Below, piece by piece: positions 1 through 64,000 of a stretch of 64,000 nt of DNA (the first letter of the stretch is position 1; each line of letters starts with the position of its first letter). Source of the stretch: Cladocopium goreaui. Taxonomy: Eukaryota > Sar > Dinophyceae > Suessiales > Symbiodiniaceae. The DNA lies in the NCBI GenBank assembly GCA_947184155.2, contig CAMXCT020000480.1, positions 166,162-230,161 on the forward strand. The letters are read 5' to 3'. The translations under genes were made by a program, and so were the position numbers. The notes beneath the pieces are model-generated. The model saw only the letters and a list, made by a program, of their open reading frames with translations. It made no database searches and was not told where the DNA came from.

Positions 1-174
1 ATGAACCAATAGAATGTGTTGTTTTTCAGCGCCAGGTTTTTTTTTCCCCACCTGCCAGGTGAGGGTTGTTAGATTTTATGTCAGTTGCCTGCTCCTCCTC
101 TCCTCTCCTCTCCTCATCTCCTCTCCTCCTCCTCGTCGTCCTCCTCGTCGTCCTCCTCGTCCAACTGCGACCCG
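1..174. other. pyrimidine-rich leader stretch, no gene
   Basis: Mostly C/T on the plus strand, with TCCTC and TCCTCG runs at about 94-165, leading into the 40-bp repeat array. The frames here are open only because of base composition. No gene is seen. Confidence 0.5.
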
Positions 175-440
175 CGATCCACAGTGTTCTCTGTCGGACC
201 TCAACCACGACCATCCACGCCCAGTGTGCCCTGCCGGACCTCAACCACGACCATCCACGCCCAGTGTTCCCTGCCGGACCTCAACCGCGAGTATCCGGGC
301 CCAGTGTTCCCTGCCGGACCTGAACCACGACCATCCACGCCCAGTGTTCCCTGCCGGACCTCAACCGCGAGGATCCATGCCAAGTGTTCCCTGCCGGACC
401 TCAACCGCGAGTATCCACGCCAAGTGTTCCCTGCCGGACC
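175..440. repeat. 40-bp tandem repeat, six units plus a partial one
   Basis: Units start at 201, 241, 281, 321, 361 and 401, each exactly 40 bp, with a shared core CCAGTGTTCCCTGCCGGACC. A diverged partial unit lies at 175-200. Differences between units are point changes in the CAACCACGACC/CAACCGCGAGT half. Forty is not a multiple of three, so the period-13 peptide pattern cycles through all frames and explains the open frames across it. It reads as a non-coding minisatellite. Confidence 0.9.
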
Positions 441-495
441 TCATGTAGGAAGATATGGGACAAAGAATGTGCAGAAGAAAATTAGAAAGAATGTC

Positions 496-1137
496 AGTAG
501 AATGCCAGAAGATATGCCAGAAGATATGCCAGAAGATATGCCAGATAGAATGCCAGATATGCCAGAAGATATGCCAGATAGAATGCCAGATAGAATGCCA
601 GAAGAATGCCAGATAGAATGCCAGAAAATATGCCAGAAGATATGCCAGATAGATATGTCAGAAGATATGCCAGAAGATATGCCAGAAGATGTCAGAATAT
701 ATGCCAGAAGATATGTCAGATAGAATGCCAGAAGATATGTCAGAATATATGCCAGAAGAATGCCAGATAGAATGCCAGAAGATATGTCAGATAGATGCCA
801 GAAGATATGCCAGATAGAATGCCAGAAGATTTGCCAGATAGAATGCCAGAATGCCAGATATGCCAGAAGATATGTCAGATAGATGCCAGAAGAAATGCCA
901 GAAGATATGCCAGATAGAATGCCAGAAGATATGTCAGATTTGCCAGAAGATATGCCAGATAGAATGCCAGAGATGCCAGAAGAATGCCAGAAGATATGCC
1001 AGATAGAATGCCAGATAGAATGCCAGAAGATTTGCCAGATAGAATGCCACAAGAAAATGCCAGAAGATATGCCAGATAGAATGCCAGATAGAATGCCAGA
1101 AGATATGTCAGATAGAATGCCAGAAGATTTGCCAGTA
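496..1137. repeat. 12-bp minisatellite, ATGCCAGAAGAT / ATGCCAGATAGA
   Basis: About 640 bp of 12-bp monomers of two main kinds, ATGCCAGAAGAT and ATGCCAGATAGA, with ATGTCAGAT variants and occasional indels. Because 12 is a multiple of three, plus frames read as MPED/MPDR strings and minus frames as SGILSGIS strings until an indel breaks them. No flanking exon, stable frame or conserved start supports a protein. Confidence 0.93.
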
Positions 1138-1829
1138 AGAAAATCTATAAATGTCATGGTGGGGATCACACGAAGTAAAGTAATTATTTTTTTCTGTACC
1201 AAACAAGTGTTACTTTTTGAAATCCAGCCCTCGGAGTCTTTAGAGATTGTGGGCTCATCATATGTGCCATGGTCAAGGGTCAAAACACGGGCGGTTCTCC
1301 CATGAAAGGGATTGGTACATTACTGTAATAGGGATGACCATTAACCAAATACCATGTTTTTGACCATGGCACGTAAGTTCAATAAGATTAGTTATAACAT
1401 TAATATTCTATAGTATGCCATAACTTTTCATACTTATATCTTATAGGGTTCTTTGTACCACTGGCCATTGATATTAGAGGAGCTGAGCAGGGCAGATTAG
1501 TGTCCCTACCAACTTGCAAGCTGAAGATCCCAGTTTACCCAAAACGGGGGAATTTGGGGGTTCCCTATCTTCAGACAAATGCATATTTCCTGGCCTTCAA
1601 AACAGCGTTGAATGATGTCGTCCCAAATCAGGGCGCCAGTTCGGAACACCTGAAAACTGCCTGCCGTGTCAAGTAGCTCACTGGTGACCTTAGCCGAAGG
1701 CCATCTGACATCGCCGCCATGGGAAAATCACAGCTTGAGGTTCTGTGGTTTTGTCCGAAAACAGGTTACCCCAGAACTTGAGCTTTCGTTCATCATGTTC
1801 ATTCATTTTCCGCCACACGAAAATGGAAG
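1138..1829. other. no gene identified
   Basis: Unique, AT-rich sequence after the minisatellite. A short GC-richer patch at about 1660-1725 could be an exon on either strand: plus reads SSSLVTLAEGHLTSPP, and minus is also open. No splice pair decides between them, so it is not called. Confidence 0.4.
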
Positions 1830-1936
1830 TTTCCATAGTCATGGGGGTACCCCCAAATCATCCATTTCAATAAAACTTTACACTAGAAAAACCATCTATT
1901 TTGGGGTACCCCATGGTAGCCCCATGACTATGGAAA
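1830..1936. mobile_element. family D inverted-repeat element, copy 1
   Basis: The left end TTTCCATAGTCATGGGGGTA is the reverse complement of the right part around CCCCATGACTATGGAAA, about 110 bp apart. The same words recur at 2051-2160 and 19921-19966. It is a small hairpin-forming repeat of MITE size; no target duplication was recognised. Confidence 0.6.
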
Positions 1937-2050
1937 TCCCCAAATGTATCAAAATCTCCTCTTGGAATATCTCCAGAGACCCCACCTGGGCTGCTCCTTG
2001 AGCACTTGACCAGCTGTGACCTATGATTTATGCCGAGATGGAAACAACAT

Positions 2051-2160
2051 ATGGGGGTTTCCATAAATGTGGGTACCCTAATCCATTCTTATATCTGATT
2101 TTCCCTGATAAACCATCCAGCTATTGGGGTGCCCCCCATGACTATGGAACCCCCCATATG
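2051..2160. mobile_element. family D inverted-repeat element, copy 2
   Basis: Starts ATGGGGGTTTCCATAAATG and ends CCATGACTATGGAACCCCCC, again an inverted pair. It includes AAACCATCCAGCTATTGGGG, which is also found at 19918-19937. It is degenerate relative to copy 1. Confidence 0.5.
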
Positions 2161-2623
2161 TCGTCCCTACATGTATATTAAAGGATATGACTTTTCCAAA
2201 TGTGATTCTTCATTGTGACTGTTGCACAGTTACACGGACTGTCTCGTGATATAAACTTCCCCAACAAAGAGAAGGGAGATGGGTCCTGGGACCAGACAAT
2301 CCCTTCCTCCGTTTATATGAAACAATGATACTACAGCATAATATTGATTTATGATAACATATAGTGACATGAATACTTTTATATGATAACGATATATATA
2401 TATATATTATATATCATGATAGTCATAATCATACTTTTTGAATAGCTATATAAATCAACGGACATCATTGAAGTAAGTGGGTCATTTTCTATAGCAATGT
2501 GATAAACTACGTAGAGGGCCCTGTGGGCACCATGTTTGGGAAACCATACCGGTTGTTACAAGCCAGTGATCTTCACTAGACCTTTCACAAATGTAAGAAA
2601 CAGAAAAACCCTGAACATACCAT
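2161..2623. other. no gene identified
   Basis: AT-rich unique sequence with a short TA run at about 2393-2420. No exon-like island, ORF or recognisable repeat. Confidence 0.4.
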
Positions 2624-2672
2624 AGCCTCTGGTGAACTAACATAACTATGCAAAATCACCATGTTTAGCGAA
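2624..2672. mobile_element. family A element, truncated left half
   Basis: Reads TAGCCTCTGGTGAACTAACA and then ACTATGCAAAATCACCATG, matching the left arm of the family A consensus (TACCCTCTGGTAAACTAACATA, then ATGGAAAATCACCAT). No matching right arm follows before the AT repeat. Confidence 0.5.
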
Positions 2673-2712
2673 TCATCACACTAAACGGCCCATGTTCAAT
2701 CGTATTGTTCAT

Positions 2713-2713
2713 G

Positions 2714-2786
<73 letters not shown>

Positions 2787-2983
2787 CATATGTATACATT
2801 GTAAGCACTGCAAGGTCATGTATATATATATATATATATATACATACATATATATATATACATATACACACATATATATATATTATACATATATATATAT
2901 ACGTGTATATACATGTATATATACATATACATATATATATATACAAATACATATATATATATATACATGTATATACATACACC
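2713..2983. repeat. (TA)n / (ATATAC)n low-complexity block
   Basis: About 270 bp of TA and ATATAC steps with one 30-bp interruption near 2797-2818. Both strands are open in several frames as IYIYTY-type strings, which is a composition effect. Confidence 0.9.
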
Positions 2984-3066
2984 TACATTCAGATTATCCC
3001 ATTATACCCCCATTACCAATTGAATGCCATTCGCTCAGGCAGGGCCATACCGAGACTTTGCTGCAG

Positions 3067-3120
3067 CCCATGATCATCGACAAGGTGGGGTCGACCGCGG
3101 GAGCCCAGGAAATCGCTCAG
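3067..3120 (+). CDS. candidate short exon, unknown product
   Basis: A GC-rich island in AT-rich DNA, after a CTGCAG acceptor-like site. The plus frame reads [17 protein letters not shown]. The minus strand is also open, and no clear GT donor follows, so strand and limits are uncertain. It could be one small exon of a multi-exon dinoflagellate gene. No family is recognised. Confidence 0.25.
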
Positions 3121-3161
3121 TTGGTTGAGAAAACTCCAAGAACTCTGGTTTATGATACTTA

Positions 3162-3272
3162 TACCATCTGGTAAATTAACAGTTTGACATTGAAAAGAAA
3201 CCATTTTTTTAGTAGAAACTCTAATCTTCCAAGCCCTATCTGGCAGGGTCTATGTTAATTTACCAGAGGTTA
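3162..3272. mobile_element. family A element, degenerate full length
   Basis: Left end TACCATCTGGTAAATTAACA, right end CTATGTTAATTTACCAGAGGTTA: terminal inverted repeats of about 20 bp with changes, 111 bp overall. The interior is diverged from other copies, suggesting an old insertion. Confidence 0.65.
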
Positions 3273-3371
3273 ACTTATAACTGTAACAGTATGCGGTGAA
3301 CCTGACATAAACCAACTGAAAAAGCGAGGATTTTTACCACCTTTTGAATGACAGATATCTTGATATAATAT

Positions 3372-3467
3372 CTGGTTGGTGGTTTGGAACATTTTCATGT
3401 TCCCCAATAGTTGGGATGATGATCCAATCTGATAATATTTTTCAGAGGGGTTGAAACCACCAACCAG
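3372..3467. mobile_element. family B MITE with 5-bp target duplication
   Basis: Starts CTGGTTGGTGGTTTGGAACA and ends with the reverse complement GAAACCACCAACCAG, 96 bp in all, with TTTTTCAGAGGGGTTG near the right end. The five bases on each side are AATAT (3367-3371 and 3468-3472), a perfect target-site duplication. This is good evidence of a cut-and-paste, non-autonomous transposon. Other copies are at 15682, 28816, 42423, 44118 and 46720. Confidence 0.88.
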
Positions 3468-4099
3468 AATATTTCCATCAAAAATCCCCAAGTTGGAGGT
3501 GTATGTTTTGACCCAACATGGAGGCTTTTAGCATGAGAAGTATGAAACCTCGGGGATATGGACCCAACCAGGAATGGGGGGACGCCGACAACAACGTTGA
3601 AACCACAATACAGCCAATGTTCGACACTGAATCGGTTGTTTGTTTCAAGGGTTTGAAGTGACTTTGTCATTTTCCAAACTATTCGATTTTTGTAGGTCCC
3701 CCGAAACTTTTATTCACTTTTGTTTCAGGATGTTGTAGATGATGTGAGTTTCCCAGACATTTTTTTTTGGTTTCCAACTTTTCTGGCTGTACTCTCCTTT
3801 TTCAACTCACATAGATATGGAAAACCATTGGTTTCACCAACTAAACCATTCAGAAAACCATTGGGTTGATAAAACAGGTTAGTAACGGTTAGTAACCGTT
3901 GTGAAAACTACTTAGTGACCATTACATTAATAACAATTATATTACAATTATTATAATGATATTAATGACATTAATTAGATTAATAGCATTACTTACTGGT
4001 GCTAAACGCAGGGAATTTTCGGGAATGATCCATAATCGCTATTATAATAATCATCCCAGCAACCCCCAGCAACCCCCAGCAACCCCCAGCAACCCAAAG
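3468..4099. other. no gene identified; short CCCAGCAAC repeat
   Basis: Unique AT-rich sequence. Around 4054-4094 the 9-bp unit CCCAGCAAC is repeated four times. ORFs on the minus strand here follow from that repeat. Confidence 0.4.
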
Positions 4100-4150
4100 G
4101 CCATCTGCATCTGCGGTCCAGCAGACAACTCCGCCCAGCTCGACGGAGAG
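4100..4150 (+). CDS. candidate 51-bp exon, unknown product
   Basis: Flanked by an AAAG acceptor-like site and by GAG|GTGGAG. The frame reads AICICGPADNSAQLDGE, 17 codons in phase 0 at both ends. GC content is far above the flanks. No family is recognised, and the minus strand is also partly open. Confidence 0.35.
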
Positions 4151-5884
4151 GTGGAGGGGTCGGCTGGGGGTCGGCTGGGCGAATCTATGAACAAACATAT
4201 GGGTGTATTGTTGGAAAAACTTAAAGTTGAAAATGGAACATATATGAACATATGATTTTTCTTCACTAAAATTGATGATTATTGATGATATTAAGATTAC
4301 ATTGGAAACATATATTGATGATTATTGATTATATTGGTTAAACAAGTGAGCAACTACTTCTATGGGTACAGTTTGTATTGAAGGAAAATGGGTGTGCCTG
4401 AAAATGTTTTGGATCCCCGAGTCACCATAGGTTCGAATTTACAGCCAACTATACTATACACCCCCCAAAAATTGGATGATATGCCCCAACTATAGCCATT
4501 TGCGAGGGAAAAGGATGACAATCCGCTGGAATTGTGGGTGCCCCTATTCTCAAACAAACCCAAATGATGATGGGAAGATCGTCAAAAGATTTGGCTACCA
4601 TGTTTTCAGACACACCCAGTTCTTGCCTGAGGTACATATGTGATTTTTAGCCATGTTGATGTGGGGATAAAGGAAAGGCAAAAATTATGGGCTTGTCTCC
4701 AAATTCTGAACGCCAAACTTCCCCACAAGTCATTCTGTTCCCTGTTGAAGCAGCAAATTGCATGGATAAATTGACCTCACAACTGATGTTTTTCAAGCCC
4801 TCAGGTTTGACCTCACTACTTTGACCTGCTCCGATATCATTCATGGGACTGGTGGAGTTGCCTTCATTATGGGTAGCATTTCATAACAACGACTTTTTTT
4901 GTGAATATAAAGTGGAAACATGCCACAATTGATTGTGTGGCATCGGCGAAGCGTTTGGATTTCAAAAAATGGCGGTCTCTATAGAAATGTCCCTTTTTTG
5001 GAGGCATCATCTCCTGAACTGGTGGTGCAATTCTGGGTAGCCTGCATCAAAAGGATCAAATGTATGGAGGAAATGTCAGGAACCCTGTCTTCAACAGGCA
5101 ACATGGCTTGGCAGTGGCTCAAAGTTCAAGAATGTTCAAAACCTACTATTTGTGGTTCCAATGTCAGCAATACCTATGTTCCCGTGTCCATTTTTACCGG
5201 TTTTTAACATCTTAAAACCTGACATATGTATATGACATGCAGAACAGAACATATCCACATACACGGAGAGCCAAACTGCCAATGTTTGCCTTTGAATCTT
5301 TGCACTGTTAACCATCACATGTAGGGAAAACAAGACAACAGCTTGTCGATCTCATAGTGAAACTTTCGATCTTGGAGGGTAACCTCAACTTAAACTTGAA
5401 GACAGGTCTGTGGCACCACTACAGTATGGAGATGGTAAAGCATCCATGATTCTGACTGTCAAGTTAATTGCGCCAATTGGTTGTGAACCCAGTTTAGAGA
5501 GAGCTGGACTGTCCAAAGCTTAGACTTGGAGTTCCGAGCTTTGTATATACCCCTGGAACTCACATGAGCCGGATTGTTGGATTGTTTCAGATGCTGATAC
5601 CTCCATTTTCATCCTTTCCCCTCCTTTAGTAGGGGTTAACCCAGCACCTGAGGCTTTGGAAGACTCGTTTCTCATTCGAACAAACTCACTTTCATCGCGC
5701 CTCTGGTCCAGCTGAAAAACTGTAGTTGAATGGCACTAAAAAGGCATTTTGAAGAGCATGGACAATTTTTAGATATTTGTAGAATATCCACGATTGCTTT
5801 CTGAAAAGCTGTTGCTGAATGAAGTGCCTGTCGTTTCACGACTGTTTTGCGATCTCCAAAACAGGAATCAAAAAAGACACATGA
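4151..5884. other. no gene identified
   Basis: About 1.7 kb of mostly unique, AT-leaning DNA before the first RCC1-like gene. Several weak ORFs of 60-95 codons lack coding-like composition or splice context. It may hold a promoter or 5' untranslated exon for the gene at 6011, but no motif identifies one. Confidence 0.35.
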
Positions 5885-6010
5885 TTGAACGAATTGCAAG
5901 ATTATTTAGTTAGATTGTCTTTTCATGGTTTTACCTTCAGAATATATACAGACAATCGAAAACTCTCGTTCCAGACGTTAATCGTTGCCAGTTGTTTTCG
6001 CCATTTTGCC

Positions 6011-7174
6011 ATGGTATCCGTCTCGCGTCACATTGTGCTTCTCCAAAGTGATGGCAATTGCCGGGCTGAGGGACCAAACGACTTAGGAAAATGCGACATT
6101 CCACCGCTACCTGAAGGATTGTCATACACCCAGGTTTCTGCAGGCGAAGATCACACCGTGCTGCTCCGAAGTGATGGATCTGTTGTTGCTTGTGGCAATG
6201 CTTTTTGGGGACACTGCAACATTCCACCATTGGAGCAAGGAGTGCGCTACACACAGGTCTCTGCGGGCGCAACTCATACAGTGCTTCTCCGCAGCGATGG
6301 CCGTGCAGTTGCCTTTGGAAGAAACTTTGAGGAACAATGCAACATTCCACCTTTGGATGAAGGAATGTCTTATATCCAGGTCTCTGCAGGCGGGTACAAT
6401 ACGATGCTTCTTCGCAATGATGGTGCTGCTGTGCCTTGCAGCAGGTACGCCAAGAAATGGAAGATCCCTGCTTTGGATCATGGCCTGTCATACACACAGA
6501 TTTCCAGCAGCATGTATCATACTGTGCTTCTCCGAAGTGATGGTACTGCCGTTGCCTGTGGCGAAATGCGCCCCGGGGATGATTATGGTGGTCACTTCAA
6601 CATTCCACCTCTAGAGGAGGGAATGTCATACACACAAGTTTCTGCAGGCGCAGATTGCACGGTGCTGCTCCGACGGGATGGTCGAGCTTTGGCTTGTGGA
6701 GACAACACAAATGGACAATGCAATATTCCACCCTTGGATGCGGGAACATTTTACACTCAGATTTCTGCAGGTGAGCAGGGCACACTGCTTCTCCGAAGTG
6801 ATGGCTGCGCTGTTGCTTGCGGAGCGGGCTTTGATGAGCATGGCACCTTTCTTCAGCCAGAGCCTGGAATTTGCTACGTCAGTGAGTTTACGACCCTTGC
6901 CGAAGACCTTGTCTTGCAACTAGATCTTGTTTGCGAGGATCATGCAGTTGTGCTCACGTGCTTGGGCTTGGCTGGTGAAGAAGTGCTGCGCTTGAATGTG
7001 ATTGACTCTGAGCTCGCCTGGGATACTCACAAGCGCATTGCGCGTGAATTGAATTTTGCTCTCGCAAGGCTTCGATTGGTCTTGCCTGATGGACAGTTGT
7101 TGGCCGAAGTCTGCCGCGGAAATCCAGTGGCCTCCATTTCAGATGTGAGTAAAACTCGCGAGAGGATCCCATGA
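6011..7174 (+). CDS. RCC1-repeat protein with C-terminal ubiquitin-like domain, paralogue 1
   Basis: The open frame starts at 5885, but the chosen start is the ATG at 6011. It gives 387 residues, close to the 377 of the paralogue at 39002, and homology begins there. Seven units of about 38-45 residues follow the pattern YTQVSAGxxHTVLLRSDGxA, then VACG and CNIPPL, as expected for a seven-bladed RCC1-type beta-propeller. Unit 4 is diverged (NDGAAVPCSR). After the propeller, residues about 315-375 (LAGEEVLRLNV, then LRLVLPDGQLL) resemble a ubiquitin-like beta-grasp fold. No HECT, RING or kinase domain is seen. Such proteins are common in dinoflagellates and often auto-named HERC2-like; the real function is unknown and is inferred to be protein binding. 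A GTGAGT at 7145-7150, inside the last codons, could be a splice donor replacing the tail SKTRERIP. Intronless over the visible repeats. Confidence 0.75.
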   Translation: MVSVSRHIVLLQSDGNCRAEGPNDLGKCDIPPLPEGLSYTQVSAGEDHTVLLRSDGSVVACGNAFWGHCNIPPLEQGVRYTQVSAGATHTVLLRSDGRAVAFGRNFEEQCNIPPLDEGMSYIQVSAGGYNTMLLRNDGAAVPCSRYAKKWKIPALDHGLSYTQISSSMYHTVLLRSDGTAVACGEMRPGDDYGGHFNIPPLEEGMSYTQVSAGADCTVLLRRDGRALACGDNTNGQCNIPPLDAGTFYTQISAGEQGTLLLRSDGCAVACGAGFDEHGTFLQPEPGICYVSEFTTLAEDLVLQLDLVCEDHAVVLTCLGLAGEEVLRLNVIDSELAWDTHKRIARELNFALARLRLVLPDGQLLAEVCRGNPVASISDVSKTRERIP

Positions 7175-8201
7175 AGAACCGCTCACATACAGCCCGTCGA
7201 AGTCTCTGGCGTGAAAAAAGGCTATCATATTCATTTATATATTTAAACTATCACCTGTTCGTTGATGTGAGTGAACAAAACCCGTTCAATATCGGCACAG
7301 CTTGGATGTGGACTCCGGCATGTCCCATGATCATAACACACCACAAAATGCCGCAGGGGGACAATGCACAATTTGTGATCATGTGGGTGAAACCGCACGC
7401 CCATTCATTCACACAAATCTTCGTACACAACACAACCATAATTTAACGTCCTTTTTCGAGGGAATGTTGTATGCGTGTGTGCATGTGTCTGTTTCCTTTC
7501 GAATCGGAGTTATCCTTGGGTGTTATTTCAGCATCGCTGGAAATAGGATGATATTCCCAATGACTTTACAGCTCATCTCAGGGACTAGCAACTACGGAGG
7601 TGACCACCTCCAACAAGGATTGAGATTGGGATCTGTTCAACCACTAGCACCCCACTCCAGCCCATCCCACCCCTATATAAGTGAAATGCGTTTATACCAT
7701 CAATATCCATAAATCAACTCCTCCTGGAGATTCAAAATCCTGGTAAAAACCCTGAGTTCTCGGTGTTTACCTGCTTTTCTCTGAAAACGATGGACTTTGA
7801 CGTCAAACACCTGAAACTCCTAAAACTCCTTGTTTTTGGAAAGGCAATTGGACGTCCAGGGTGTTTTTTAAGGTCTGAGGGTTGAGTTGAGCAAAGTGAA
7901 AGTTGCAACTGAAGACGTTGGAAATTACCCGCAAAAATCCCGCAAATTTTCGCAAAACTCCCGCAAATATCCGCAAATCCCCAAATGACGGAGAGCTAAC
8001 ATTTTCAGATTCTCAGGGTTTGGGATGGCCCCACTTGACAGTGTCGCACTGTCAAATGACACGAAACACCTGAAACTCCTGAAATCACTGGAAAGCGGAA
8101 ACTTCTGATTTTTTCATATTTTTTCCAGGAGAATGAATCTCCAGGCTGTTTGGTTGGGCAGTCACCCTCAACTGATCTCAACTGTGATACGTTTCGCCCA
8201 G
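7175..8201. other. no gene identified; short direct repeats
   Basis: Contains CCCGCAAA-type short repeats at about 7927-7985, and two copies of ACACCTGAAACTCCT, at about 7807 and 8067. The remaining ORFs look non-coding. It may be 3' flank or intron of the RCC1-like gene. Confidence 0.35.
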
Positions 8202-8268
8202 GGATTGATTGTGGCAGCGGGGCCCAACGTGGACTCGGTGGTGTCCGGGCCCCCTCTGGGCATGGCAG
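8202..8268 (+). CDS. candidate internal exon, unknown product
   Basis: Sharp GC-rich island with a pyrimidine-type acceptor TTTCGCCCAG and donor GCAG|GTAGGAAG. The frame reads GLIVAAGPNVDSVVSGPPLG and then MA, ending one base into a codon. That phase fits the two leading bases of the candidate exon at 9713. AG|G at the acceptor is typical of dinoflagellate introns. Strand choice rests on the splice pair. No family is recognised. Confidence 0.5.
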
Positions 8269-9712
8269 GTAGGAAGATCATTCCACTCGAGGGTTGTGAT
8301 ATTGAAATTTGATCCACCAAGAATTGTTGATTTAACGGGGATGATTTTCACCATTTTTCACCTAATGATATATCTGAGTGGCTACTAAACACCTGTGGCT
8401 TAATGAGTAGTTCCACGATTATACTGCATGCCCAAAAAGAATTGGGGATTCTCACAATCTATTGGGGCATCCCTGTCAACCAACCAGTATACAGTCAAGG
8501 GATCTGTAAAATCTGGATGGGGATGTCCCGAAAGTCTTGGAAGATCATCGAAACATATCGAAACAGAATGTGGATACTTAATGGTGTGTATTATTGTATA
8601 TGTACTAATATAAGAATAACAATGGATTTCATCATCCCACGAATCGTCACTTCTAATATAAGTGACCCGCTTGTGATCGCAAGTCCCAGTGGATTCTTCC
8701 ATTCATAACTGGATTATTTTTTTTTTCAACCCCACTTACCAACAAACATCGCTGATTGGGATGTTTTTCTTAAGTGGTTGACAAGCCACATCTATATACA
8801 TTTCTTGGGGTTTGCCTGAAATTGGGTACCCCATTTCCAGACAAACACACGCACATATATATATATATACAATTATATACATAAATATATTTACATACAC
8901 ATACATATGTATCTATGTGATTCTATGTGTATACATATATATATATATACTGTATATATATAAATCTATGTATATATATATATATATCATATGATATAGT
9001 ATTTGCTTATCCATCCACTTGAAAAACATATACATCCACATAGCGGGGTGTGTTGCACCATTTTTCAATGGGACACCGTAATACAATGGACATAGACAAA
9101 TGGACTATGTATATACACTGGGTGTATGTAAAGTATACAATGATTATAAAGATTATGGAGCACCTATCAAGTGGGGTGTGAGTGTGTACGTCCAACTAGG
9201 AGGAGTTTTTTTGGGATCAAAACTGGATCTCTTTTTTGAGAAAGGGACTTTGGCAGCTTTGACATGTGAAAAGACCTGAATCCATTGTTGTGTGGTTCTA
9301 CAGAAATTCTATGGTGAAAAAAAACAAACATAGTTACCAAATATATATATATATTATACTATATGTGATTGTATACATCCATATATACCAGAACCATCCA
9401 GCAATTACTTGTTTTGAGTTCACCTTGTTATGGGGGTCAGTTCACTGGGCGTTACGGCGTTACTCGCATAACTTCAGTGCTATGATAGCCATGGCAACTA
9501 TTACATCGTTATTGGATGGTGGTATATATGTGATGGTATATCTATTAAGATATATTGTCAAATAACATTATTTTTACATGATCTTTACATGTTGTATATT
9601 TTATATGTATTTATTTACATTGTTACATAGATTCTAGATGTTTACATGTCTATATCAATTCATCAACGATAAACATCGCCAACCGTCACCGTTTGGAACT
9701 TCGTGTGGCAAG
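8269..9712. other. AT-rich intron-like stretch
   Basis: Holds TA-rich microsatellite at about 8853-8995 and unique AT-rich sequence. Weak ORFs on both strands are composition shadows. Confidence 0.4.
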
Positions 9713-9799
9713 GCTCAGTCGCTTGCGTCTGCGCAGCACGCATGGTGGTGCAGCCCTCTTGCTGGCTGGCGGCTGCAGCATCGAACGATGTGAGGCCAG
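9713..9799 (+). CDS. candidate 87-bp internal exon, unknown product
   Basis: Begins after GGCAAG and ends GCCAG|GTCCCC. The frame reads LSRLRLRSTHGGAALLLAGG and then CSIERCEA, with two leading and two trailing bases. Its phase is compatible with the exon candidate at 8202. A second possible donor, GTGAGT, lies at 9832. Product unknown. Confidence 0.45.
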
Positions 9800-10220
9800 G
9801 TCCCCTTTTGGGGTCACCAGGATGATGGTGGGTGAGTCTTTTACCGTTTTGATGGGAAAGGGACTAAGTAGCTAGAAAACAATTCTTGAAAAGGCAATAT
9901 TAAATATCTAAGTCTAGATGTAATTTTTTAATTTGGTATAGGTTGATTAAAGACACGAACCATGCCAGGCGGGTTGCAGTAACCACCCAAGATGGAATTC
10001 AATCAACAGTTAGAATGTGGGGGTTGACTTATAGTCATGGGACTAGATAATGTCCCCGATCTTTTTGGTAGAGGGTAGACAACACCTGAAAGGGTGGTTA
10101 AAATGGTGGATTTGTCCGTGCCATCAAAGGCCAAAGCTTCACAAAATGGCCCTGGGAAGTCTGAAGAGACATCAATACGACATAATATGACAGTATGGCT
10201 GGGATATGTTCAATAGGTAC
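9800..10220. other. no gene identified
   Basis: Unique AT-rich, intron-like DNA ending at a family A element. Confidence 0.4.
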
Positions 10221-10326
10221 TACCCTCTGGTAAACTAACATAACTATGGAAAATCACCATATTTAATGGGAAAAACCACTATTTCTATGGCCATTTTCAA
10301 TAGCTATGTTAGTTTACCAGAGGGTA
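10221..10326. mobile_element. family A MITE, well preserved
   Basis: Starts TACCCTCTGGTAAACTAACA and ends TGTTAGTTTACCAGAGGGTA, so the terminal inverted repeats are nearly perfect over 20 bp in a 106-bp element. The interior has ATGGAAAATCACCAT and AATGGGAAAAACCACT. It sits next to TA on both sides, consistent with a TA target duplication included in the ends. Confidence 0.88.
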
Positions 10327-11021
10327 CGTACTTGTATCCCAGTTGAAATCAACTTCAATAGGTCAACGGCGTCATATCACTCGGACCAGGCTCCAACTGA
10401 AGGAATGTCAAGCGTCAAGCAGGGATTTCTCACAGTATCGGTATGTATGGGTTAAGAGTTTCTAAAACCCCAAGTGTATGGGAAGTCTGGTCATGGCATG
10501 TCATGGGAAAGTCCGGTCATTGAAATCATTCTTGATCTCACCCAATTCTCGACTTGACCCAGGCAAGTTCCCAATATCAATGGAGAACTATGGAGAGGTG
10601 AAGCAAGCAAGATCGCCGGGCTTATTTGGTTTCCCAAAAGCTAATTCAATATATTTGCAATTATGGCTCCCTACATGTCCCACAAGAAGATGTTTTGGTG
10701 CGTAAAAAATGTGGATGTTGCCCGCCTAGATACATACTTATCTAAGTTGATTTAATTATATGATTTTATGTGTTCATCCAACATCATCCAACCGCAGATT
10801 TTTTTGGAACCAGCACTTAAATCCAATAGTTCTTGGGGTCCCACAAACCATCTTGAACCTACTTCGGATCTTCGGATTTATGGATATTTATCTATGGATA
10901 TAGATATATATATATATATTTATTTTAGTGTACCCCCAGTTCTCATCCATTTTTTCCATATTTTCCTGTTTTTTTCCATCGTTTTTCAATTTTTTTCCGA
11001 TGGAAATAACTCATCCAGCCG
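10327..11021. other. no gene identified
   Basis: Unique AT-rich sequence with a small TA run at about 10900-10920. A 75-codon plus ORF at 10478 has no supporting feature. Confidence 0.4.
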
Positions 11022-11091
11022 TGGGGGGCCCCTGGGTGGCGATGGAAACGGAGGTGGACACTGGCGGTCAGGGAGTAGGCCCGAGCCGAGG
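11022..11091 (+). CDS. candidate Gly/Arg-rich exon, unknown product
   Basis: GC-rich island after CATCCAG. Two plus frames are open: one reads VGGPWVAMETEVDTGGQG, the other RGGPLGGDGNGGGHWRSGSR. The acceptor is good, but the donor is not certain (GG|GTGGGT is possible). It could be a glycine-rich linker exon. Confidence 0.3.
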
Positions 11092-11725
11092 GGTGGGTTT
11101 TCAAAAGCCCGTTGGTTGATGATTATAGGGTGTCATTTATATATATATATACATATGTATATATATATATGTATTCATGATATATATATAATATGCATCT
11201 GTATAATATATATATATATCAATGTAATGATTATTATATTATGAACATACATTATATACATTAAGTATACATATACATCGAGGCTTCTTGGAATCCATGA
11301 AATTGGGAATCCCCGTGATTTTCCGATGTTGCTTCTAGTTCCACTGATCACTGAAATCCTTCAAATACACTAGTCTGTTTTAAGTGGTTTTAGGAGTGTC
11401 CACGTGCAATTTCCAAAGCTTGGGGAGCCCAATTTACCGAGATGCAGGTGCCTTTTGGCGTTTTTTCACAGGTGGTTTATCCGGCCAACTTCCAGTTGTA
11501 ATGGGTCTATCTTTGCAGGTCTCCGTTCAAATTCATTACCTCTTGCTTCAAGAATAGCACAGTTGGCGTTTCCAGTCTAGTTGCTTGCTAGATTATTCTT
11601 GAGACAATGGTAAAACTACTTCTGTTTCTTCCTGGTGAAGCAATGTTCGAAACTCGTTCTGCGTTTCCTTGGTTGATGAGGTTGGGTGGTGAAATCTCCT
11701 GGTAACCTGACTTGCAACGAAAGAT
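11092..11725. other. no gene identified; TA microsatellite
   Basis: TA-rich tract at about 11134-11225, then unique sequence. Confidence 0.4.
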
Positions 11726-11842
11726 TACCCTCTGGTTATTTAACGTAGCCATGGGAAATGACCCATTTATAGATGGTTTACCTGGGTTTACCTATTAAAC
11801 ATGGTGATTTTCCATGGCTATGTTAAATAACCAGATGGCAAT
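11726..11842. mobile_element. family A MITE, TTATTTAACG sub-type
   Basis: Starts TACCCTCTGGTTATTTAACG, ends TGTTAAATAACCAGATGGCA. 117 bp, with GACCCATTTATAGATGGTTT and AACATGGTGATTTTCCATGG inside. This sub-type is the template for recognising the split copy at 46873/48953. Confidence 0.82.
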
Positions 11843-12585
11843 ATCAAAGTATTTTTGATGTAGTCATCATTAGCGATGTTCCAATTTTTTGATATTTTTT
11901 GTGTGTCCTTATGTGGGGTATCCCATTCACATGGTTGATTATCATATTCATTTTCCCCATTTTCATTGCCACACATTGGAGGCTCAAATCCGCCATTGTG
12001 GGAGCCCCAACTTCACTGGAATTCCCCAAAAAACTGGTGAAGGTTAAATCAATTTCAATCCTCATTTACTGAATCATTTGATAGAACTATATGAACTATC
12101 TCATTTACCCTTTACGATGTTCCAGTTAGATTTCTTTCCCAGACGGGCGGGGAAGCCATTTTAATCGTATCCCCCTATTTTTATGAAACACCGATGGTCC
12201 CAAATACGTCTACATCCCCTGGTGGTGAAGGTCACAAATGGGTATAGGCGGTATAGGTTATAAACCCTCATGAGTTGGGAACGTCCCTGCTTGGATGTGT
12301 CTCCCTCTGCTACAGTGGCTACTAATATAGTTGGATTAGTGAAGTTATATAGGGAATATGAACCACCAAAGTATTGGGTAATTAAACAAGCCAACTACAT
12401 GGTGATATGATTTCTAGCCACTTCCCACTTCGGGTATGAGATTATATACTACGTTATTTAGTAACATCCCTTAAAATATGCACATAAGTCAAAACCCAAT
12501 CCTAAAATAGTGATAGTAAATCACCGTTCTATCATATCATATTATCTTTTGGAAGTGACCTTCTTGCTCAGCACTGCCACTCCAG
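11843..12585. other. no gene identified
   Basis: Unique AT-rich, intron-like DNA; no repeat family recognised. Confidence 0.35.
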
Positions 12586-12660
12586 GTGTAGAAGTCACCG
12601 CATCGACGTCACGTTTGGTGCGGCTACTGCGCTGCGTCGTGCGCGACTGTGAGGCAGAGA
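12586..12660 (+). CDS. candidate internal exon, unknown product
   Basis: Follows ACTCCAG and ends at GCAGAGA|GTGGGA. The frame reads VEVTASTSRLVRLLRCVVRD and then CEAES. The minus strand is also open in one frame. GC content is well above the flanks. No family is recognised. Confidence 0.4.
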
Positions 12661-13222
12661 GTGGGACATTGGTGAATATATCAAGAAGATATTGATTGGA
12701 TAGAACCAAGAAATACCAAGAATATGGGACTACACTCCAGAAAACGTGTATATCGCTATGGAAATCTATGGATTTCCCATTTGGAAATGATCCATCAATG
12801 GTGGATGTTCCAAATCTACATTAGTTTCCTGGAGGGTAGCCATAGCAAGACAAATGATAGATGGTCAAATAGTCCCCGAAAATTAATAAAGGCATGCTTT
12901 ATTTGTGTTTGTTGGAGGTGTGTACTTTTAGTTGCTGTTATTTCCGCGCATTAGATGGGTGGAAGGTAGATCCCAGATGAATCAAATCACCAATCAGCGC
13001 AATCTCTTGGTCATGAATCCAGGGTTGTATTGCTCTTAAGTTCCTAGTTTTGAGACAACTCAAAATGAGTTTGTGTATGTTTGTGTGAAATTAGGCTACC
13101 CCCAATTTTTTTACATCATTTGGATGGTTTAAAGCATGATTTCCCATATTTCTATGGTAATTTTCGGGGTAGGATAGAGCTTCAGCCTGGTCACATCCAG
13201 AATGGCCCGGGACCATCGGCAG
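12661..13222. other. no gene identified
   Basis: Unique intron-like sequence. Confidence 0.35.
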
Positions 13223-13264
13223 GTGGGTGTTTCAGTGGCTGGTGCCACAGCCGCACTACTGGAG
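13223..13264 (+). CDS. candidate 42-bp micro-exon
   Basis: Bounded by ATCGGCAG and GGAG|GTGTGA, phase 0 at both ends, reading VGVSVAGATAALLE. Fourteen codons is short but within the range of dinoflagellate exons. Product unknown. Confidence 0.35.
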
Positions 13265-13908
13265 GTGTGATGTCATGGGTGAAGTGTCAATGGGCGATTG
13301 ATATCCATTGATGCCCATAGATGTTTCTTAAAAAAAAAATGCTTCAACTATAATTAATTATAATTATATGTAGATGTTTTTACTGTTTCAACTGTATGTA
13401 TATATATATATATATGTTGTCCTCCGCCGTCGTGCTTGGTTAAACATGCAATACATAGATCTACGGTTTAGGCCTGGATCTATAGATGAATTGGGTCAAA
13501 AACATTGGGCACCAGTTAACAGCTCAGTTTGATGGTTTCAGCACCTATTTAAATGATCGGGGATTGCATTCACCCCCCATTTTTTCATAGTTAGTTCTTA
13601 ATGGCTATCGCAAATATATATGCTTGTACATCCCATAGCGACCCAAATTGTTGATGGTGAACTCCTCTATTTGATGTGTTTTTGATAGTTCTGTACATGG
13701 TGATAATGGCCTTGGAATTATGTATGTCAATGTATGTGTACATATATTATTATATATATATAATTATATATATACACATACATACATCTGTTTTTTCCCA
13801 AAGAAAAACGGATTGGTTGATTTTTTTCGCGGTATTTTACTAATTAGAGAGGGATGGGGGACCCGGGCCATGGGGGCCCCGGGGGCCCCGGCGCCCTGCC
13901 AGTGCCAG
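13265..13908. other. no gene identified
   Basis: AT-rich; small TA runs near 13400 and 13745; a GC-rich approach from about 13855 to the next exon. Confidence 0.35.
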
Positions 13909-13993
13909 GGCACCCATATCGAGCGCTGCCGATGTGCTGTGTCCCTCACGGGCCTTGATGTACAGGACACCAGTCCGGAAGTGGTTCGCACAG
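13909..13993 (+). CDS. candidate internal exon, unknown product
   Basis: Acceptor TGCCAG|G and donor ACAG|GTGTTG. The frame reads GTHIERCRCAVSLTGLDVQD and then TSPEVVRT, ending one base into a codon. It is one of the better exon candidates, with protein-like composition and a clean splice pair. Phase is compatible with the micro-exon at 13223. No domain is recognised. Confidence 0.5.
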
Positions 13994-14045
13994 GTGTTGA
14001 AAAGGGGTTAGAGTTCACCATTGAAAATTGGGGGTTTCAATTTAC

Positions 14046-14170
14046 GATATATATATATAATAATATATATAATAATATATATAATAATATATATAATAAT
14101 ATATATAATAATATATATAATAATATATATAATAATATATATAATAATATATATAATACTATATATATAA
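14046..14170. repeat. 12-bp (AATAATATATAT)n array
   Basis: About ten exact units of AATAATATATAT. The period of 12 leaves all frames open in part, giving spurious YNNI and IIYI ORFs. Confidence 0.93.
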
Positions 14171-14907
14171 TTATACATATTTGTATAAGATATAGTATGT
14201 AACATGACATACCATACATATAGGACAATACATAGTATATATATAATATATAGTACGTCATGATTTGATTTATATATATATGGATGATTTTTAGTGATCT
14301 CACGTCTCACTGTGAAGTCACTGGAATCATGCATAGGATTGGGGAATAATCCCCAAATGGCCGCAAGTTTCTGTTTTTTTCAGGTTGGTGAATTATTGTG
14401 ATTGTGATTCAGCCAGATGCGATATCAATCGGGATATAATATATTTGTAATAGATAACCAACTATGATCGACATTTACCCAAGTTGGTTTATAATGGACA
14501 CAATCAGTGAACATGGTCCTTGACCCGTTGAAAATGGGGATGTGACCATAAAAAATGATGATTTAACAACAATAGACAACAACTAATGCATATGTTTGTT
14601 TACAGGGGATATAGAATGATATAAATATGATTAATGGGGATATCATGGGATATAGTTGGATTTATAGCCAACATGATATGTGCTAGTTGTTTTTTCATTC
14701 CATATGGCACAAGAGTGGATGGTCAGAGGTCCTTGGCGATTTGCGGGTCCACAAAGTCGGGTGCAGTTCCAGTTATAAGTGGATATAATATATATATAAC
14801 ATAATATAGTTATATAATGTTATATATATATGTATAACAATAGTTATAGGGTTTATATCCCAACTTATGGAGGTTATCACCATGGCTATACCCGTTCACA
14901 ACCCCAG
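14171..14907. other. no gene identified
   Basis: AT-rich with further TA tracts at about 14235-14280 and 14788-14835. Confidence 0.4.
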
Positions 14908-15000
14908 CTCCAAGTACCCATATTGGGACCGACGAAGGAGGGCTGGTGCGACGTCTTGCAGTCCTTAGCAACTGCATCCCTGGCATTGAATGAGGTGCAG
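14908..15000 (+). CDS. candidate 93-bp internal exon, unknown product
   Basis: Acceptor ACCCCAG. Phase 0 reading LQVPILGPTKEGWCDVLQSL, then ATASLALNEVQ, ending at GTGCAG|GAACCT. The implied GA donor is non-canonical but known in dinoflagellates. A second frame is also open over most of it. Product unknown. Confidence 0.42.
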
Positions 15001-15440
15001 GAACCTAGGGAAGTGCGGTTTTCTGTTGGATGTAGGGGACAAATCATACCAGTAGTATATCTGTATAAGTAGATATATATAAGTAGTATATCTGTAGTTT
15101 AACCCAAGACTACTTGTAAGTATATCTCTATAATCCACAAGTACAGTAAATACATACCAGCAAATTGAAGACGTAAGCCGCCAGCAGATCATTTTCAGAT
15201 GCTTGTGGGAGGGATTTGCCATCAAATGATGGCGATTGCAACAAATTTAGAGGTATTCTTTCAATGAATCCACATTTTTCATATTTAACTATGTTTGACT
15301 CACTAAATCTTCAATTTTTCGTGGTTGGACTTCCAGAAATCCTGCAGCACCAATGTTGGATGGTTGAAACATCTTGAAACCCAAGCAATCATGGGATCTT
15401 TACCACCTATCAATTGGCGATTCGGATTTTTACCACCCAG

Positions 15441-15512
15441 GTGGACCTGAAACTTCGCGGCTGGAGCGTGCTTGAGAAGGCCGGGCTTGCCGGATTTGCT
15501 GGAGCGGATTCC
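15441..15512 (+). CDS. candidate exon, unknown product
   Basis: After TTTTTACCACCCAG the frame reads VDLKLRGWSVLEKAGLAGFA and then GADS. Acceptor context is good; the 3' limit is unclear. Confidence 0.38.
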
Positions 15513-15681
15513 TATGGTTTTTGGGGGTTTCCAAGTTTTTAACCATATCTATGGTGGGTTCCATAGATTATCCAATAGATTATTTTTCAAGTGAGAGTGT
15601 GTTCACCAATCCAATTCGAAAAGTTGTTGGATTCCCCCTGGGAATTTAGTTTCTGACTCAACAAGAATCCCAATAGATTGA
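15513..15681. other. intron-like spacer
   Basis: Unique sequence between the exon candidate and a family B element. Confidence 0.35.
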
Positions 15682-15790
15682 CTGGTTGGTGGTTTGGAAC
15701 ATAGCTTTTATTTTTCCATATACTGGGAATAGTAACCGTTACAACTGACGAACTCCATCATTTTTCAGAGGGGTTGGAACCACCAACCAG
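15682..15790. mobile_element. family B MITE with 5-bp target duplication
   Basis: CTGGTTGGTGGTTTGGAACA at the left, TTTTTCAGAGGGGTTGGAAC and CCACCAACCAG at the right; 109 bp. Both flanks read ATTGA (15677-15681 and 15791-15795), a perfect 5-bp duplication. Confidence 0.9.
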
Positions 15791-16623
15791 ATTGATTTGT
15801 GTACTGTCAGCAGCTGACAGTCAGTTGGTTGATCAAAAGCCTGGTACCCAAACGGTACACTATTAAATAGCGATTGTTAATGGATTGTTATTCCCTCAAA
15901 TATATGGTAATGTCATAGGTTTTGAATGGAAAAATGACCCATCCCCAGTTGATAAAATTGGATATTCGAGATTGACAGACTGACCATTCTTACCAGGTAA
16001 TCCGTACGTAGATTGGACATTCCCGTGGACTTTCCTACATGGGATTTCTGTCGTCAATAAGCTGGCTGGCAATGGACATGTCTGTTTTTTTTTTTTTATT
16101 GGATACTTGCATGATGGGATACTGGGGAACATAATGATAAACCACGGGAACTTGGGGTATCCTATTTTTGGACAAACCCATGACCATCCAATGCTTCATA
16201 CTTGATACCCAACTTTCATCCAAGACGGAACAAGCAGTTGCCCAAACCCTTGCCCAGACCCTGATAAGCTTTGATTCAGAAAGATTCGAGTGTCTGGTTG
16301 AAGAGGTTATCATACTCCACAAAAAATACAGAGAAGATAGGATAGGAAAGATACCCATTGGATCCCATAGGTAATCCGAGATGTCAGTAGAACCCTTATT
16401 CATCAGCAACCTCATATGGTCCCTCATAATATCAGACTGTGGATGGTATGGTCATTACAACAACAATTATATATATATATATAACTATAACACATTATTA
16501 ATATTAATCATTAAGCGGGTAATATCATATGGATCATTCTTATGTTGTAATCATCATTATACATTATATAATAGTATTTAATACCATGTAACAATAACAC
16601 CATGGTATTCATTAATATTATGT
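15791..16623. other. no certain gene; weak plus-strand ORF
   Basis: A plus frame at 16168-16374 reads MTIQCFILDTQLSSKTEQAV, then AQTLAQTL; it could include an exon but lacks a clear splice pair. AT tracts at about 16470. Confidence 0.3.
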
Positions 16624-16723
16624 TAATACCAGGGTTAAACTAGCATAACTATGGAACATCACCATTTTCAATGGGAAAATCCACTGGTCATTTTCAATAG
16701 CTATGTTAGTTTACCAGAGGGTA
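16624..16723. mobile_element. family A element, left end decayed
   Basis: Right arm GCTATGTTAGTTTACCAGAGGGTA is intact; the left arm (ACCAGGGTTAAACTAGCATA) is changed. The interior has GGAACATCACCATTTTCAAT. Confidence 0.68.
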
Positions 16724-16875
16724 TATCCCATTAATTTCCCATTGAATCACTATAAAATCCCATTAAATCACTATAAAATCCCGTTCAATATCATATTGTG
16801 GTACAACTATTAATACCATATTAATATCATTCGCCATTGTACAACTTTGACTCCTTCACCATGTCATCATCCCAG

Positions 16876-16917
16876 GCAGGCGCGATTCGACGAGCTCCTG
16901 CAACGGAGGAGATCTCC
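16876..16917 (+). CDS. candidate 42-bp micro-exon, basic
   Basis: Acceptor ATCCCAG|G and consensus donor CTCC|GTGAGTGCG. One frame reads QARFDELLQRRRS, another AGAIRRAPATEEIS. The GTGAGT donor is the best splice site on the plus strand here. Product unknown. Confidence 0.45.
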
Positions 16918-18000
16918 GTGAGTGCGGGCGTGTTTGGGTGAAACGGGTGAAACCGGAGGGGTGTCATCAAACATGGCAAGCTGGAAAATCCATTGAAAAT
17001 CCCTCATTGATCGGATTTTATATCGGATTTTGTATCCATTGATCGGATTTTATAGGTGCATTTCCCGTGAAAACCTGCATTTTTTTTATGGGTTAAGGTG
17101 ACTTTTTGCAGTTTAGCAGGACCCTGGACAAATCATCATCCAACTTATGGACCACAGGGTTTCTAAGATTTGCTATGCCCTTTCTCCTAATATCCCGTAA
17201 CAAGAAATGCCCTTCAAATATGCCCATAGAATGGAATGTATTGATGTTTGTGTTTTAGCCATGGAGGCCCATATGAGTTATGAGGGATTATTTTGGAGCT
17301 TGGGTTCATCAGAGAATCTGGTATGGATCCCAATTGTGAGGACTATTGTAGCAAACAACCGATGAAGACAAGCGGAACCAACACGAGTAAATTATCAGTC
17401 ACACAAAGATTCTTGGAACTTAAGAGCAAAACGAGTAAAGAGTGGGGCTGGGGCCCTTCAAGAAAAACATCAAAAATCCTGCTGGTCCAAAAGCACACTG
17501 TTCAAGGTGTGCCATAGAGCGCTTGATTAAATCCATTGATTATTCACCGGTGAACAGCCACTTCTTAGCCGCATCCAACTGTTGGTTGATTCATGGAGGG
17601 CGATTAAAACCCGATGTGTGGCAAGGAACAACCACCATGTATACGTATATGTATGGGAATGGATCGAACATCAAAACAAACCTATGATACCGTAATTGGG
17701 GGATGAACATCCCTTTACCATACCCATATATAGATGGTTCTTGAAATTGGCATACCCAAAACCATTGGTTTGCCCATTCAACAAAACCATGCTAGACGAT
17801 GTTTGGTCCGTAATTATCGTAATTTCAAGAAACTCATCCAAACTATTGTTTTTGAAATGATGAAGTTTTTTCTGGTTGACACTTTGCATGGCCGCACAGT
17901 CTCTGACTTTCTGCGTGTGAATGTAAAAAAATAAACAGTTCGACCCTGAAAATCACCCATGTTTAATGGAAACTCGTCCAACCCCTATCCAGCGGCGCAG
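16918..18000. other. no gene identified
   Basis: AT-rich, intron-like. Several ORFs of 60-80 codons without supporting features. Confidence 0.35.
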
Positions 18001-18060
18001 GTGGCTGGCCCCTTGAGGACTGCAACGTGGTGGCCGGGGGCCGCGGAAAAAAGGGCGAAG
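18001..18060 (+). CDS. candidate 60-bp internal exon, Gly/Lys rich
   Basis: Acceptor CAGCGGCGCAG and donor GCGAAG|GTTTCA. With two leading bases the frame reads GWPLEDCNVVAGGRGKKGE. Strong base-composition contrast with the AT-rich flanks. Product unknown. Confidence 0.48.
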
Positions 18061-18161
18061 GTTTCACCGCCATTCTTTTCGCGTGAGCATCAAACATGGG
18101 AACATATGGGAGGAACATATGGGAACTTAATTCAGATGTTGCAATAAAGTTGGAAAATTAC

Positions 18162-18271
18162 AATCCTGTAGATTAACTTAGATTCTTAGATGTGTGAAAA
18201 ATCATCATTTTTATAGGTAAATCACGAATAAACGGGCCATTTCCACATCTATCTTAGTTTACCCTAGGGTA
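18162..18271. mobile_element. family A element, degenerate
   Basis: Right end TATCTTAGTTTACCCTAGGGTA and left end ATCCTGTAGATTAACTTAGA still pair; the interior has AAATCATCATTTTTATAGG. An old copy. Confidence 0.55.
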
Positions 18272-18754
18272 TTTGGTTTAAGTTTTAACCCCTCTGGGAT
18301 TTTACTACTGTAGCTGCTTCATTGGGACATATGAACGGGCTCAAAAGAGGAACCCCCTATCAACCAACCTCACATCTTGTGGGATGTTGATATCCCAATC
18401 ATCCCCAATCAATAGTGGTTTACAGTATATGCTCACTATGACTATCAGAAAGTACCAGAAGCCCAGATGGGTTTGTGTGATGGTAGAACTTGTGAGCCCA
18501 CCATGCGGGGTATGACTGGTGTGACTGTCTGCTACCTTGCTACATGGACGTATAGTCATCGTTTGCCACAATGTGAACTGTGATCCCATCCAACCGCAGA
18601 TATATCCACCATTATAACTGATATAATGACTATCATGGATTCCATGGATACAAAAAAACTTGAGATATAGTGAGATATAACTGGTTTATCTCACAATGGT
18701 TTTTAACCAATTAGCTTAAGTTGGATTATACGGTATAATCCAACTTACCCATGA
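18272..18754. other. no gene identified
   Basis: Unique AT-rich sequence with no recognised repeat. Confidence 0.35.
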
Positions 18755-18803
18755 GGTGCCAACGGATCGCGGCCCCGTGGTGCTGCACATCAATGCCGGA
18801 AAG
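18755..18803 (+). CDS. candidate exon, unknown product
   Basis: After CCCATGAG the frame reads VPTDRGPVVLHINAGK; the following GCCGCT would be a GC-type donor, which dinoflagellates use. The frame stops shortly after if not spliced. Confidence 0.4.
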
Positions 18804-19446
18804 GCCGCTTGAGGGGTCCCCCGGGTGGGAAAAAACTGGGGTCCTTTGGGGAACCACATCTTTAGTGAATCAATAATCGTGGCAAAGTTTTAGGTACTGA
18901 AAGAAATATTTAGTCAATCTACTTAAACATGAGGTACTGTGAACTAATTTACTTCAAAATAAGGTACTGTAAGAGATTTAGTTCATCGTATTCTTTATAT
19001 CACTGGCATGAAGACCGGTCGATGATTCGATTGGGCGTTACCACATTGGGGATGGTCATAACCCCTCGGTGACCCCCTTAGAGCCATGGGCTCACCTTGT
19101 ATGTGATGATAAATGGACTACGAAGCCGACCCCCCAAAAAAACAGAAGGACTGAAGTCAGAAATGGAACTAGAACCCCAAGGATCGAATTTGGAGAATAG
19201 GTATCAACATGTCAATGTAACATAAGGGATGTAAACACATGATTGACCACTGAGCTGGGCAGTTGTGGTGCACACCCATAAGTTGATCAATGGGGTACCC
19301 CAAAATTTGGATGTGTGTTGGGATATTTTGGGTATACCGTATACTGTGTTTGAACATGTGGAACATGTTCAATTAGTCACTATGTTCATCTATGTTCCCT
19401 ATGAACCTTGCCAAACTTGGGGTATAGCCAAGTTTTCATCAGCCAG
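18804..19446. other. no gene identified
   Basis: Intron-like, with a threefold phrase GGTACTG / AGTCAATCTACTT-type similarity at about 18890-18990 (weak direct repeats). Confidence 0.3.
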
Positions 19447-19500
19447 GTGAATGCCACGTTGTGGGATGACGAGGCGAAGCGGGAAAGTCAGGCATTGTAG
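19447..19500 (+). CDS. candidate exon, charged
   Basis: Acceptor ATCAGCCAG. Reads VNATLWDDEAKRESQAL, then TAG|GTGATC, so either a terminal codon or a donor one base on. The minus strand is also open. Uncertain. Confidence 0.35.
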   Translation: MNATLWDDEAKRESQAL

Positions 19501-19511
19501 GTGATCACCTA

Positions 19512-19665
19512 TATACTGTATATATATATCGTAATATATCCGGTATAGTATTTCAATACATAATATATATATATATATTTCATCCGTATAATATATATAT
19601 ATAATATGTATGTACATAACATATACATATATATATATATTTATATTTATTTATTTATGTATGAC
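19512..19665. repeat. TA-rich microsatellite cluster
   Basis: Broken TA and TATT runs over 150 bp; the ORFs on the minus strand (YIYI strings) are artefacts. Confidence 0.85.
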
Positions 19666-19920
19666 TGGATAATTGGTAAGTGGGATGCACATGAAATTAC
19701 CACACATTGGCACATTGGGACAATTATGATACATTGGGAAGTTGGGTTTGACCATCATCAAATGGGGGTTATATACTAATGAGTGTTATTATGTGGCTTT
19801 GTTGAAACGTCGGAAACACATAATTTCACGTCATACACCCACATGGAGGTTTCCTGAAATAGGGCTTCTTCTGATTCTAGTTATCATCCATTTTTTCGTC
19901 GTATTTTCCATGAAATAAAC

Positions 19921-19966
19921 CATCCAGCTATGGGGGTACCCCCATGACTATGGAAACCCCCATAGC
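19921..19966. mobile_element. family D fragment, copy 3
   Basis: CATCCAGCTATGGGGGTACC followed by CCCATGACTATGGAAACCCC, the same words as at 1830 and 2051. Only the compact inverted core is present. Confidence 0.55.
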
Positions 19967-20525
19967 TGACATGATCAGCTCCATCGGATTTCGCTCTCGC
20001 GAGCCCAGCCTCGGCGGAGTCTGCGGGTCTATCACTGCGTTCAAATCAACTGGATGGTGTTTTTTTTTGTATGATCTTTTGACTGATATGGCAGATATAA
20101 TACTTAGAACTATATATATAAATAAGTATAACAATAATAATAACCACAATATATATGTATATTGTTAGAATATATAATAACATCATGACATAATATACTG
20201 ACATCATAGTATGTAGATGTACTGACACAATATACCATTACACAATGTACTGATATATCTTAATTTACTAAGATATACTATATAATATAATCTAGTATGT
20301 AAGACATCTAAGAGTGGCCAACTGATCGGCAAGTGGCTTTCTCAGGCCGGAGAGGACAGCGAAGGCAGGAGTCCAGTCCATCTGCAAAGATGCTGAAAAA
20401 CCAAAATCTAAAGAAACATCAACAGCTGTTGTTTTCAGGATATTTCAGGTGTTTTTCCATTGTTTCAACATGTTAAAACCATGGTTTAAACACATAAAAG
20501 GATAGCTTTTTTTCGACCTGGCGCA

Positions 20526-20580
20526 GGTGCTCAGGCGGACTCCTTCCATGAAGTGGACATCTCAGGCGCGCCTGAGATGC
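20526..20580 (+). CDS. candidate exon containing a perfect palindrome
   Basis: Acceptor GACCTGGCGCAG. One frame reads AQADSFHEVDISGAPEM. The 3' limit is unclear. It includes the 22-bp palindrome at 20558-20579. Product unknown. Confidence 0.33.
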
Positions 20581-21357
20581 TTTTCACTGGATGGGAAGTT
20601 ATTTATTGTATAATTTGGAACGCCTTCCCAATGGGAAATCCCCAAGGGGAATCTATAGGGGTATCAATATATATAATCCAAAAGGGAAAGATATAATATG
20701 CTGTTGTATATTTTTTCATGGGGTTCCTGAGGCAGATCCAAGATGATGCTTTTAGGATTTTTAATAGATTTTAACATGCCAAAAACGAGAATGTGACCTT
20801 CAAACATTGGGATCTAAGAGGATTTTTTACCATCAGACCATGGACATAAGGATTTGACCACCAAGCATGGGATTTACCCATCAAGATCCATCAAGAGTGG
20901 CTTTCAACCATCAGGAATGATCTATCCAAAATCGGCGTCTCCCAATTCATGGCCATTGAAGAATGTAAAACAATGGTTGAAACTTTAAACCATGATATTT
21001 TGGGGTACAGTACCTTATTTTCAGAGGAACTCCAATGAATTGATTGGCTTACACACACAGAGGAAATGAGTCAAGTTTCGAGTGCATGGAGATCTGTAAA
21101 GCAGAATCATGCCTGCAGTGCACTAGAGGAGTGTCCAAAGATGTCCAAAGCCTCTGTTGGTTGATGGCTATATACGGGGGTTGCACGGTCGTGCTACCGA
21201 ACATTTTTTTGGGATTATCATAATCCGTTATGGAACACCCTATTCACCAACAAGTATAACCTAACGACAGCGGGTTTTGAACAATGTTCATTTCATTTTG
21301 GTGACAGCCACTCTCTCATGCTCACCAACCTCCCAATGTCATCGGAATCCAACACAG
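20581..21357. other. no gene identified
   Basis: Unique AT-rich, intron-like sequence. Confidence 0.35.
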
Positions 21358-21418
21358 GATTGACGTGACAGTGGTGATTGGCGTCGCGGTGTCGCAGCGT
21401 TACAGCCTCAGAGTCAGC
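21358..21418 (+). CDS. candidate exon, hydrophobic
   Basis: After CCAACACAG the frame reads IDVTVVIGVAVSQRYSLRVS. The hydrophobic core TVVIGVAV could be a beta strand or part of a membrane segment. The 3' limit is uncertain. Confidence 0.38.
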
Positions 21419-21767
21419 CATTGGTGCCAGTTTGGAGGTTTCTCGAAGTTTGGAAATTAGGTTGCAGCATGCTAGATATGACTATATATTCAATCAATGT
21501 CATATACTGTAATTAGGGGGTTATAGCCAAGGTAAAACCTATTTATCAACCTCGTGTACCATCCAAGCACTGAAAAACTACGAAAGAGACTTGACCACCA
21601 TTGGTACTGTAGTGTCCGGATTTTCATTTGCCCCTGGGCTGTGAATTGGTGGGTAATCGTCTCAATAGTAGACTGTCACTATTGGGGAGTGAGATTTTCA
21701 ACCAGGTGTCACCTTTCAATCCTTAGCAGGGATCAGGAGCATGACTAATTGAGTGAGGATTGAGTGA

Positions 21768-21784
21768 GTGAATGATTGATTGGG

Positions 21785-21821
<37 letters not shown>

Positions 21822-21848
21822 CATTCATTCATTCATTCATTCATTCAG
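21768..21848. repeat. (TTGA)n then (TTCA)n microsatellite
   Basis: About eleven TGAT units followed directly by about six TTCA units, a compound tetranucleotide repeat. Confidence 0.92.
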
Positions 21849-22865
21849 TGATTCATGGATTTGATTTGATCGGAGTTGAGATCGCGATTGATTGGATCGG
21901 ATTGATTGGTCAAATAAAAATGATATATCATTTTCCTGCACATACATATATAATCATATATATATACATATATACATATAAATACATATAGAAAAAAAAA
22001 AAACGTATTTTTAAAAAAATGTATTTAACATTTTTATATAATAGTATTGATATATAGACATATAATATGGGTATGGGTCAAGAATTAAACCTCCAGGGGA
22101 CCCGAAATTTTGGTCTATAATTCTTTGGCCCAGGTGCTTCTCTGATGACGACTCGGGATCCCCCATGACTTACAAAAGCCCCGTTTCACTCGCATTTCAC
22201 TGTTGGGTTTATGTTAGTTACACATATAGTTCGTAGGGTCTATAAACCAACAAACATGTTTGTCCAGACATGGAGGGATTCAACAATCTCCCAAATTAAC
22301 GAAAAGTGACGCTGAGAAGAGCCAATTTTTAGGTTGGAAAGAATTGTCTTCCAACCGAACTCATAGCAGGGTCGATTTGTTGTTTACGGGGATGGTAACA
22401 GTAACCAACAAGAAATAGTGAGTTAACTATCAGAATTTCACTGCGCATTTTGGATATAATGGGGATTTAACCAACAAACATGGGGGTACACCACCATATG
22501 CCACCCATTTTTGGTAGAATCGGGATGGCTTGTTGTTTGGGTTACCAGTGCGGTTACCAGCTTCAAAAATGAGGGTTCTTTTTTTTGTGTTTTGTGCAGG
22601 GTATTGAAACCAACCATCACCGGGAGAGAATGGTATATGATAGGATACACAACCAACAATGTATATAATATATATATACACATTTTGAAACGTTGGAGTT
22701 GACCAAGATGATGCATTATATAGTTAAACCCCCCATTATGAATCCACACATAGAATCGAAGGAAGTTTAGAAGTCAAACTTCCGACAATATGGACAGATA
22801 GAAAAGCAGAGGTGGTAAGAGTCAAAGAAGAGACGAGAAGAAGAAAGAAGATCAAAAAGAGAAAG
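21849..22865. other. no gene identified
   Basis: AT tracts at 21945-22070, otherwise unique sequence, then a purine-rich stretch (GAAGAAAGAAGA) at about 22800-22890. Confidence 0.4.
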
Positions 22866-22999
22866 TCTCAGAAGAAAGAAGATCCACGTGCCGGAAAAGG
22901 TAGGAAAGTCCAAAACACTGTGTTTTTCAAATGATTTGTGGCTCCGGAGGGTCGAAAAGTAGGCTCGCTAAAGCGGCGGGTGCGGAGCCAGCTGGCCAG

Positions 23000-23290
23000 A
23001 TGACAGATGAAAAATTGCACGCCGTTGTGGCGCGAAGCACATTTACAAGTCAAAATGTACAAAGCACACCATGTTCGGAGCACTTTTAGAAGTTGAGATG
23101 TCGAAAAAGTGCACGCTGTTGCGGCGCGAAGCACATTTCGAAGTCAAAAGTGTAAAAAGCTGACAGGTTCAGACCACGTTTGTAAGTTGAGATGTCGAAA
23201 AAGAGCACGCCGTTGTGGCGCGAAGCACATTCCGAAGTAAAAATGCAAAAAGCACCACATGCTTGGACCACTTTTTGACGTTCAGATGTT
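23000..23290. repeat. 94-bp tandem repeat, three units
   Basis: The words GTTGTGGCGCGAAGCACATT (with changes) begin at about 23021, 23115 and 23209, a period of 94 bp. Each unit also holds GTTGAGATGTCGAAAAAG. Around it, at 23296, 23420 and 23546, short phrases GTGGCAGGCGC / GTGACAGGTGC recur. Minus-strand ORFs of 80-137 codons over this region repeat with the unit and are not convincing genes. Confidence 0.85.
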
Positions 23291-23680
23291 GTTTCGCGTG
23301 GCAGGCGCAAGGGATTGTGCACCTTGTCAAAAGTGAGCAAAACATGAGGGTTTTGTAGCATTTCCAAAAACGATGGCAGGCGTGGGACATTTGAAAAGGA
23401 TCTGCAAAGATGCATTTTCCGTGGCAGGCGCAGTACAAGAGACATGTTCATCAGAGCTGTTGGGAGGTCCCGCCGCTGATGTCCTGAGAAGGGTTGCATT
23501 TTGGAGCATCAGATCTTCAGGTTTGCTGAGATGATTCTGCGTGACAGGTGCGGCACTTCGTATACGACCTGGCATCACTTTTTCGTGGCGCGCGCATTAG
23601 TTTAGACAGGAGGAGTGGAAAAATCGCAAAACTCATTGGTACGAGGCTGTCAGCTCTGCACTCAACTTTCCATTTTTGCA

Positions 23681-23868
23681 GGAAGTCTCGCAGAATTGCT
23701 TTGTTTTTGATGTTGTCACTTTAAAACAAATGAGGAAGTCTCGCAGAATTGCTTCGTTTTTCACGTTGTCAAGGGAGGAAGTCTTGCTGAATTGCTGCGT
23801 TTTTGATGTTGTCAAGTTCAAAAACTGAGGAAGTCTCGCAGAATAGCTTCGTTTTCAAGCTTGACAAG
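23681..23868. repeat. 43-53-bp tandem repeat, four units
   Basis: GGAAGTCTCGCAGAATTGCT begins at 23681, 23734, 23777 (changed) and 23829; each is followed by CGTTTTTGATGTTGTCAA or a variant. Spacing is 53, 43 and 52 bp. Confidence 0.85.
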
Positions 23869-23892
23869 AAGATAAACAGACAGACTGAGAGA

Positions 23893-24423
23893 GAGAGAGA
23901 GAGATAGATCGATAGATAGATGGATCGATAGATAGATTAAGTAGATAGACAGGCAACTACAACTACAACTACAACTACAACTACAACTATAACAATACAA
24001 CAACAACAACAGCAACAACAACAACAGCAACAACAACAACGACAACGACAACGACAACAACAGCAACAACAACACTAATAGCAGCAACAGCAACAGCAAC
24101 AGCAACAACAACAACTACAACAACAACTGCAACGACTACGACTAGTGTACTACCTACTACAACAACAACAACTACTACTACTACTACAACTACAACTACA
24201 ACAACAACAACAACTACTACTACTACTACTACTACTCCTGCTGCTACTACTACTACTACTACCACGACCACTACCACTACCACTACCACTACCACTACCA
24301 CTACCACTACCACTACCACTACCACTACTACTACTACTACCACTACTACCACTACTACCACTACTACCACTACTACCACTACTACCACTACTACAACTAC
24401 TACCACTACTACCACTACTACCA

Positions 24424-24503
<80 letters not shown>

Positions 24504-24560
24504 ACGACGACGACGACGACGACGACGGCGACTACTACCAAATCTACAACTACTACCAAC
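23893..24560. repeat. microsatellite block: GA, GATA, CAA, CTA and CCA repeats
   Basis: Short (GA)n and (GATA)n lead into (ACAACT)n, (CAA)n/(CAG)n and then long (CTA)n and (CTACCA)n runs to 24560, with a (GACGAC)n patch at 24500-24525. All frames are open, giving poly-Leu on plus and poly-Val or Ser-rich on minus. Strongly strand-asymmetric: almost no G on the plus strand. Confidence 0.95.
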
Positions 24561-25015
24561 TACTACTACTACTACTACACTGCAATACACTAATTTCACT
24601 GCAGCACACTACAGCTACACATATACATGTTACTACAACTACTACACTACATTGCACGACACTCTACAACACTGCACTATATACACTAATTGCATTCCAT
24701 TACACTACATCTACAACTGCAACTGCATCTGCAATTACAACTACCACTACATTATACTACGCTAGATGAAACTAATTACAACACACTACAACTACAACTG
24801 CGCTACTTTACACTACACTACGCTAGACTACACTACACTAAACCACACTACAGTACACAACGCTACAGTACACTACAATACACTACACTAATTACACCAC
24901 ACCACAACTACAACTGCAACTTCAACTGCAACTACACTGCACTAATTACATCACATGAGAGCTACAACTTACAACTACAACTCCACTAGACTAAACTACA
25001 ACTTCACTACACCAC
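24561..25015. repeat. degenerate CTACACTA-type repeat
   Basis: A continuation of the block with an irregular 5-6-bp rhythm (ACTACA, CACTA, TACAACTGCA). G stays very rare. It looks like a decayed extension of the trinucleotide array. Confidence 0.8.
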
Positions 25016-25449
25016 ACTACATCCAACAGTTGTGGTGGTGCGACCACTGCAACCATTGCAACCAATCCAAAAAACAAAACATAACAAAACTCCAACCACC
25101 TGTCGGTCCATCAGTTTCCTATTTTTGAAACTTCCGCCGCCGCCTTGTGCGGCACTACTGGTATGATAGACAATACAAAATAGGAATGATAAGTGGGGAG
25201 TTATTCTATTCATCACCTGGTGTCCAAGCGGCCCAAGAGGCAGCTCACCTGTTTTTGGTCCTGAAATGATCGAACCACCCATTGTTTTTAAAAGGAACCG
25301 CCCTTAATAATGAAATGGGGGGAAAAGTAGGGGTTTCCTACCCAGAAATTCAGCGGAAAAGTGGTGGTTTTGATGGGAAACACGAGTCTAAGCATAGGAA
25401 ATTTCATGAATTTTCTCCATAGCCAGGTTTGATTACCAGAAACACTCAC
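25016..25449. other. possible intron of the minus-strand gene
   Basis: Two small GC-rich patches at about 25130-25155 and 25223-25255 could be minus-strand micro-exons (for example SCLLGRLDT), but their limits are not clear. Confidence 0.3.
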
Positions 25450-25551
25450 CAAAATCAGGGTTGCTCCAGCCAAATTTCCCCACCGATCTGTGGCCAGGGA
25501 GAGCACCCAGCGCAGCCCTGCGAAAAAGGTTGCGGATGTCACTGAGGTGTC
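25450..25551 (-). CDS. candidate exon of a membrane transporter, TPT/SLC35-like
   Basis: On the minus strand the exon starts after CGCCTGTCAG at 25551 and ends at 25450 before a consensus donor GTGAGT. It is 34 codons, phase 0 at both ends. The peptide includes SATFFAGLRWVLSLATDRWG and then NLAGATLIL. A Gly-Leu-Arg-Trp-Val-Leu stretch in a hydrophobic setting is typical of the triose-phosphate/nucleotide-sugar transporter family (SLC35-like). Thirty-four residues are too few to be sure. The neighbouring minus exons at 26111, 27215 and 28621 may belong to the same gene. Confidence 0.5.
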
Positions 25552-25623
25552 CTGACAGGCGCCCCTTAGATTTGAATGTAAACCAACCATCATGGTGATA
25601 TAATGGGTAGCTAATGGGACATC

Positions 25624-25710
25624 CCCATATATGTATATGATTGTATATGTATATGTATATGTATATTATGTATATGTATATTATGTATATGTATATGTAT
25701 ATGTATATGA
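25624..25710. repeat. (GTATAT)n microsatellite
   Basis: About 85 bp of GTATAT and ATGTAT steps. Confidence 0.88.
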
Positions 25711-26110
25711 TTTAACGTATTATGTGACGATGCTGTTGGATATTTGGGTTGTCAACAAATAGGGCAAGATGTGCTGGCCCCCAACAAGAATCGGGGCGAC
25801 TACCAAGCACATGGGGCCTGAAAGGGTGGACATGGCTTTCGGAAAATGCGGGAGTTCCCCCCCAATGGATGGATGACATATGGAATCATGGGGTTGACTT
25901 GCATCGATGGCAAAACAAAGACACTTTCCTGATGTTTCCTGCACATGTTCCGTGAATCAAACCCAAACAGGGTATATAAATCCCTTTGGGTACAGTACAT
26001 CAGAGAGTGAGATGAGTCACGCCATCATGGATCACAAACATCTCGTATGTCGCAGCGCAACATCGGCTCAGCATGGAATTCATTTGACCTGTCACTCCGG
26101 GTGTCGGTAC
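25711..26110. other. no gene identified
   Basis: Probably intron of the minus-strand gene; an additional exon may lie here because the phases of 26111 and 25450 do not match directly. Confidence 0.3.
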
Positions 26111-26163
26111 CGTTGCGACACCGGAGCCGCGGGTGCAAGGACTGGAACATCCAGCAGAACCTC
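26111..26163 (-). CDS. candidate minus-strand exon, unknown product
   Basis: Acceptor CATCCAAG and donor CAACG|GTACCG on the minus strand. The frame reads EVLLDVPVLAPAAPVSQ with two trailing bases. It begins in phase 0, which fits the end of the exon at 27215. No family is recognised. Confidence 0.45.
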
Positions 26164-26716
26164 CTTGGATGTGCATCCCAGGAAGTGGTTCATAATCCTG
26201 CTAAAGGGTTGGTACCCCAATGTACCCCACCCCCACCACAAGACGTGATCAGTGTGCAGTACCTGTGTGTGCAAGGGAACATGAACGTTATTAGCACCCC
26301 CACCCCAAACCCCAAACCCTACCCCAGACCTATGTGCGCAGATGAGTCAAATCTGTGTGCGCAGATGAGGTCCTGAATGGTCCTGACCTTTTTGTTTGTA
26401 GACCTGGATATATACCCAGTTGTATCATGTCTGTGTGTGCCCTGAATTTTCTCATCAAAATGAGTATCATAGCCTGATATGGTGAACATTGCAGTGATAA
26501 ATATCTAAGAATTGCAGTGAAATATCTTTGAAATCCTGGGAAACTAGTCTTTTTGAACAGCTGGTTTCCTTTGATTGCTATTGTTCCGGCAAGTTTCTAA
26601 TATTTCTAGATCTTATAAACCATATTTACCAGAATTGGTTGAAGAGATACTTCACAAAGCCAAAGATCATTGGAACAAACAACCATAATCCATAGTTTCC
26701 TTTGTTTATCTATGTT
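26164..26716. other. no gene identified
   Basis: Unique sequence with a short CACCCCAAACCCC patch near 26290-26320. Confidence 0.35.
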
Positions 26717-26820
26717 TACCCTCTGGTAAACTAACCTAACTATGGAAAATCACCATTTTTAATGGGAACATCCACTATAAATGACCATTTTCATTAGCTA
26801 TGTTAGTTTACCAGAGGGTG
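26717..26820. mobile_element. family A MITE, well preserved
   Basis: Left TACCCTCTGGTAAACTAACC and right TGTTAGTTTACCAGAGGGTG; the interior has ATGGAAAATCACCATTTTTA and ATGGGAACATCCACTATAAA. 104 bp. Confidence 0.85.
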
Positions 26821-27214
26821 TCTTGTTTTTTTTGTTCTTGGACCAAATTCATCGAAGCTTGGGAGCCCTGAGACCAGTGAGGAGCTCGATTCTGATCTTT
26901 CCGTACAGTTTTGGAGGCTCACCTGGGGGCCAGAAGGCGCCATCTGCAGCATCCCCAAGTCACCATTATTATGGGTGGGATAATGTTGTATCAACCATTA
27001 TAAATTATAAACATTATACCCCATCTCCTTAAATATCTTAAATGGTAGGATTAGTTTGGTGACGAATCACAGAACATGTTGGTGAAGAAGTTATGTGACG
27101 AACAACATTAATGTTGGACACCCAAGAATAATCAATAATACATCTATCGTTTGGGGATGGTTGAAATTCCAGCCGTTTATCAAGGTTTTTGGGGATGGGC
27201 TCGGGGAGACTCAC

Positions 27215-27290
27215 CATGCCCGGCTGGTTCTGGTGAAATAAAAATCGCAGCGATTCAGGATACTCCGAGCGAAAATTTCCAGATTCAAGG
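27215..27290 (-). CDS. candidate minus-strand exon, unknown product
   Basis: The minus strand has a consensus donor, GGGCATG|GTGAGTCTCC, and an acceptor-like TTGAAG. After one leading base the frame reads LESGNFRSEYPESLRFLFHQ and then NQPGM, ending in phase 0. The good donor and protein-like sequence make this one of the stronger exon calls. Product unknown; probably the same gene as the exons at 28621, 26111 and 25450. Confidence 0.5.
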
Positions 27291-28017
27291 CTTCAATTAA
27301 TTGTGAGCTGACTTAACAAGCCATGCTTGTGGGCATGATGCCTCTTCAGTTGGAAATTGATTTCAAAGTGCCTTGAAAACCACCAAGACTGATCCGGAAT
27401 CAGTGCATGTACCCCCCGTAATCAAACATGGCAATGGGAAAAGCATGGAAAAGCCCTGTAAATGGAGGTTTTGATAGGACAATCATCTACAAATGATGGA
27501 TTTGAGCAGCTAGTCATGTTTGAGAACCGGAGGGTAACCAAAACAATCAAGAACCAATCTGACAACCTTATCATATCTCTCCGGTGTCGCCCTGGCAACG
27601 CCCTGTTGCCTTGGTGCCTCATCTCAGATGGAATCGGAGAGATGCCTTCTATACCTTTTGCAGCTGCTTGCCGCTCGGCTGAAGGGTCGACCAGGCAATG
27701 GTGGACACGAGTTTTTGGGTCATTAGAGTCACTAGCATGTCTTAACCATCAGCATCGGTACCCAACCATCCAATTCAGTGTTAACATGTGGTAATTATAG
27801 CCAGTTTTGATCAGTTTTGTCACTCGTAGCCTGCCCTATGGTTTGGATCAAAGTTGACGCACGAATTCGACTCGGGGATCAAACCATCAGCAGTCGCAAC
27901 GCTTGGCTTGGTGGTTTCAATCATTAAAGCCACAAGAGGAAGGGTGGGCCCTTCCCAATCCCACAAGTTGGTGTCCCCGCAGTTAGAAGTTGGTTTATAA
28001 ATCCATCTATATAATCT
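27291..28017. other. no certain gene
   Basis: A GC-richer island at 27590-27720 is open on both strands (plus LLAARLKGRP, minus VDPSAERQAAAK). Splice signals do not settle it, so it is left uncalled. Confidence 0.3.
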
Positions 28018-28473
28018 CTTCCCCCTAATACTACCCCCCCTAAATAATAAACACCTCAGGTACTTTTTTATTATTAGGGGGGTATTTATTATTAGGGAAC
28101 CAAAGCGGACCCTAATATTGAATTAAAACCCTTAGTATGTTTTTTTCAATTTCAAAATCAATTATATAAATTTCCTTTTTTAACGCAATTAAAATATTGC
28201 CGAAAATTGGATTTCGAAGTTTCCCCCTAATATTAAATTAAAAACCTGAATATAAAAAACTATAATTTTCGGACGGACCCTAATAAAGAACACCCCGGCC
28301 TTGACTAGTTTTTATTATTAGGGGGTGAAACTTACAAACAGCAGTAGCTTTATTTTTAAATTGTTTTCCAAAAGGAAATCAATTAAAAGTCAAATTGGCC
28401 AACCTGAAATTTTGCCAAAATTGGAGATGGACCCTAGTTTTTATTATTCGGGGGTTTTAGTAATAGGGGGAAG
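28018..28473. mobile_element. 456-bp inverted-repeat element with TTATTATTAGGGGG sub-repeats
   Basis: Left end CTTCCCCCTAATACTACCCC and right end GGGGTTTTAGTAATAGGGGGAAG are imperfect inverted repeats. The word TTATTATTAGGGGG or its near form occurs at about 28068, 28088, 28310 and 28441, and CCCTAATA on the other strand at 28112, 28226 and 28277. The AT-rich interior has no ORF. Unlike families A and B, only one copy is seen here. TAATCT occurs near both ends but not flush, so a target duplication is not claimed. Confidence 0.65.
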
Positions 28474-28484
28474 GGATTAATCTA

Positions 28485-28577
28485 TACGTACATATATTAT
28501 TCATACATATATAATCATATATATATATATAATGTATATCTATACATGATTATATAATTATATAATTATATATATAG
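28485..28577. repeat. TA-rich microsatellite
   Basis: Broken TA and TATAAT runs directly after the 456-bp element. Confidence 0.8.
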
Positions 28578-28620
28578 GTTGTATCTACCGTAAACCTGCT
28601 TTAGGCTGCTTTCAAATCAA

Positions 28621-28724
28621 CTTAGCTATCTCGGCCGCAAATTGCATGTCGATTCGGCCAGTTCCTGCCGTCGGTGCTGAGGCTTTGTGGATGGTCAGAT
28701 CCGCTCCCCACACAGAGGAGAACT
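28621..28724 (-). CDS. candidate minus-strand exon, unknown product
   Basis: Acceptor TTCCATCTAG at 28725-28734 on the minus strand. The peptide includes FSSVWGADLTIHKASAPTAG and then TGRIDMQFAAEIAK. The exon may run two bases further to a GA-type donor (TT|GATTTG); that would give the phase needed by the exon at 27215. GC-rich against AT-rich flanks. No domain is recognised. Confidence 0.45.
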
Positions 28725-28815
28725 CTAGATGGAACGTGTGGCTTGGCAGTGTGACACCCCATAGTGCCATAGGATCCCATAGGTTTTTCTCCAAAAAGAG
28801 TGATCCCACATGATT

Positions 28816-28930
28816 TGGTTGGTGGTTTGGAACATGGCTTTTATGACTTCCTTAATAGTTAGATGGGATGTCATGCGAAACCCATTGACGAACTCATATT
28901 TTTCAAGATGGTGATTGCACCACCAACCAG
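28816..28930. mobile_element. family B element, older copy
   Basis: Left TTGGTTGGTGGTTTGGAACA, right GCACCACCAACCAG, with TTTTTCAAGATGGTGATT in place of the usual CAGAGGGG. Flanks TGATT and TGATC match at four of five positions, a likely decayed target duplication. Length 115 bp. Confidence 0.75.
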
Positions 28931-29558
28931 TGATCCAAGTGAGCAAACTTAAATAGATCCCGGGCCCCAACATCTTCCAGCAGTGGTTTGATTCGAATTC
29001 GTGAGTTCCAAAGACCGAAGAGTTCTTCTTTGGCACTACAATTGATGTTTGAGGCGCACTTCCGCCTCTAGTTAGATGCAAAATGACATTGACATACACA
29101 TTCATACAAATTCATACACATATTCAGATTACAATATGATTATGACTATGACAATAAGTTATTTTTATGTTACTATGACATAAGCAATGTGTATTTTAGC
29201 GTACATAACCAAACTGTAGCATCATGATGGAAATCTATGATCATCCCTAAATCCTACCATCATGGATCGTTGCGCCAAGGAACTTCGAAAAGAGTCACGT
29301 GACCATGGGGAGATGCGGCCGGAGACTCTATAAACATCACCTTTTGATTTGAAATGGATAACCACTGACGATGCCTCTGCCACTAGGAAGTGATCCATGG
29401 GACCCCCGATAGTGGAAAATTGAGACTCTTCAAGCCCTGAAAATTTCGCAGAAGTCAGAGTTTTGAAGTTTTTATACGTACATTTCATGTGATTCGATGT
29501 TCCTTGATGGTTTCGAAACACATTGGAATTCGATGTTTTTCATCAACCCATTCACCAG
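28931..29558. other. no gene identified
   Basis: Unique sequence; ORFs on the minus strand are unsupported. Confidence 0.35.
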
Positions 29559-29622
29559 GACCTTAAGACACCTGGGGTGGCAGCTGGGGAGCTGAAGACT
29601 CAGCTGGTAGCCCTGGTAGCAG
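29559..29622 (+). CDS. candidate 64-bp exon, unknown product
   Basis: Acceptor TTCACCAG|G and donor GTAGCAG|GTACCAG. The frame reads DLKTPGVAAGELKTQLVALV and then A, ending one base into a codon. Clean splice context on the plus strand, opposite to the neighbouring exon candidates, so it may belong to another gene. Confidence 0.42.
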
Positions 29623-30116
29623 GTACCAGAAAACTACTATGGTCAGTGGGAAGGTAGGCCACCACGGCCACCACCGAAAAACCCTCAGGTTTGTTCTGCG
29701 GGGGAGCAGCTGGAAATGGAAAATGCATGAGAATACGGGGTTTATAGGCGTTTAAAAAAACAGCTGTGTACGTGTTTCTATTGTGTTTCTAATGTATGTA
29801 CGTAATATCATATGTATCTGTATGTTAGCTGCATAATTATGTGTTACACATTGGTGCAGCTGCATGTAGAGTATTTAAAATAATTATGATGTACAATGAT
29901 GTCCATAATAATCATAATGTAATATTGGGTTGGCTACATATAACATATATTATGATATATCGTACATACATGGTCATATGTATGTGCACAGAATCCCCAC
30001 CATCAATGACCAACCATCAAGGGACGCAGATGTCCCTTAGATGATCCCCAACGACTCAGATTTGAAAATAACTATATAGAGATGCACTGGTTCTATTCTG
30101 AAATCAGTTAATGTTT
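29623..30116. other. no gene identified
   Basis: Unique AT-rich sequence. Confidence 0.35.
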
Positions 30117-30238
30117 ATCCTACAGTAATGTAGCATAGCTATGGGAAATGGCCCAGCTAGAGTTCGATGATTTACCTATGAAGATGGTGATTTTACATGT
30201 TGCGAACATTGCGAACTGTAAATCATTACCAGAGGGTA
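30117..30238. mobile_element. family A element, diverged
   Basis: Left part TATCCTACAGTAATGTAGCA, then TAGCTATGGGAAATGGCCCA; right end AATCATTACCAGAGGGTA. Inner words GATGATTTACCTATGAAGAT and GGTGATTTTACATG match the 11726 sub-type. Confidence 0.65.
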
Positions 30239-30904
30239 GCTGTCTGCATTTGCATGATGATTCAGCGACAGAACTTGGCTGATTCGCCTTGCGAAACTGC
30301 AGCTGCTGAGCAACCGTAGCCTTTCCGGAAATGCCTGCAGTATTGAGTAGCTTACCAGATATTCCTGTTTGGCCAACTAAAGGACAACTTTTTGCAGAGT
30401 ATCCAAGATATCTATATTTATAGATATCTAAGTCTGTCAAGCTATTTGGCTCACTGATATCCCGACAGTTCTTGGGACCCCCCACTCGTCATGGAGCAGC
30501 CCATTTCTTTGAAGATGGATGTCTAAGATTCGCACTGACATCATGATACATCAGATAATCCAAAAATACACCACCCCAAACTCCATCTATTCTCGTTCCC
30601 CCAAGCTTGACCATTCGAATATATTATTGTAATTTATTGTATACCATTTCTGAACAGACCCATGTCATGAATGAGTTAGTCAAATCCCATTGATGTGGCC
30701 GAAAGCCCCTATCGTTTTGTAGACAGAAATCGCTCCCATGTCGGGCACCCTGCTTGGAGGATATTGGGTAAACTACTTGGGTCATCAAACTGGATGTACC
30801 TGGATGTAACTGGTCAGTAACTATACCAAAAAAAAACAAATGGAATACCCCCACGATACTAACCAGGCTTATTCACATTTATGACCACTAAGTGGGATCA
30901 TGTG
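30239..30904. other. no certain gene
   Basis: A GC-richer island at about 30255-30345 is open on both strands (plus TWLIRLAKLQLLSNRSL; minus ATVAQQLQFRKANQ). Strand is undecided, so it is not called. Confidence 0.3.
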
Positions 30905-31085
30905 GGATCATCAGTAGCCGCACTGACCACTGACGATTCGTGGAGTGATCCTCCCTGAGTCATGGATGGCCGTGCCCACTTTGCGCCGTGCCCACACCAC
31001 TGCGCCGTCAGCGGTTGGAACCGGTGGAACCGTTGGAACCACTGCGCCACCGGTGTTGTACCGAAGTCGGTGGCCTGGCAGATGA
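30905..31085 (-). CDS. candidate minus-strand exon region, Val/Pro repeats
   Basis: GC-rich island with short internal repeats of GTTCCAACGGTTCCACCGG. Two minus frames are open: one includes GAVVPTVPPVPTADGAVVWA, another VAQWFQRFHRFQPLTAQW. Limits and frame are unsure. It would sit upstream of the other minus-strand exon candidates. Confidence 0.3.
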
Positions 31086-31621
31086 CGCCATTGTCTTGAC
31101 CCACTTGTAGATTTCTATCTGAAACATTGGCCTTTTGTCCAAACATCAGCAGTTATAGCATGAGCAGCGTGCAAATTTCGTCCAAAGGTCTTATTAGTTG
31201 ATTCATATTCCTATGATTTTCCTTTGGATATGATGATTTTCCTTCAGCATTCAGTCCATGTTCATCAGCTCCAGTTCCTTCCAAGGTGGGCCTAAAATGA
31301 GTGGCAGAGTTCACCCCATATTGGTGGCGAATTTTACAAAAGAAAGTCAAAGTTTGCACCAATAAATATCAATAAATCAACTAAGTCAACTATTAAACTA
31401 TAGTCAAATTATAACATTTAAATCACCAAGCAATAAATCACCCAACGTGTCTGGGTGAATTCCCATGAAATCCCCCATGAAATGCGAAGAGATCCCCTCT
31501 CCCAAGGTCAGCACCCAGGCGCGTTGAGGATTGGTCGTCTGGGGAAAATGGCTAAGGACCCCCCTATATTTTTTTTATCATGAAAGATAGGTGTCTACCA
31601 TATTTCACCGGCAAAATATGG
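31086..31621. other. no gene identified
   Basis: AT-rich unique sequence before the satellite. Confidence 0.35.
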
Positions 31622-34456
31622 AAATATGATGGCATATGATGGAATATGATGGAATATGATGGAATATGATGGCATATGATGGAATATGATGGCATATGAT
31701 GGAATATGATGGAATATGATGGAATATGATGGAATATGATGGAATATGATGGAATATGATGGAATATGATGGAATATGATGGAATATGATGGAATATGAT
31801 GGAATATGATGGAGTATGATGGAATATGATGGAATATGATGGAATATGATGGAATATGATGGAATATGATGGAATATGATGGAATATGATGGAATATGAT
31901 GGAATATGATGGAATATGATGGAATATGATGGAATATGATGGAATATGGTGGAATATGATGGAATATGATGGAATATGATGGAATATGATGGAATATGAT
32001 GGAATATGATGGAATATGATGGAATATGATGGAATATGATGGCATATGATGGAATATGATGGAATATGATGGAATATGGTGGAATATGATGGAATATGAT
32101 GGAATATGATGGAATATGATGGAATATGATGGAATATGATGGCATATGATGGCATATGATGGCATATGATGGCATATGATGGCATATGATGGAATATGAT
32201 GGAATATGATTGCATATGATGGCATATGATGGAATATGATGGAATATGATGGCATATGATGGAATATGATGGAATATGATGGAATATGATGGAATATGAT
32301 GGAATATGATGGAATATGATGGAATATGATGGAATATGATGGAATATGATGGAATATGATGGAATATGATGGAATATGATGGAATATGACGGAATATGAC
32401 GGAATATGACGGAATATGATGGAGTATGATGGAATATGATGGAATATGATGGAATATGATGGAATATGATGGAATATGATGGAATATGATGGAATATGAT
32501 GGAATATGATGGAATATGATGGATATGATGGAATATGATGGAATATGATGGAATATGATGGCATATGATGGCATATGATGGCATATGATGGCATATGATG
32601 GAATATGATGGAATATGATGGAATATGATGGAATATGATGGAATATGATGGAATATGATGGAATATGATGGAATATGATGAAATATGATGGAATATGATG
32701 GAATATGATGGAATATGATGGAATATGATGGAATATGATGGAATATGATGGAATATGATGGCATATGATGGAATATGATGGAATATGATGGAATATGATG
32801 GCATATGATGGAATATGATGGCATATGATGGAATATGATGGAATATGATGGAATATGATGGAATATGATGGAATATGATGGAATATGATGGAATATGATG
32901 GAATATGATGGAATATGATGGAATATGATGGAATATGATGGAATATGATGGAATATGATGGAATATGATGGCATATGATGGAATATGATGGATATGATGG
33001 AATATGATGGAATATGATGGAATATGATGGAATATGATGGAATATGATGGAATATGATGGAATATGATGGAATATGATGGAATATGATGGAATATGATGG
33101 AATATGGTGGAATATGATGGAATATGATGGAATATGATGGAATATGATGGAATATGATGGAATATGATGGAATATGATGGAATATGATGGAATATGATGG
33201 CATATGATGGAATATGATGGAATATGATGGAATATGATGGAATATGATGGAATATGATGGAATATGATGGAATATGATGGAATATGATGGATATGATGGA
33301 ATATGATGGAATATGATGGAATATGATGGAATATGATGGAATATGATGGAATATGATGGCATATGATGGAATATGATGGAATATGATGGAATATGATGGA
33401 ATATGATGGAATATGATGGAATATGATGGAATATGATGGAATATGATGGCATATGATGGAATATGATGGAATATGATGGAATATGATGGAATATGATGGA
33501 ATATGATGGAATATGATGGAATATGATGGCATATGATGGCATATGATGGAATATGATGGAATATGATGGAATATGATGGAATATGATGGATATGATGGAA
33601 TATGATGGAATATGATGGAATATGATGGAATATGATGGCATATGATGCATATGATGGCATATGATGGAATATGATGGAATATGATGGAATATGATGGAAT
33701 ATGATGGAATATGATGGAATATGATGGAATATGATGGAATATGATGGAATATGATGGAATATGATGGAATATGATGGAATATGATGGCATATGATGGAAT
33801 ATGATGGAATATGATGGAATATGATGGAATATGATGGAATATGATGGAATATGAATATGAATATGAATATGAATATGATGGATATGATGGAATATGATGG
33901 AATATGATGGAATATGATGGAATATGATGGAATATGATGGCATATGATGGAATATGATGGAATATGATGGAATATGATGGTGGAATATGATGGAATATGA
34001 TGGAATATGATGGAATATGATGGAATATGATGGAATATGATGGAATATGATGGAATATGATGGAATATGATGGAATATGATGGCATATGATGGCATATGA
34101 TGGAATATGATGGAATATGATGGAATATGATGGAATATGATGGAATATGATGGCATATGATGGAATATGATGGAATATGATGGAATATGATGGAATATGA
34201 TGGAATATGATGGAATATGATGGAATATGATGGAATATGATGGAATATGATGGAATATGATGGAATATGATGGAATATGATGGAATATGATGGAATATGA
34301 TGGAATATGATGGAATATGATGGAATATGATGGAATATGATGGAATATGATGGAATATGATGGAATATGATGGAATATGATGGAATATGATGGAATATGA
34401 TGGAGTATGATGGAATATGATGGAATATGATGGAATATGATGGAATATGATGGAAA
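31622..34456. repeat. 10-bp satellite, GGAATATGAT, about 280 copies
   Basis: A 2.8-kb array of the decamer GGAATATGAT. The main variant has C for A (GGCATATGAT, creating CATATG). Rare changes include GGAGTATGAT and GGAATATGGT, a few 9-bp units (GGATATGAT at 32521, 32990, 33288 and 33588) and one short 6-bp GAATAT run near 33847. The minus strand has no stop in the basic unit, so all three minus frames stay open for up to 965 codons reading PSYSIIFHHI. These are artefacts of the repeat. Confidence 0.97.
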
Positions 34457-35230
34457 TGATTTATTTCCAGCAGCCAAAAACCATGGGAACATGGTGCGAA
34501 TATGACTCTGTACTATGACGAAAAAATATGGCTTCTCCAGATGATCCGGCGACCCATTTTCCCCACGGGATCGCAGTAATCAACTATAGTATGTCAACGA
34601 ATTTCAGGGGATGGGATGGAAGTATTTTTTATGGCTCAATTGGGGGAAGATGACCAAGTCTCCCGGAATTCTTGCGTTAGTTTGGCAGTCTTGAACACCT
34701 TTTTCGAATCAATTCCATTCAGATGTGTTGGAAACCCAACACACAGTTTGAATCTTCACCAAACTGACTTCGAGGACTTTTCATAATGCACCAATTGCAT
34801 CCTTTAAAAATCATTTCGGATCTTTGATTGTTCAAATCATATTCAAGAACAAACGGACTTGGAATCTGGTTGGTTGTTCTAACCTTGTTTTCAACCCCAA
34901 ATTGGGGTGATGATCGCCATCATAGGCTGTAGGTATGGCTCCACCAGTGCCCCATTGACGACCCAGTTTTTGTTGCATCCCCAGTTTTGATGGTCAAATA
35001 ACGTCACCCGAAATCCCTTTTTTAACGGTTGGAAGGATTTGCCTAAACAACCATGATTTCTGGGATGTGTAAAGCCCCTGTTTTGGTTGATATTCATTTT
35101 TTTGTTGGTTAAGTTAAACATTTTTTGCTGATTACAGTAAATCTTTATTTTTGAAGGATTCGATCCATGATTTTGTTGGCAAACTCATGTAAACTCTATT
35201 TCTTGACAACGTACGCGATTTTGGTTGCTA
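34457..35230. other. no gene identified
   Basis: Unique sequence after the satellite. A partial inverted phrase (GGTTGGTTGTTCTAACC) near 34865 recalls family B but is not convincing. Confidence 0.35.
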
Positions 35231-35234
35231 TAGT

Positions 35235-35350
35235 GATAAATATTATATAAATACTATGTAAATATTATGTAAATATTATGTAAATATTATGTAAATATTA
35301 TAAAACAATATATAAATATATATAAATATATATAAATATATATAAATATT
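35235..35350. repeat. (GTAAATATTAT)n and (ATATAA)n microsatellites
   Basis: Four to five units of GTAAATATTAT followed by ATATAAAT steps. Confidence 0.85.
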
Positions 35351-35606
35351 CAACATGTGCTTATGTGGTGTGGTGGTATGGGTTGGTGGTTTGGGGGTAT
35401 TTTTTTAAAAAAAAACAATTGTTCTATGATTATATATTCCATGATATCACAGTCATAGTATATCCCCATATTCTCATATATTCTCTGACTCTGTGATCCC
35501 ATACTTGGATCATTCCTTGGATGGTATCGGCAACTGGTGAACGTAACCCATGAGTTATCCCGTAAATGGGTGAAGTAAAGTAGCCCCAGTTCCTAAGCAC
35601 TTACCA

Positions 35607-35745
35607 GTTACCAGTTATGACCATTTGGAAAATTGCTTATAATTTATATATATATATATATAACTCCTAACTATAGTTATTAATGTCAGAAACTATAGTT
35701 ATAAGTTATATATATGCCATTTTCTAAATGGTCATAACTGGTAAC
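35607..35745. mobile_element. 139-bp near-palindromic element
   Basis: Left GTTACCAGTTATGACCATTT and right AAATGGTCATAACTGGTAAC are exact inverted repeats of 20 bp, with further pairing inside (AACTATAGTTAT twice). GTTA words lie on both sides. It could fold as a single hairpin. A MITE or foldback repeat; no second copy was noticed. Confidence 0.72.
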
Positions 35746-35774
35746 GTTACTCATTTGTCCCTCGGGATGATCCT

Positions 35775-35868
35775 CCAAGTTGCCAGACGTCCTGACCGCT
35801 CCACTCCAGCGCTTTGTTTGGAAGTGCCCTGGGAGTCGTGTCCATCATCACTGCCCTGTCCACACTCG
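35775..35868 (-). CDS. candidate minus-strand exon, unknown product
   Basis: On minus, after CCGCCTTGCAG, the frame reads SVDRAVMMDTTPRALPNKAL and then EWSGQDVWQLG. Another minus frame and one plus frame are also open. The donor is unclear. Called minus because of the acceptor and peptide character. Confidence 0.35.
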
Positions 35869-36540
35869 CTGCAAGGCGGGGGTGAGAACTCGACCAAGGT
35901 ACTGGGTATACTTGTGGGATATTTATGGATATTTACCAATAGCAAATGGGTGGGTTTACCTATAGTAAATGGATGTAAATGGGAATATTGATGGATATTT
36001 ACCAATGGTGATACCCTCCGGTGTGGAGGCTTATAGCTGGGAAAATCATCGAACTAAATGGTGGATATCTAGCACTGGGGGTATAAAGACAGGGGCATGT
36101 ACAAACTCATTTTCATAGCCGATTATAAATAATCTGTTGGTTTACGATCCCGAAAATGGACTTCTGAGTCTATTTTTTTGAACCGTACCAATATATATAT
36201 ATATGTATATATGTATTTAAAATAGTGTCCTAAAATACTACATATAGTATGCTATAGTATATTTTGTGATATATATATATATACATATTAATTTTTTAAA
36301 TAATAGTATATAGTATGTTTTTTGTTGGATACTATATTTACGGTCAAAACGCCATCGTTTGCCCGGACCTGGAAGAATCTGGCATGTAATGATGATGAAC
36401 AATCAGGATACTCTCTCCCAAAACCCACCCCCAACCCAAATGGTAATGATATGTATCTTTCAGGGGTCATGGGGAAGATGGTAATCTTATGATCTAGGTA
36501 ATTTGTTGTAGCATCTCTTGGTGTTTCTGTGAGTATTCCG
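35869..36540. other. no gene; possible decayed family A start
   Basis: TACCCTCCGGTGTGGAGGCT at about 36012 recalls the family A end, but no right arm follows. TA tracts at about 36188-36300. Confidence 0.35.
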
Positions 36541-36608
36541 GGCTACCGTCCTGACCCACTGAACTTCTCGGCACAATCCCACCGCTGCGCGGGTGAGACG
36601 GGCCCGCT
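36541..36608 (-). CDS. candidate minus-strand exon, basic
   Basis: On minus, after ATGCCAGCAG, the frame reads RARLTRAAVGLCREVQWVRT and then VA, ending before GGAATACTCAC (no GT donor; a GA donor is possible). Strong GC contrast. Product unknown. Confidence 0.4.
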
Positions 36609-36900
36609 CTGCTGGCATGAGCCAATCTTTTATAGCGGAGGCATGGTGAATTACATAAGAAGTACATACCCGAAACATATACAATGAATAGGAATTCCAT
36701 GCAGAACTGATGACAACTAATATAATACGAAACTCGGTCAAAGCCGCGTACACATGGGGAAAGGCATTACACGGCTATGACTTAAAACGAGCGGCCGTGA
36801 CTTAAACCATTTGCAGCGTACACGTGCAGAAACAGGACCCCGGCAATGACTTAAGACAAGATGCTATGACTTACTCCCCTACAGGATTACATAGAACAAA
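36609..36900. other. no gene; short direct repeats
   Basis: Four TGACTTA words at 36778, 36798, 36847 and 36870, within a weak 60-bp duplication (GCGTACACATG / GCGTACACGTG). Confidence 0.45.
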
Positions 36901-37126
36901 AAAAACTTTTGAGGTTCCATGTTAAGACACCTTTTTTTTGCGCGTGTGTTCCATGTTAAGGTCAAAACGTGCAAAAAAATGCTTTCGCACGCTAACATAG
37001 AACAAGGTAGGGTGAACGTTCTAAGTACCAAAAAATGACCACACAAATTTAACATGGAACAGAAATTAGCCAATCCTACATTAACATGGAACAATTTCAG
37101 GTATACGGTATGTTGATATTTTTTCT

Positions 37127-37390
37127 TAAATTTTTGAAGGTGAAAATTGGCCCCGCTATCATTAACATAGACCCTGTTATGGAAAAACCATTTTTTCCCG
37201 CCATGTTCCATGTTAAAAATTGTGGAGCTCTGGAGGGGCATCTTCGGATGTGAGAATTGGCCCCGCAATCATTTATATACATAGACGTTTTTTTCCAAAT
37301 CGTCCATGTTAAAAGTTGTGGAATTCTGGAGGACATATTCGAAGGTAAAAAGTTGGCCCCTTATTCGTTAACATAGACCCTGTTATTTTT
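37127..37390. repeat. about 100-bp degenerate tandem repeat, three units
   Basis: AATTGGCCCCGC or similar occurs at about 37143, 37256 and 37351. Upstream of the last two lies TTGTGGAGCTCTGGAGG / TTGTGGAATTCTGGAGG, and two are followed by TTAACATAGACCCTGTTAT. The motif cluster thus contains at least one tandem module. Confidence 0.7.
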
Positions 37391-37594
37391 AATTGTTTTT
37401 TCCTTGTTTTCTCTATTTTTCATAATTTTTCATTGCCCCAACAACGGGTTCGCCTGTTCCATGTTAACCACCGTCGGGGGGGGTCGTGTTGTCCCGATTC
37501 TGGCACTCGTTAACCTGGCATAGATCTACAATTTGGGCTCCCAAGCAGCTTCCCTTTTTCCCCGATCTAGGCTTATTGCATTTTTTGGAAACAG

Positions 37595-38126
37595 CACAAT
37601 TCACCACAGAAACCTTAACATGGAACAGAAAACGTTCTTTTGGGATAATTGTGCGTATCCTCCTAATTACCTCTCTTGGCACCAAACACCCCAGGAACGT
37701 CAACATGGAACAAAGCAAAAAACAGTTTTTTTTGGTGAATAGCTTGTATCCCCCTACCTTTCTTGGCACCAGCAAACCCAGAAACGTTAACATGGAACAA
37801 AACATTACAAAAAACTAGAGTACTTTTCTTGGCACCAGCCATCCCAGAAGACATGGACCCTTGCACTAGCCACCCTAGGCCATACAGACGTCCCTTGGGT
37901 GGCTAGTGCCAGGGTTCATGTCTTCTGGCCGCAAAATGAGATCCCGCCCAAATTCCAAAATGGTTTCCTGGTGCCAAGAAAGGTACGGGGATACAAGCTA
38001 TTCACCCAAAAAAAAGTGCTTTGCTTTGTTCCATGTTGACGTTAGTGCCAAGAAAAGTAATTAGGAGGATACGCACAATTATCCCTTTTTTTTTGTTCCA
38101 TGTTAAGGTTTCTGTGGTGAATTGTG
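37595..38126. repeat. 532-bp interrupted palindrome
   Basis: The left arm (37595-37875) returns in reverse complement in the right arm (37897-38126). Outer arms: CACAATTCACCACAGAAACC against GGTTTCTGTGGTGAATTGTG. Middle: GTGAATAGCTTGTATCCCC against GGGGATACAAGCTATTCAC. Core: 30-bp stems 37846-37875 and 37896-37925 with two mismatches around a 20-base loop. The arms differ by several indels. Part of the right arm (37920-37963) is inverted again at 38277-38321. Confidence 0.85.
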
Positions 38127-38952
38127 TTGTCCGCCCTCTATACTGTTTGAGGGCTTGACGAATGAATGTTCCCTGGAAGCAAGATCCACGTTTTCTGGGG
38201 GGGCAGTTTTTTCCTGGCCAAAATGTTACAAATGAGTACTTTTAAGAACAGTCTTTAACAAGAAAAATCACCCAATCATTTTGGAATTTGGGCGGGATCT
38301 CATTTTGGGGCCAGAAGACATTTTCAGCTAACTTTGTTTTAACATGGAACGAAAACAAGGTTTGAGAAAGGACCCCTCCAGGAGTTCTATGTTAAACAAT
38401 CGTGTGGCACCCCCTGGCAACTACCAACATGGAACTTTTTGTTGATGGTTAGTAAATTAACATGGAACGATTTTGGGGGGCAGCCAACGTAGGTCGGGGT
38501 CATTTTCAGGAAAAAAAATGGTTCCGGTCACAATTGACTTTTGTTCCATGTTAATCTTCCCGGGGTCATTTTTGTACCATTTATTTGTTCCATGTTAAAT
38601 TTCTAAAACAGTCGGTTTTTGTTCTATGTTATCCTGAAGGGGTGTAACCCTTCCACTTGTACCCTTTGAATTTTTGGGCAAACGATGGTGTCAGCGCGTA
38701 TATTTAGTATAGTGTCAGTACTGAAAAAACGGTGGAACTAGCTGAGGTGTTAGACTTGTGTCGACCCTGGAATAGTTGGAATTGCATGTATAATGTTCGC
38801 TCCCAAAAAGATGGAGTGAACAACATCTATAAGATCCTGCAAGCACTTTTCAATAAAACTGAGGCATCTACAATTAGTTTCAGTCAGTATTTTGGCATGG
38901 GGCTCTTTGTTGGCTGGCAAAGCCGCTGTTCGCTGTTCGATGGGTGAGAAGC

Positions 38953-38964
38953 TTTTGGCTCAAG
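38953..38964 (+). other. relict of the dinoflagellate spliced leader
   Basis: TTTTGGCTCAAG matches exactly the last 12 bases of the conserved 22-base dinoflagellate spliced leader. It lies 37 bases before the start codon of the RCC1-like gene at 39002. In dinoflagellates such relicts mark genes that returned to the genome as reverse-transcribed, trans-spliced mRNA. A chance 12-mer match is possible but unlikely at exactly this place. Confidence 0.75.
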
Positions 38965-39001
38965 AGTTGAATCCGCCCTCGAGATTGGGCTCATAGAAAA
39001 A

Positions 39002-40135
39002 ATGGCTTCCGCAGGCGGTGGTCACACAGTGCTTCTCCAAAGTGATGGGACTGCTGTGGCTTTCGGATGGAATGGGGCCGGGCAATGCGAAATTGAGCAG
39101 TTGCCTGATGGAACCTTATACGCCCAGGTGTCTGCGGGTAGCACCCATACAGTTCTTCTCCGGAGTGATGGCTGTGCTGTTGCCGTTGGGGACAATAAGA
39201 ATGGACAGTGCAACATTCCACCACTGGATGCAGGAATGTCCTACACTCAGGTGTCGGCCGGCTATATGCACACAGTGCTTCTCCGGAGTGATGGCTCTGC
39301 TGTGGCTTGTGGTTTAAATAATCTGGGACAATGCAGCATTCCATTGGTAGAGGAAGGAGTTGCCTACACCCAGGTTTCTGCAGGAGGGGGTCATACGGTG
39401 CTTCTCCGAAGTGATGGCTGTGCTGTGGCTTGCGGAATGAACGAAGATGGCCAATGCAACATTCCACTTTTGGGTGAAGGACTGTCATACACGCAGGTTT
39501 GTGCAGGTTATCGTCAAACATGGCTTCTCAAAAGTGACGGCAGTGTTATTGGTTGTGGGGATACTAAATATAGAGTGCTGGACCTTCCAACTTTGGATGA
39601 CGGAGTATTTTACATGCAAGTTTCTGCCGGCCAGTCTCATGCAGTGCTTCTCCAAAGTGATGGCTGTGCTGTTGCTTGTGGCAGAGATATCGAGAACCAA
39701 TGCACCATTCCTCCTTTGACTGAAGGACTGACATACACCCAGGTTTCTGCCGGTCACAATCACACACTGCTCCTTCGAAGTGATGGCAGTGTTGTGGCTT
39801 GTGGCGCTAATGATGAAAAGCAATGCAGCATTCCTGCTTTGGAACCTGGGAAACTCTATATTGGGGATGTCCGAGCGAGGGCTTTTCAAGTGACTTTTGA
39901 TTGTACAGATGAAGGGGTCATCCTGACCTGTTGGACTTTGGCCGGGCAAAAAGTCTTGCCCTTGACCACCTCCTTGTCTGATTTGGCCTGGTACAGTCAC
40001 AGGCGCATCGCACAGGAACTCAAGGTTAGCCTTCAGAGTCTCCGTTTGATTTTGCCTGATGGGCAGTTGTTTGCTTCAATCTGCCGTGCAAATGCCAAGA
40101 TAATGATTGAACATCTGGCTATGGCTGATTATTGA
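39002..40135 (+). CDS. RCC1-repeat protein with C-terminal ubiquitin-like domain, paralogue 2 (retroposed)
   Basis: 377 residues, intronless, complete from ATG to TGA. Seven units of about 38 residues follow YTQVSAGxxHTVLLRSDGxA, VACGxN, then QCNIPPL, giving a seven-bladed RCC1-type propeller. Unit 5 is the most diverged (YRQTWLLKSDG). Residues about 305-365 (LAGQKVLPL, then LRLILPDGQLF) form the same ubiquitin-like tail as paralogue 1. No catalytic domain is present. The spliced-leader relict 37 bases upstream and the lack of introns point to origin by retroposition. The frame is open upstream to 38948, but the ATG at 39002 agrees with the paralogue. Function unknown; protein or chromatin binding is inferred from the fold only. 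Confidence 0.8.
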   Translation: MASAGGGHTVLLQSDGTAVAFGWNGAGQCEIEQLPDGTLYAQVSAGSTHTVLLRSDGCAVAVGDNKNGQCNIPPLDAGMSYTQVSAGYMHTVLLRSDGSAVACGLNNLGQCSIPLVEEGVAYTQVSAGGGHTVLLRSDGCAVACGMNEDGQCNIPLLGEGLSYTQVCAGYRQTWLLKSDGSVIGCGDTKYRVLDLPTLDDGVFYMQVSAGQSHAVLLQSDGCAVACGRDIENQCTIPPLTEGLTYTQVSAGHNHTLLLRSDGSVVACGANDEKQCSIPALEPGKLYIGDVRARAFQVTFDCTDEGVILTCWTLAGQKVLPLTTSLSDLAWYSHRRIAQELKVSLQSLRLILPDGQLFASICRANAKIMIEHLAMADY

Positions 40136-40220
40136 GTCATTGGATGGGGTATTGTATTTATAAACATTTGTAAACGATATTCTCATAAAAACATGGATTT
40201 CCCACTGCAATCATTATCCT

Positions 40221-40356
40221 TACCCTCTGCATGGCTATCAAGCATGGTTTGTTGGAAAATACTCCATTTCTTTCGATGATTTTCCCAATAAGACCCACAT
40301 TTATGTAGTTGGCTGGATTTCCCAGCCAGCCATGTTTGATTGCCGAACCCCGTAAC
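40221..40356. mobile_element. family C element, copy 1
   Basis: Starts TACCCTCTGCATGGCTATCA and shares AGCATGGTTTGTTGGAAAAT, ATGATTTTCC and GGATTTCCCAGCCAGCCATG with the copy at 50895. It has its own inverted pair (GGAAAAT against ATTTCC around GCCATG). The ends are less clear than in families A and B. Confidence 0.5.
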
Positions 40357-40492
40357 AGAAGCTTTCCATTGAGCCACAGCCACATGAGTAAACTTGGCGT
40401 GGCGCTCGACGCTCGCTTCAGCCCAACGTGTGCAGCTCAGGGCTGAAGCTGTAGCATTGGCGCGGGTAAAAGTGAAAGTCCAGTTTCATTGA

Positions 40493-40597
40493 TATCCTCT
40501 GGCAAACTAACATAGCTGTTGAACATGGCCCATTTATAGTTGATTTACCTGTTGCTGGTGGTGATTTTACATAGTTATGTGAGTTTACCAGAGGGTA
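40493..40597. mobile_element. family A MITE
   Basis: Left TATCCTCTGGCAAACTAACA, right TGTGAGTTTACCAGAGGGTA. The interior has GAACATGGCCCATTTATAGT and GGTGATTTTACATAG. 105 bp. Confidence 0.8.
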
Positions 40598-41663
40598 ATA
40601 CGGATACTGTATGCAAGTACCATTATATGCTCATAACATGCTTGACTGCTCAACCGTCAAATACTGGGTTGAACCAATATATAATGGGAATACAATGTGA
40701 TATAGCGGCATCTAATAGCCAACATGGTATGTGCCATGGTCAAAACTTGGGTAAAGGTGCCCCCATCCGGGAATGGTCATCAATTTATTAATACTTGATA
40801 TACCCATTGTGTCGCAATTCCCACTTTTGGGATGGATGAACATACCGCATATACAATGGTTCGACCCCAAACTCGTAGTGAGACTGACAATGAGAATCTT
40901 GAGACAGACACCAATATACAACTAAGAATCCATAAAAGAATATTGATGTGATGGGTCTGTTTATGATATGGTCAGAACCAATACATGATTACTTTATACA
41001 AATTTATGTAAATGTGTTATGATTATTGTTCTTGCTCCTTCTAACGTCACTTTACGGAGAATCGGATCTGAGGTTTTGGCAAGTTGGGCCATGGACCTGG
41101 GAGAAACGAATCCCCATTGTTTAAGTAAGATAAGAGTCCCCCGTTATCCCATATTGGCGCTTGATGCTGCTTACTGCATATGTGATTCTATGATCTTATT
41201 ATCCATTCACATCCCATTTATATCATCCCCATAAATGGGTATGGATCAATACCTATTAATACCATTTTTAGGGGAATGAACATCCATTTACCAGCTATTT
41301 TGATGTTCACCAGGGGTGCAAGGTTTTGACACACTGCCATATCATCCCCATAAATGTGTCCCATACGGCCAGGAATGGTTGGTCAAATCCCCTTTTTCGC
41401 TGCGAAATCCCATTGGCCCATTGATATCCCAGCAGAAAACCCCTTTGATTAGGATCAATTTTTGACGACCAAATCCTGCGATGTCACTGGAATGATGGTG
41501 AATGTAGGGGTTAACTATCGCAAATACACCTTAATTCAGTTTTTGAAAGAAATCAGTCAGATAAATCCAATTCGCATCCCTCAACTAAAGTTGTAATTAC
41601 ATACAATTACATACAATTACCATAAACCGGTGAAAGATGAGTTCACTTAAGTTCACTTAGCTG
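40598..41663. other. no gene identified
   Basis: About 1 kb of unique AT-rich sequence with no exon-like island. Confidence 0.4.
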
Positions 41664-41832
41664 CTACTTAGCTATATTTACATAGCTCCCTCCTTGATCG
41701 CAACGCATGGCACAGGTCTGGAGGTGATTTGCCTCGAGCTGCAAAAACGCCTCTCGGATCCTGAGATCTTGCGCACGCAGTTCCTGTGTTTTCGCGCGAA
41801 GTTCGCGGCACCGCTGTTGGGGTGTCTTGGGC
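41664..41832 (-). CDS. candidate terminal exon with coiled-coil peptide
   Basis: On minus, acceptor ATCGCCAG|G at 41833, then an open frame to a TAG at 41664. The peptide includes QQRCRELRAKTQELRAQDLR and then IREAFLQLEANHL, with Leu and charged residues in a heptad-like order, so a short coiled coil is likely. All three minus frames are open over part of it, which lowers certainty. No family is recognised. Confidence 0.42.
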
Positions 41833-42422
41833 CTGGCGATTTCCGTGTGGAAAATGGAGGAAAAAGGCAAACATTCGTCATATTTTGAAGGTATAAATCA
41901 TTATATGCAAAGGTAATTATCTACAAAGGGGTGTAACATGATGTAACATTGCACCTCAAAAAGAACACATTGGCATTTGATCTGATCTATGTATAATTTT
42001 GATTGCGATCGTGTTTTCTGCACATGACTTTGAACCAAAAAAGCTTTGATCATTCAACATGCCATAGGACACACCTGTTTCATTTTGACGTGCAGAAGTT
42101 TTGTGGGGTGATATCTTTCGGGCGATTGCGCAACAATGAATCGAAGACACAAAAGGCACGAGACATTGAAGGCAATTGAATTGAAGGATGCTAAAGGGCT
42201 CTCATATCTGCGAGCAGATTGTACTGCCATGTACTGCCTGTGTCGTAAGCAATCTGAAGCCAGTTGTGTTCAGAAATCTAGGCGATACATGGCGATACTC
42301 ATTAACACTCAAAATCACATCATATTACAACGACTTCAAGTTATGTCAACGTGACATGATGGTCAAGAGGATAACTTATCCCAACTTGGTAAAATTTCCA
42401 TTTTATTTCACTGATATATTGT
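41833..42422. other. no gene identified
   Basis: Unique sequence before a family B element; a 72-codon plus ORF at 42136 has no support. Confidence 0.35.
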
Positions 42423-42528
42423 CTGGTTGGTGGTTTGGAACATGTTTTATTTTCTATTTCATATATGGGATGTCATCCTTCCCATTGACTTTCATATTTT
42501 TCAGAGGGGTAGGTCAACCACCAACCAG
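42423..42528. mobile_element. family B MITE, TAGGTCAACC sub-type
   Basis: Left CTGGTTGGTGGTTTGGAACA, right CAGAGGGGTAGGTCAACCAC and CAACCAG; 106 bp. It shares the interior word TTTCATATTTTTCAGAGGGG with the copy at 44118. No clear target duplication. Confidence 0.82.
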
Positions 42529-42548
42529 GTTAACTATCATTTACCATG

Positions 42549-42742
42549 GAAAATCACCATTTTCAATGGGTAAATCACCATTTTGAATGGGTAAATCACA
42601 ATTTTGAATGGGTAAATCATCATTTTGAATGGGTAAATCACCATTTTGAATGGGTAAATCACCATTTTGAATGGGTAAATCATTGTAAATCACCATTTTG
42701 AATGGGTAAATCACCATTTTGAATGGGTAAATCACCATTTCA
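42549..42742. repeat. 21-bp tandem repeat derived from family A interior
   Basis: Nine units of AAATCACCATTTTGAATGGGT, one of them disturbed by an ATTGT insertion. The first unit reads GAAAATCACCATTTTCAATG, the same as the interior of family A copies such as that at 16624. The array appears to have arisen by tandem growth of a transposon piece. Confidence 0.85.
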
Positions 42743-42816
42743 TTGTATGTTGATTCTCATTTTGATGGTCATTTTTTACCATCGGTCCCTTCAGCGTCCA
42801 TATCCCATCAATCCAG

Positions 42817-42901
42817 CGGTCGGTCATGGCTACGTATTGCGTCCTGTGGGTTCGGTGCGTCCGGTTTCGGAGACGGAGAGCCTTCGTAAAGCCTTCCCTG
42901 A
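42817..42901 (+). CDS. candidate exon, unknown product
   Basis: After CAATCCAG, with two leading bases, the frame reads VGHGYVLRPVGSVRPVSETE and then SLRK. Two other frames are partly open. The donor is uncertain. Confidence 0.33.
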
Positions 42902-43335
42902 AAGTAGATCTCGAGCCGAACTTACAGTCTTTGTGGGATTCAGTGTGAGATGTGGGTTCATACAGTGGATGGAAGAAATCCTGCACCAGTTGTTGTACCA
43001 TGATTCATAGGGTTTCAACCATCCTTTTGGTGGTGCAGGATTTCTACCATCCACAGTTCCGGCCCAGGTTCTCCCGCAGATCCGCTGCAGCTGGGCTGAA
43101 AATGGGGATCAAATGGAATCAACATATGGCAGTGTTGGTGATAGTTTGATAGGGATGAATCAGAAAGAGATAGCCAAGTTTCAGACAAAGCCATAAACGG
43201 ATATCAATGGTTCAGGATTTCTGTATTACATCACAGATTTTCAGATTTTCCAACTTTAACATACTTTATAAATATGTATCATAATTTTACCATATTTTAC
43301 CACTTGCTGTTAAGTGAGAAATATCCAATCTCCAG
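42902..43335. other. no gene identified
   Basis: Contains an inverted pair, GGATGGAAGAAATCCTGCACC (42968) against GGTGCAGGATTTCTACCATCC (43033), around 43010: an 86-bp hairpin. Otherwise unique. Confidence 0.4.
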
Positions 43336-43398
43336 TGGCGTCTTTCGGCGCAGCGGCGCCGAGGCGGCCAAGGCGGAGGCTGCGGACAGCGGCACAAG
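43336..43398 (+). CDS. candidate Ala-rich exon, unknown product
   Basis: Acceptor AATCTCCAG and donor CACAAG|GTTGTT. After one leading base the frame reads GVFRRSGAEAAKAEAADSGT, with two trailing bases. Composition suggests a helix or linker. Product unknown. Confidence 0.45.
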
Positions 43399-43439
43399 GT
43401 TGTTGGGCCTGATGGTGTAGTGGCTTATCCCATCCGGAT

Positions 43440-43570
43440 ACGGATATAAACTGACATATGGGTATAGTGTTTACATGGTGTTTATATTCTATGGTGTTTA
43501 CATGGTGTTTATATTCTATGTTGTTTATATTATATGGTGTTTACATGGTGTTTAGTAATATACAGTGCTG
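43440..43570. repeat. short tandem repeat TTTACATGGTGTTTATATTCTA
   Basis: About four imperfect units of GGTGTTTACATGGTGTTTAT between 43465 and 43560. Confidence 0.75.
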
Positions 43571-43703
43571 ATATAGTCCTTATATATGTTCAACTGACAT
43601 GAATAGTCGTAATATGTCGTAATGAATAGTGTTGATATGTGTATTTAATGGCATGAATATATATGTATCAGTATATGTATATGTATTGTGTATAATATGT
43701 ATA

Positions 43704-44105
43704 TACCCTAACCAACAAGACCCTTGTGTTTTGTCGGGTTTGCCTGTCAACCTGGGGTTTACCTACGGGTTTGGACCTGGAAACCCTGGCTTTTGGGAAA
43801 ACCCGATGTTTTTCCAAACCCGTGACGAAACCGTGATGGACCCATGATTCACCAGTGATAACCCGTGAAATTATGCGCGCGCGTGCGCGTTGAATGCCTC
43901 AAAAAAGCATCCTGTCGTGGTTGGTGTTTGTTGTGTTTTTTGAAATCGAAGAGGCTTGTGGTTGCTGGTGTTTCGAAACAAAGCTCCTCGGTTGGATGCT
44001 TCAAAAAAATATCTTGGTCAGAGTTGCGAAACCCTGGGTTTTGTTTGAAAACCCTGGGTTTCCCAGCTGACCCTGCGACTTTCCCGGGTTTTGTTGGCTA
44101 GGGTA
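43704..44105. mobile_element. 402-bp inverted-repeat element, family F
   Basis: Left TACCCTAACCAACAAGACCC and right GGGTTTTGTTGGCTAGGGTA are inverted repeats with two or three changes, flanked by TATA on both sides. The interior repeats AACCCTGGGTTTT several times and has a GCGCGCGTGCGCG patch. No transposase ORF. Probably non-autonomous; a TA target is likely. Confidence 0.68.
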
Positions 44106-44117
44106 TATATATATATA

Positions 44118-44220
44118 CTGGTTGGTGGTTTGGAACATTTTTTGTTTTTCCATATATTGGGAATTTCATCATCCTAACTGACTTTCATATTTTTCAGAGG
44201 GGTAGGTCAACCACCAACCA
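44118..44220. mobile_element. family B MITE inserted in a TA tract
   Basis: Left CTGGTTGGTGGTTTGGAACA, right CAGAGGGGTAGGTCAACCAC then CAACCA; 103 bp. Both flanks are TATATA, so the duplication cannot be told from the repeat. It lies 12 bp from the end of the 402-bp element. Confidence 0.82.
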
Positions 44221-44395
44221 TATATATGATCGTGTGCTAAGACTGGTGATATCAAATGGAATTGACGGAAGTTGCCTTAGGGATATATAAGACCTTTCTC
44301 ATCTATAGAACTTGCATGCGCCGTGCGCCAGCCAAGCCCGTGCGTGCGTGCACTCTGCGAAAGTGGTGTCTTGTTTCACATGTCACATTTGAAGC
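44221..44395. other. no gene identified
   Basis: Unique spacer; the ORF continuing into the next array is an artefact of the repeat. Confidence 0.35.
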
Positions 44396-44900
44396 TGCAC
44401 TTCGCACTTCACACTTCTCACTGCAGTCTTCACACTCCACACTACACACTTCACACTCCACACTTCACACTTCACACTGCACTCTTCGCACTCCACACTT
44501 CACTTCACAGCGCGCTCTTAAGACTCCACACTTCACACTTCACACTTCACAGTCCACACTTCACACTTCTCACTTCTCACTGCTTTCTTCATACTCCACA
44601 CTTCACACTTCACAGTCCACACTTCACACTTCTCACTGCTTTCTTCATACTCCGCACTTCACACTTCACACTCCACACTTCACACTTCACACTGCACTCT
44701 TCGCACTCCACACTTCACTTCACAGCGCGCTCTTAAGACTCCACACTTCACACTTCACACTTCACAGTCCACACTTCACACTTCTCACTTCTCACTGCTT
44801 TCTTCATACTCCACACTTCACACTTCACACTCCACACTTCACACTGCACTCTTCACGCCCCACACTTCACACTGCACTCTTCACACTCCACACTTCATCT
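44396..44900. repeat. CACACTTC / CACACTCC array with 215-bp higher-order unit
   Basis: Tandem 7-8-bp words CACACTTC, CACACTCC and CACAGTCC over 500 bp. A longer block with TTCGCACTCC, then CAGCGCGCTCTTAAGACTCC, occurs at 44485 and again at 44700, a higher-order period of 215 bp. Open frames reading LHTSHSTLHT come from the repeat. Confidence 0.92.
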
Positions 44901-45350
44901 CATCTCTGGGGATTCTTCAACTACACCCTGGGTGCACCAATTGGAAAAATGGCTGTGTACTCCAAAGCAATACCCCAGTAGGCACGCAATGGTAGATTGG
45001 CAAAGAAGGCAAAATGCCGCACGGTGCCAGATGCCGCTGCACTAGTGGGCTGGCCATGGCAAGGCTGATAGTGATACAGGGGATAAGTTTTTCAAATGGT
45101 GTGCTTCCCTTGGTTCCCAATTTTTCGCATGTTCTTAACTGGAACACTAGAAACTGAATGCAGAGGTAATGCATGATGCGTCACACAGTCGTCCATCAAC
45201 CTCTGAGCTGAGCCAGCGCATCCATGCCAGGATTTAGCACCTTGTGATTACACCCTTTCTTTGGATTTGGGGGCTTTGAATATCCCAAAAAAGGAGAAAA
45301 GAGGGTGTAATCTCAGGGTGTCTTTCAGAATTTCTCAGATCATCTGAGCT
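44901..45350. other. no gene identified
   Basis: Unique sequence of medium GC content with no clear ORF. Confidence 0.35.
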
Positions 45351-45458
45351 TTTACACACAAAATCTCCTACACACAGCAAGCTTTTACACACAAAATCTT
45401 TTACACACAGCAAGCGTTTACACACAGAACACTTACACACACAGTGCTTTTACACATG
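45351..45458. repeat. TTTTACACACAGCAAGC minisatellite, copy 1
   Basis: About six imperfect units of TTTTACACACAGCAAGC or TTTTACACACAAAATC. The order of units (CAAAATC, CAGCAAGC, CAGAACAC, CAGTGC, CATGG) is the same as in the array at 46949. Confidence 0.85.
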
Positions 45459-45466
45459 GTAAGCGC

Positions 45467-45613
45467 ATGGGCTGCATGGAGAATTGGTCTGAGGTGATGG
45501 AGATCGTCGCGCCGAGTTCGAAGAAGCGGCTGGGGAACGCCAAAAGCCTCCAGATCTTTCGAACGATGTGCGAGGAGGCGCGGAGGGTCAGTGCTAGAGA
45601 CGGCGGCCGATGA
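45467..45613 (+). CDS. short ORF or exon, 48 codons, unknown product
   Basis: ATG to TGA. Reads MGCMENWSEVMEIVAPSSKK, then RLGNAKSLQIFRTMCEEARR, a mixed hydrophobic and charged peptide that looks more like protein than its neighbours. It begins right after the minisatellite. The minus strand is also open. No family is recognised; it could be one exon of a gene. Confidence 0.33.
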   Translation: MGCMENWSEVMEIVAPSSKKRLGNAKSLQIFRTMCEEARRVSARDGGR

Positions 45614-46719
45614 AACCCAACACAACCATGCCGGGCTGCAGGCATACGTGCCGAGCGCGAACGCCAAAAACCCGGCGCCGTGGTTTTAGCGGAGGCGCGG
45701 CAGAGCAGTTTGCTTACATGCGCTGCATCCAGCCATGTGTTGCTCGACTGTTGAGATTTATTGGCTTCGTCCCCGTTCTTGCAAGGTCAGGCGATGGCCG
45801 CAGCAGCGCTTTCACCGCATGGACAACGCGCCTGAGGTATAAAAAGGAAAAGTTGAGCGCTGCGCAGCGGTCCTAGTTGAACATGGGCATGTTGATAGGA
45901 AGTCTTAGCTAGTTGATCAAATCGTTGTGCAGCAGCAAGGCATCCGACAATTAAGAGGGATATGGCAACATAGGTCGTGATTTGCTGTTGTCCCGCAGCC
46001 GCGTCACAGCTTTTTCAAGCCGGCAAGTTGTCACCGTGCTCCTGCCTTCGTTGAGCGTCTGAAACCCAAAGCGTCAAAGTTTGAAAGACGCAACCCAGAA
46101 ACCCCGCAGAAAAAACTAGCGTCCGCTTCACCACTTTCAGCCCGCAACGTGCATCAGGCCAGAATGGCAGCCCGGAGCCTCGAAATTTTGCGTTCGAGCA
46201 TAGCATAGCTACATAAACTAAACGTCCACTAGTTCACGGCATCGCACATGGTAAAACCACAACCTTTGGCCCAAGGTCGAGCCAGTGACTTGGACGTTCA
46301 TCAACGGCTTAAATCACGAGGAGCATTCGCTGAACATGGTGGAGCCAGGCGCGACGAAAGGGACGGAGCAGCACAGCACAGAATATATATAAGAAGGAAT
46401 ATTCGAATGATACAACAGGATACAATGATCGTCTTGTCTTCAGAACGCAAAGTCTGTGAAAGCAGCGATTGCCCTTGCCATCTCGCCGCGAGGTCTCTTG
46501 TTTTGGTCTTTCAGGGCCACGAAGAGACTGAGGACAGTGTTAGAGCTGGGTCCGGATGCAGAGATTACCTTGTTTTTTAACGAGGTGTGCCTGCGCTCCA
46601 AAAGTGCTTGGGAGCGCGCAGGGCCCTTCCCAGCCCTTCACCCCCAGGTCCACCATAGCTACTTGGCTCATGGGATGGTTTCATCGTTCACCAATCACCT
46701 AATATTTTACCCAACCCAA
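45614..46719. other. GC-richer region, no certain gene
   Basis: Several overlapping frames are open, for example plus 46248-46580, and plus 46456-46600 (AAIALAISPRGLLFWSFRAT). Sequence is richer in G+C than most of the window. No splice pair or family allows a call. Confidence 0.3.
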
Positions 46720-46829
46720 CTGGTTGGTGGTTTCAAGCATGACTTTTATTTTCCATGTCATATATGGGATGTCACCCGAAACCAATTAACTTTCATATTT
46801 TTCAATATGGTTATTGCACCACCAACCAG
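46720..46829. mobile_element. family B element, older sub-type
   Basis: Left CTGGTTGGTGGTTTCAAGCA, right TTGCACCACCAACCAG with TTTTTCAATATGGTTATT; 110 bp. Closest to the copy at 28816. No clear target duplication. Confidence 0.78.
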
Positions 46830-46872
46830 ATAATAATATGATCACCGTATATTCAACATTTATTCACCATGT

Positions 46873-46935
46873 TACCCTCTGGTTGTTTAACATAGCCATG
46901 GTATAGATGGCCCATTTATAGATGGTTTACCTACC
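46873..46935. mobile_element. family A element, left half of a split copy
   Basis: TACCCTCTGGTTGTTTAACA, CATAGCCATGGTATAGATGG, then CCCATTTATAGATGGTTTAC: the left half of the 11726 sub-type. It breaks off at ACCTACC, where the TACACACA array begins; the right half resumes at about 48953. Confidence 0.75.
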
Positions 46936-46948
46936 AGTAGTACCCGTG

Positions 46949-47125
46949 CTTACACACACAGCAAGCTTTTTAAACAGAGAAGCTTTTGCACACAGCAAGC
47001 TTTTACACACAAAATCTTTTACACACAGCAAGCTTTCACACACAGCAAGCGTTTACACACAGAACACTTACACACAGTGCTTTTACACATGGCAAGCGTT
47101 TACACACAGAAACTTTTACACAGAG
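46949..47125. repeat. TTTTACACACAGCAAGC minisatellite, copy 2
   Basis: About nine units; part of it (46998-47100) is almost identical to the array at 45366-45466. Confidence 0.87.
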
Positions 47126-47163
47126 ACGCTCCTTGACGCACAGAGAAGCTTGTATTATAGTAT

Positions 47164-47550
47164 ACACACAGGAATTGCAGCTCCAAAACCGGATCTCGAC
47201 GCCAAAGCGAAAAAAAGACGACGATTTTGAAGCACTTTTTAAAAGGAAAATTCCCAGCGCCGAAATGGAGAAAATCTGCTGACAAATCACTGTCGCAGCC
47301 TTCATGCATCCAATACGATTTACGAAGTCCAGCTGCAAAAGACAATAGTATTACGCATGCAGCCGCGGCAAGAAGCAACCCTGACGCAGCCACTACAATG
47401 CGATCTGCAAAGACGGAGTTGCAAAACACAATAAAAGTAATAGAACTACGCACAACGGCGTCGGAAATTGCAGCTCCAAAACCGGATCTCGACGCCAAAG
47501 CGAAAAAAAGACGACGAATTTGAAGCACTTTTGAAAAGGATCTTTAAAAG
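47164..47550. repeat. 80-bp direct duplication 293 bp apart
   Basis: ATTGCAGCTCCAAAACCGGA followed by TCTCGACGCCAAAGCGAAAA occurs at 47173 and again at 47466, each followed by a near copy of GAAGCACTTTT. Short ORFs (PKPDLDAKAKKRRR) end in both copies. Between them are CATGCATCC/CATGCAGCC words that recall the following 325-bp repeat. Confidence 0.85.
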
Positions 47551-47626
47551 GAAAGTTACTAGCGCCAAAATGCTGTCGCAGCCTTCATGCAGCCACTCCT
47601 CCCCACAACACACGGCATGCAACATT

Positions 47627-48514
47627 CATGCAGCCATTCCAATGCGATCTGCAACCACAGATTCAAGAAACGAATAGAACTACGCACACAGGAACAACCA
47701 CTCGTTGCAGAACACAGAGGAGGAACCGATTGACCTCGAAACGGTCCAAACCGCACCCGCCGCACACACGAGGTACCTTTCATCGTCGGCTGCCGCCACT
47801 TTACACGGAAAAATACAAGGTTTCGTGCTCCGGCTTCCTCTCCAACACAAGCCCCATGCAACATTTTATGCAGCCATTACGATGCGTTTTGCAGCATGAC
47901 ATGGCTAACCCGCATGCACCTACGCACATGGCAACACCAGATGAGAACAATCATGCAGCCATTCCAATGCGATCTGCAACCACAGATTCAAGAAACGAAT
48001 AGAACTACGCACACAGGAACAACCACTCGTTGCAGAACACAGAGGAGGAACCGATTGACCTCGAAACGGTCCAAACCGCACCCGCCGCACACACGAGGTA
48101 CCTTTCATCGTCGGCTGCCGCCACTTTACACGGAAAAATACAAGGTTTCGTGCTCCGGCTTCCTCTCCAACACAAGCCCCATGCAACATTTTATGCAGCC
48201 ATTACGATGCGTTTTGCAGCATGACATGGCTAACCCGCATGCACCTACGCACATGGCAACACCAGATGAGAACAATCATGCAGCCATTCCAATGCGATCT
48301 GCAACCACAGATTCAAGAAACGAATAGAACTACGCACACAGGAACAACCACTCGTTGCAGAACACAGAGGAGGAACCGATTGACCTCGAAACGATCCAAA
48401 CCGCACCCGCCGCACACACGAGGTACCTTTCATCGCCGGCTGCAGCCACTTTACATGGAAAAATACAAGGTTTCGTGCTCCGGCTTCCTCTCCAACACAA
48501 GCCCCATGCAACAT
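47627..48514. repeat. 325-bp tandem repeat, 2.7 units
   Basis: Units begin CATGCAGCCATTCCAATGCG at 47627, 47952 and 48277. Units 1 and 2 look identical by eye; unit 3 has a few changes (for example GATCC for GGTCC) and is cut short. Each unit carries a 64-codon plus ORF starting MQNTEEEPIDLETVQTAPAA at 47705, 48030 and 48355, without known homology. Near identity suggests recent duplication. Confidence 0.95.
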
Positions 48515-48522
48515 TCATGCGT

Positions 48523-48575
48523 CGCCACTTCCCTTCGTCACCACTTCCCTTCCTCACCACTTCCCTTCGTCACAA
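48523..48575. repeat. short CACTTCCCTTCGTCAC repeat
   Basis: Three units of about 17 bp (CACTTCCCTTCGTCAC and variants) joining the two larger arrays. Confidence 0.8.
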
Positions 48576-48583
48576 CCCTGTCT

Positions 48584-48903
48584 CATAGCTTCTTATTCTT
48601 TTGTTATGTATTGTTATGTTATATATTGTGATGTGATGTACCACCCTTCATCAAGGTCAATTCCATAGCTTCTTATTCTTTTGTTATGTATAGTTACGTA
48701 TGTATTGTGATGTGATGTACCACCCTTCATCAAGGTCAATTCCATAGCTTCTTATTCTTTTGTTATGTATAGTTACGTATGTATTGTGATGTGATGTACC
48801 ACCCTTCATCAAGGTCAATTCCATAGCTTCTTATTCTCTTGTTATGTATTGTTATGCTGTGTATTGCTAGATCACGTACCACCCTTCATCATAGTCAATT
48901 CCA
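48584..48903. repeat. 79-80-bp tandem repeat, four units
   Basis: CATAGCTTCTTATTCTTTTG begins at 48584, 48664, 48743 and 48822. Each unit ends CACCCTTCATCAAGGTCAAT. Units 2 and 3 are nearly identical; unit 4 is most changed. Confidence 0.95.
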
Positions 48904-48952
48904 TCAAGTAAAAGTCATTCGTAACTCGGAAGTATTGCTTCCCAACTTCCTT

Positions 48953-49002
48953 GAATTAAAAACATGTGATTTTCCATGGCTATGTTAAATAAGCAGATGT
49001 TA
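48953..49002. mobile_element. family A element, right half of a split copy
   Basis: AATTAAAAACATGTGATTTT, CCATGGCTATGTTAAATAAG, then CAGATGTTACC match the right half of the 11726 sub-type (AAACATGGTGATTTTCCATG, then GCTATGTTAAATAACCAGAT). Together with 46873-46935 it makes one element interrupted by about 2 kb. Confidence 0.7.
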
Positions 49003-49038
49003 CCCCATATTTCACCAACGTTCAAAAAGCCTCGAAAG

Positions 49039-49148
49039 GCTCTTCTACGCCAAGCCCTGGCAGACGCTGAACACGTCGTCGCTGTCCTTTCCGCAGCGTT
49101 TGCACGTGGCGCATGGCGCAGCCACGGCGTGGCATGGCGCATTCACCG
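49039..49148 (+). CDS. candidate exon, unknown product
   Basis: Acceptor CTCGAAAG|G and donor TTCACCG|GTTATG. After one leading base the frame reads LFYAKPWQTLNTSSLSFPQR and then LHVAHGAATAWHGAFT. The minus strand is open over most of it, with a Cys-rich peptide (CATCKRCGKDSDDVFSVC), so strand is not settled. Confidence 0.4.
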
Positions 49149-49159
49149 GTTATGATGGG

Positions 49160-49240
49160 GAAATCATGGTGTAAATCATGGTGTAAATCATGACAATCAT
49201 GGGGAAAACCGTGGTGTAAATCATGGTGTATATTAGTTGG
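49160..49240. repeat. 14-bp AAATCATGGTGTAA repeat
   Basis: Five to six units of GGTGTAAATCATGG with changes, in a purine-rich context. Confidence 0.75.
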
Positions 49241-49884
49241 GATAAACATGGGAACTGATGTGGACATGATTGATGTGAAGATATGAAAAAAAACATTTCC
49301 GGTGATAATGAAGGTTTCAAGGCAGCAAAATCCGATGACGACGTTGGTACCTGGTTCTCACAGCTGCCCAAATTGAGGGACTTCATCACCAGCAAACCCT
49401 TTGTACATCCACCTTTTACATGTGCGTTGTTTGTATGAACGCCTTGTGCTAGATATATTAGGTGTATAATTATATATAATATGTATACAGTATACAGATA
49501 TTTGAATCTAAAATTATATAGATATCGAAAGGGACTTCAAAAAATATATTTCTACAAATCTATATAAAACTCCTGGTTGGGAACTTTCCGATCCATGGTT
49601 TCTTGGCAAATTATAACTAGACCGTGCCAGAAATGGTTAGTAAAGGGAACTCTGGGAACCTCCAATGGGTTTCTTCACTGCAATGGGTATGTCTGGAAAT
49701 GGCCCCACACTGAATCATGGCCATTTGAACCACGGAACCTGATAGTCAAGCAGTTCATTTTCCATTTTTTTCATTTTTTTTACCAACAATCCATGGTCCA
49801 TGTGTGAAATCCGCATCTTTGATGGCAACCCCAGCCATTTCTTCAGCGTTTCGGATAGCCACTGAGTCTCTGGAACCTCCACAG
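49241..49884. other. no gene identified
   Basis: Unique AT-rich DNA. Confidence 0.35.
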
Positions 49885-49971
49885 CTTGGGTGTTACCTTT
49901 GGCCGCTGGGAAGACGGTGTTGGCTTGGCGGCGGATGGAAAGGTGCCAGCCGCGTTTGGGGAAACGAGAGG
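49885..49971 (+). CDS. candidate 87-bp exon, Gly/Asp rich
   Basis: Acceptor ACCTCCACAG and donor GAGAGG|GTACCC. After one leading base the frame reads LGVTFGRWEDGVGLAADGKV and then PAAFGETR, with two trailing bases. Protein-like, with the expected GC contrast. Product unknown. Confidence 0.47.
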
Positions 49972-50894
49972 GTACCCATTAAATATGGTGGTGTTCAATG
50001 TCAGAAACTGTTATATATATATAGAATTATATAGAGAGAGGGTATGTTTAAATAATCTCTTCTTCCTGATTCAACGTGCCATTCAGAACCATGTCGTGAA
50101 ATGTACTAGTCCTATTTCATGTGATTCACGTTTGGAGGGCCGTTTGAGGCGGTATTTCATGTTGCGGGAATGGACTACCACAATGATTCATCGACAACAA
50201 TATGGGCTGTGGATTTACCAGAATATGAGGATGTTTTTTAACGGGGGACATTTCATGGGATGCAGCTAGTCTTGGGGTGATATGGGTTAGTCCAAGAATA
50301 TACCAAAATGAACATTTTACCTCCCAACAATCCCGTATTTATATTATTTTAATGATGGGGAATATGATGGAATATGATTTTCCCATCATTAAACCATCAT
50401 AATGGATTGGGTACATGGAATATGTTTTTCCCATCATTAGTAATTGGGTATGATTTTCCCATGATGGAAAGAGATACCCAATTATCAGACAAACTCGTTC
50501 TGGGACTGGGACATTGGACACCGACGGTCACCGACCTCTTTTGGTACTGGATTTTGATGCTATTGATCATTTGATAATAAAATATCAGCAAAAGCCGCGG
50601 GTCCCAGGTAATAATTTAAATGGAATCTTATATAACCCTTGCCCACATTGTTGATTACATACAGTATTTCTACACGGTTCATATTGTCGCTTTAGTGCCT
50701 TATGCTCGGCTGGTTTCTATCACAGATTGATTGCCATCCACATTTGACAAATGCCCATAGCCAAACATCTCTGATATTGATATGTCCTCCGTTTTGGTTG
50801 GTTGAATACATTGAATACATGCTATTGCTGGCTGAATACCCTTTTGCAGCCAATTGCTGGTCAGACATTTCTTTTCTACGAAAAAACACCATGA
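49972..50894. other. no gene; two satellite-like decamers
   Basis: At about 50355-50378 the sequence GGGGAATATGATGGAATATG carries two copies of the 10-bp unit of the 31.6-kb satellite, followed by imperfect inverted copies of ATTTTCCCATCAT to 50465. Confidence 0.45.
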
Positions 50895-51015
50895 TACCCT
50901 CTGGCAATCTGCAGCATGGCTTGCTGGAAAATCCATCATTGCAGTCTATGATTTTCCAAGCAAAGCTCCATGGAGTTCGGGGATTTCCGAGCCATTTTTG
51001 ATAACGGAGGGTGTA
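50895..51015. mobile_element. family C element, copy 2
   Basis: Starts TACCCTCTGGCAATCTGCAG and ends TTGATAACGGAGGGTGTA. It shares AGCATGGCTTGCTGGAAAAT and GGGGATTTCCGAGCCATTTT with the copy at 40221. The ends pair with each other over about 12 bp. Confidence 0.58.
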
Positions 51016-51065
51016 GGAATCTAGTCCATCCACCATCCTATTATCTCCCCCTCTCTCTTTGTATA

Positions 51066-51183
51066 TACCCTCTGGTTATGACTAACATAGCCATGGTATA
51101 GATGGCCCATAGAAATAGATGGTTTACCTATGAAAAATGGGTGGATCTTTCCATGGCGTACTGTTAGTCATAACCAGAGGGTA
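51066..51183. mobile_element. family A MITE
   Basis: Left TACCCTCTGGTTATGACTAA, right TTAGTCATAACCAGAGGGTA: exact terminal inverted repeats of about 19 bp in a 118-bp element. The TTATGACTAA words replace the TTATTTAACG of other copies on both arms at once, so the arms evolve together or the sub-family is distinct. Confidence 0.88.
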
Positions 51184-51305
51184 TTTAATATAGATATAGT
51201 TATAACATGTTATAACTATAGTTCTAGATCCCCATTGTCTCACCATTACCCCAAAAATATCACCACATATCACCATAGACATCCATAGTGCTGAAATCCC
51301 GGCAG

Positions 51306-51371
51306 GTGGAATTGTTGGGCGTCGCGATCCGCGCGGGAGATCCACTGGAAATCAGCGAGGTCGCACGCCGG
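51306..51371 (+). CDS. candidate 66-bp exon, unknown product
   Basis: Acceptor CCCGGCAG and donor CGCCGG|GTGATT, phase 0 at both ends, 22 codons including VELLGVAIRAGDPLEISEVA. A convincing protein-like peptide with clear GC contrast. No family is recognised. Confidence 0.5.
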
Positions 51372-52113
51372 GTGATTTCACCAGCGTGACCTGAGTTATA
51401 CCAGTGATAAGTGACCTGAAATCAGCCCATTTATAGAATGTCTAATCCCATAAAAATAACCAGTTATAACTTATTAATATAACTGATAAATGGCCAGAGC
51501 AGTTGTTTGTGGTGGATAAAAGAAACAAAACTGAGGGGTCCACCAGTCATAGTGCATTAACAATTGAATATGGATGTTTTTTCTGAGTACAATCTGACAC
51601 ATGTTCCCAGCAAGAATCAGAATCCACCAATGAACTCGGCGAGATTGACTTATGTTTCTTTTTTTTGGAGGAAACTTCATGGCAACTGTTCATGGGGAAG
51701 GTGATGATTTCCAGTTTGGGTATACTGGTATACTGGTATGCCGTATACCCCATGGACAGTGAAGCCAACATATATGGGGAGTCAATGAGCAATGCTCAGT
51801 TTACATTGACTGAGTTTTTCTGTTTTGTTTGTTTCTTTGGAGGTTAGTGGGGTTTAAGTGATTTGATAGACAAAATTCAAGGGAATGACATATTGCCAAT
51901 GGTTGGGACTTCAGAATAACTTTTTCATGATTCAATAGAAACTAACACACCAATTGGGATTATGTTTATAGCTATGTAGTAAGGAATTCTGCCGAGCAGG
52001 GGTCTAAGAAAGACGGAGACTCCACCAGCAGAACACCATTGAATTTGTGTTAACCAGTCCCTCACCACCCAAAATTGAGAATTGAAGCTGAAGCAAGAAT
52101 TAAAGCAAACAAG
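51372..52113. other. no gene identified; flank of the copia element
   Basis: A weak island at about 51600-51645 (plus QESESTNELGEID) is not called. The rest is unique sequence up to the insertion site CACG. Confidence 0.35.
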
Positions 52114-52117
52114 CACG

Positions 52118-52247
52118 TGTTCAATTTGTCATCCAAGGATTCTGATTGTGTTGACCTTCCACCGCAGCCGTGACACGGCTCTTGCTTACCTGATCCCTCA
52201 TGTGCGTCGGATGAAAGTGGCGCTTACCTGCATTGGGAGTTTCTTCA
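52118..52247 (+). repeat. 5' long terminal repeat, 130 bp
   Basis: Begins TGTTCAATTTGTCATCCAAG and ends CATTGGGAGTTTCTTCA. Very short for a copia LTR. It contains a perfect hairpin AGCCGTG-A-CACGGCT at 52166-52180. No TATA box was seen. Confidence 0.93.
52166..52180. promoter_or_regulatory. palindrome in the LTR
   Basis: AGCCGTG and CACGGCT around a single A; the same hairpin recurs in the 3' LTR at 60553-60567, where it overlaps the pol stop codon. It could be a protein-binding or RNA-structure element; role inferred only. Confidence 0.4.
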
Positions 52248-52248
52248 G

Positions 52249-52262
52249 TGGTATCCGGAGCC
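52249..52262 (+). promoter_or_regulatory. primer-binding site, initiator-Met-tRNA-like
   Basis: TGGTATCCGGAGCC starts one base after the LTR. The usual copia site is TGGTATCAGAGC, complementary to initiator methionine tRNA. Here seven bases match and the rest differ, which may reflect the dinoflagellate tRNA sequence or another primer. Confidence 0.6.
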
Positions 52263-52301
52263 CTGGCTTTGGGGCACGTCTAGGAGACCTTTGGAATTTC
52301 C

Positions 52302-53126
52302 ATGACTAGCTCGGAGGGCACCATCATCACTGGCGCTGCTGGTGAGGAGAGGACGGGTGGGCAAGAGCCAGTTCCTAGCTTGGCTGAATTTGTGGATGCG
52401 AACCCAGATAGGGGGAGTCATGGCAGATGGTCAGAAGAAGAATGGAGACAGTGGAATGAAGGCCGTTGGGGCTTGGGGGCTTCACACACTCAGGGCAACT
52501 TAGGAGCTGTCGAATCTCAGGGTGATTCTTCAGACCCGTGGTCCAGAGCGAACCAAGCCACTTGGACACCCGCTACCTGGCGTCCTACGTCATGGGGACA
52601 GTGGGACAAGCCTGGCTACAAGGGTGACTTCAGTGACCCTCCTTCTTGGGGAGGCTGGCCTCATTACCGCCTGTGGAAGAGAGCTATGACTCGTTGGGAC
52701 ATGAACACCGACGTCTTGATGTGGCGTCGCAGTGAAAAGGTCCTGAAGACTTTCGACTGGGATCTTCAGTCGAAGCTGGATCACCTCACGGATGAGGCAT
52801 TGCAATCCTCTGACTACTTGAAGCACATCTTCTCCATCCTCGACGTCTTGGCCGGCGAGAAGGAGGAATCTGAGAAGCGGCGAAGCATTCGAGCCGCGCT
52901 GTACGAAGGCCCTCGTCGCAGCGACGAGACTTTGTCGCAGTATACCTTGAGGCGAGAAGCTCAGTTCAGCTCCGCCTCTCGGTATATTCAGATCCCTGAT
53001 GATCTGAAGGCCTTCATGATGGAGGAGCAAGCGGGTCTTTCCAAGCAGAATCTCCAGAACCTCCGCTCGCTCACTGGCGGGGCTTCAAGCTTCTCGCAGG
53101 TGATGAAGGGTCTCCAAGGTCCTTGA
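52302..53126 (+). CDS. gag: Gag-like protein, N-terminal part
   Basis: 274 codons from the first ATG after the primer-binding site. Residues 25-110 are rich in Trp (WSEEEWRQWNEGRWG, PPSWGGWPHYRLWKRAMTRW), followed by a helical region (QSKLDHLTDEALQSSDYLKH, then ILDVLAGEKEE) and QYTLRREAQF, as in copia Gag/UBN2 proteins. It would form the virus-like particle. The frame ends at QVMKGLQGP and stops. The natural continuation (LDTEDEPIMKSKSHAYYGAE) is in the +1 frame, so one base seems to have been gained near 53115. Confidence 0.75.
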   Translation: MTSSEGTIITGAAGEERTGGQEPVPSLAEFVDANPDRGSHGRWSEEEWRQWNEGRWGLGASHTQGNLGAVESQGDSSDPWSRANQATWTPATWRPTSWGQWDKPGYKGDFSDPPSWGGWPHYRLWKRAMTRWDMNTDVLMWRRSEKVLKTFDWDLQSKLDHLTDEALQSSDYLKHIFSILDVLAGEKEESEKRRSIRAALYEGPRRSDETLSQYTLRREAQFSSASRYIQIPDDLKAFMMEEQAGLSKQNLQNLRSLTGGASSFSQVMKGLQGP

Positions 53127-53289
53127 CACCGAGGATGAGCCAATCATGAAGAGCAAGTCTCATGCCTACTACGGCGCCGAAGCCGCCGCCTCTGGAGACT
53201 ACGTCACTGAGGATCACGAGTTGACTGACGATGAGGACGCTTTGGACGAGCAGGAGTTTCCATGCCTTCCTCTATGTGGCATATCGTGA
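53113..53289 (+). pseudogene. Gag continuation in a second frame
   Basis: Between the Gag stop and the next ORF, a third frame is open and reads LDTEDEPIMKSKSHAYYGAE, then AAASGDYVTEDHELTDDEDA, an acidic linker. It changes frame again at about 53258-53268 (QEF, then HAFLYVAYRDD in the next frame). Each step looks like a single extra base. No known slip heptamer was recognised, so this reads as damage or assembly error rather than programmed shifting. Confidence 0.6.
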
Positions 53290-55429
53290 CGATCTGAATG
53301 AAGATCAAGCTCTCAATGGCTTGACCGAGATGCAGAACAGGAAAAAGAGATCCTGGGCTGAGAACAAGGCTTTGAAGAATGCGAGAAAGAAGGACAGACG
53401 TCATTTTGACGAACCTGCCTCTCGGCCGCCACGGCCACTTGGCCAGAAGGGCAGGCTGAGCATAGCTGAGTTGAAGAAGGTGACCAGGTGTGCGAATTGC
53501 GGTCAACGAGGCCATTGGAGAGAGGACTGCACTAGCCCTTACAAGCCCAAGTCGGATGCCAAGGATGGCAACAAAGGCATCAACGCCTTCGTTTTCATGG
53601 GTGCCGCCAGCAAGTCAGAGCACCTGGGCGGGTTTTCTGGCTTTGGATCATATTTCTGCTTTCTGAGCATCCCTCCCGGATATGCAGTAGTTGATCCAGG
53701 AGACAGCCAAGACCTGATCGGCAAGAAGGCATTTGATCGCCTGTCCGGCGAGCTCGCCAAGCTTGGGATGCAGCCGGTGAAGCTAGACGAGGCTCCACCG
53801 CCGGCTCTGGGCATTGGTGGAAAGGCAAAGGTTCTCTTCACGGCGCTCTCACCATGTTTCTTGGGCAAGTTCCCGGGCATAGTGAAACTGACAGTGATTG
53901 ATGAAGATGTTCCTCACTTGCTGTCAATTGGCCTCTTGGAGCATGCCAGAGCGGTCATCGACACCGATAAGAACATGGTGAAGTTCAAGACGTTTGATGC
54001 TGAAGCTAGCATGTCACGGCTTGAGTCGGGACATCGCCTGCTGAATGTTTTAGATGGAGCTCAGGTGTTTGAAGTGCCATCACAAGTTTTGGCAGAACAC
54101 AACCTGAGCCCAGATGCTTTTCTTTTGAAACAACCCTCTAGAGAGGCGAGAGCATACATGGCTGCATGTCCGAGTGTCGGGGACGCACATGTGCAATTTT
54201 GGGTTGATGAACGGTTCTTTATTGTTGTTAGCAGTGGCCCTCCGAGGCTTGAGGTTTTTCCATCCAGTGAGCAGTTTTGGGTTTCGGCTGCCGTTTCTTT
54301 TTCCAATGACGACTTTCGTGTTGTCCTTGCAGATGAGTCCAATCACGCATCATGTAGGAGTGCACTTCTTGATCAGATTGAGCAACAGTCGCAGCGAAGT
54401 TTGCACGCATCAGATTTCAGTGAGTCACATGAAGCATGTCAGTGTCAGGTGCTGTCTTTTTTCTCAGATGTCCAGAAACATTCAATCACCATGAGAGACT
54501 GTCAAAACATTTTTGATAAAGCCAAAGTCGTGTTTTCTCAAGAGAGTTCACGAGCCCGCTGCCCCAGCAGCTGTCACATGCTCAGATTTCTGGCCACGTG
54601 CGTGCTTACTTTTGACGTCCCTTGCCATGCAGGGTTTCCGTGCTCCCACTCGAGCCAAGAGCGCGAGGGCTCCTCGGAGCGAGGCTCATCGGGAGCATTT
54701 GGAGTCCAAGTGGTTTGGGATGACCAGCAGGCTGCTTCATTTGACGCGAGGGCCCTTCAACGTGAGGATGCCTCTTTTGTCAGAACCAGCACCTTGCCAT
54801 CATCCTCCGGAACAAGTGGTCACTGGGAAAAATCAATACGGGTCATGGGACAGCTGCCTGCTGTGCAAGACCAAGATTTGCTACCGCCCTTACGGGGAGG
54901 ACAATCCTCGCCCCTCTTCAACTCGGAAGTCATGTCAGACTCCTGCGGTGGATCGCGAGGCAGTGAAGGACATCAAGAAGGCCGCGACCTATGCATCACA
55001 GGCAGCAGCGGAGAAGAACTTTGTCACCCAGCAGGAGCTGCAAGAGACCTTGGCCGAGCAGAATCGGGCCATCACCGCGGGGATGCAACAGGCTTTGGGT
55101 CCCATTATCCAAGGCCAACAGCATCTCCAACAACAGATGTCGGGCCTGATGCAGAGCGCGGCAACCAGCAGCCAGATGCCACTTCTCCCACAGACCCAGG
55201 GCCAGTACGACGAGGAGATGGAGGGGAACCCAAACGAATGGGAGCTCTTCGGCTCGCGATGACCTTGTGTTCCCTGGCTTCGGTGGTGCAAGGTGGTGAT
55301 GCTACGTCAGCGTCCTGTTCATCTGAGAGGGGCAAAGAATTTTTAGGTCAATGGTTTGTTTATCCTTTTCACAAAGCTGTTGTTCATCCCTCGTTTCTTC
55401 ACTGCTTTTACTTGGCATCGAACCGATGA
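53231..55429 (+). CDS. Gag C-terminus with zinc knuckle and retropepsin-like protease
   Basis: The useful part runs from 53231 to about 54540; beyond that the meaningful frame moves to that of 54513-55262. A CCHC zinc knuckle, CANCGQRGHWREDC, lies at about 53489-53530 (residues 87-100) and would bind RNA. A retropepsin-like region follows: YAVVDPGDSQDLIGKKAF at about 53685, APPPALGIGGKAK, and DVPHLLSIGLLEHARAVIDT. The catalytic aspartate is present, but the usual D-T/S-G-A motif is D-P-G-D. Residues about 285-430 (FEVPSQVL to VFSQESS) are unassigned. The first codons MRTLWTSRS are probably not the true start because the frame was entered by a shift. Confidence 0.65.
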   Translation: MRTLWTSRSFHAFLYVAYRDDLNEDQALNGLTEMQNRKKRSWAENKALKNARKKDRRHFDEPASRPPRPLGQKGRLSIAELKKVTRCANCGQRGHWREDCTSPYKPKSDAKDGNKGINAFVFMGAASKSEHLGGFSGFGSYFCFLSIPPGYAVVDPGDSQDLIGKKAFDRLSGELAKLGMQPVKLDEAPPPALGIGGKAKVLFTALSPCFLGKFPGIVKLTVIDEDVPHLLSIGLLEHARAVIDTDKNMVKFKTFDAEASMSRLESGHRLLNVLDGAQVFEVPSQVLAEHNLSPDAFLLKQPSREARAYMAACPSVGDAHVQFWVDERFFIVVSSGPPRLEVFPSSEQFWVSAAVSFSNDDFRVVLADESNHASCRSALLDQIEQQSQRSLHASDFSESHEACQCQVLSFFSDVQKHSITMRDCQNIFDKAKVVFSQESSRARCPSSCHMLRFLATCVLTFDVPCHAGFPCSHSSQEREGSSERGSSGAFGVQVVWDDQQAASFDARALQREDASFVRTSTLPSSSGTSGHWEKSIRVMGQLPAVQDQDLLPPLRGGQSSPLFNSEVMSDSCGGSRGSEGHQEGRDLCITGSSGEELCHPAGAARDLGRAESGHHRGDATGFGSHYPRPTASPTTDVGPDAERGNQQPDATSPTDPGPVRRGDGGEPKRMGALRLAMTLCSLASVVQGGDATSASCSSERGKEFLGQWFVYPFHKAVVHPSFLHCFYLASNR
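54513..55262 (+). CDS. spacer protein with Cys motif and Gln-rich coiled coil
   Basis: 250 codons; the meaningful part starts near 54550 (HEPAAPAAVTCSDFWPRA). It has a Cys cluster (SCLLCKTKICYRPYG) that may bind zinc, then a long helix-forming segment (QQELQETLAEQNRAI, then QGQQHLQQQMSGL) and an acidic end (QYDEEMEGNPNEWELF). The stop overlaps an ATG in the next frame (ATGA). Likely part of the original Gag-Pol precursor between protease and the methyltransferase-like domain. Function unknown. Confidence 0.55.
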   Translation: MIKPKSCFLKRVHEPAAPAAVTCSDFWPRACLLLTSLAMQGFRAPTRAKSARAPRSEAHREHLESKWFGMTSRLLHLTRGPFNVRMPLLSEPAPCHHPPEQVVTGKNQYGSWDSCLLCKTKICYRPYGEDNPRPSSTRKSCQTPAVDREAVKDIKKAATYASQAAAEKNFVTQQELQETLAEQNRAITAGMQQALGPIIQGQQHLQQQMSGLMQSAATSSQMPLLPQTQGQYDEEMEGNPNEWELFGSR

Positions 55430-58400
55430 GGAGTTCGATGATGTTTTTTGTGTTTGGTGGTCTCCATCTCTGTTTGAATCCTTGGCATCCGCCGACGATC
55501 TTGACGATCGTGAGTTTCAGATCCCAAGACATGTAAAGAAGGGTCTGACTCAAGAAGTGCATGATATCATAGAATCATCCGACCACAATGCGAATTCAGA
55601 CATTTTGTCTTTGGCCTTGGTTCAGCTCAAAAGGGCTTTACCTCATCAGTCTCACCTTTGTGCGGAGGAGACCCTAGGACTCCAAGAGTGGAAGAATAAT
55701 GCGGCGGAGACGCAAAAACTCCAAGAAGGTAGCAATAAGACGGGGGAGACGTCAGGACTCCAAGAAAAAAGCAATAGCGCGGTGGAGACGCAAGGACTCC
55801 AAGAGGCCAAGAGCCCAAGTAGGAACCAAGAGGCCAAGAGCCCAAGTAGGAATGCTGAATTACAATCTCAAATAGCTGAACTTCTAGGTCAACATCTCGG
55901 AGGTAGGGTAGTGTCAGTAAGTCATGGCCCCGGTTCCGGCCACCCCCCGGTAGCAGACAGTAGATGCGCAGCTCCCATGGTCAACGGCCATGTATCGTCA
56001 AGCAGCTACCTCTGCAGTGAGTCCAAACCCTACAAGGTTTGTGAGCTGTTTTCACCACAGAGGGCATCTACGCTGCCTTGCGCCGGAGTCTCATTTACTT
56101 CACCTCCAAGTTTTGACCTTCAGACTGGTTGGGATTTTTTTGATGCGGGAGATAGGGCTGCCTTTTGGAGATGCCTGCGAGAACAAGAACCGGATCTCGT
56201 TTTGATGTCACCAGAGTGCAGGCCCTTCAGCATTCTCATGAATTCCAACTGGAACAAGATGGATCCACAGGAAGTTCTGCGTATCAGGACTCGGGGCATG
56301 GCCATGTTCCAGTTTTGCATTCAGGTCGCAGCTTACCAGCTCCAGCGTGGTAGGCATTTCTGGATTGAGCAACCAGCACTGGCGTCAAGCTTAGCGACAC
56401 ACGCCTCCCAGTGGCTGATGTCCCAATTTGGAGTCTTCTTGGTGCAGTTTGATCAGTGTGCAGCTGGCCTTTCAGTGCTTTCAGGGCTTTTGTCAAAGAA
56501 GCCCACATGCTGTATTACCAATCACTTGGGCATCATCAGAGAATTGTCAAAATTGGTGTGTTCTGGAGACCATCCTCACGTTCCATTGCAGGGCGGGTTA
56601 CCGGCCAAAGCCCAGGAGTACCCGGTTGGGCTTGTCAGCGCTCTCCTCGATGGAATTCGTTGGTGGCTGAGGCGCAGTAACTCTTGGTCCCTTTTCAATG
56701 GAGTAGAGGAAGATGCGTTTGAGAACGAGCAGGCTTTGGGAGGAGATGGAGAGGATCTGGAAGAAGAAGCAGATCTTTCTCGCCGTCAGCTTTCAGCTCC
56801 TCAAACTCCCTCTCCAGTCAAGGCTAGGGCAATGTCCATCTCGCCTCGACAACGAGATCTAGTGAACAAGTTGCATGTGAGCATGGGCCATCTCCCCAGA
56901 GATCAAATGTTGGCCATGTTGAAAGCTGCGGGGGCGAGAGATGAAGTTAGACAATACGTCAAAGAAGAGTACAAGTGCCTTCAATGCTCCAAACAGCATG
57001 GTCCAGTTCCTCACAAGCATGCCCCCTTCCCAAGGACGTTCTCTTTCAACAAGTTGATTGGTATTGACTACTTCTATATCTCCTTCATGGGAAAGACACA
57101 CGCGTTCTTGAACGCAGTCTGCCAGGGGACCAACCTTCAACAAGTCGCCTTGCTGCCAAACTACTCCGGAGGTCCTCCCAATGCCAGAGACACATGGGCT
57201 TTGTTTAACCGGCTTTGGGTTTCTCCTTTCGGTCTTCCAGAAGTAGTCCTTTGCGACCAAGGCTCTGAGTTCAAGGGCGACTTCGAGAGATCCCTAGAGC
57301 AGGCTGGCGTCATGCAGTCAGTCACTGACAGTGCTGCGCCCTGGCAGAATGGCAGGGTTGAGCGACATGGTGCATGGCTGAAGCAGAGGCTGGAAGAAGA
57401 AGTACAAAGTGGACAGGCTGTTCTACAGAGCAGCGCGGACCTGGAGATGTTAGCAATCATGGTGACATCCCACAAGAACAGGTGGTTTCATCGTGGCGAA
57501 TATTCGCCTTACCAGCTGGTTTTCGGAGTGAATCCTCGAGTTCCCTTGGAGCTCCTGTCAGATGACCAACTGGTGATTCCAGGCATTGCTGATGCCGACG
57601 CTGATTCCTTCGAGGCAGACACTCCTGCGGCAGAATTTGCAAGGGCTCATGCAATCCGACAAAGAGCCAGGCAACTGTGCATGAACTCCAACTTGAAGGA
57701 CAAGGTTCGTCTCAGTTTGTCGCATCAAAGTCATCAACGCCGCCAATGGGCTCAGGGCCAGTGGGTCTACGTCTGGCGCAAGCTGCCAGGCACAGGCGGC
57801 GGGCATATGACTCGCTCAAGGTGGGTGGGGCCTGGAGTTGTGATCATGCAATCTGGCCATTCAGTTTGGGTGGCTATGAGGTCCAGAATTTGGAAGTGCA
57901 GCTCAGATCAGCTCAGAGCAGCAAATCATCTGGAAGCTCTCGGCGCTGAGCTCACGAGCTTACCCTCCTTAGCAGACATTCTTCAGCAGACGAAAGCGAA
58001 GCAAGCTGGAGCAGTGGATGTTGAAAGCGAAGGAGCTCCAAGCGCCGAGGCGTGGGAAAAGCCACTTGTCCCAGCACATGAATCCGTGCCATCAAACCCA
58101 CCTTTGACAAATCAGCCACTCGAGTCAATTCCAGAGGAACCGAGTGGCCAAGACCAGGAAGCCGAACAAGGCCAAAGAACAGCCATCAGAGACTTCCTTC
58201 CACCAGCTCTTGAAGCACCACCAACACCTTTGCCACCGCCTCCTAGGCAACGGCAGGTGTCGGTCATTACGGCCGATGAGCCACAGGTTGAACCCATCCC
58301 ATCGGATGCCTCTTCTCGAGAATCTAAGAGGAGGAGACCAGTGGCTGCGGCTGGAGAAGTTAGAAAGAGAGTCAGTGAGCTTGAGTCACAACAACTGGAG

Positions 58401-60560
58401 CGCGAAGCCCTCAGAGAGCTTCGTCGGCTGGACAGAGAAGAAAGGCAACAAAGAAGAATGAGCACATCTTCAACGGCTTCAACACCTCGGCCGTTAGAAG
58501 AATTAGCACGCAGCTCTTCTGAACATCAGCCCCCCGAGGTGCCACCAGACACTTCTGAGCAAGATGGGCATGAAACCCTAGGGGATGATCTTTGCTCCTT
58601 CTTCTCCTTGAAACTCTCTGAGGACGGCGGCAATTTTCTTGCCGGTCCGCCAAAGGCCAAGAGCGCAGAGTTTGACATGAAAAAGGCTTCAAAAGAAGAG
58701 CGTCTCGGCTTTGAAGCTTCCGACAAGGACGAATGGGAAACGATATTGAGGCTGAAGGCCGTCAAGGTCTTATCAGTTGTTGAGTCCGAAAAAGTGAAGA
58801 AGACAAATCCCGAGAGAGTTATCTCAAGCCGCATGATACGGCGCAAGAAACCAACACCTGGAGTAGGATCTTTTAAGTTCAAATCCAGATGGTGTCTTCA
58901 TGGACATCAGGATCCAGACTCTGGAACTTTTGAAGTCTACTCGCCGATGCCCTCCACAGAAGCCATCAACATGTTCTTCCAACTGTGCCTCAACATGGGT
59001 TTGAAAGTCAGTTTTTTGGACATCAAGAATGCATTCTGCCAGGCTGATAAGCTGAAGCGTCCTCAAGGAAAGATTTATGCTGTACCCTGCGAAGGCCTAG
59101 GCCTATCAAGTGACCAGCTCATAGAGATAGTAGCCCCAATATATGGCCTTGACGATTCTCCACTTCGCTGGCATCGCACTTTGCTTACTTTCTTTGAGGG
59201 CCTAGGCTTTGAGAGATCTCTTATCGAACCATGCTGGCTGATCAAAAGAGTTTCTGGTAAAGTGATTTCTCAGGTCTTAGTTGAGGTAGATGACCTCAAC
59301 ATAGCCTGCACAGAGGAGTTTCTTCCTGTCTTACAGAAAGCTCTTCGTGAAAGGTTTGAGTTTGGAAAATGGGAGCAAGACACTGCTGACTTTGCTGGCC
59401 GTCATGTGTCAGTCAGAGACAACAAAGTGATCATGCACCAGGAAAAATATATCCTGGAGAAACTGTTTCCAGTACACCTCAAGAAAGGGCGTTTGTCTGA
59501 CAGGTCCAGTCCTTTGGACAGCGAGGAGTTCGAAAGCTTCAGGTCAATGCTTTACAAAGTGAATTGGGTCGGCCACCAGACTCGGCCGGAAGCTTGCGGC
59601 GTCATTAGCATTTTGGCCAGTCGGTTGAAGAACGCAACAGTTCACGACGTGGCATGCCTCAACAAGCTGATCAGCCATTTGCGAAGCACTGCTAGCCAGC
59701 CTCTCGTGCTTCACAAATTTGACAACAACAAGATGACCTTGATAGCTGCTTCAGATGCTGGGGGCGTCGACAGCCTTCCTCCAGGACATCAACAGAATGT
59801 CTCACTGGACAACGTACAAGGAGCATGGTTGATACTGGCTGCTGAGCGAGTTCCTTCAGCCTCCTCCAAGACAAAAGTGTCCATCCTATCATGGCGTTCC
59901 TCGAAGTTGAAACGTCGGGTTTCTTCCTCATTGGCAAGTGAAGCTTTGGCATTTTCTCAAGCACTTGGTGAATTGGAGTGGTTGCAAATTATGTTCAGGG
60001 ATGTCGTTTTCGGTGATGTAAACAAACATGACTGGTCCTCTTCCATCCTCCCTTTTGTTGGAATACTTCGCGAAGACGGAGAGTTATACAAGAGGTTGCA
60101 CCCAGAGACTGAGAGACTGGAACAATGCAGCATTACAGATGCCAAGAGCCTTTTCGACTCCTTGAAGAAGGAAAACCCCTCCTCTCGTCAAGACCGTAGG
60201 ACAGCCATTGAGATAGCCATCATCATTGAATCAATGCAGAAGTCCAAATCCATCCTCCGTTGGTCACCTCATCCAAGAATGGTAGCCGATGTTTTGACAA
60301 AGGATGATGTGGCCAAATCTAACGGCGCTTTGGAAGAGATGTTTCGCACGGGCTCTTTGTCAATTTGGGATGAAGCTGATGAGTTAGCGCGTAGGAAGAG
60401 TGATCCAAAGACGAAGGCGAGGTCTAAGAAAGCTGCTGGTGAATTCCGCCAGACCGGCTTCTGCCTTCTTGTGGAAGGTCAACCCAACTCTAAGTTGGGG
60501 GTGCTGTTCAATTTGTCATCCAAGGATTCTGATTGTGTTGACCTTCCACCGCAGCCGTGA
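55356..60560 (+). CDS. pol: copia Pol polyprotein with methyltransferase-like domain, integrase, RT and RNase H
   Basis: 1734 codons, uninterrupted. Residues 105-170 hold Gln/Lys repeats (GLQE, KSPSRN). Residues about 220-445 resemble a C5-cytosine methyltransferase: KVCELFSPQRAS, then LVLMSPECRPFSILM (Cys of motif IV kept, in Pro-Glu-Cys), then HFWIEQPALASS (place of motif VI, Glu kept). Residues 510-560 form the HHCC zinc finger (LHVSMGH to CLQC). The integrase core has Asp at GIDYF (about 569), Asp at LCDQGSEF (about 633) and Glu at GRVERHG (about 668). Reverse transcriptase has FLDIKNAF (about 1219) and VEVDDLNI (about 1308). RNase H has AASDAGG (about 1466), a conserved Glu in ASEALAFSQALGELEWL, and ITDAKSL. 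ADVLTK is near the end. The last 18 codons lie inside the 3' LTR. The first codons may be fortuitous, since the upstream frame differs. Confidence 0.9.
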   Translation: MFILFTKLLFIPRFFTAFTWHRTDEEFDDVFCVWWSPSLFESLASADDLDDREFQIPRHVKKGLTQEVHDIIESSDHNANSDILSLALVQLKRALPHQSHLCAEETLGLQEWKNNAAETQKLQEGSNKTGETSGLQEKSNSAVETQGLQEAKSPSRNQEAKSPSRNAELQSQIAELLGQHLGGRVVSVSHGPGSGHPPVADSRCAAPMVNGHVSSSSYLCSESKPYKVCELFSPQRASTLPCAGVSFTSPPSFDLQTGWDFFDAGDRAAFWRCLREQEPDLVLMSPECRPFSILMNSNWNKMDPQEVLRIRTRGMAMFQFCIQVAAYQLQRGRHFWIEQPALASSLATHASQWLMSQFGVFLVQFDQCAAGLSVLSGLLSKKPTCCITNHLGIIRELSKLVCSGDHPHVPLQGGLPAKAQEYPVGLVSALLDGIRWWLRRSNSWSLFNGVEEDAFENEQALGGDGEDLEEEADLSRRQLSAPQTPSPVKARAMSISPRQRDLVNKLHVSMGHLPRDQMLAMLKAAGARDEVRQYVKEEYKCLQCSKQHGPVPHKHAPFPRTFSFNKLIGIDYFYISFMGKTHAFLNAVCQGTNLQQVALLPNYSGGPPNARDTWALFNRLWVSPFGLPEVVLCDQGSEFKGDFERSLEQAGVMQSVTDSAAPWQNGRVERHGAWLKQRLEEEVQSGQAVLQSSADLEMLAIMVTSHKNRWFHRGEYSPYQLVFGVNPRVPLELLSDDQLVIPGIADADADSFEADTPAAEFARAHAIRQRARQLCMNSNLKDKVRLSLSHQSHQRRQWAQGQWVYVWRKLPGTGGGHMTRSRWVGPGVVIMQSGHSVWVAMRSRIWKCSSDQLRAANHLEALGAELTSLPSLADILQQTKAKQAGAVDVESEGAPSAEAWEKPLVPAHESVPSNPPLTNQPLESIPEEPSGQDQEAEQGQRTAIRDFLPPALEAPPTPLPPPPRQRQVSVITADEPQVEPIPSDASSRESKRRRPVAAAGEVRKRVSELESQQLEREALRELRRLDREERQQRRMSTSSTASTPRPLEELARSSSEHQPPEVPPDTSEQDGHETLGDDLCSFFSLKLSEDGGNFLAGPPKAKSAEFDMKKASKEERLGFEASDKDEWETILRLKAVKVLSVVESEKVKKTNPERVISSRMIRRKKPTPGVGSFKFKSRWCLHGHQDPDSGTFEVYSPMPSTEAINMFFQLCLNMGLKVSFLDIKNAFCQADKLKRPQGKIYAVPCEGLGLSSDQLIEIVAPIYGLDDSPLRWHRTLLTFFEGLGFERSLIEPCWLIKRVSGKVISQVLVEVDDLNIACTEEFLPVLQKALRERFEFGKWEQDTADFAGRHVSVRDNKVIMHQEKYILEKLFPVHLKKGRLSDRSSPLDSEEFESFRSMLYKVNWVGHQTRPEACGVISILASRLKNATVHDVACLNKLISHLRSTASQPLVLHKFDNNKMTLIAASDAGGVDSLPPGHQQNVSLDNVQGAWLILAAERVPSASSKTKVSILSWRSSKLKRRVSSSLASEALAFSQALGELEWLQIMFRDVVFGDVNKHDWSSSILPFVGILREDGELYKRLHPETERLEQCSITDAKSLFDSLKKENPSSRQDRRTAIEIAIIIESMQKSKSILRWSPHPRMVADVLTKDDVAKSNGALEEMFRTGSLSIWDEADELARRKSDPKTKARSKKAAGEFRQTGFCLLVEGQPNSKLGVLFNLSSKDSDCVDLPPQP
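55668..55858 (+). repeat. internal repeats in the Pol spacer
   Basis: Four imperfect units of about 45-50 bp around GACGCAAGGACTCCAAGAG, and a 27-bp exact duplication around AGAGCCCAAGTAGGAA (peptide AKSPSRN). In-frame, so tolerated by the protein. Confidence 0.8.
60488..60504 (+). promoter_or_regulatory. possible polypurine tract
   Basis: CTCTAAGTTGGGGGTGC lies directly before the 3' LTR. Only the GGGGG core is purine-only, so it is a weak polypurine tract; placement is right. Confidence 0.35.
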
Positions 60561-60634
60561 CACGGCTCTTGCTTACCTGATCCCTCATGTGCGTCGGATG
60601 AAAGTGGCGCTTACCTGCATTGGGAGTTTCTTCA
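60505..60634 (+). repeat. 3' long terminal repeat, 130 bp
   Basis: Same sequence as 52118-52247. The pol stop codon TGA is at 60558-60560 inside it, so the Pol C-terminus NLSSKDSDCVDLPPQP is LTR-encoded. Confidence 0.93.
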
Positions 60635-60638
60635 CACG

Positions 60639-61101
60639 TTGATAGAGATCCTCGTTCCCCAATTTTGGTATGGAAGTATCAGTTGAAACGGTTCTTAAAG
60701 GACATGTGTATATATAGCGCGGTCCTTCACCTGGTTCTCTTTTCATGTGTTTTTTAGATAAAAGCATGTGTCTCATAATATCTGCATCATCAACAGCTAA
60801 TCAATTGCAAGGGTGCGTGTCAACCTTTGTTACCCATCTAACCTCTTAATTAAAACCAATTCAACAAAAGCACAGCACGGCCATGGGCAAAATTAGTAGT
60901 GTCAGATTTGGATTACATATATTTACAATCATTTACACTCATTTGCAATCTTTTACATACATTTACGTACTAAATATATCTATCATAGAATTGGATGATG
61001 GGAAAATTTACAGGAAACCCCTATTTTTGATGGTAAACACCATGGTTTCCTGTAGATTTTCCCTTAAACCAATCCATTGAATCTGAAGATGGTGGGTTGG
61101 T
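60639..61101. other. no gene identified
   Basis: Unique AT-rich DNA after the element, with repeated ATTTACA words at about 60915-60965. Confidence 0.35.
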
Positions 61102-61185
61102 ACCCCCCCATCTTTGCGCGATCCGGGAGGACTTGCAAGGTCTGGCTCTTCTGCTGCTGAGGTTGCTCAGCGGCGGCAATCAGGA
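61102..61185 (-). CDS. candidate minus-strand exon, Gln-rich
   Basis: On minus, after GTCCATCTCAG, the frame reads VLIAAAEQPQQQKSQTLQVL and then PDRAKM. The plus strand is also open (DLQGLALLLLRLLSGGN). The donor is unclear. Confidence 0.33.
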
Positions 61186-61553
61186 CTGAGATGGACGGAT
61201 TCATGGAATCCATGTGAATCACCATTTCTTCAGTAGATTTTGAACAGGTAAAAATATAGGTAAATCCATGCAAAACACTATAGAATCACCATTTGTTCCC
61301 AGATTTTTGTCAATCATGGTAATTAAATGGAATCTATACGTTGTGTTTTTTCTGTAGCTATGTTTTTTTGTTGGAGAAGGAAAAGGAAGAACAGACGTTA
61401 CATTTTAGTTGGAAGTTGGGCAATTCGCATCTATAGTATCAATTCATATACAATACTATCCAGTAAATTAACAGAGTGTTATGGAACTCGCACATGGTCA
61501 TATGTTTGTTTACTGGAGGCCAACAGGCTGATTGTTTTTTCAAAAGCCTGCAG
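61186..61553. other. no gene identified
   Basis: Intron-like unique sequence. Confidence 0.35.
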
Positions 61554-61639
61554 GGATCAGATCAGCAGAATGGGGAAAATCTCCACTGAGCTGTGCGAGC
61601 TGCAGGAACTGGAAGATGCACTTTGGTGCCTGAGCAATG
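61554..61639 (+). CDS. candidate 86-bp exon, helical
   Basis: Acceptor AAGCCTGCAG|G and donor AGCAATG|GTGGGT. The frame reads DQISRMGKISTELCELQELE and then DALWCLSN, a likely amphipathic helix. Among the best exon candidates in the window. Product unknown. Confidence 0.52.
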
Positions 61640-63717
61640 GTGGGTCCTGGGTCTGTGGATGTGAAGGGCAAGCTGGTTTTGAAGTACATTTGGTGGGAAA
61701 AATAGACTAGAACCATTTGGGTTCTTGCAGTACATCTAAGGTTAGTCGTGTGCGATTCGCCATGGGTTACGGACTGAGGTCATGACTGAAATCATTGGAG
61801 TGAACATTCTAAAAAGCGATAATAGTGATGGGAGAGTGTCCGATAGACATTCATCAACCATTCAATGTATCATCATACATCCAACAACCAACATGTTTGG
61901 ATAGTATGAGAAAAACAACATGTTTGCCCACAAGCAGCATTGAAGTCCAGATACACCCCGTCGAATCCTAGTTACATGGCCAAATCCAATTGCGGAACAT
62001 TTTCAGAGGATCTGAGGCTTGGGGAGTTGTGTTGCAAGTGCTATCCCGGCTATCCCCATGATCACCAGGATTTCTATTCAGGCCTGGATGATCCTCACTG
62101 AAAATTTGTAGAAACTAACATAATCCTATTGAACTAGTGGTACATGAATGGTAAATGACTTGTATATCTTCTTGTATATATGTTACACACACAATATATA
62201 TATATACATACATACACATAATAATATATATATATAAAGAGAGAGAGAGAGCATATGATGTTATGTTATGTCATGTTTCAGGAAATATGACACCACGACT
62301 CCTCGTTTTCCTCGTTGCATCGAAAAAATGATGAGGATCGCTTGCAGCGGAGAAGAATCGAAGCAGAGACTCGATGTGCGCCATGGAATGGGAGGGGATG
62401 GTCCAAGATTTCCCAAGAGATCCCAGGTGGGAGGGGAAACAAGTCCGGCAAGCCTCAGTTTTGAAAGTTTTTTTTCCCACCAAATCCATTGATTTTCAGT
62501 CCGTGATCGACCTCCCCAAAGGGCTCCCAGATTCATGGAAAGTCTCTTGAGGTCGTCTGTCCTTTGGTTGCATCGACCATCCCTGACCTCTGAGGAAACA
62601 TCCGCGAGTTTCAAATTTTGATTCCCTAAAGCCCTAAATACTCCGCTGACCAACTATCTGATCACCAGAAGAGCTGGTCGAACACCCCCTTCACTTTTTC
62701 TTGCGTTGTCCGTCCAGGGTTTTGAGCACTGTGTTGACTCAGCAGAGGTTGAACACGATCAAAGCTGACAAACAAACAGTAAATTTGTCCCAAGAAACAA
62801 CCACTTGAACCACTTGGCCGTGCGATCAAGCAACTATAATGATATGTCAATTTGAGTCTGAAATTATTTGATTCTTAACGGACTCCAGAGGTCCAGAGGA
62901 CAGTGCTTTCTCACAAGTCCCTATGAAAAATCTCCACCCCCCTGCTTAAACTGCAGCCCAGGTCCTCCTTGCGCAAGATGACCAACTTATGGGGCATATT
63001 TTTTTGCTAAGCTTTCTCTGTCTATCTTCACATATCTATTCATATCCATGCATATCTGGAAAGCATGGAGATAAGCATTCTTTACGTGGACTAATCAGAA
63101 GCTAACCCATCTCTTTGCCTCCATCATGTTCTGTGGCTTCTGCCCTGTGTGCCTACCAGCCCAACCAGCCCAGGAGAGTGACACGTTTTTAGCGAAGTCA
63201 GCATTGAAACACCGCAAGGTACTGTATTTCTATGATTTCGACATATTTTGACATCGTTTTGTTCCGGAAGATATCATGAAATATCACCGTGTAAAACGGT
63301 AAAGCAACATCTTCTGAAGAACGTCTGAACGAAAATAACCAACATGTTGTAAAATTGTTCTTGTTTGTTTGCAATGGTTTTCGACACACACAGTTCTTCT
63401 CCGAAACGATAATCGCGCTGCTCCTAGAGTTGGCTAAGTGATTTTAACTGCTGATTTTGTGTCACCTATTTGACAGGTAACCGGAAGATGACGGAACTAC
63501 AACCTGCCCCCTCCAGTTATGTGGTTTACAAACCTATCTATTTGTAATATTATACAGTATCATACTTGATTTTGACCATACTATATCATATATATATATA
63601 TATCATATATCATACTATATCATCCTTTATCATCCTATATAACCACATATATCTACCATTACCATAAACCACAATAAACCAGGTGAATTTTCAACCAAGT
63701 GAGTCGTTGGACCCGCC
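61640..63717. other. no certain gene
   Basis: TA and GA microsatellites at about 62188-62250. A GC-richer patch at 62335-62400 is open on both strands. Otherwise unique AT-rich DNA; weak ORFs are left out. Confidence 0.35.
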
Positions 63718-63819
63718 ATGGATGATGGGTCGGACAGCTCCAGCAACAGTGAGTCGGACAGCTCCAGCAACAATGAGGCCGGGAACGGATGGAATTCTCT
63801 TCGTGTATTACTGCAATAG
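63718..63819 (+). CDS. short acidic Ser-rich ORF or exon
   Basis: ATG to TAG, 33 codons: MDDGSDSSSNSESDSSSNNE, then AGNGWNSLRVLLQ. A 24-bp near-exact duplication (GTCGGACAGCTCCAGCAACA) makes the SDSSSN repeat. It may be an exon of a larger gene; no family. Confidence 0.3.
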   Translation: MDDGSDSSSNSESDSSSNNEAGNGWNSLRVLLQ

Positions 63820-64000
63820 CTATGGGATTTGAATATAACTATATATGTATATATATATATAATATGGATTTATTGTGGGTATGTGTATGAAATATATATA
63901 TATATGTGTTTTTTGAGATTTATATGAAATATGGATCTTCACACTAATATATAGATTATATGGATATAATCGTATAGAGAGGGTTTAATGGGAATTTGAG
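63820..64000. other. AT-rich end of the window
   Basis: TA microsatellite tracts at about 63840-63910; no gene. Confidence 0.4.

Follow-up and report, generated by a model that had tools for sequence, protein, structure and literature searches.

The Pol polyprotein of a Copia retrotransposon of Cladocopium goreaui carries, just upstream of its integrase, a methyltransferase-like domain of 224 residues (56010..56681, bounds approximate and taken from the alignment of relatives), which profile comparisons show to be homologous to the phage protein family phrog_757, a branch of the C5-methyltransferase superfamily. Most likely, the domain is a C5-methyltransferase of phage type that was captured and acts on cDNA of the element itself, a reading to which we give about an even chance. 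Positions refer to the window, the whole stretch of 64,000 nucleotides that was analysed, and the features given with coordinates all lie on its plus strand.

The host element (52118-60634) is a Ty1/copia LTR retrotransposon with identical 130-bp LTRs and a CACG target duplication on both sides (4 bp, at 52114..52117 on the left and 60635..60638 on the right). The 5' LTR (52118..52247) reads TG...CA and is 100% identical to the 3' LTR (60505..60634), inside which the Pol stop codon falls. The 5' LTR is followed by the PBS-like sequence TGGTATC, presumably a PBS of the initiator tRNA-Met type. Downstream lie a Gag-like open frame of 280 codons stop to stop (52284..53126), assigned from position only, and an open frame (53225..55429) with a zinc knuckle (~53489-53536; zf-CCHC, E 3.3e-4) and a VVDPGDS stretch which, judged by eye, may be an aspartic protease site; the Pfam scan gave no protease family match for this frame. 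Another open frame (54495..55262) lies upstream of Pol in the Pol frame and is ended by a stop before 55347. The Pol ORF itself (55356..60560; 1,734 codons, TTG start, open from 55347) encodes the integrase region (56841..57695; H-H-C-C zinc part and core, with rve at only E 0.051, below the cut-off) upstream of a copia-type RVT_2 reverse transcriptase (58794..59453; Pfam E 2.1e-11). The coding region of the window copy is split over frames; many relatives have open frames of more than 2,500 aa. A cellular gene was set aside in view of the LTRs and the integrase. As a side observation, exact spliced-leader 21-mers number 172 in the dinoflagellate host, and the reversed control 0.

The initial annotation had described a cytosine-methyltransferase-like domain marked by three motif words in this Pol ORF, and KVCELFSPQRAS, LVLMSPECRPFSIL and HFWIEQP are indeed found there in that order. 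A methyltransferase-like stretch is also present where it had been placed (56018-56700), with the correction that 56018 is out of frame and that this reading contains 9 stops. From its start, the domain shows ELFSPQR at the motif I position (56043..56063), lacking F-x-G; SPECRPFS as motif IV (56208..56231; Cys codon 56217-56219); and EQP as motif VI (56367..56375). These are followed by a DQC..G...KKPT..ITN block in the motif VIII region (56451..56522), which aligns with YCQYG..RMKPTDIWTN of the phage proteins, and by C-x3-H-x-H (56559..56579). Together with the Cys at 56457-56459, C-x3-H-x-H possibly forms a zinc site, which the phage family would have in common. The YPVGLVSAL stretch (56619..56645) aligns with the P..LC.EI end of the phage proteins and may be a motif X-like element. 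The domain ends at ~220 residues, with KPT in the motif VIII region; neither the QxRxR of motif VIII nor a target-recognition domain (TRD) before motif IX is present in it.

The relationship to phage proteins emerged from profile-profile comparison. A profile of 58 Copia copies matched that of 54 phrog_757 phage proteins with Prob 98.8 over 198 columns and a score of 114.6, in an alignment that is collinear end to end. As controls for this score, the best of 100 column shuffles reached 22.9, the reversed profile 9.8, and an integrase profile compared with these phage proteins 15.3. A second Copia set (20 copies) matched the phage profile with Prob 97.9 over 196 columns. Single copies were also detected: 23 of the 58 in the first set at E <=10 (best 7e-5) and 6 of the 20 in the second at E <=0.1 (best 3.1e-11), the latter value belonging to copy L215, whose locus also came up at E 1.5e-8 in a whole-genome search with phrog_757. 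The window copy alone matched weakly (E 0.025), its domain being 18-26% identical to 40 phage proteins. Both phage proteins that were scanned pass the PF00145 cut-off (2/2), a result that links this group with the C5 superfamily. The resemblance is thus confirmed, at the level of sequence comparison, to be real and more than chance. The proposal of a C5-methyltransferase-like stretch held in that the domain is homologous to a branch of this superfamily; this branch is of phage type and is missed by PF00145.

The Copia domain and phrog_757 (with phrog_2882, phrog_363 and phrog_116) are alike in length and in the absence of a TRD, in the order of their motifs (E-L-F, SPPC.FS, F.E.P.G, C.YG...KPT..TN, C..G..H, P..LC.EI), and in an invariant Cys, Glu and C/C/H set; KPTDIWTN is invariant in the phage set by construction, as that word served to collect it. 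They differ in that the phrog_757 phage genes collected are standalone ORFs, whereas the Copia domain sits inside Pol, and in that phrog_757 has a FAG-type motif I and ENP in motif VI (54/54), whereas most Copia copies have FSPPR-type and EHP/EQP. Such phrog_757 features occur only partly in Copia (N after the Glu in 6/93, F/Y-x-G in 19/93), and by these sequence features the Copia domain is a distinct branch, a relative of phrog_757 and not a member. Pro-Glu-Cys and Glu-Gln-Pro had been taken for altered motifs, a view that falls away here: phrog_757 has Glu-Asn-Pro in 54/54 at the place of the Glu-Asn-Val of PF00145 enzymes, the Copia family has E[H/Q/N]P, and the match to the phrog_757 profile together with that of L215 argues for another branch of the superfamily and not for decay. 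The truly altered place in the window copy is motif I, which reads FSPQR and has no F-x-G.

Conventional family searches did not find this relationship. The PF00145 profile search suggested earlier left the window copy without a match at E <=10, and the Pfam scan of the window domain gave no family at that threshold. Among the 58 relatives, 9 matched PF00145 at E <=10, with a best value of 0.015 that stays short of the cut-off, and a Pfam scan at E 1 of the 20 copies in the second set did not return PF00145. Membership in PF00145 was rejected, there being no cut-off match, no F-x-G-x-G, no Asn-Val, no QxRxR and no TRD. Stray Pfam matches among the 58 members (Dynein_heavy 7.8e-4, DUF6909 0.0052, tRNA-synt_2 0.0085) were better than the 0.015 of PF00145 and were taken as chance because each occurred in only 1-2 members. 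A PDB sequence search with a single domain stretch gave no match, and one with profile A1 gave nothing useful either, the eight chains listed being response regulators and an oxidoreductase with E 0.13 at best. Matches were weak and scattered in NCBIfam with A1 (best E 0.016) and in PADLOC with A5 (best E 0.012). The tblastn matches among 50,697 phage records stayed at chance level, with two records from phage Kopi and one at E 9; although the gene hit by copy L065 in Kopi bears the annotation 'putative C-5 cytosine methyltransferase', we did not count this match as evidence. With the window domain and with L215 as queries, a search of viral contigs that depends on short, exactly matching peptide words returned no relative.

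Within the genome, the domain has many relatives. A whole-genome search with 55998-56747 as query gave 3162 first-look candidates, and the best 150, which were scored, all reached E 3.4e-21 or better, mostly in open frames of more than 1,000 aa. The best 150 were likewise scored of the 3550 first-look candidates of a second genome search, whose overlap with the 3162 is possible. Other dinoflagellates probably have similar stretches in their predicted proteins. An integrase region lies downstream of the domain in 30/30 loci, the window included, and of six Copia elements examined in the same genome three bear the domain and three do not. Across 35 loci, domain and integrase distances were highly correlated (Mantel r 0.943; 0/2000 permutations as high) with similar means (0.61 and 0.59), showing, as far as sequence distances can, that the domain and the integrase diverged in parallel.

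The motif IV Cys is kept in 92 of 93 aligned Copia copies, the sole exception (L026) carrying a stop codon, and the motif VI Glu in 93/93; both are among the least changed residues of the domain. The Glu is followed by H (49 copies), Q (38) or N (6), and then by Pro in 92. Loss of the Cys and Glu in most relatives, named beforehand as a possible refutation, was therefore not seen. The dN/dS ratio was 0.04-0.14 in 8 of 9 usable pairs (dS 0.1-1.5), the ninth (L032-L216) giving 0.69 near saturation; L010-L013 and L036-L063 are very close pairs, with dN near dS and not enough changes for a verdict. Where a verdict was possible, these ratios show the domain to be under purifying selection, and a degenerate passenger was set aside on the strength of dN/dS and the Cys/Glu counts. 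Motif I is less uniform: in 63 of the 93 copies the loop contains a proline (F/Y-x-P-x-R or F/Y-x-x-P-R) and lacks the F-x-G glycine, 19 have F/Y-x-G, 4 another form, and in 7 this part is missing. The absent glycine and the lack of the motif VIII QxRxR would suit a domain that lost methyl transfer and was kept by selection for its fold, serving Pol as a module for nucleic-acid binding or for assembly. We consider this unlikely, as a pure scaffold leaves the near-complete conservation of Cys and Glu unexplained.

The favoured reading, a captured methyltransferase acting on the element's cDNA, would work as follows. An element from which a large Copia group of dinoflagellates descends would have captured, probably once, a minimal TRD-less enzyme of the C5-methyltransferase type, of the phrog_757 kind, and the enzyme would then have been passed on together with the integrase as a regular component of Pol. 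As in C5-methyltransferases, its Cys would attack the pyrimidine C6, helped by the Glu. Made in Pol with the reverse transcriptase and integrase, the enzyme could act, prior to integration, on cDNA of the element itself or on its RNA-DNA hybrid; packaging and attachment to the Pol complex, in place of a recognition domain, would determine its target. A new copy would thereby bear a mark reported to be widespread in the DNA of Symbiodinium and presumably so in this host. SAM is a doubtful cofactor in the window's clade, which has lost the motif I glycine, because F-x-G is absent from those 63 copies. CpG depletion was considered as a sign of self-methylation and rejected: observed/expected was 0.57-0.63 in domain-bearing L212-L214 (median 0.59 in L009-L038) and 0.30-0.46 in the three domain-less Copia elements, so that the domain-bearing copies are the less depleted, the opposite direction, in a comparison of small n that is confounded by codon usage.

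DNMT2 is known to methylate tRNA. The Copia domain could similarly be an RNA methyltransferase that modifies the element's genomic RNA or tRNA primer within the particle; the polyprotein should be packaged with RNA, the domain has no TRD, and no methylation of DNA was obtained in yeast with a DNMT encoded by a LINE, a result that its authors call inconclusive, discussing RNA as a target (PMC5890265). We find this rather unlikely, the nearest family found being phage proteins annotated as DNA methyltransferase. The Cys/Glu chemistry might instead serve another C5 change, with another cofactor or base, such as a thymine or uracil derivative. The rebuilt motif I of the window's clade would fit, and 5-hydroxymethyluracil appears enriched on repeats in the DNA of the dinoflagellate Breviolum minutum (PMC11071213). 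This seems quite improbable, since the F-x-G copies resemble, by eye, an ordinary SAM-binding architecture and nothing positive points to another cofactor or product. Dinoflagellate DNA is known for unusual bases. A specific version for the window's clade, Cys/Glu pyrimidine-C5 chemistry with a rebuilt FSPPR-type cofactor loop making a non-5mC modification of cDNA, would be a long shot. That an unrelated Pol spacer merely contains C5-like words is hardly credible. In favour of it, no Pfam family matches the window copy by itself at E <=10, and its phrog_757 match is only at E 0.025; the shuffle, reversal and integrase controls, the end-to-end phage collinearity and a relative at E 3.1e-11 all stand against it.

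Capture of cytosine methyltransferases by dinoflagellate retrotransposons, as invoked in the initial annotation, has been reported, in LINE and DIRS elements and not in Copia (PMC5890265). According to the same study, Copia outnumbers all other retrotransposon superfamilies in Symbiodinium and 'lacks any DNMT domain' (de Mendoza et al. 2018, PMC5890265). It also reports CG methylation in yeast by two SymbioDIRS-Dnmt3 domains, and its authors suggest cDNA methylation. As described there, SymbioLINE-Dnmt and SymbioDIRS-Dnmt3 likewise are cytosine-methyltransferase-type domains in dinoflagellate retrotransposons, with purifying selection, many intronless copies and conserved catalytic residues; they are PF00145 domains in LINE ORF1 and DIRS Pol (PMC5890265), whereas the Copia domain is a shorter, separate branch without a PF00145 match, in an LTR Copia Pol with a copia-type RT. 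KnitGypsy-Dnmt3 of the charophyte Klebsormidium nitens also lies inside an LTR-retrotransposon Pol, but is a DNMT3-type domain of a Gypsy element in another host lineage, according to this source (PMC5890265). Orchid Ty3/Gypsy elements are likewise reported to be LTR elements with a captured nucleic-acid-modifying enzyme, there an m6A RNA demethylase domain in a plant Gypsy element (PMC9289625). We found no earlier report of the Copia domain in the openly licensed literature.

If a large Copia group bears a Pfam-invisible methyltransferase, retrotransposon-borne methyltransferase-type genes would be far above their present count, and phages would be a second type of source for captured methyltransferases. 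If the rebuilt-loop reading were true, that clade would represent a new base-modifying enzyme type, present in many copies in a major dinoflagellate retrotransposon group. Domain-bearing and domain-less Copia elements in one genome form a natural experiment, and, if the domain acts as proposed, the idea that retrotransposons shaped the methylomes of these genomes would become directly testable.

We establish here the descent, position, conserved catalytic residues and selection of a 224-residue methyltransferase-like domain (56010-56681, + strand; residue 1 at 56010) of a retrotransposon Pol protein. The ORF given for this protein in the initial annotation, 55356-60560, exists and contains all three words cited as motifs, in the proposed order; the domain start, put at 56018, is out of frame. 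The copia assignment held up, as RVT_2 matches residues 1147-1366 (E 2.1e-11); a weak rve match covers residues 610-660 (E 0.051, below the cut-off), and a zinc knuckle lies in the separate open frame upstream of the Pol ORF. The element (52118-60634) is bounded by identical 130 bp LTRs (52118-52247 and 60505-60634), each starting with TG, ending with CA and flanked by CACG on its outer side, with a primer-site-like word, TGGTATC, after the left LTR. Because the two LTRs are identical, they point to a recent insertion. Its coding region is spread over several frames (52284-53126, 53225-55429, 54495-55262 and 55347-60560), unlike many relatives among the best 150 of 3162 candidates, which have open frames >2,500 aa. 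With Gag-Pol split despite identical LTRs, either a defective copy moved recently or frameshifting is used.

Relatives were searched for in the 1.17 Gb assembly of the same genome, where the dinoflagellate spliced-leader 21-mer has 172 exact matches (81 + 91) and its reversed control 0, making a dinoflagellate the most likely host. The query was 55998-56747, and the candidate totals (3162 here, 3550 below) should be read as minimum numbers or as the yield of a coarse initial screen. The best 150 of the 3162 candidates all scored E 3.4e-21 or better, most with open frames >1,000 aa. All 30 loci taken with 1.5 kb of flanking sequence (the window copy plus 29 relatives) have a copia integrase directly downstream of the domain, mostly in the same frame. 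Six Copia elements were also picked from 150 listed, by reverse transcriptase and long frame: three (L212-L214) carry the domain and three (L209-L211, from the best-scoring RVT_2 lineage) lack it, a proportion that is no estimate of rate. With the L212 form as query, the best 150 of 3550 candidates all reached E 2.0e-50 or better, and several had an RVT_2 match on the same contig in an equally long frame, such as C1289 (domain 64820, RT 67955, 2,498 aa) and C713 (domain 175135, RT 172099, 2,450 aa). A large group of Copia elements has the domain as a regular component.

Pfam gave no match for the window copy at E 10; PF00145, the C5 cytosine methyltransferase family, matched 9/58 aligned relatives (best E 0.015) and was not among the families matched at E 1 by a second set of 20 copies. 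The PHROGs tally at E <=10 was topped by two DNA-methyltransferase families, phrog_757 (23/58) and phrog_2882 (20/58), and the relative L215 matched phrog_757 over residues 38-222 (E 3.1e-11). Phage members were gathered with KPTDIWTN, a word of this family: at least 120 stretches yielded 111 ORFs, 69 after thinning and 54 in the alignment, where the word is invariant by construction since members were selected with it. Both phage proteins scanned were phrog_757 (E 4.9e-33 and 7.4e-29) and passed the PF00145 cut-off. In profile-profile comparison, the alignment of the Copia domain with the phage family spanned 198 columns at Prob 98.8 and scored 114.6, against a maximum of 22.9 for 100 column shuffles of the phage profile (mean 14.2, sd 2.5), 9.8 for the reversed profile and 15.3 for an integrase profile. 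When six PF00145 enzymes encoded in this genome were compared, they aligned with the Copia domain in the motif IV-VI part only (52 columns, Prob 55) and with the phage family over 85 columns (Prob 90.5). From the Copia-phage and phage-PF00145 matches, we infer a chain of relatedness from the Copia domain through a short phage methyltransferase to the C5-methyltransferase superfamily.

Conservation was scored in 93 aligned copies: the window copy, L010-L078 from the first search (69) and, from later sampling, L212-L216 and L219-L236 (23). The residue counts include every one of them, although 7 lack the motif I part. The motif IV Cys, proposed as the catalytic site, is retained by nearly all copies (92/93; the exception, L026, carries a stop codon), and the motif VI Glu by 93/93; K164 (92), C184 (92), C150, H188 and H190 (91 each) are likewise conserved. 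The 58-row alignment left out 12 of 70 first-search copies (L012-L015, L025, L026, L030, L034, L038, L058, L069 and L072) for stops, truncation or redundancy; the 20-row alignment left out three near copies (L223, L233, L236) of the 23. Among 90 stop-free copies, 61 pairs fell within the length and saturation limits of Nei-Gojobori analysis. dN/dS was 0.04-0.14 in 8 of 9 pairs with dS 0.1-1.5, some sharing members, and 0.69 in the ninth (L032-L216), which is near saturation. Seven pairs with dS <=0.1 are too close for judgement, including L010-L013 and L036-L063 with dN near dS, and the 45 with dS >1.5 were not interpreted. Domain and integrase distances were highly correlated across 35 loci with both (Mantel r 0.943, reached in 0/2000 permutations) and similar in mean (0.61 and 0.59); the domain is therefore co-inherited with Pol, evolving at about the integrase pace.

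The motifs do differ from Glu-Asn-Val and Pro-Pro-Cys, as first described, but they are not abnormal, both being normal within the phage-Copia branch. Motif VI is ENP in 54/54 phage proteins and E[H/Q/N]P in the Copia family (H 49, Q 38, N 6 of 93), with copies bridging toward the phage form (L215: LEVFAG, APPCTAWC, VVENP; L212: EVYVGAGR). Motif I is the truly unusual feature of the window's clade: in 63/93 copies the loop bears a proline and lacks the glycine of F-x-G, while 19/93 have F/Y-x-G, 4 have another form and 7 lack the part. The Copia set C150, C184, H188 and H190, with phage counterparts C136, C161 and H168 (54/54 each) and C in 31/54 at position 167, suggests a predicted zinc site.

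Standalone phrog_757-type ORFs of ~200-230 aa are also numerous in the genome (L200-L207 and further places with short frames), and many of them have identical scores. Eight examined share a MKLLELFSGTGSVG-like start, WASPPC, ENPQ or ENPE, YCKYG/FCKYG and R[K/R]TR[I/L]W, and resemble a methyltransferase family of their own, either mobile or derived from a virus. Two frames of ~1,035 and ~1,062 aa (L217, G000:C1102; L218, G000:C5587) carry a further phrog_757-like domain (FAGSCNLS or ICAGTAMLS, APPCG, ENP), possibly a further capture; in L217 a non-copia-looking RT-like stretch was seen by eye downstream. PF00145 itself has at least 125 matches in this genome, many of them scoring identically, a pattern that would fit the LINE/DIRS methyltransferase elements known from Symbiodinium.

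Captured methyltransferases in retrotransposons are already known; the novelty lies in the branch of the enzyme and the class of the element. A passage of PMC5890265 (2018), whose search for DNMT domains used PF00145, describes Copia as the most abundant superfamily in Symbiodinium, one that 'lacks any DNMT domain'. We found no published report of the Copia domain in the open-licence literature; one paper from 2025 makes brief mention of DNMT3 in LTR Copia.

As to function, the domain is predicted to catalyse a reaction on C5 of a pyrimidine. CpG observed/expected was 0.30-0.46 in the domain-less L209-L211 (n=3) and 0.57-0.63 in the domain-bearing L212-L214 (n=3), and this weaker depletion speaks against a simple CpG version of self-methylation. 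Passages of de Mendoza et al. (PMC5890265) report CG methylation in yeast by isolated SymbioDIRS-Dnmt3 domains and suggest cDNA methylation. Because the Copia domain is synthesised within Pol, its target may be the element's own cDNA; the benefit would be a new copy that bears the mark of the host and is taken for self.
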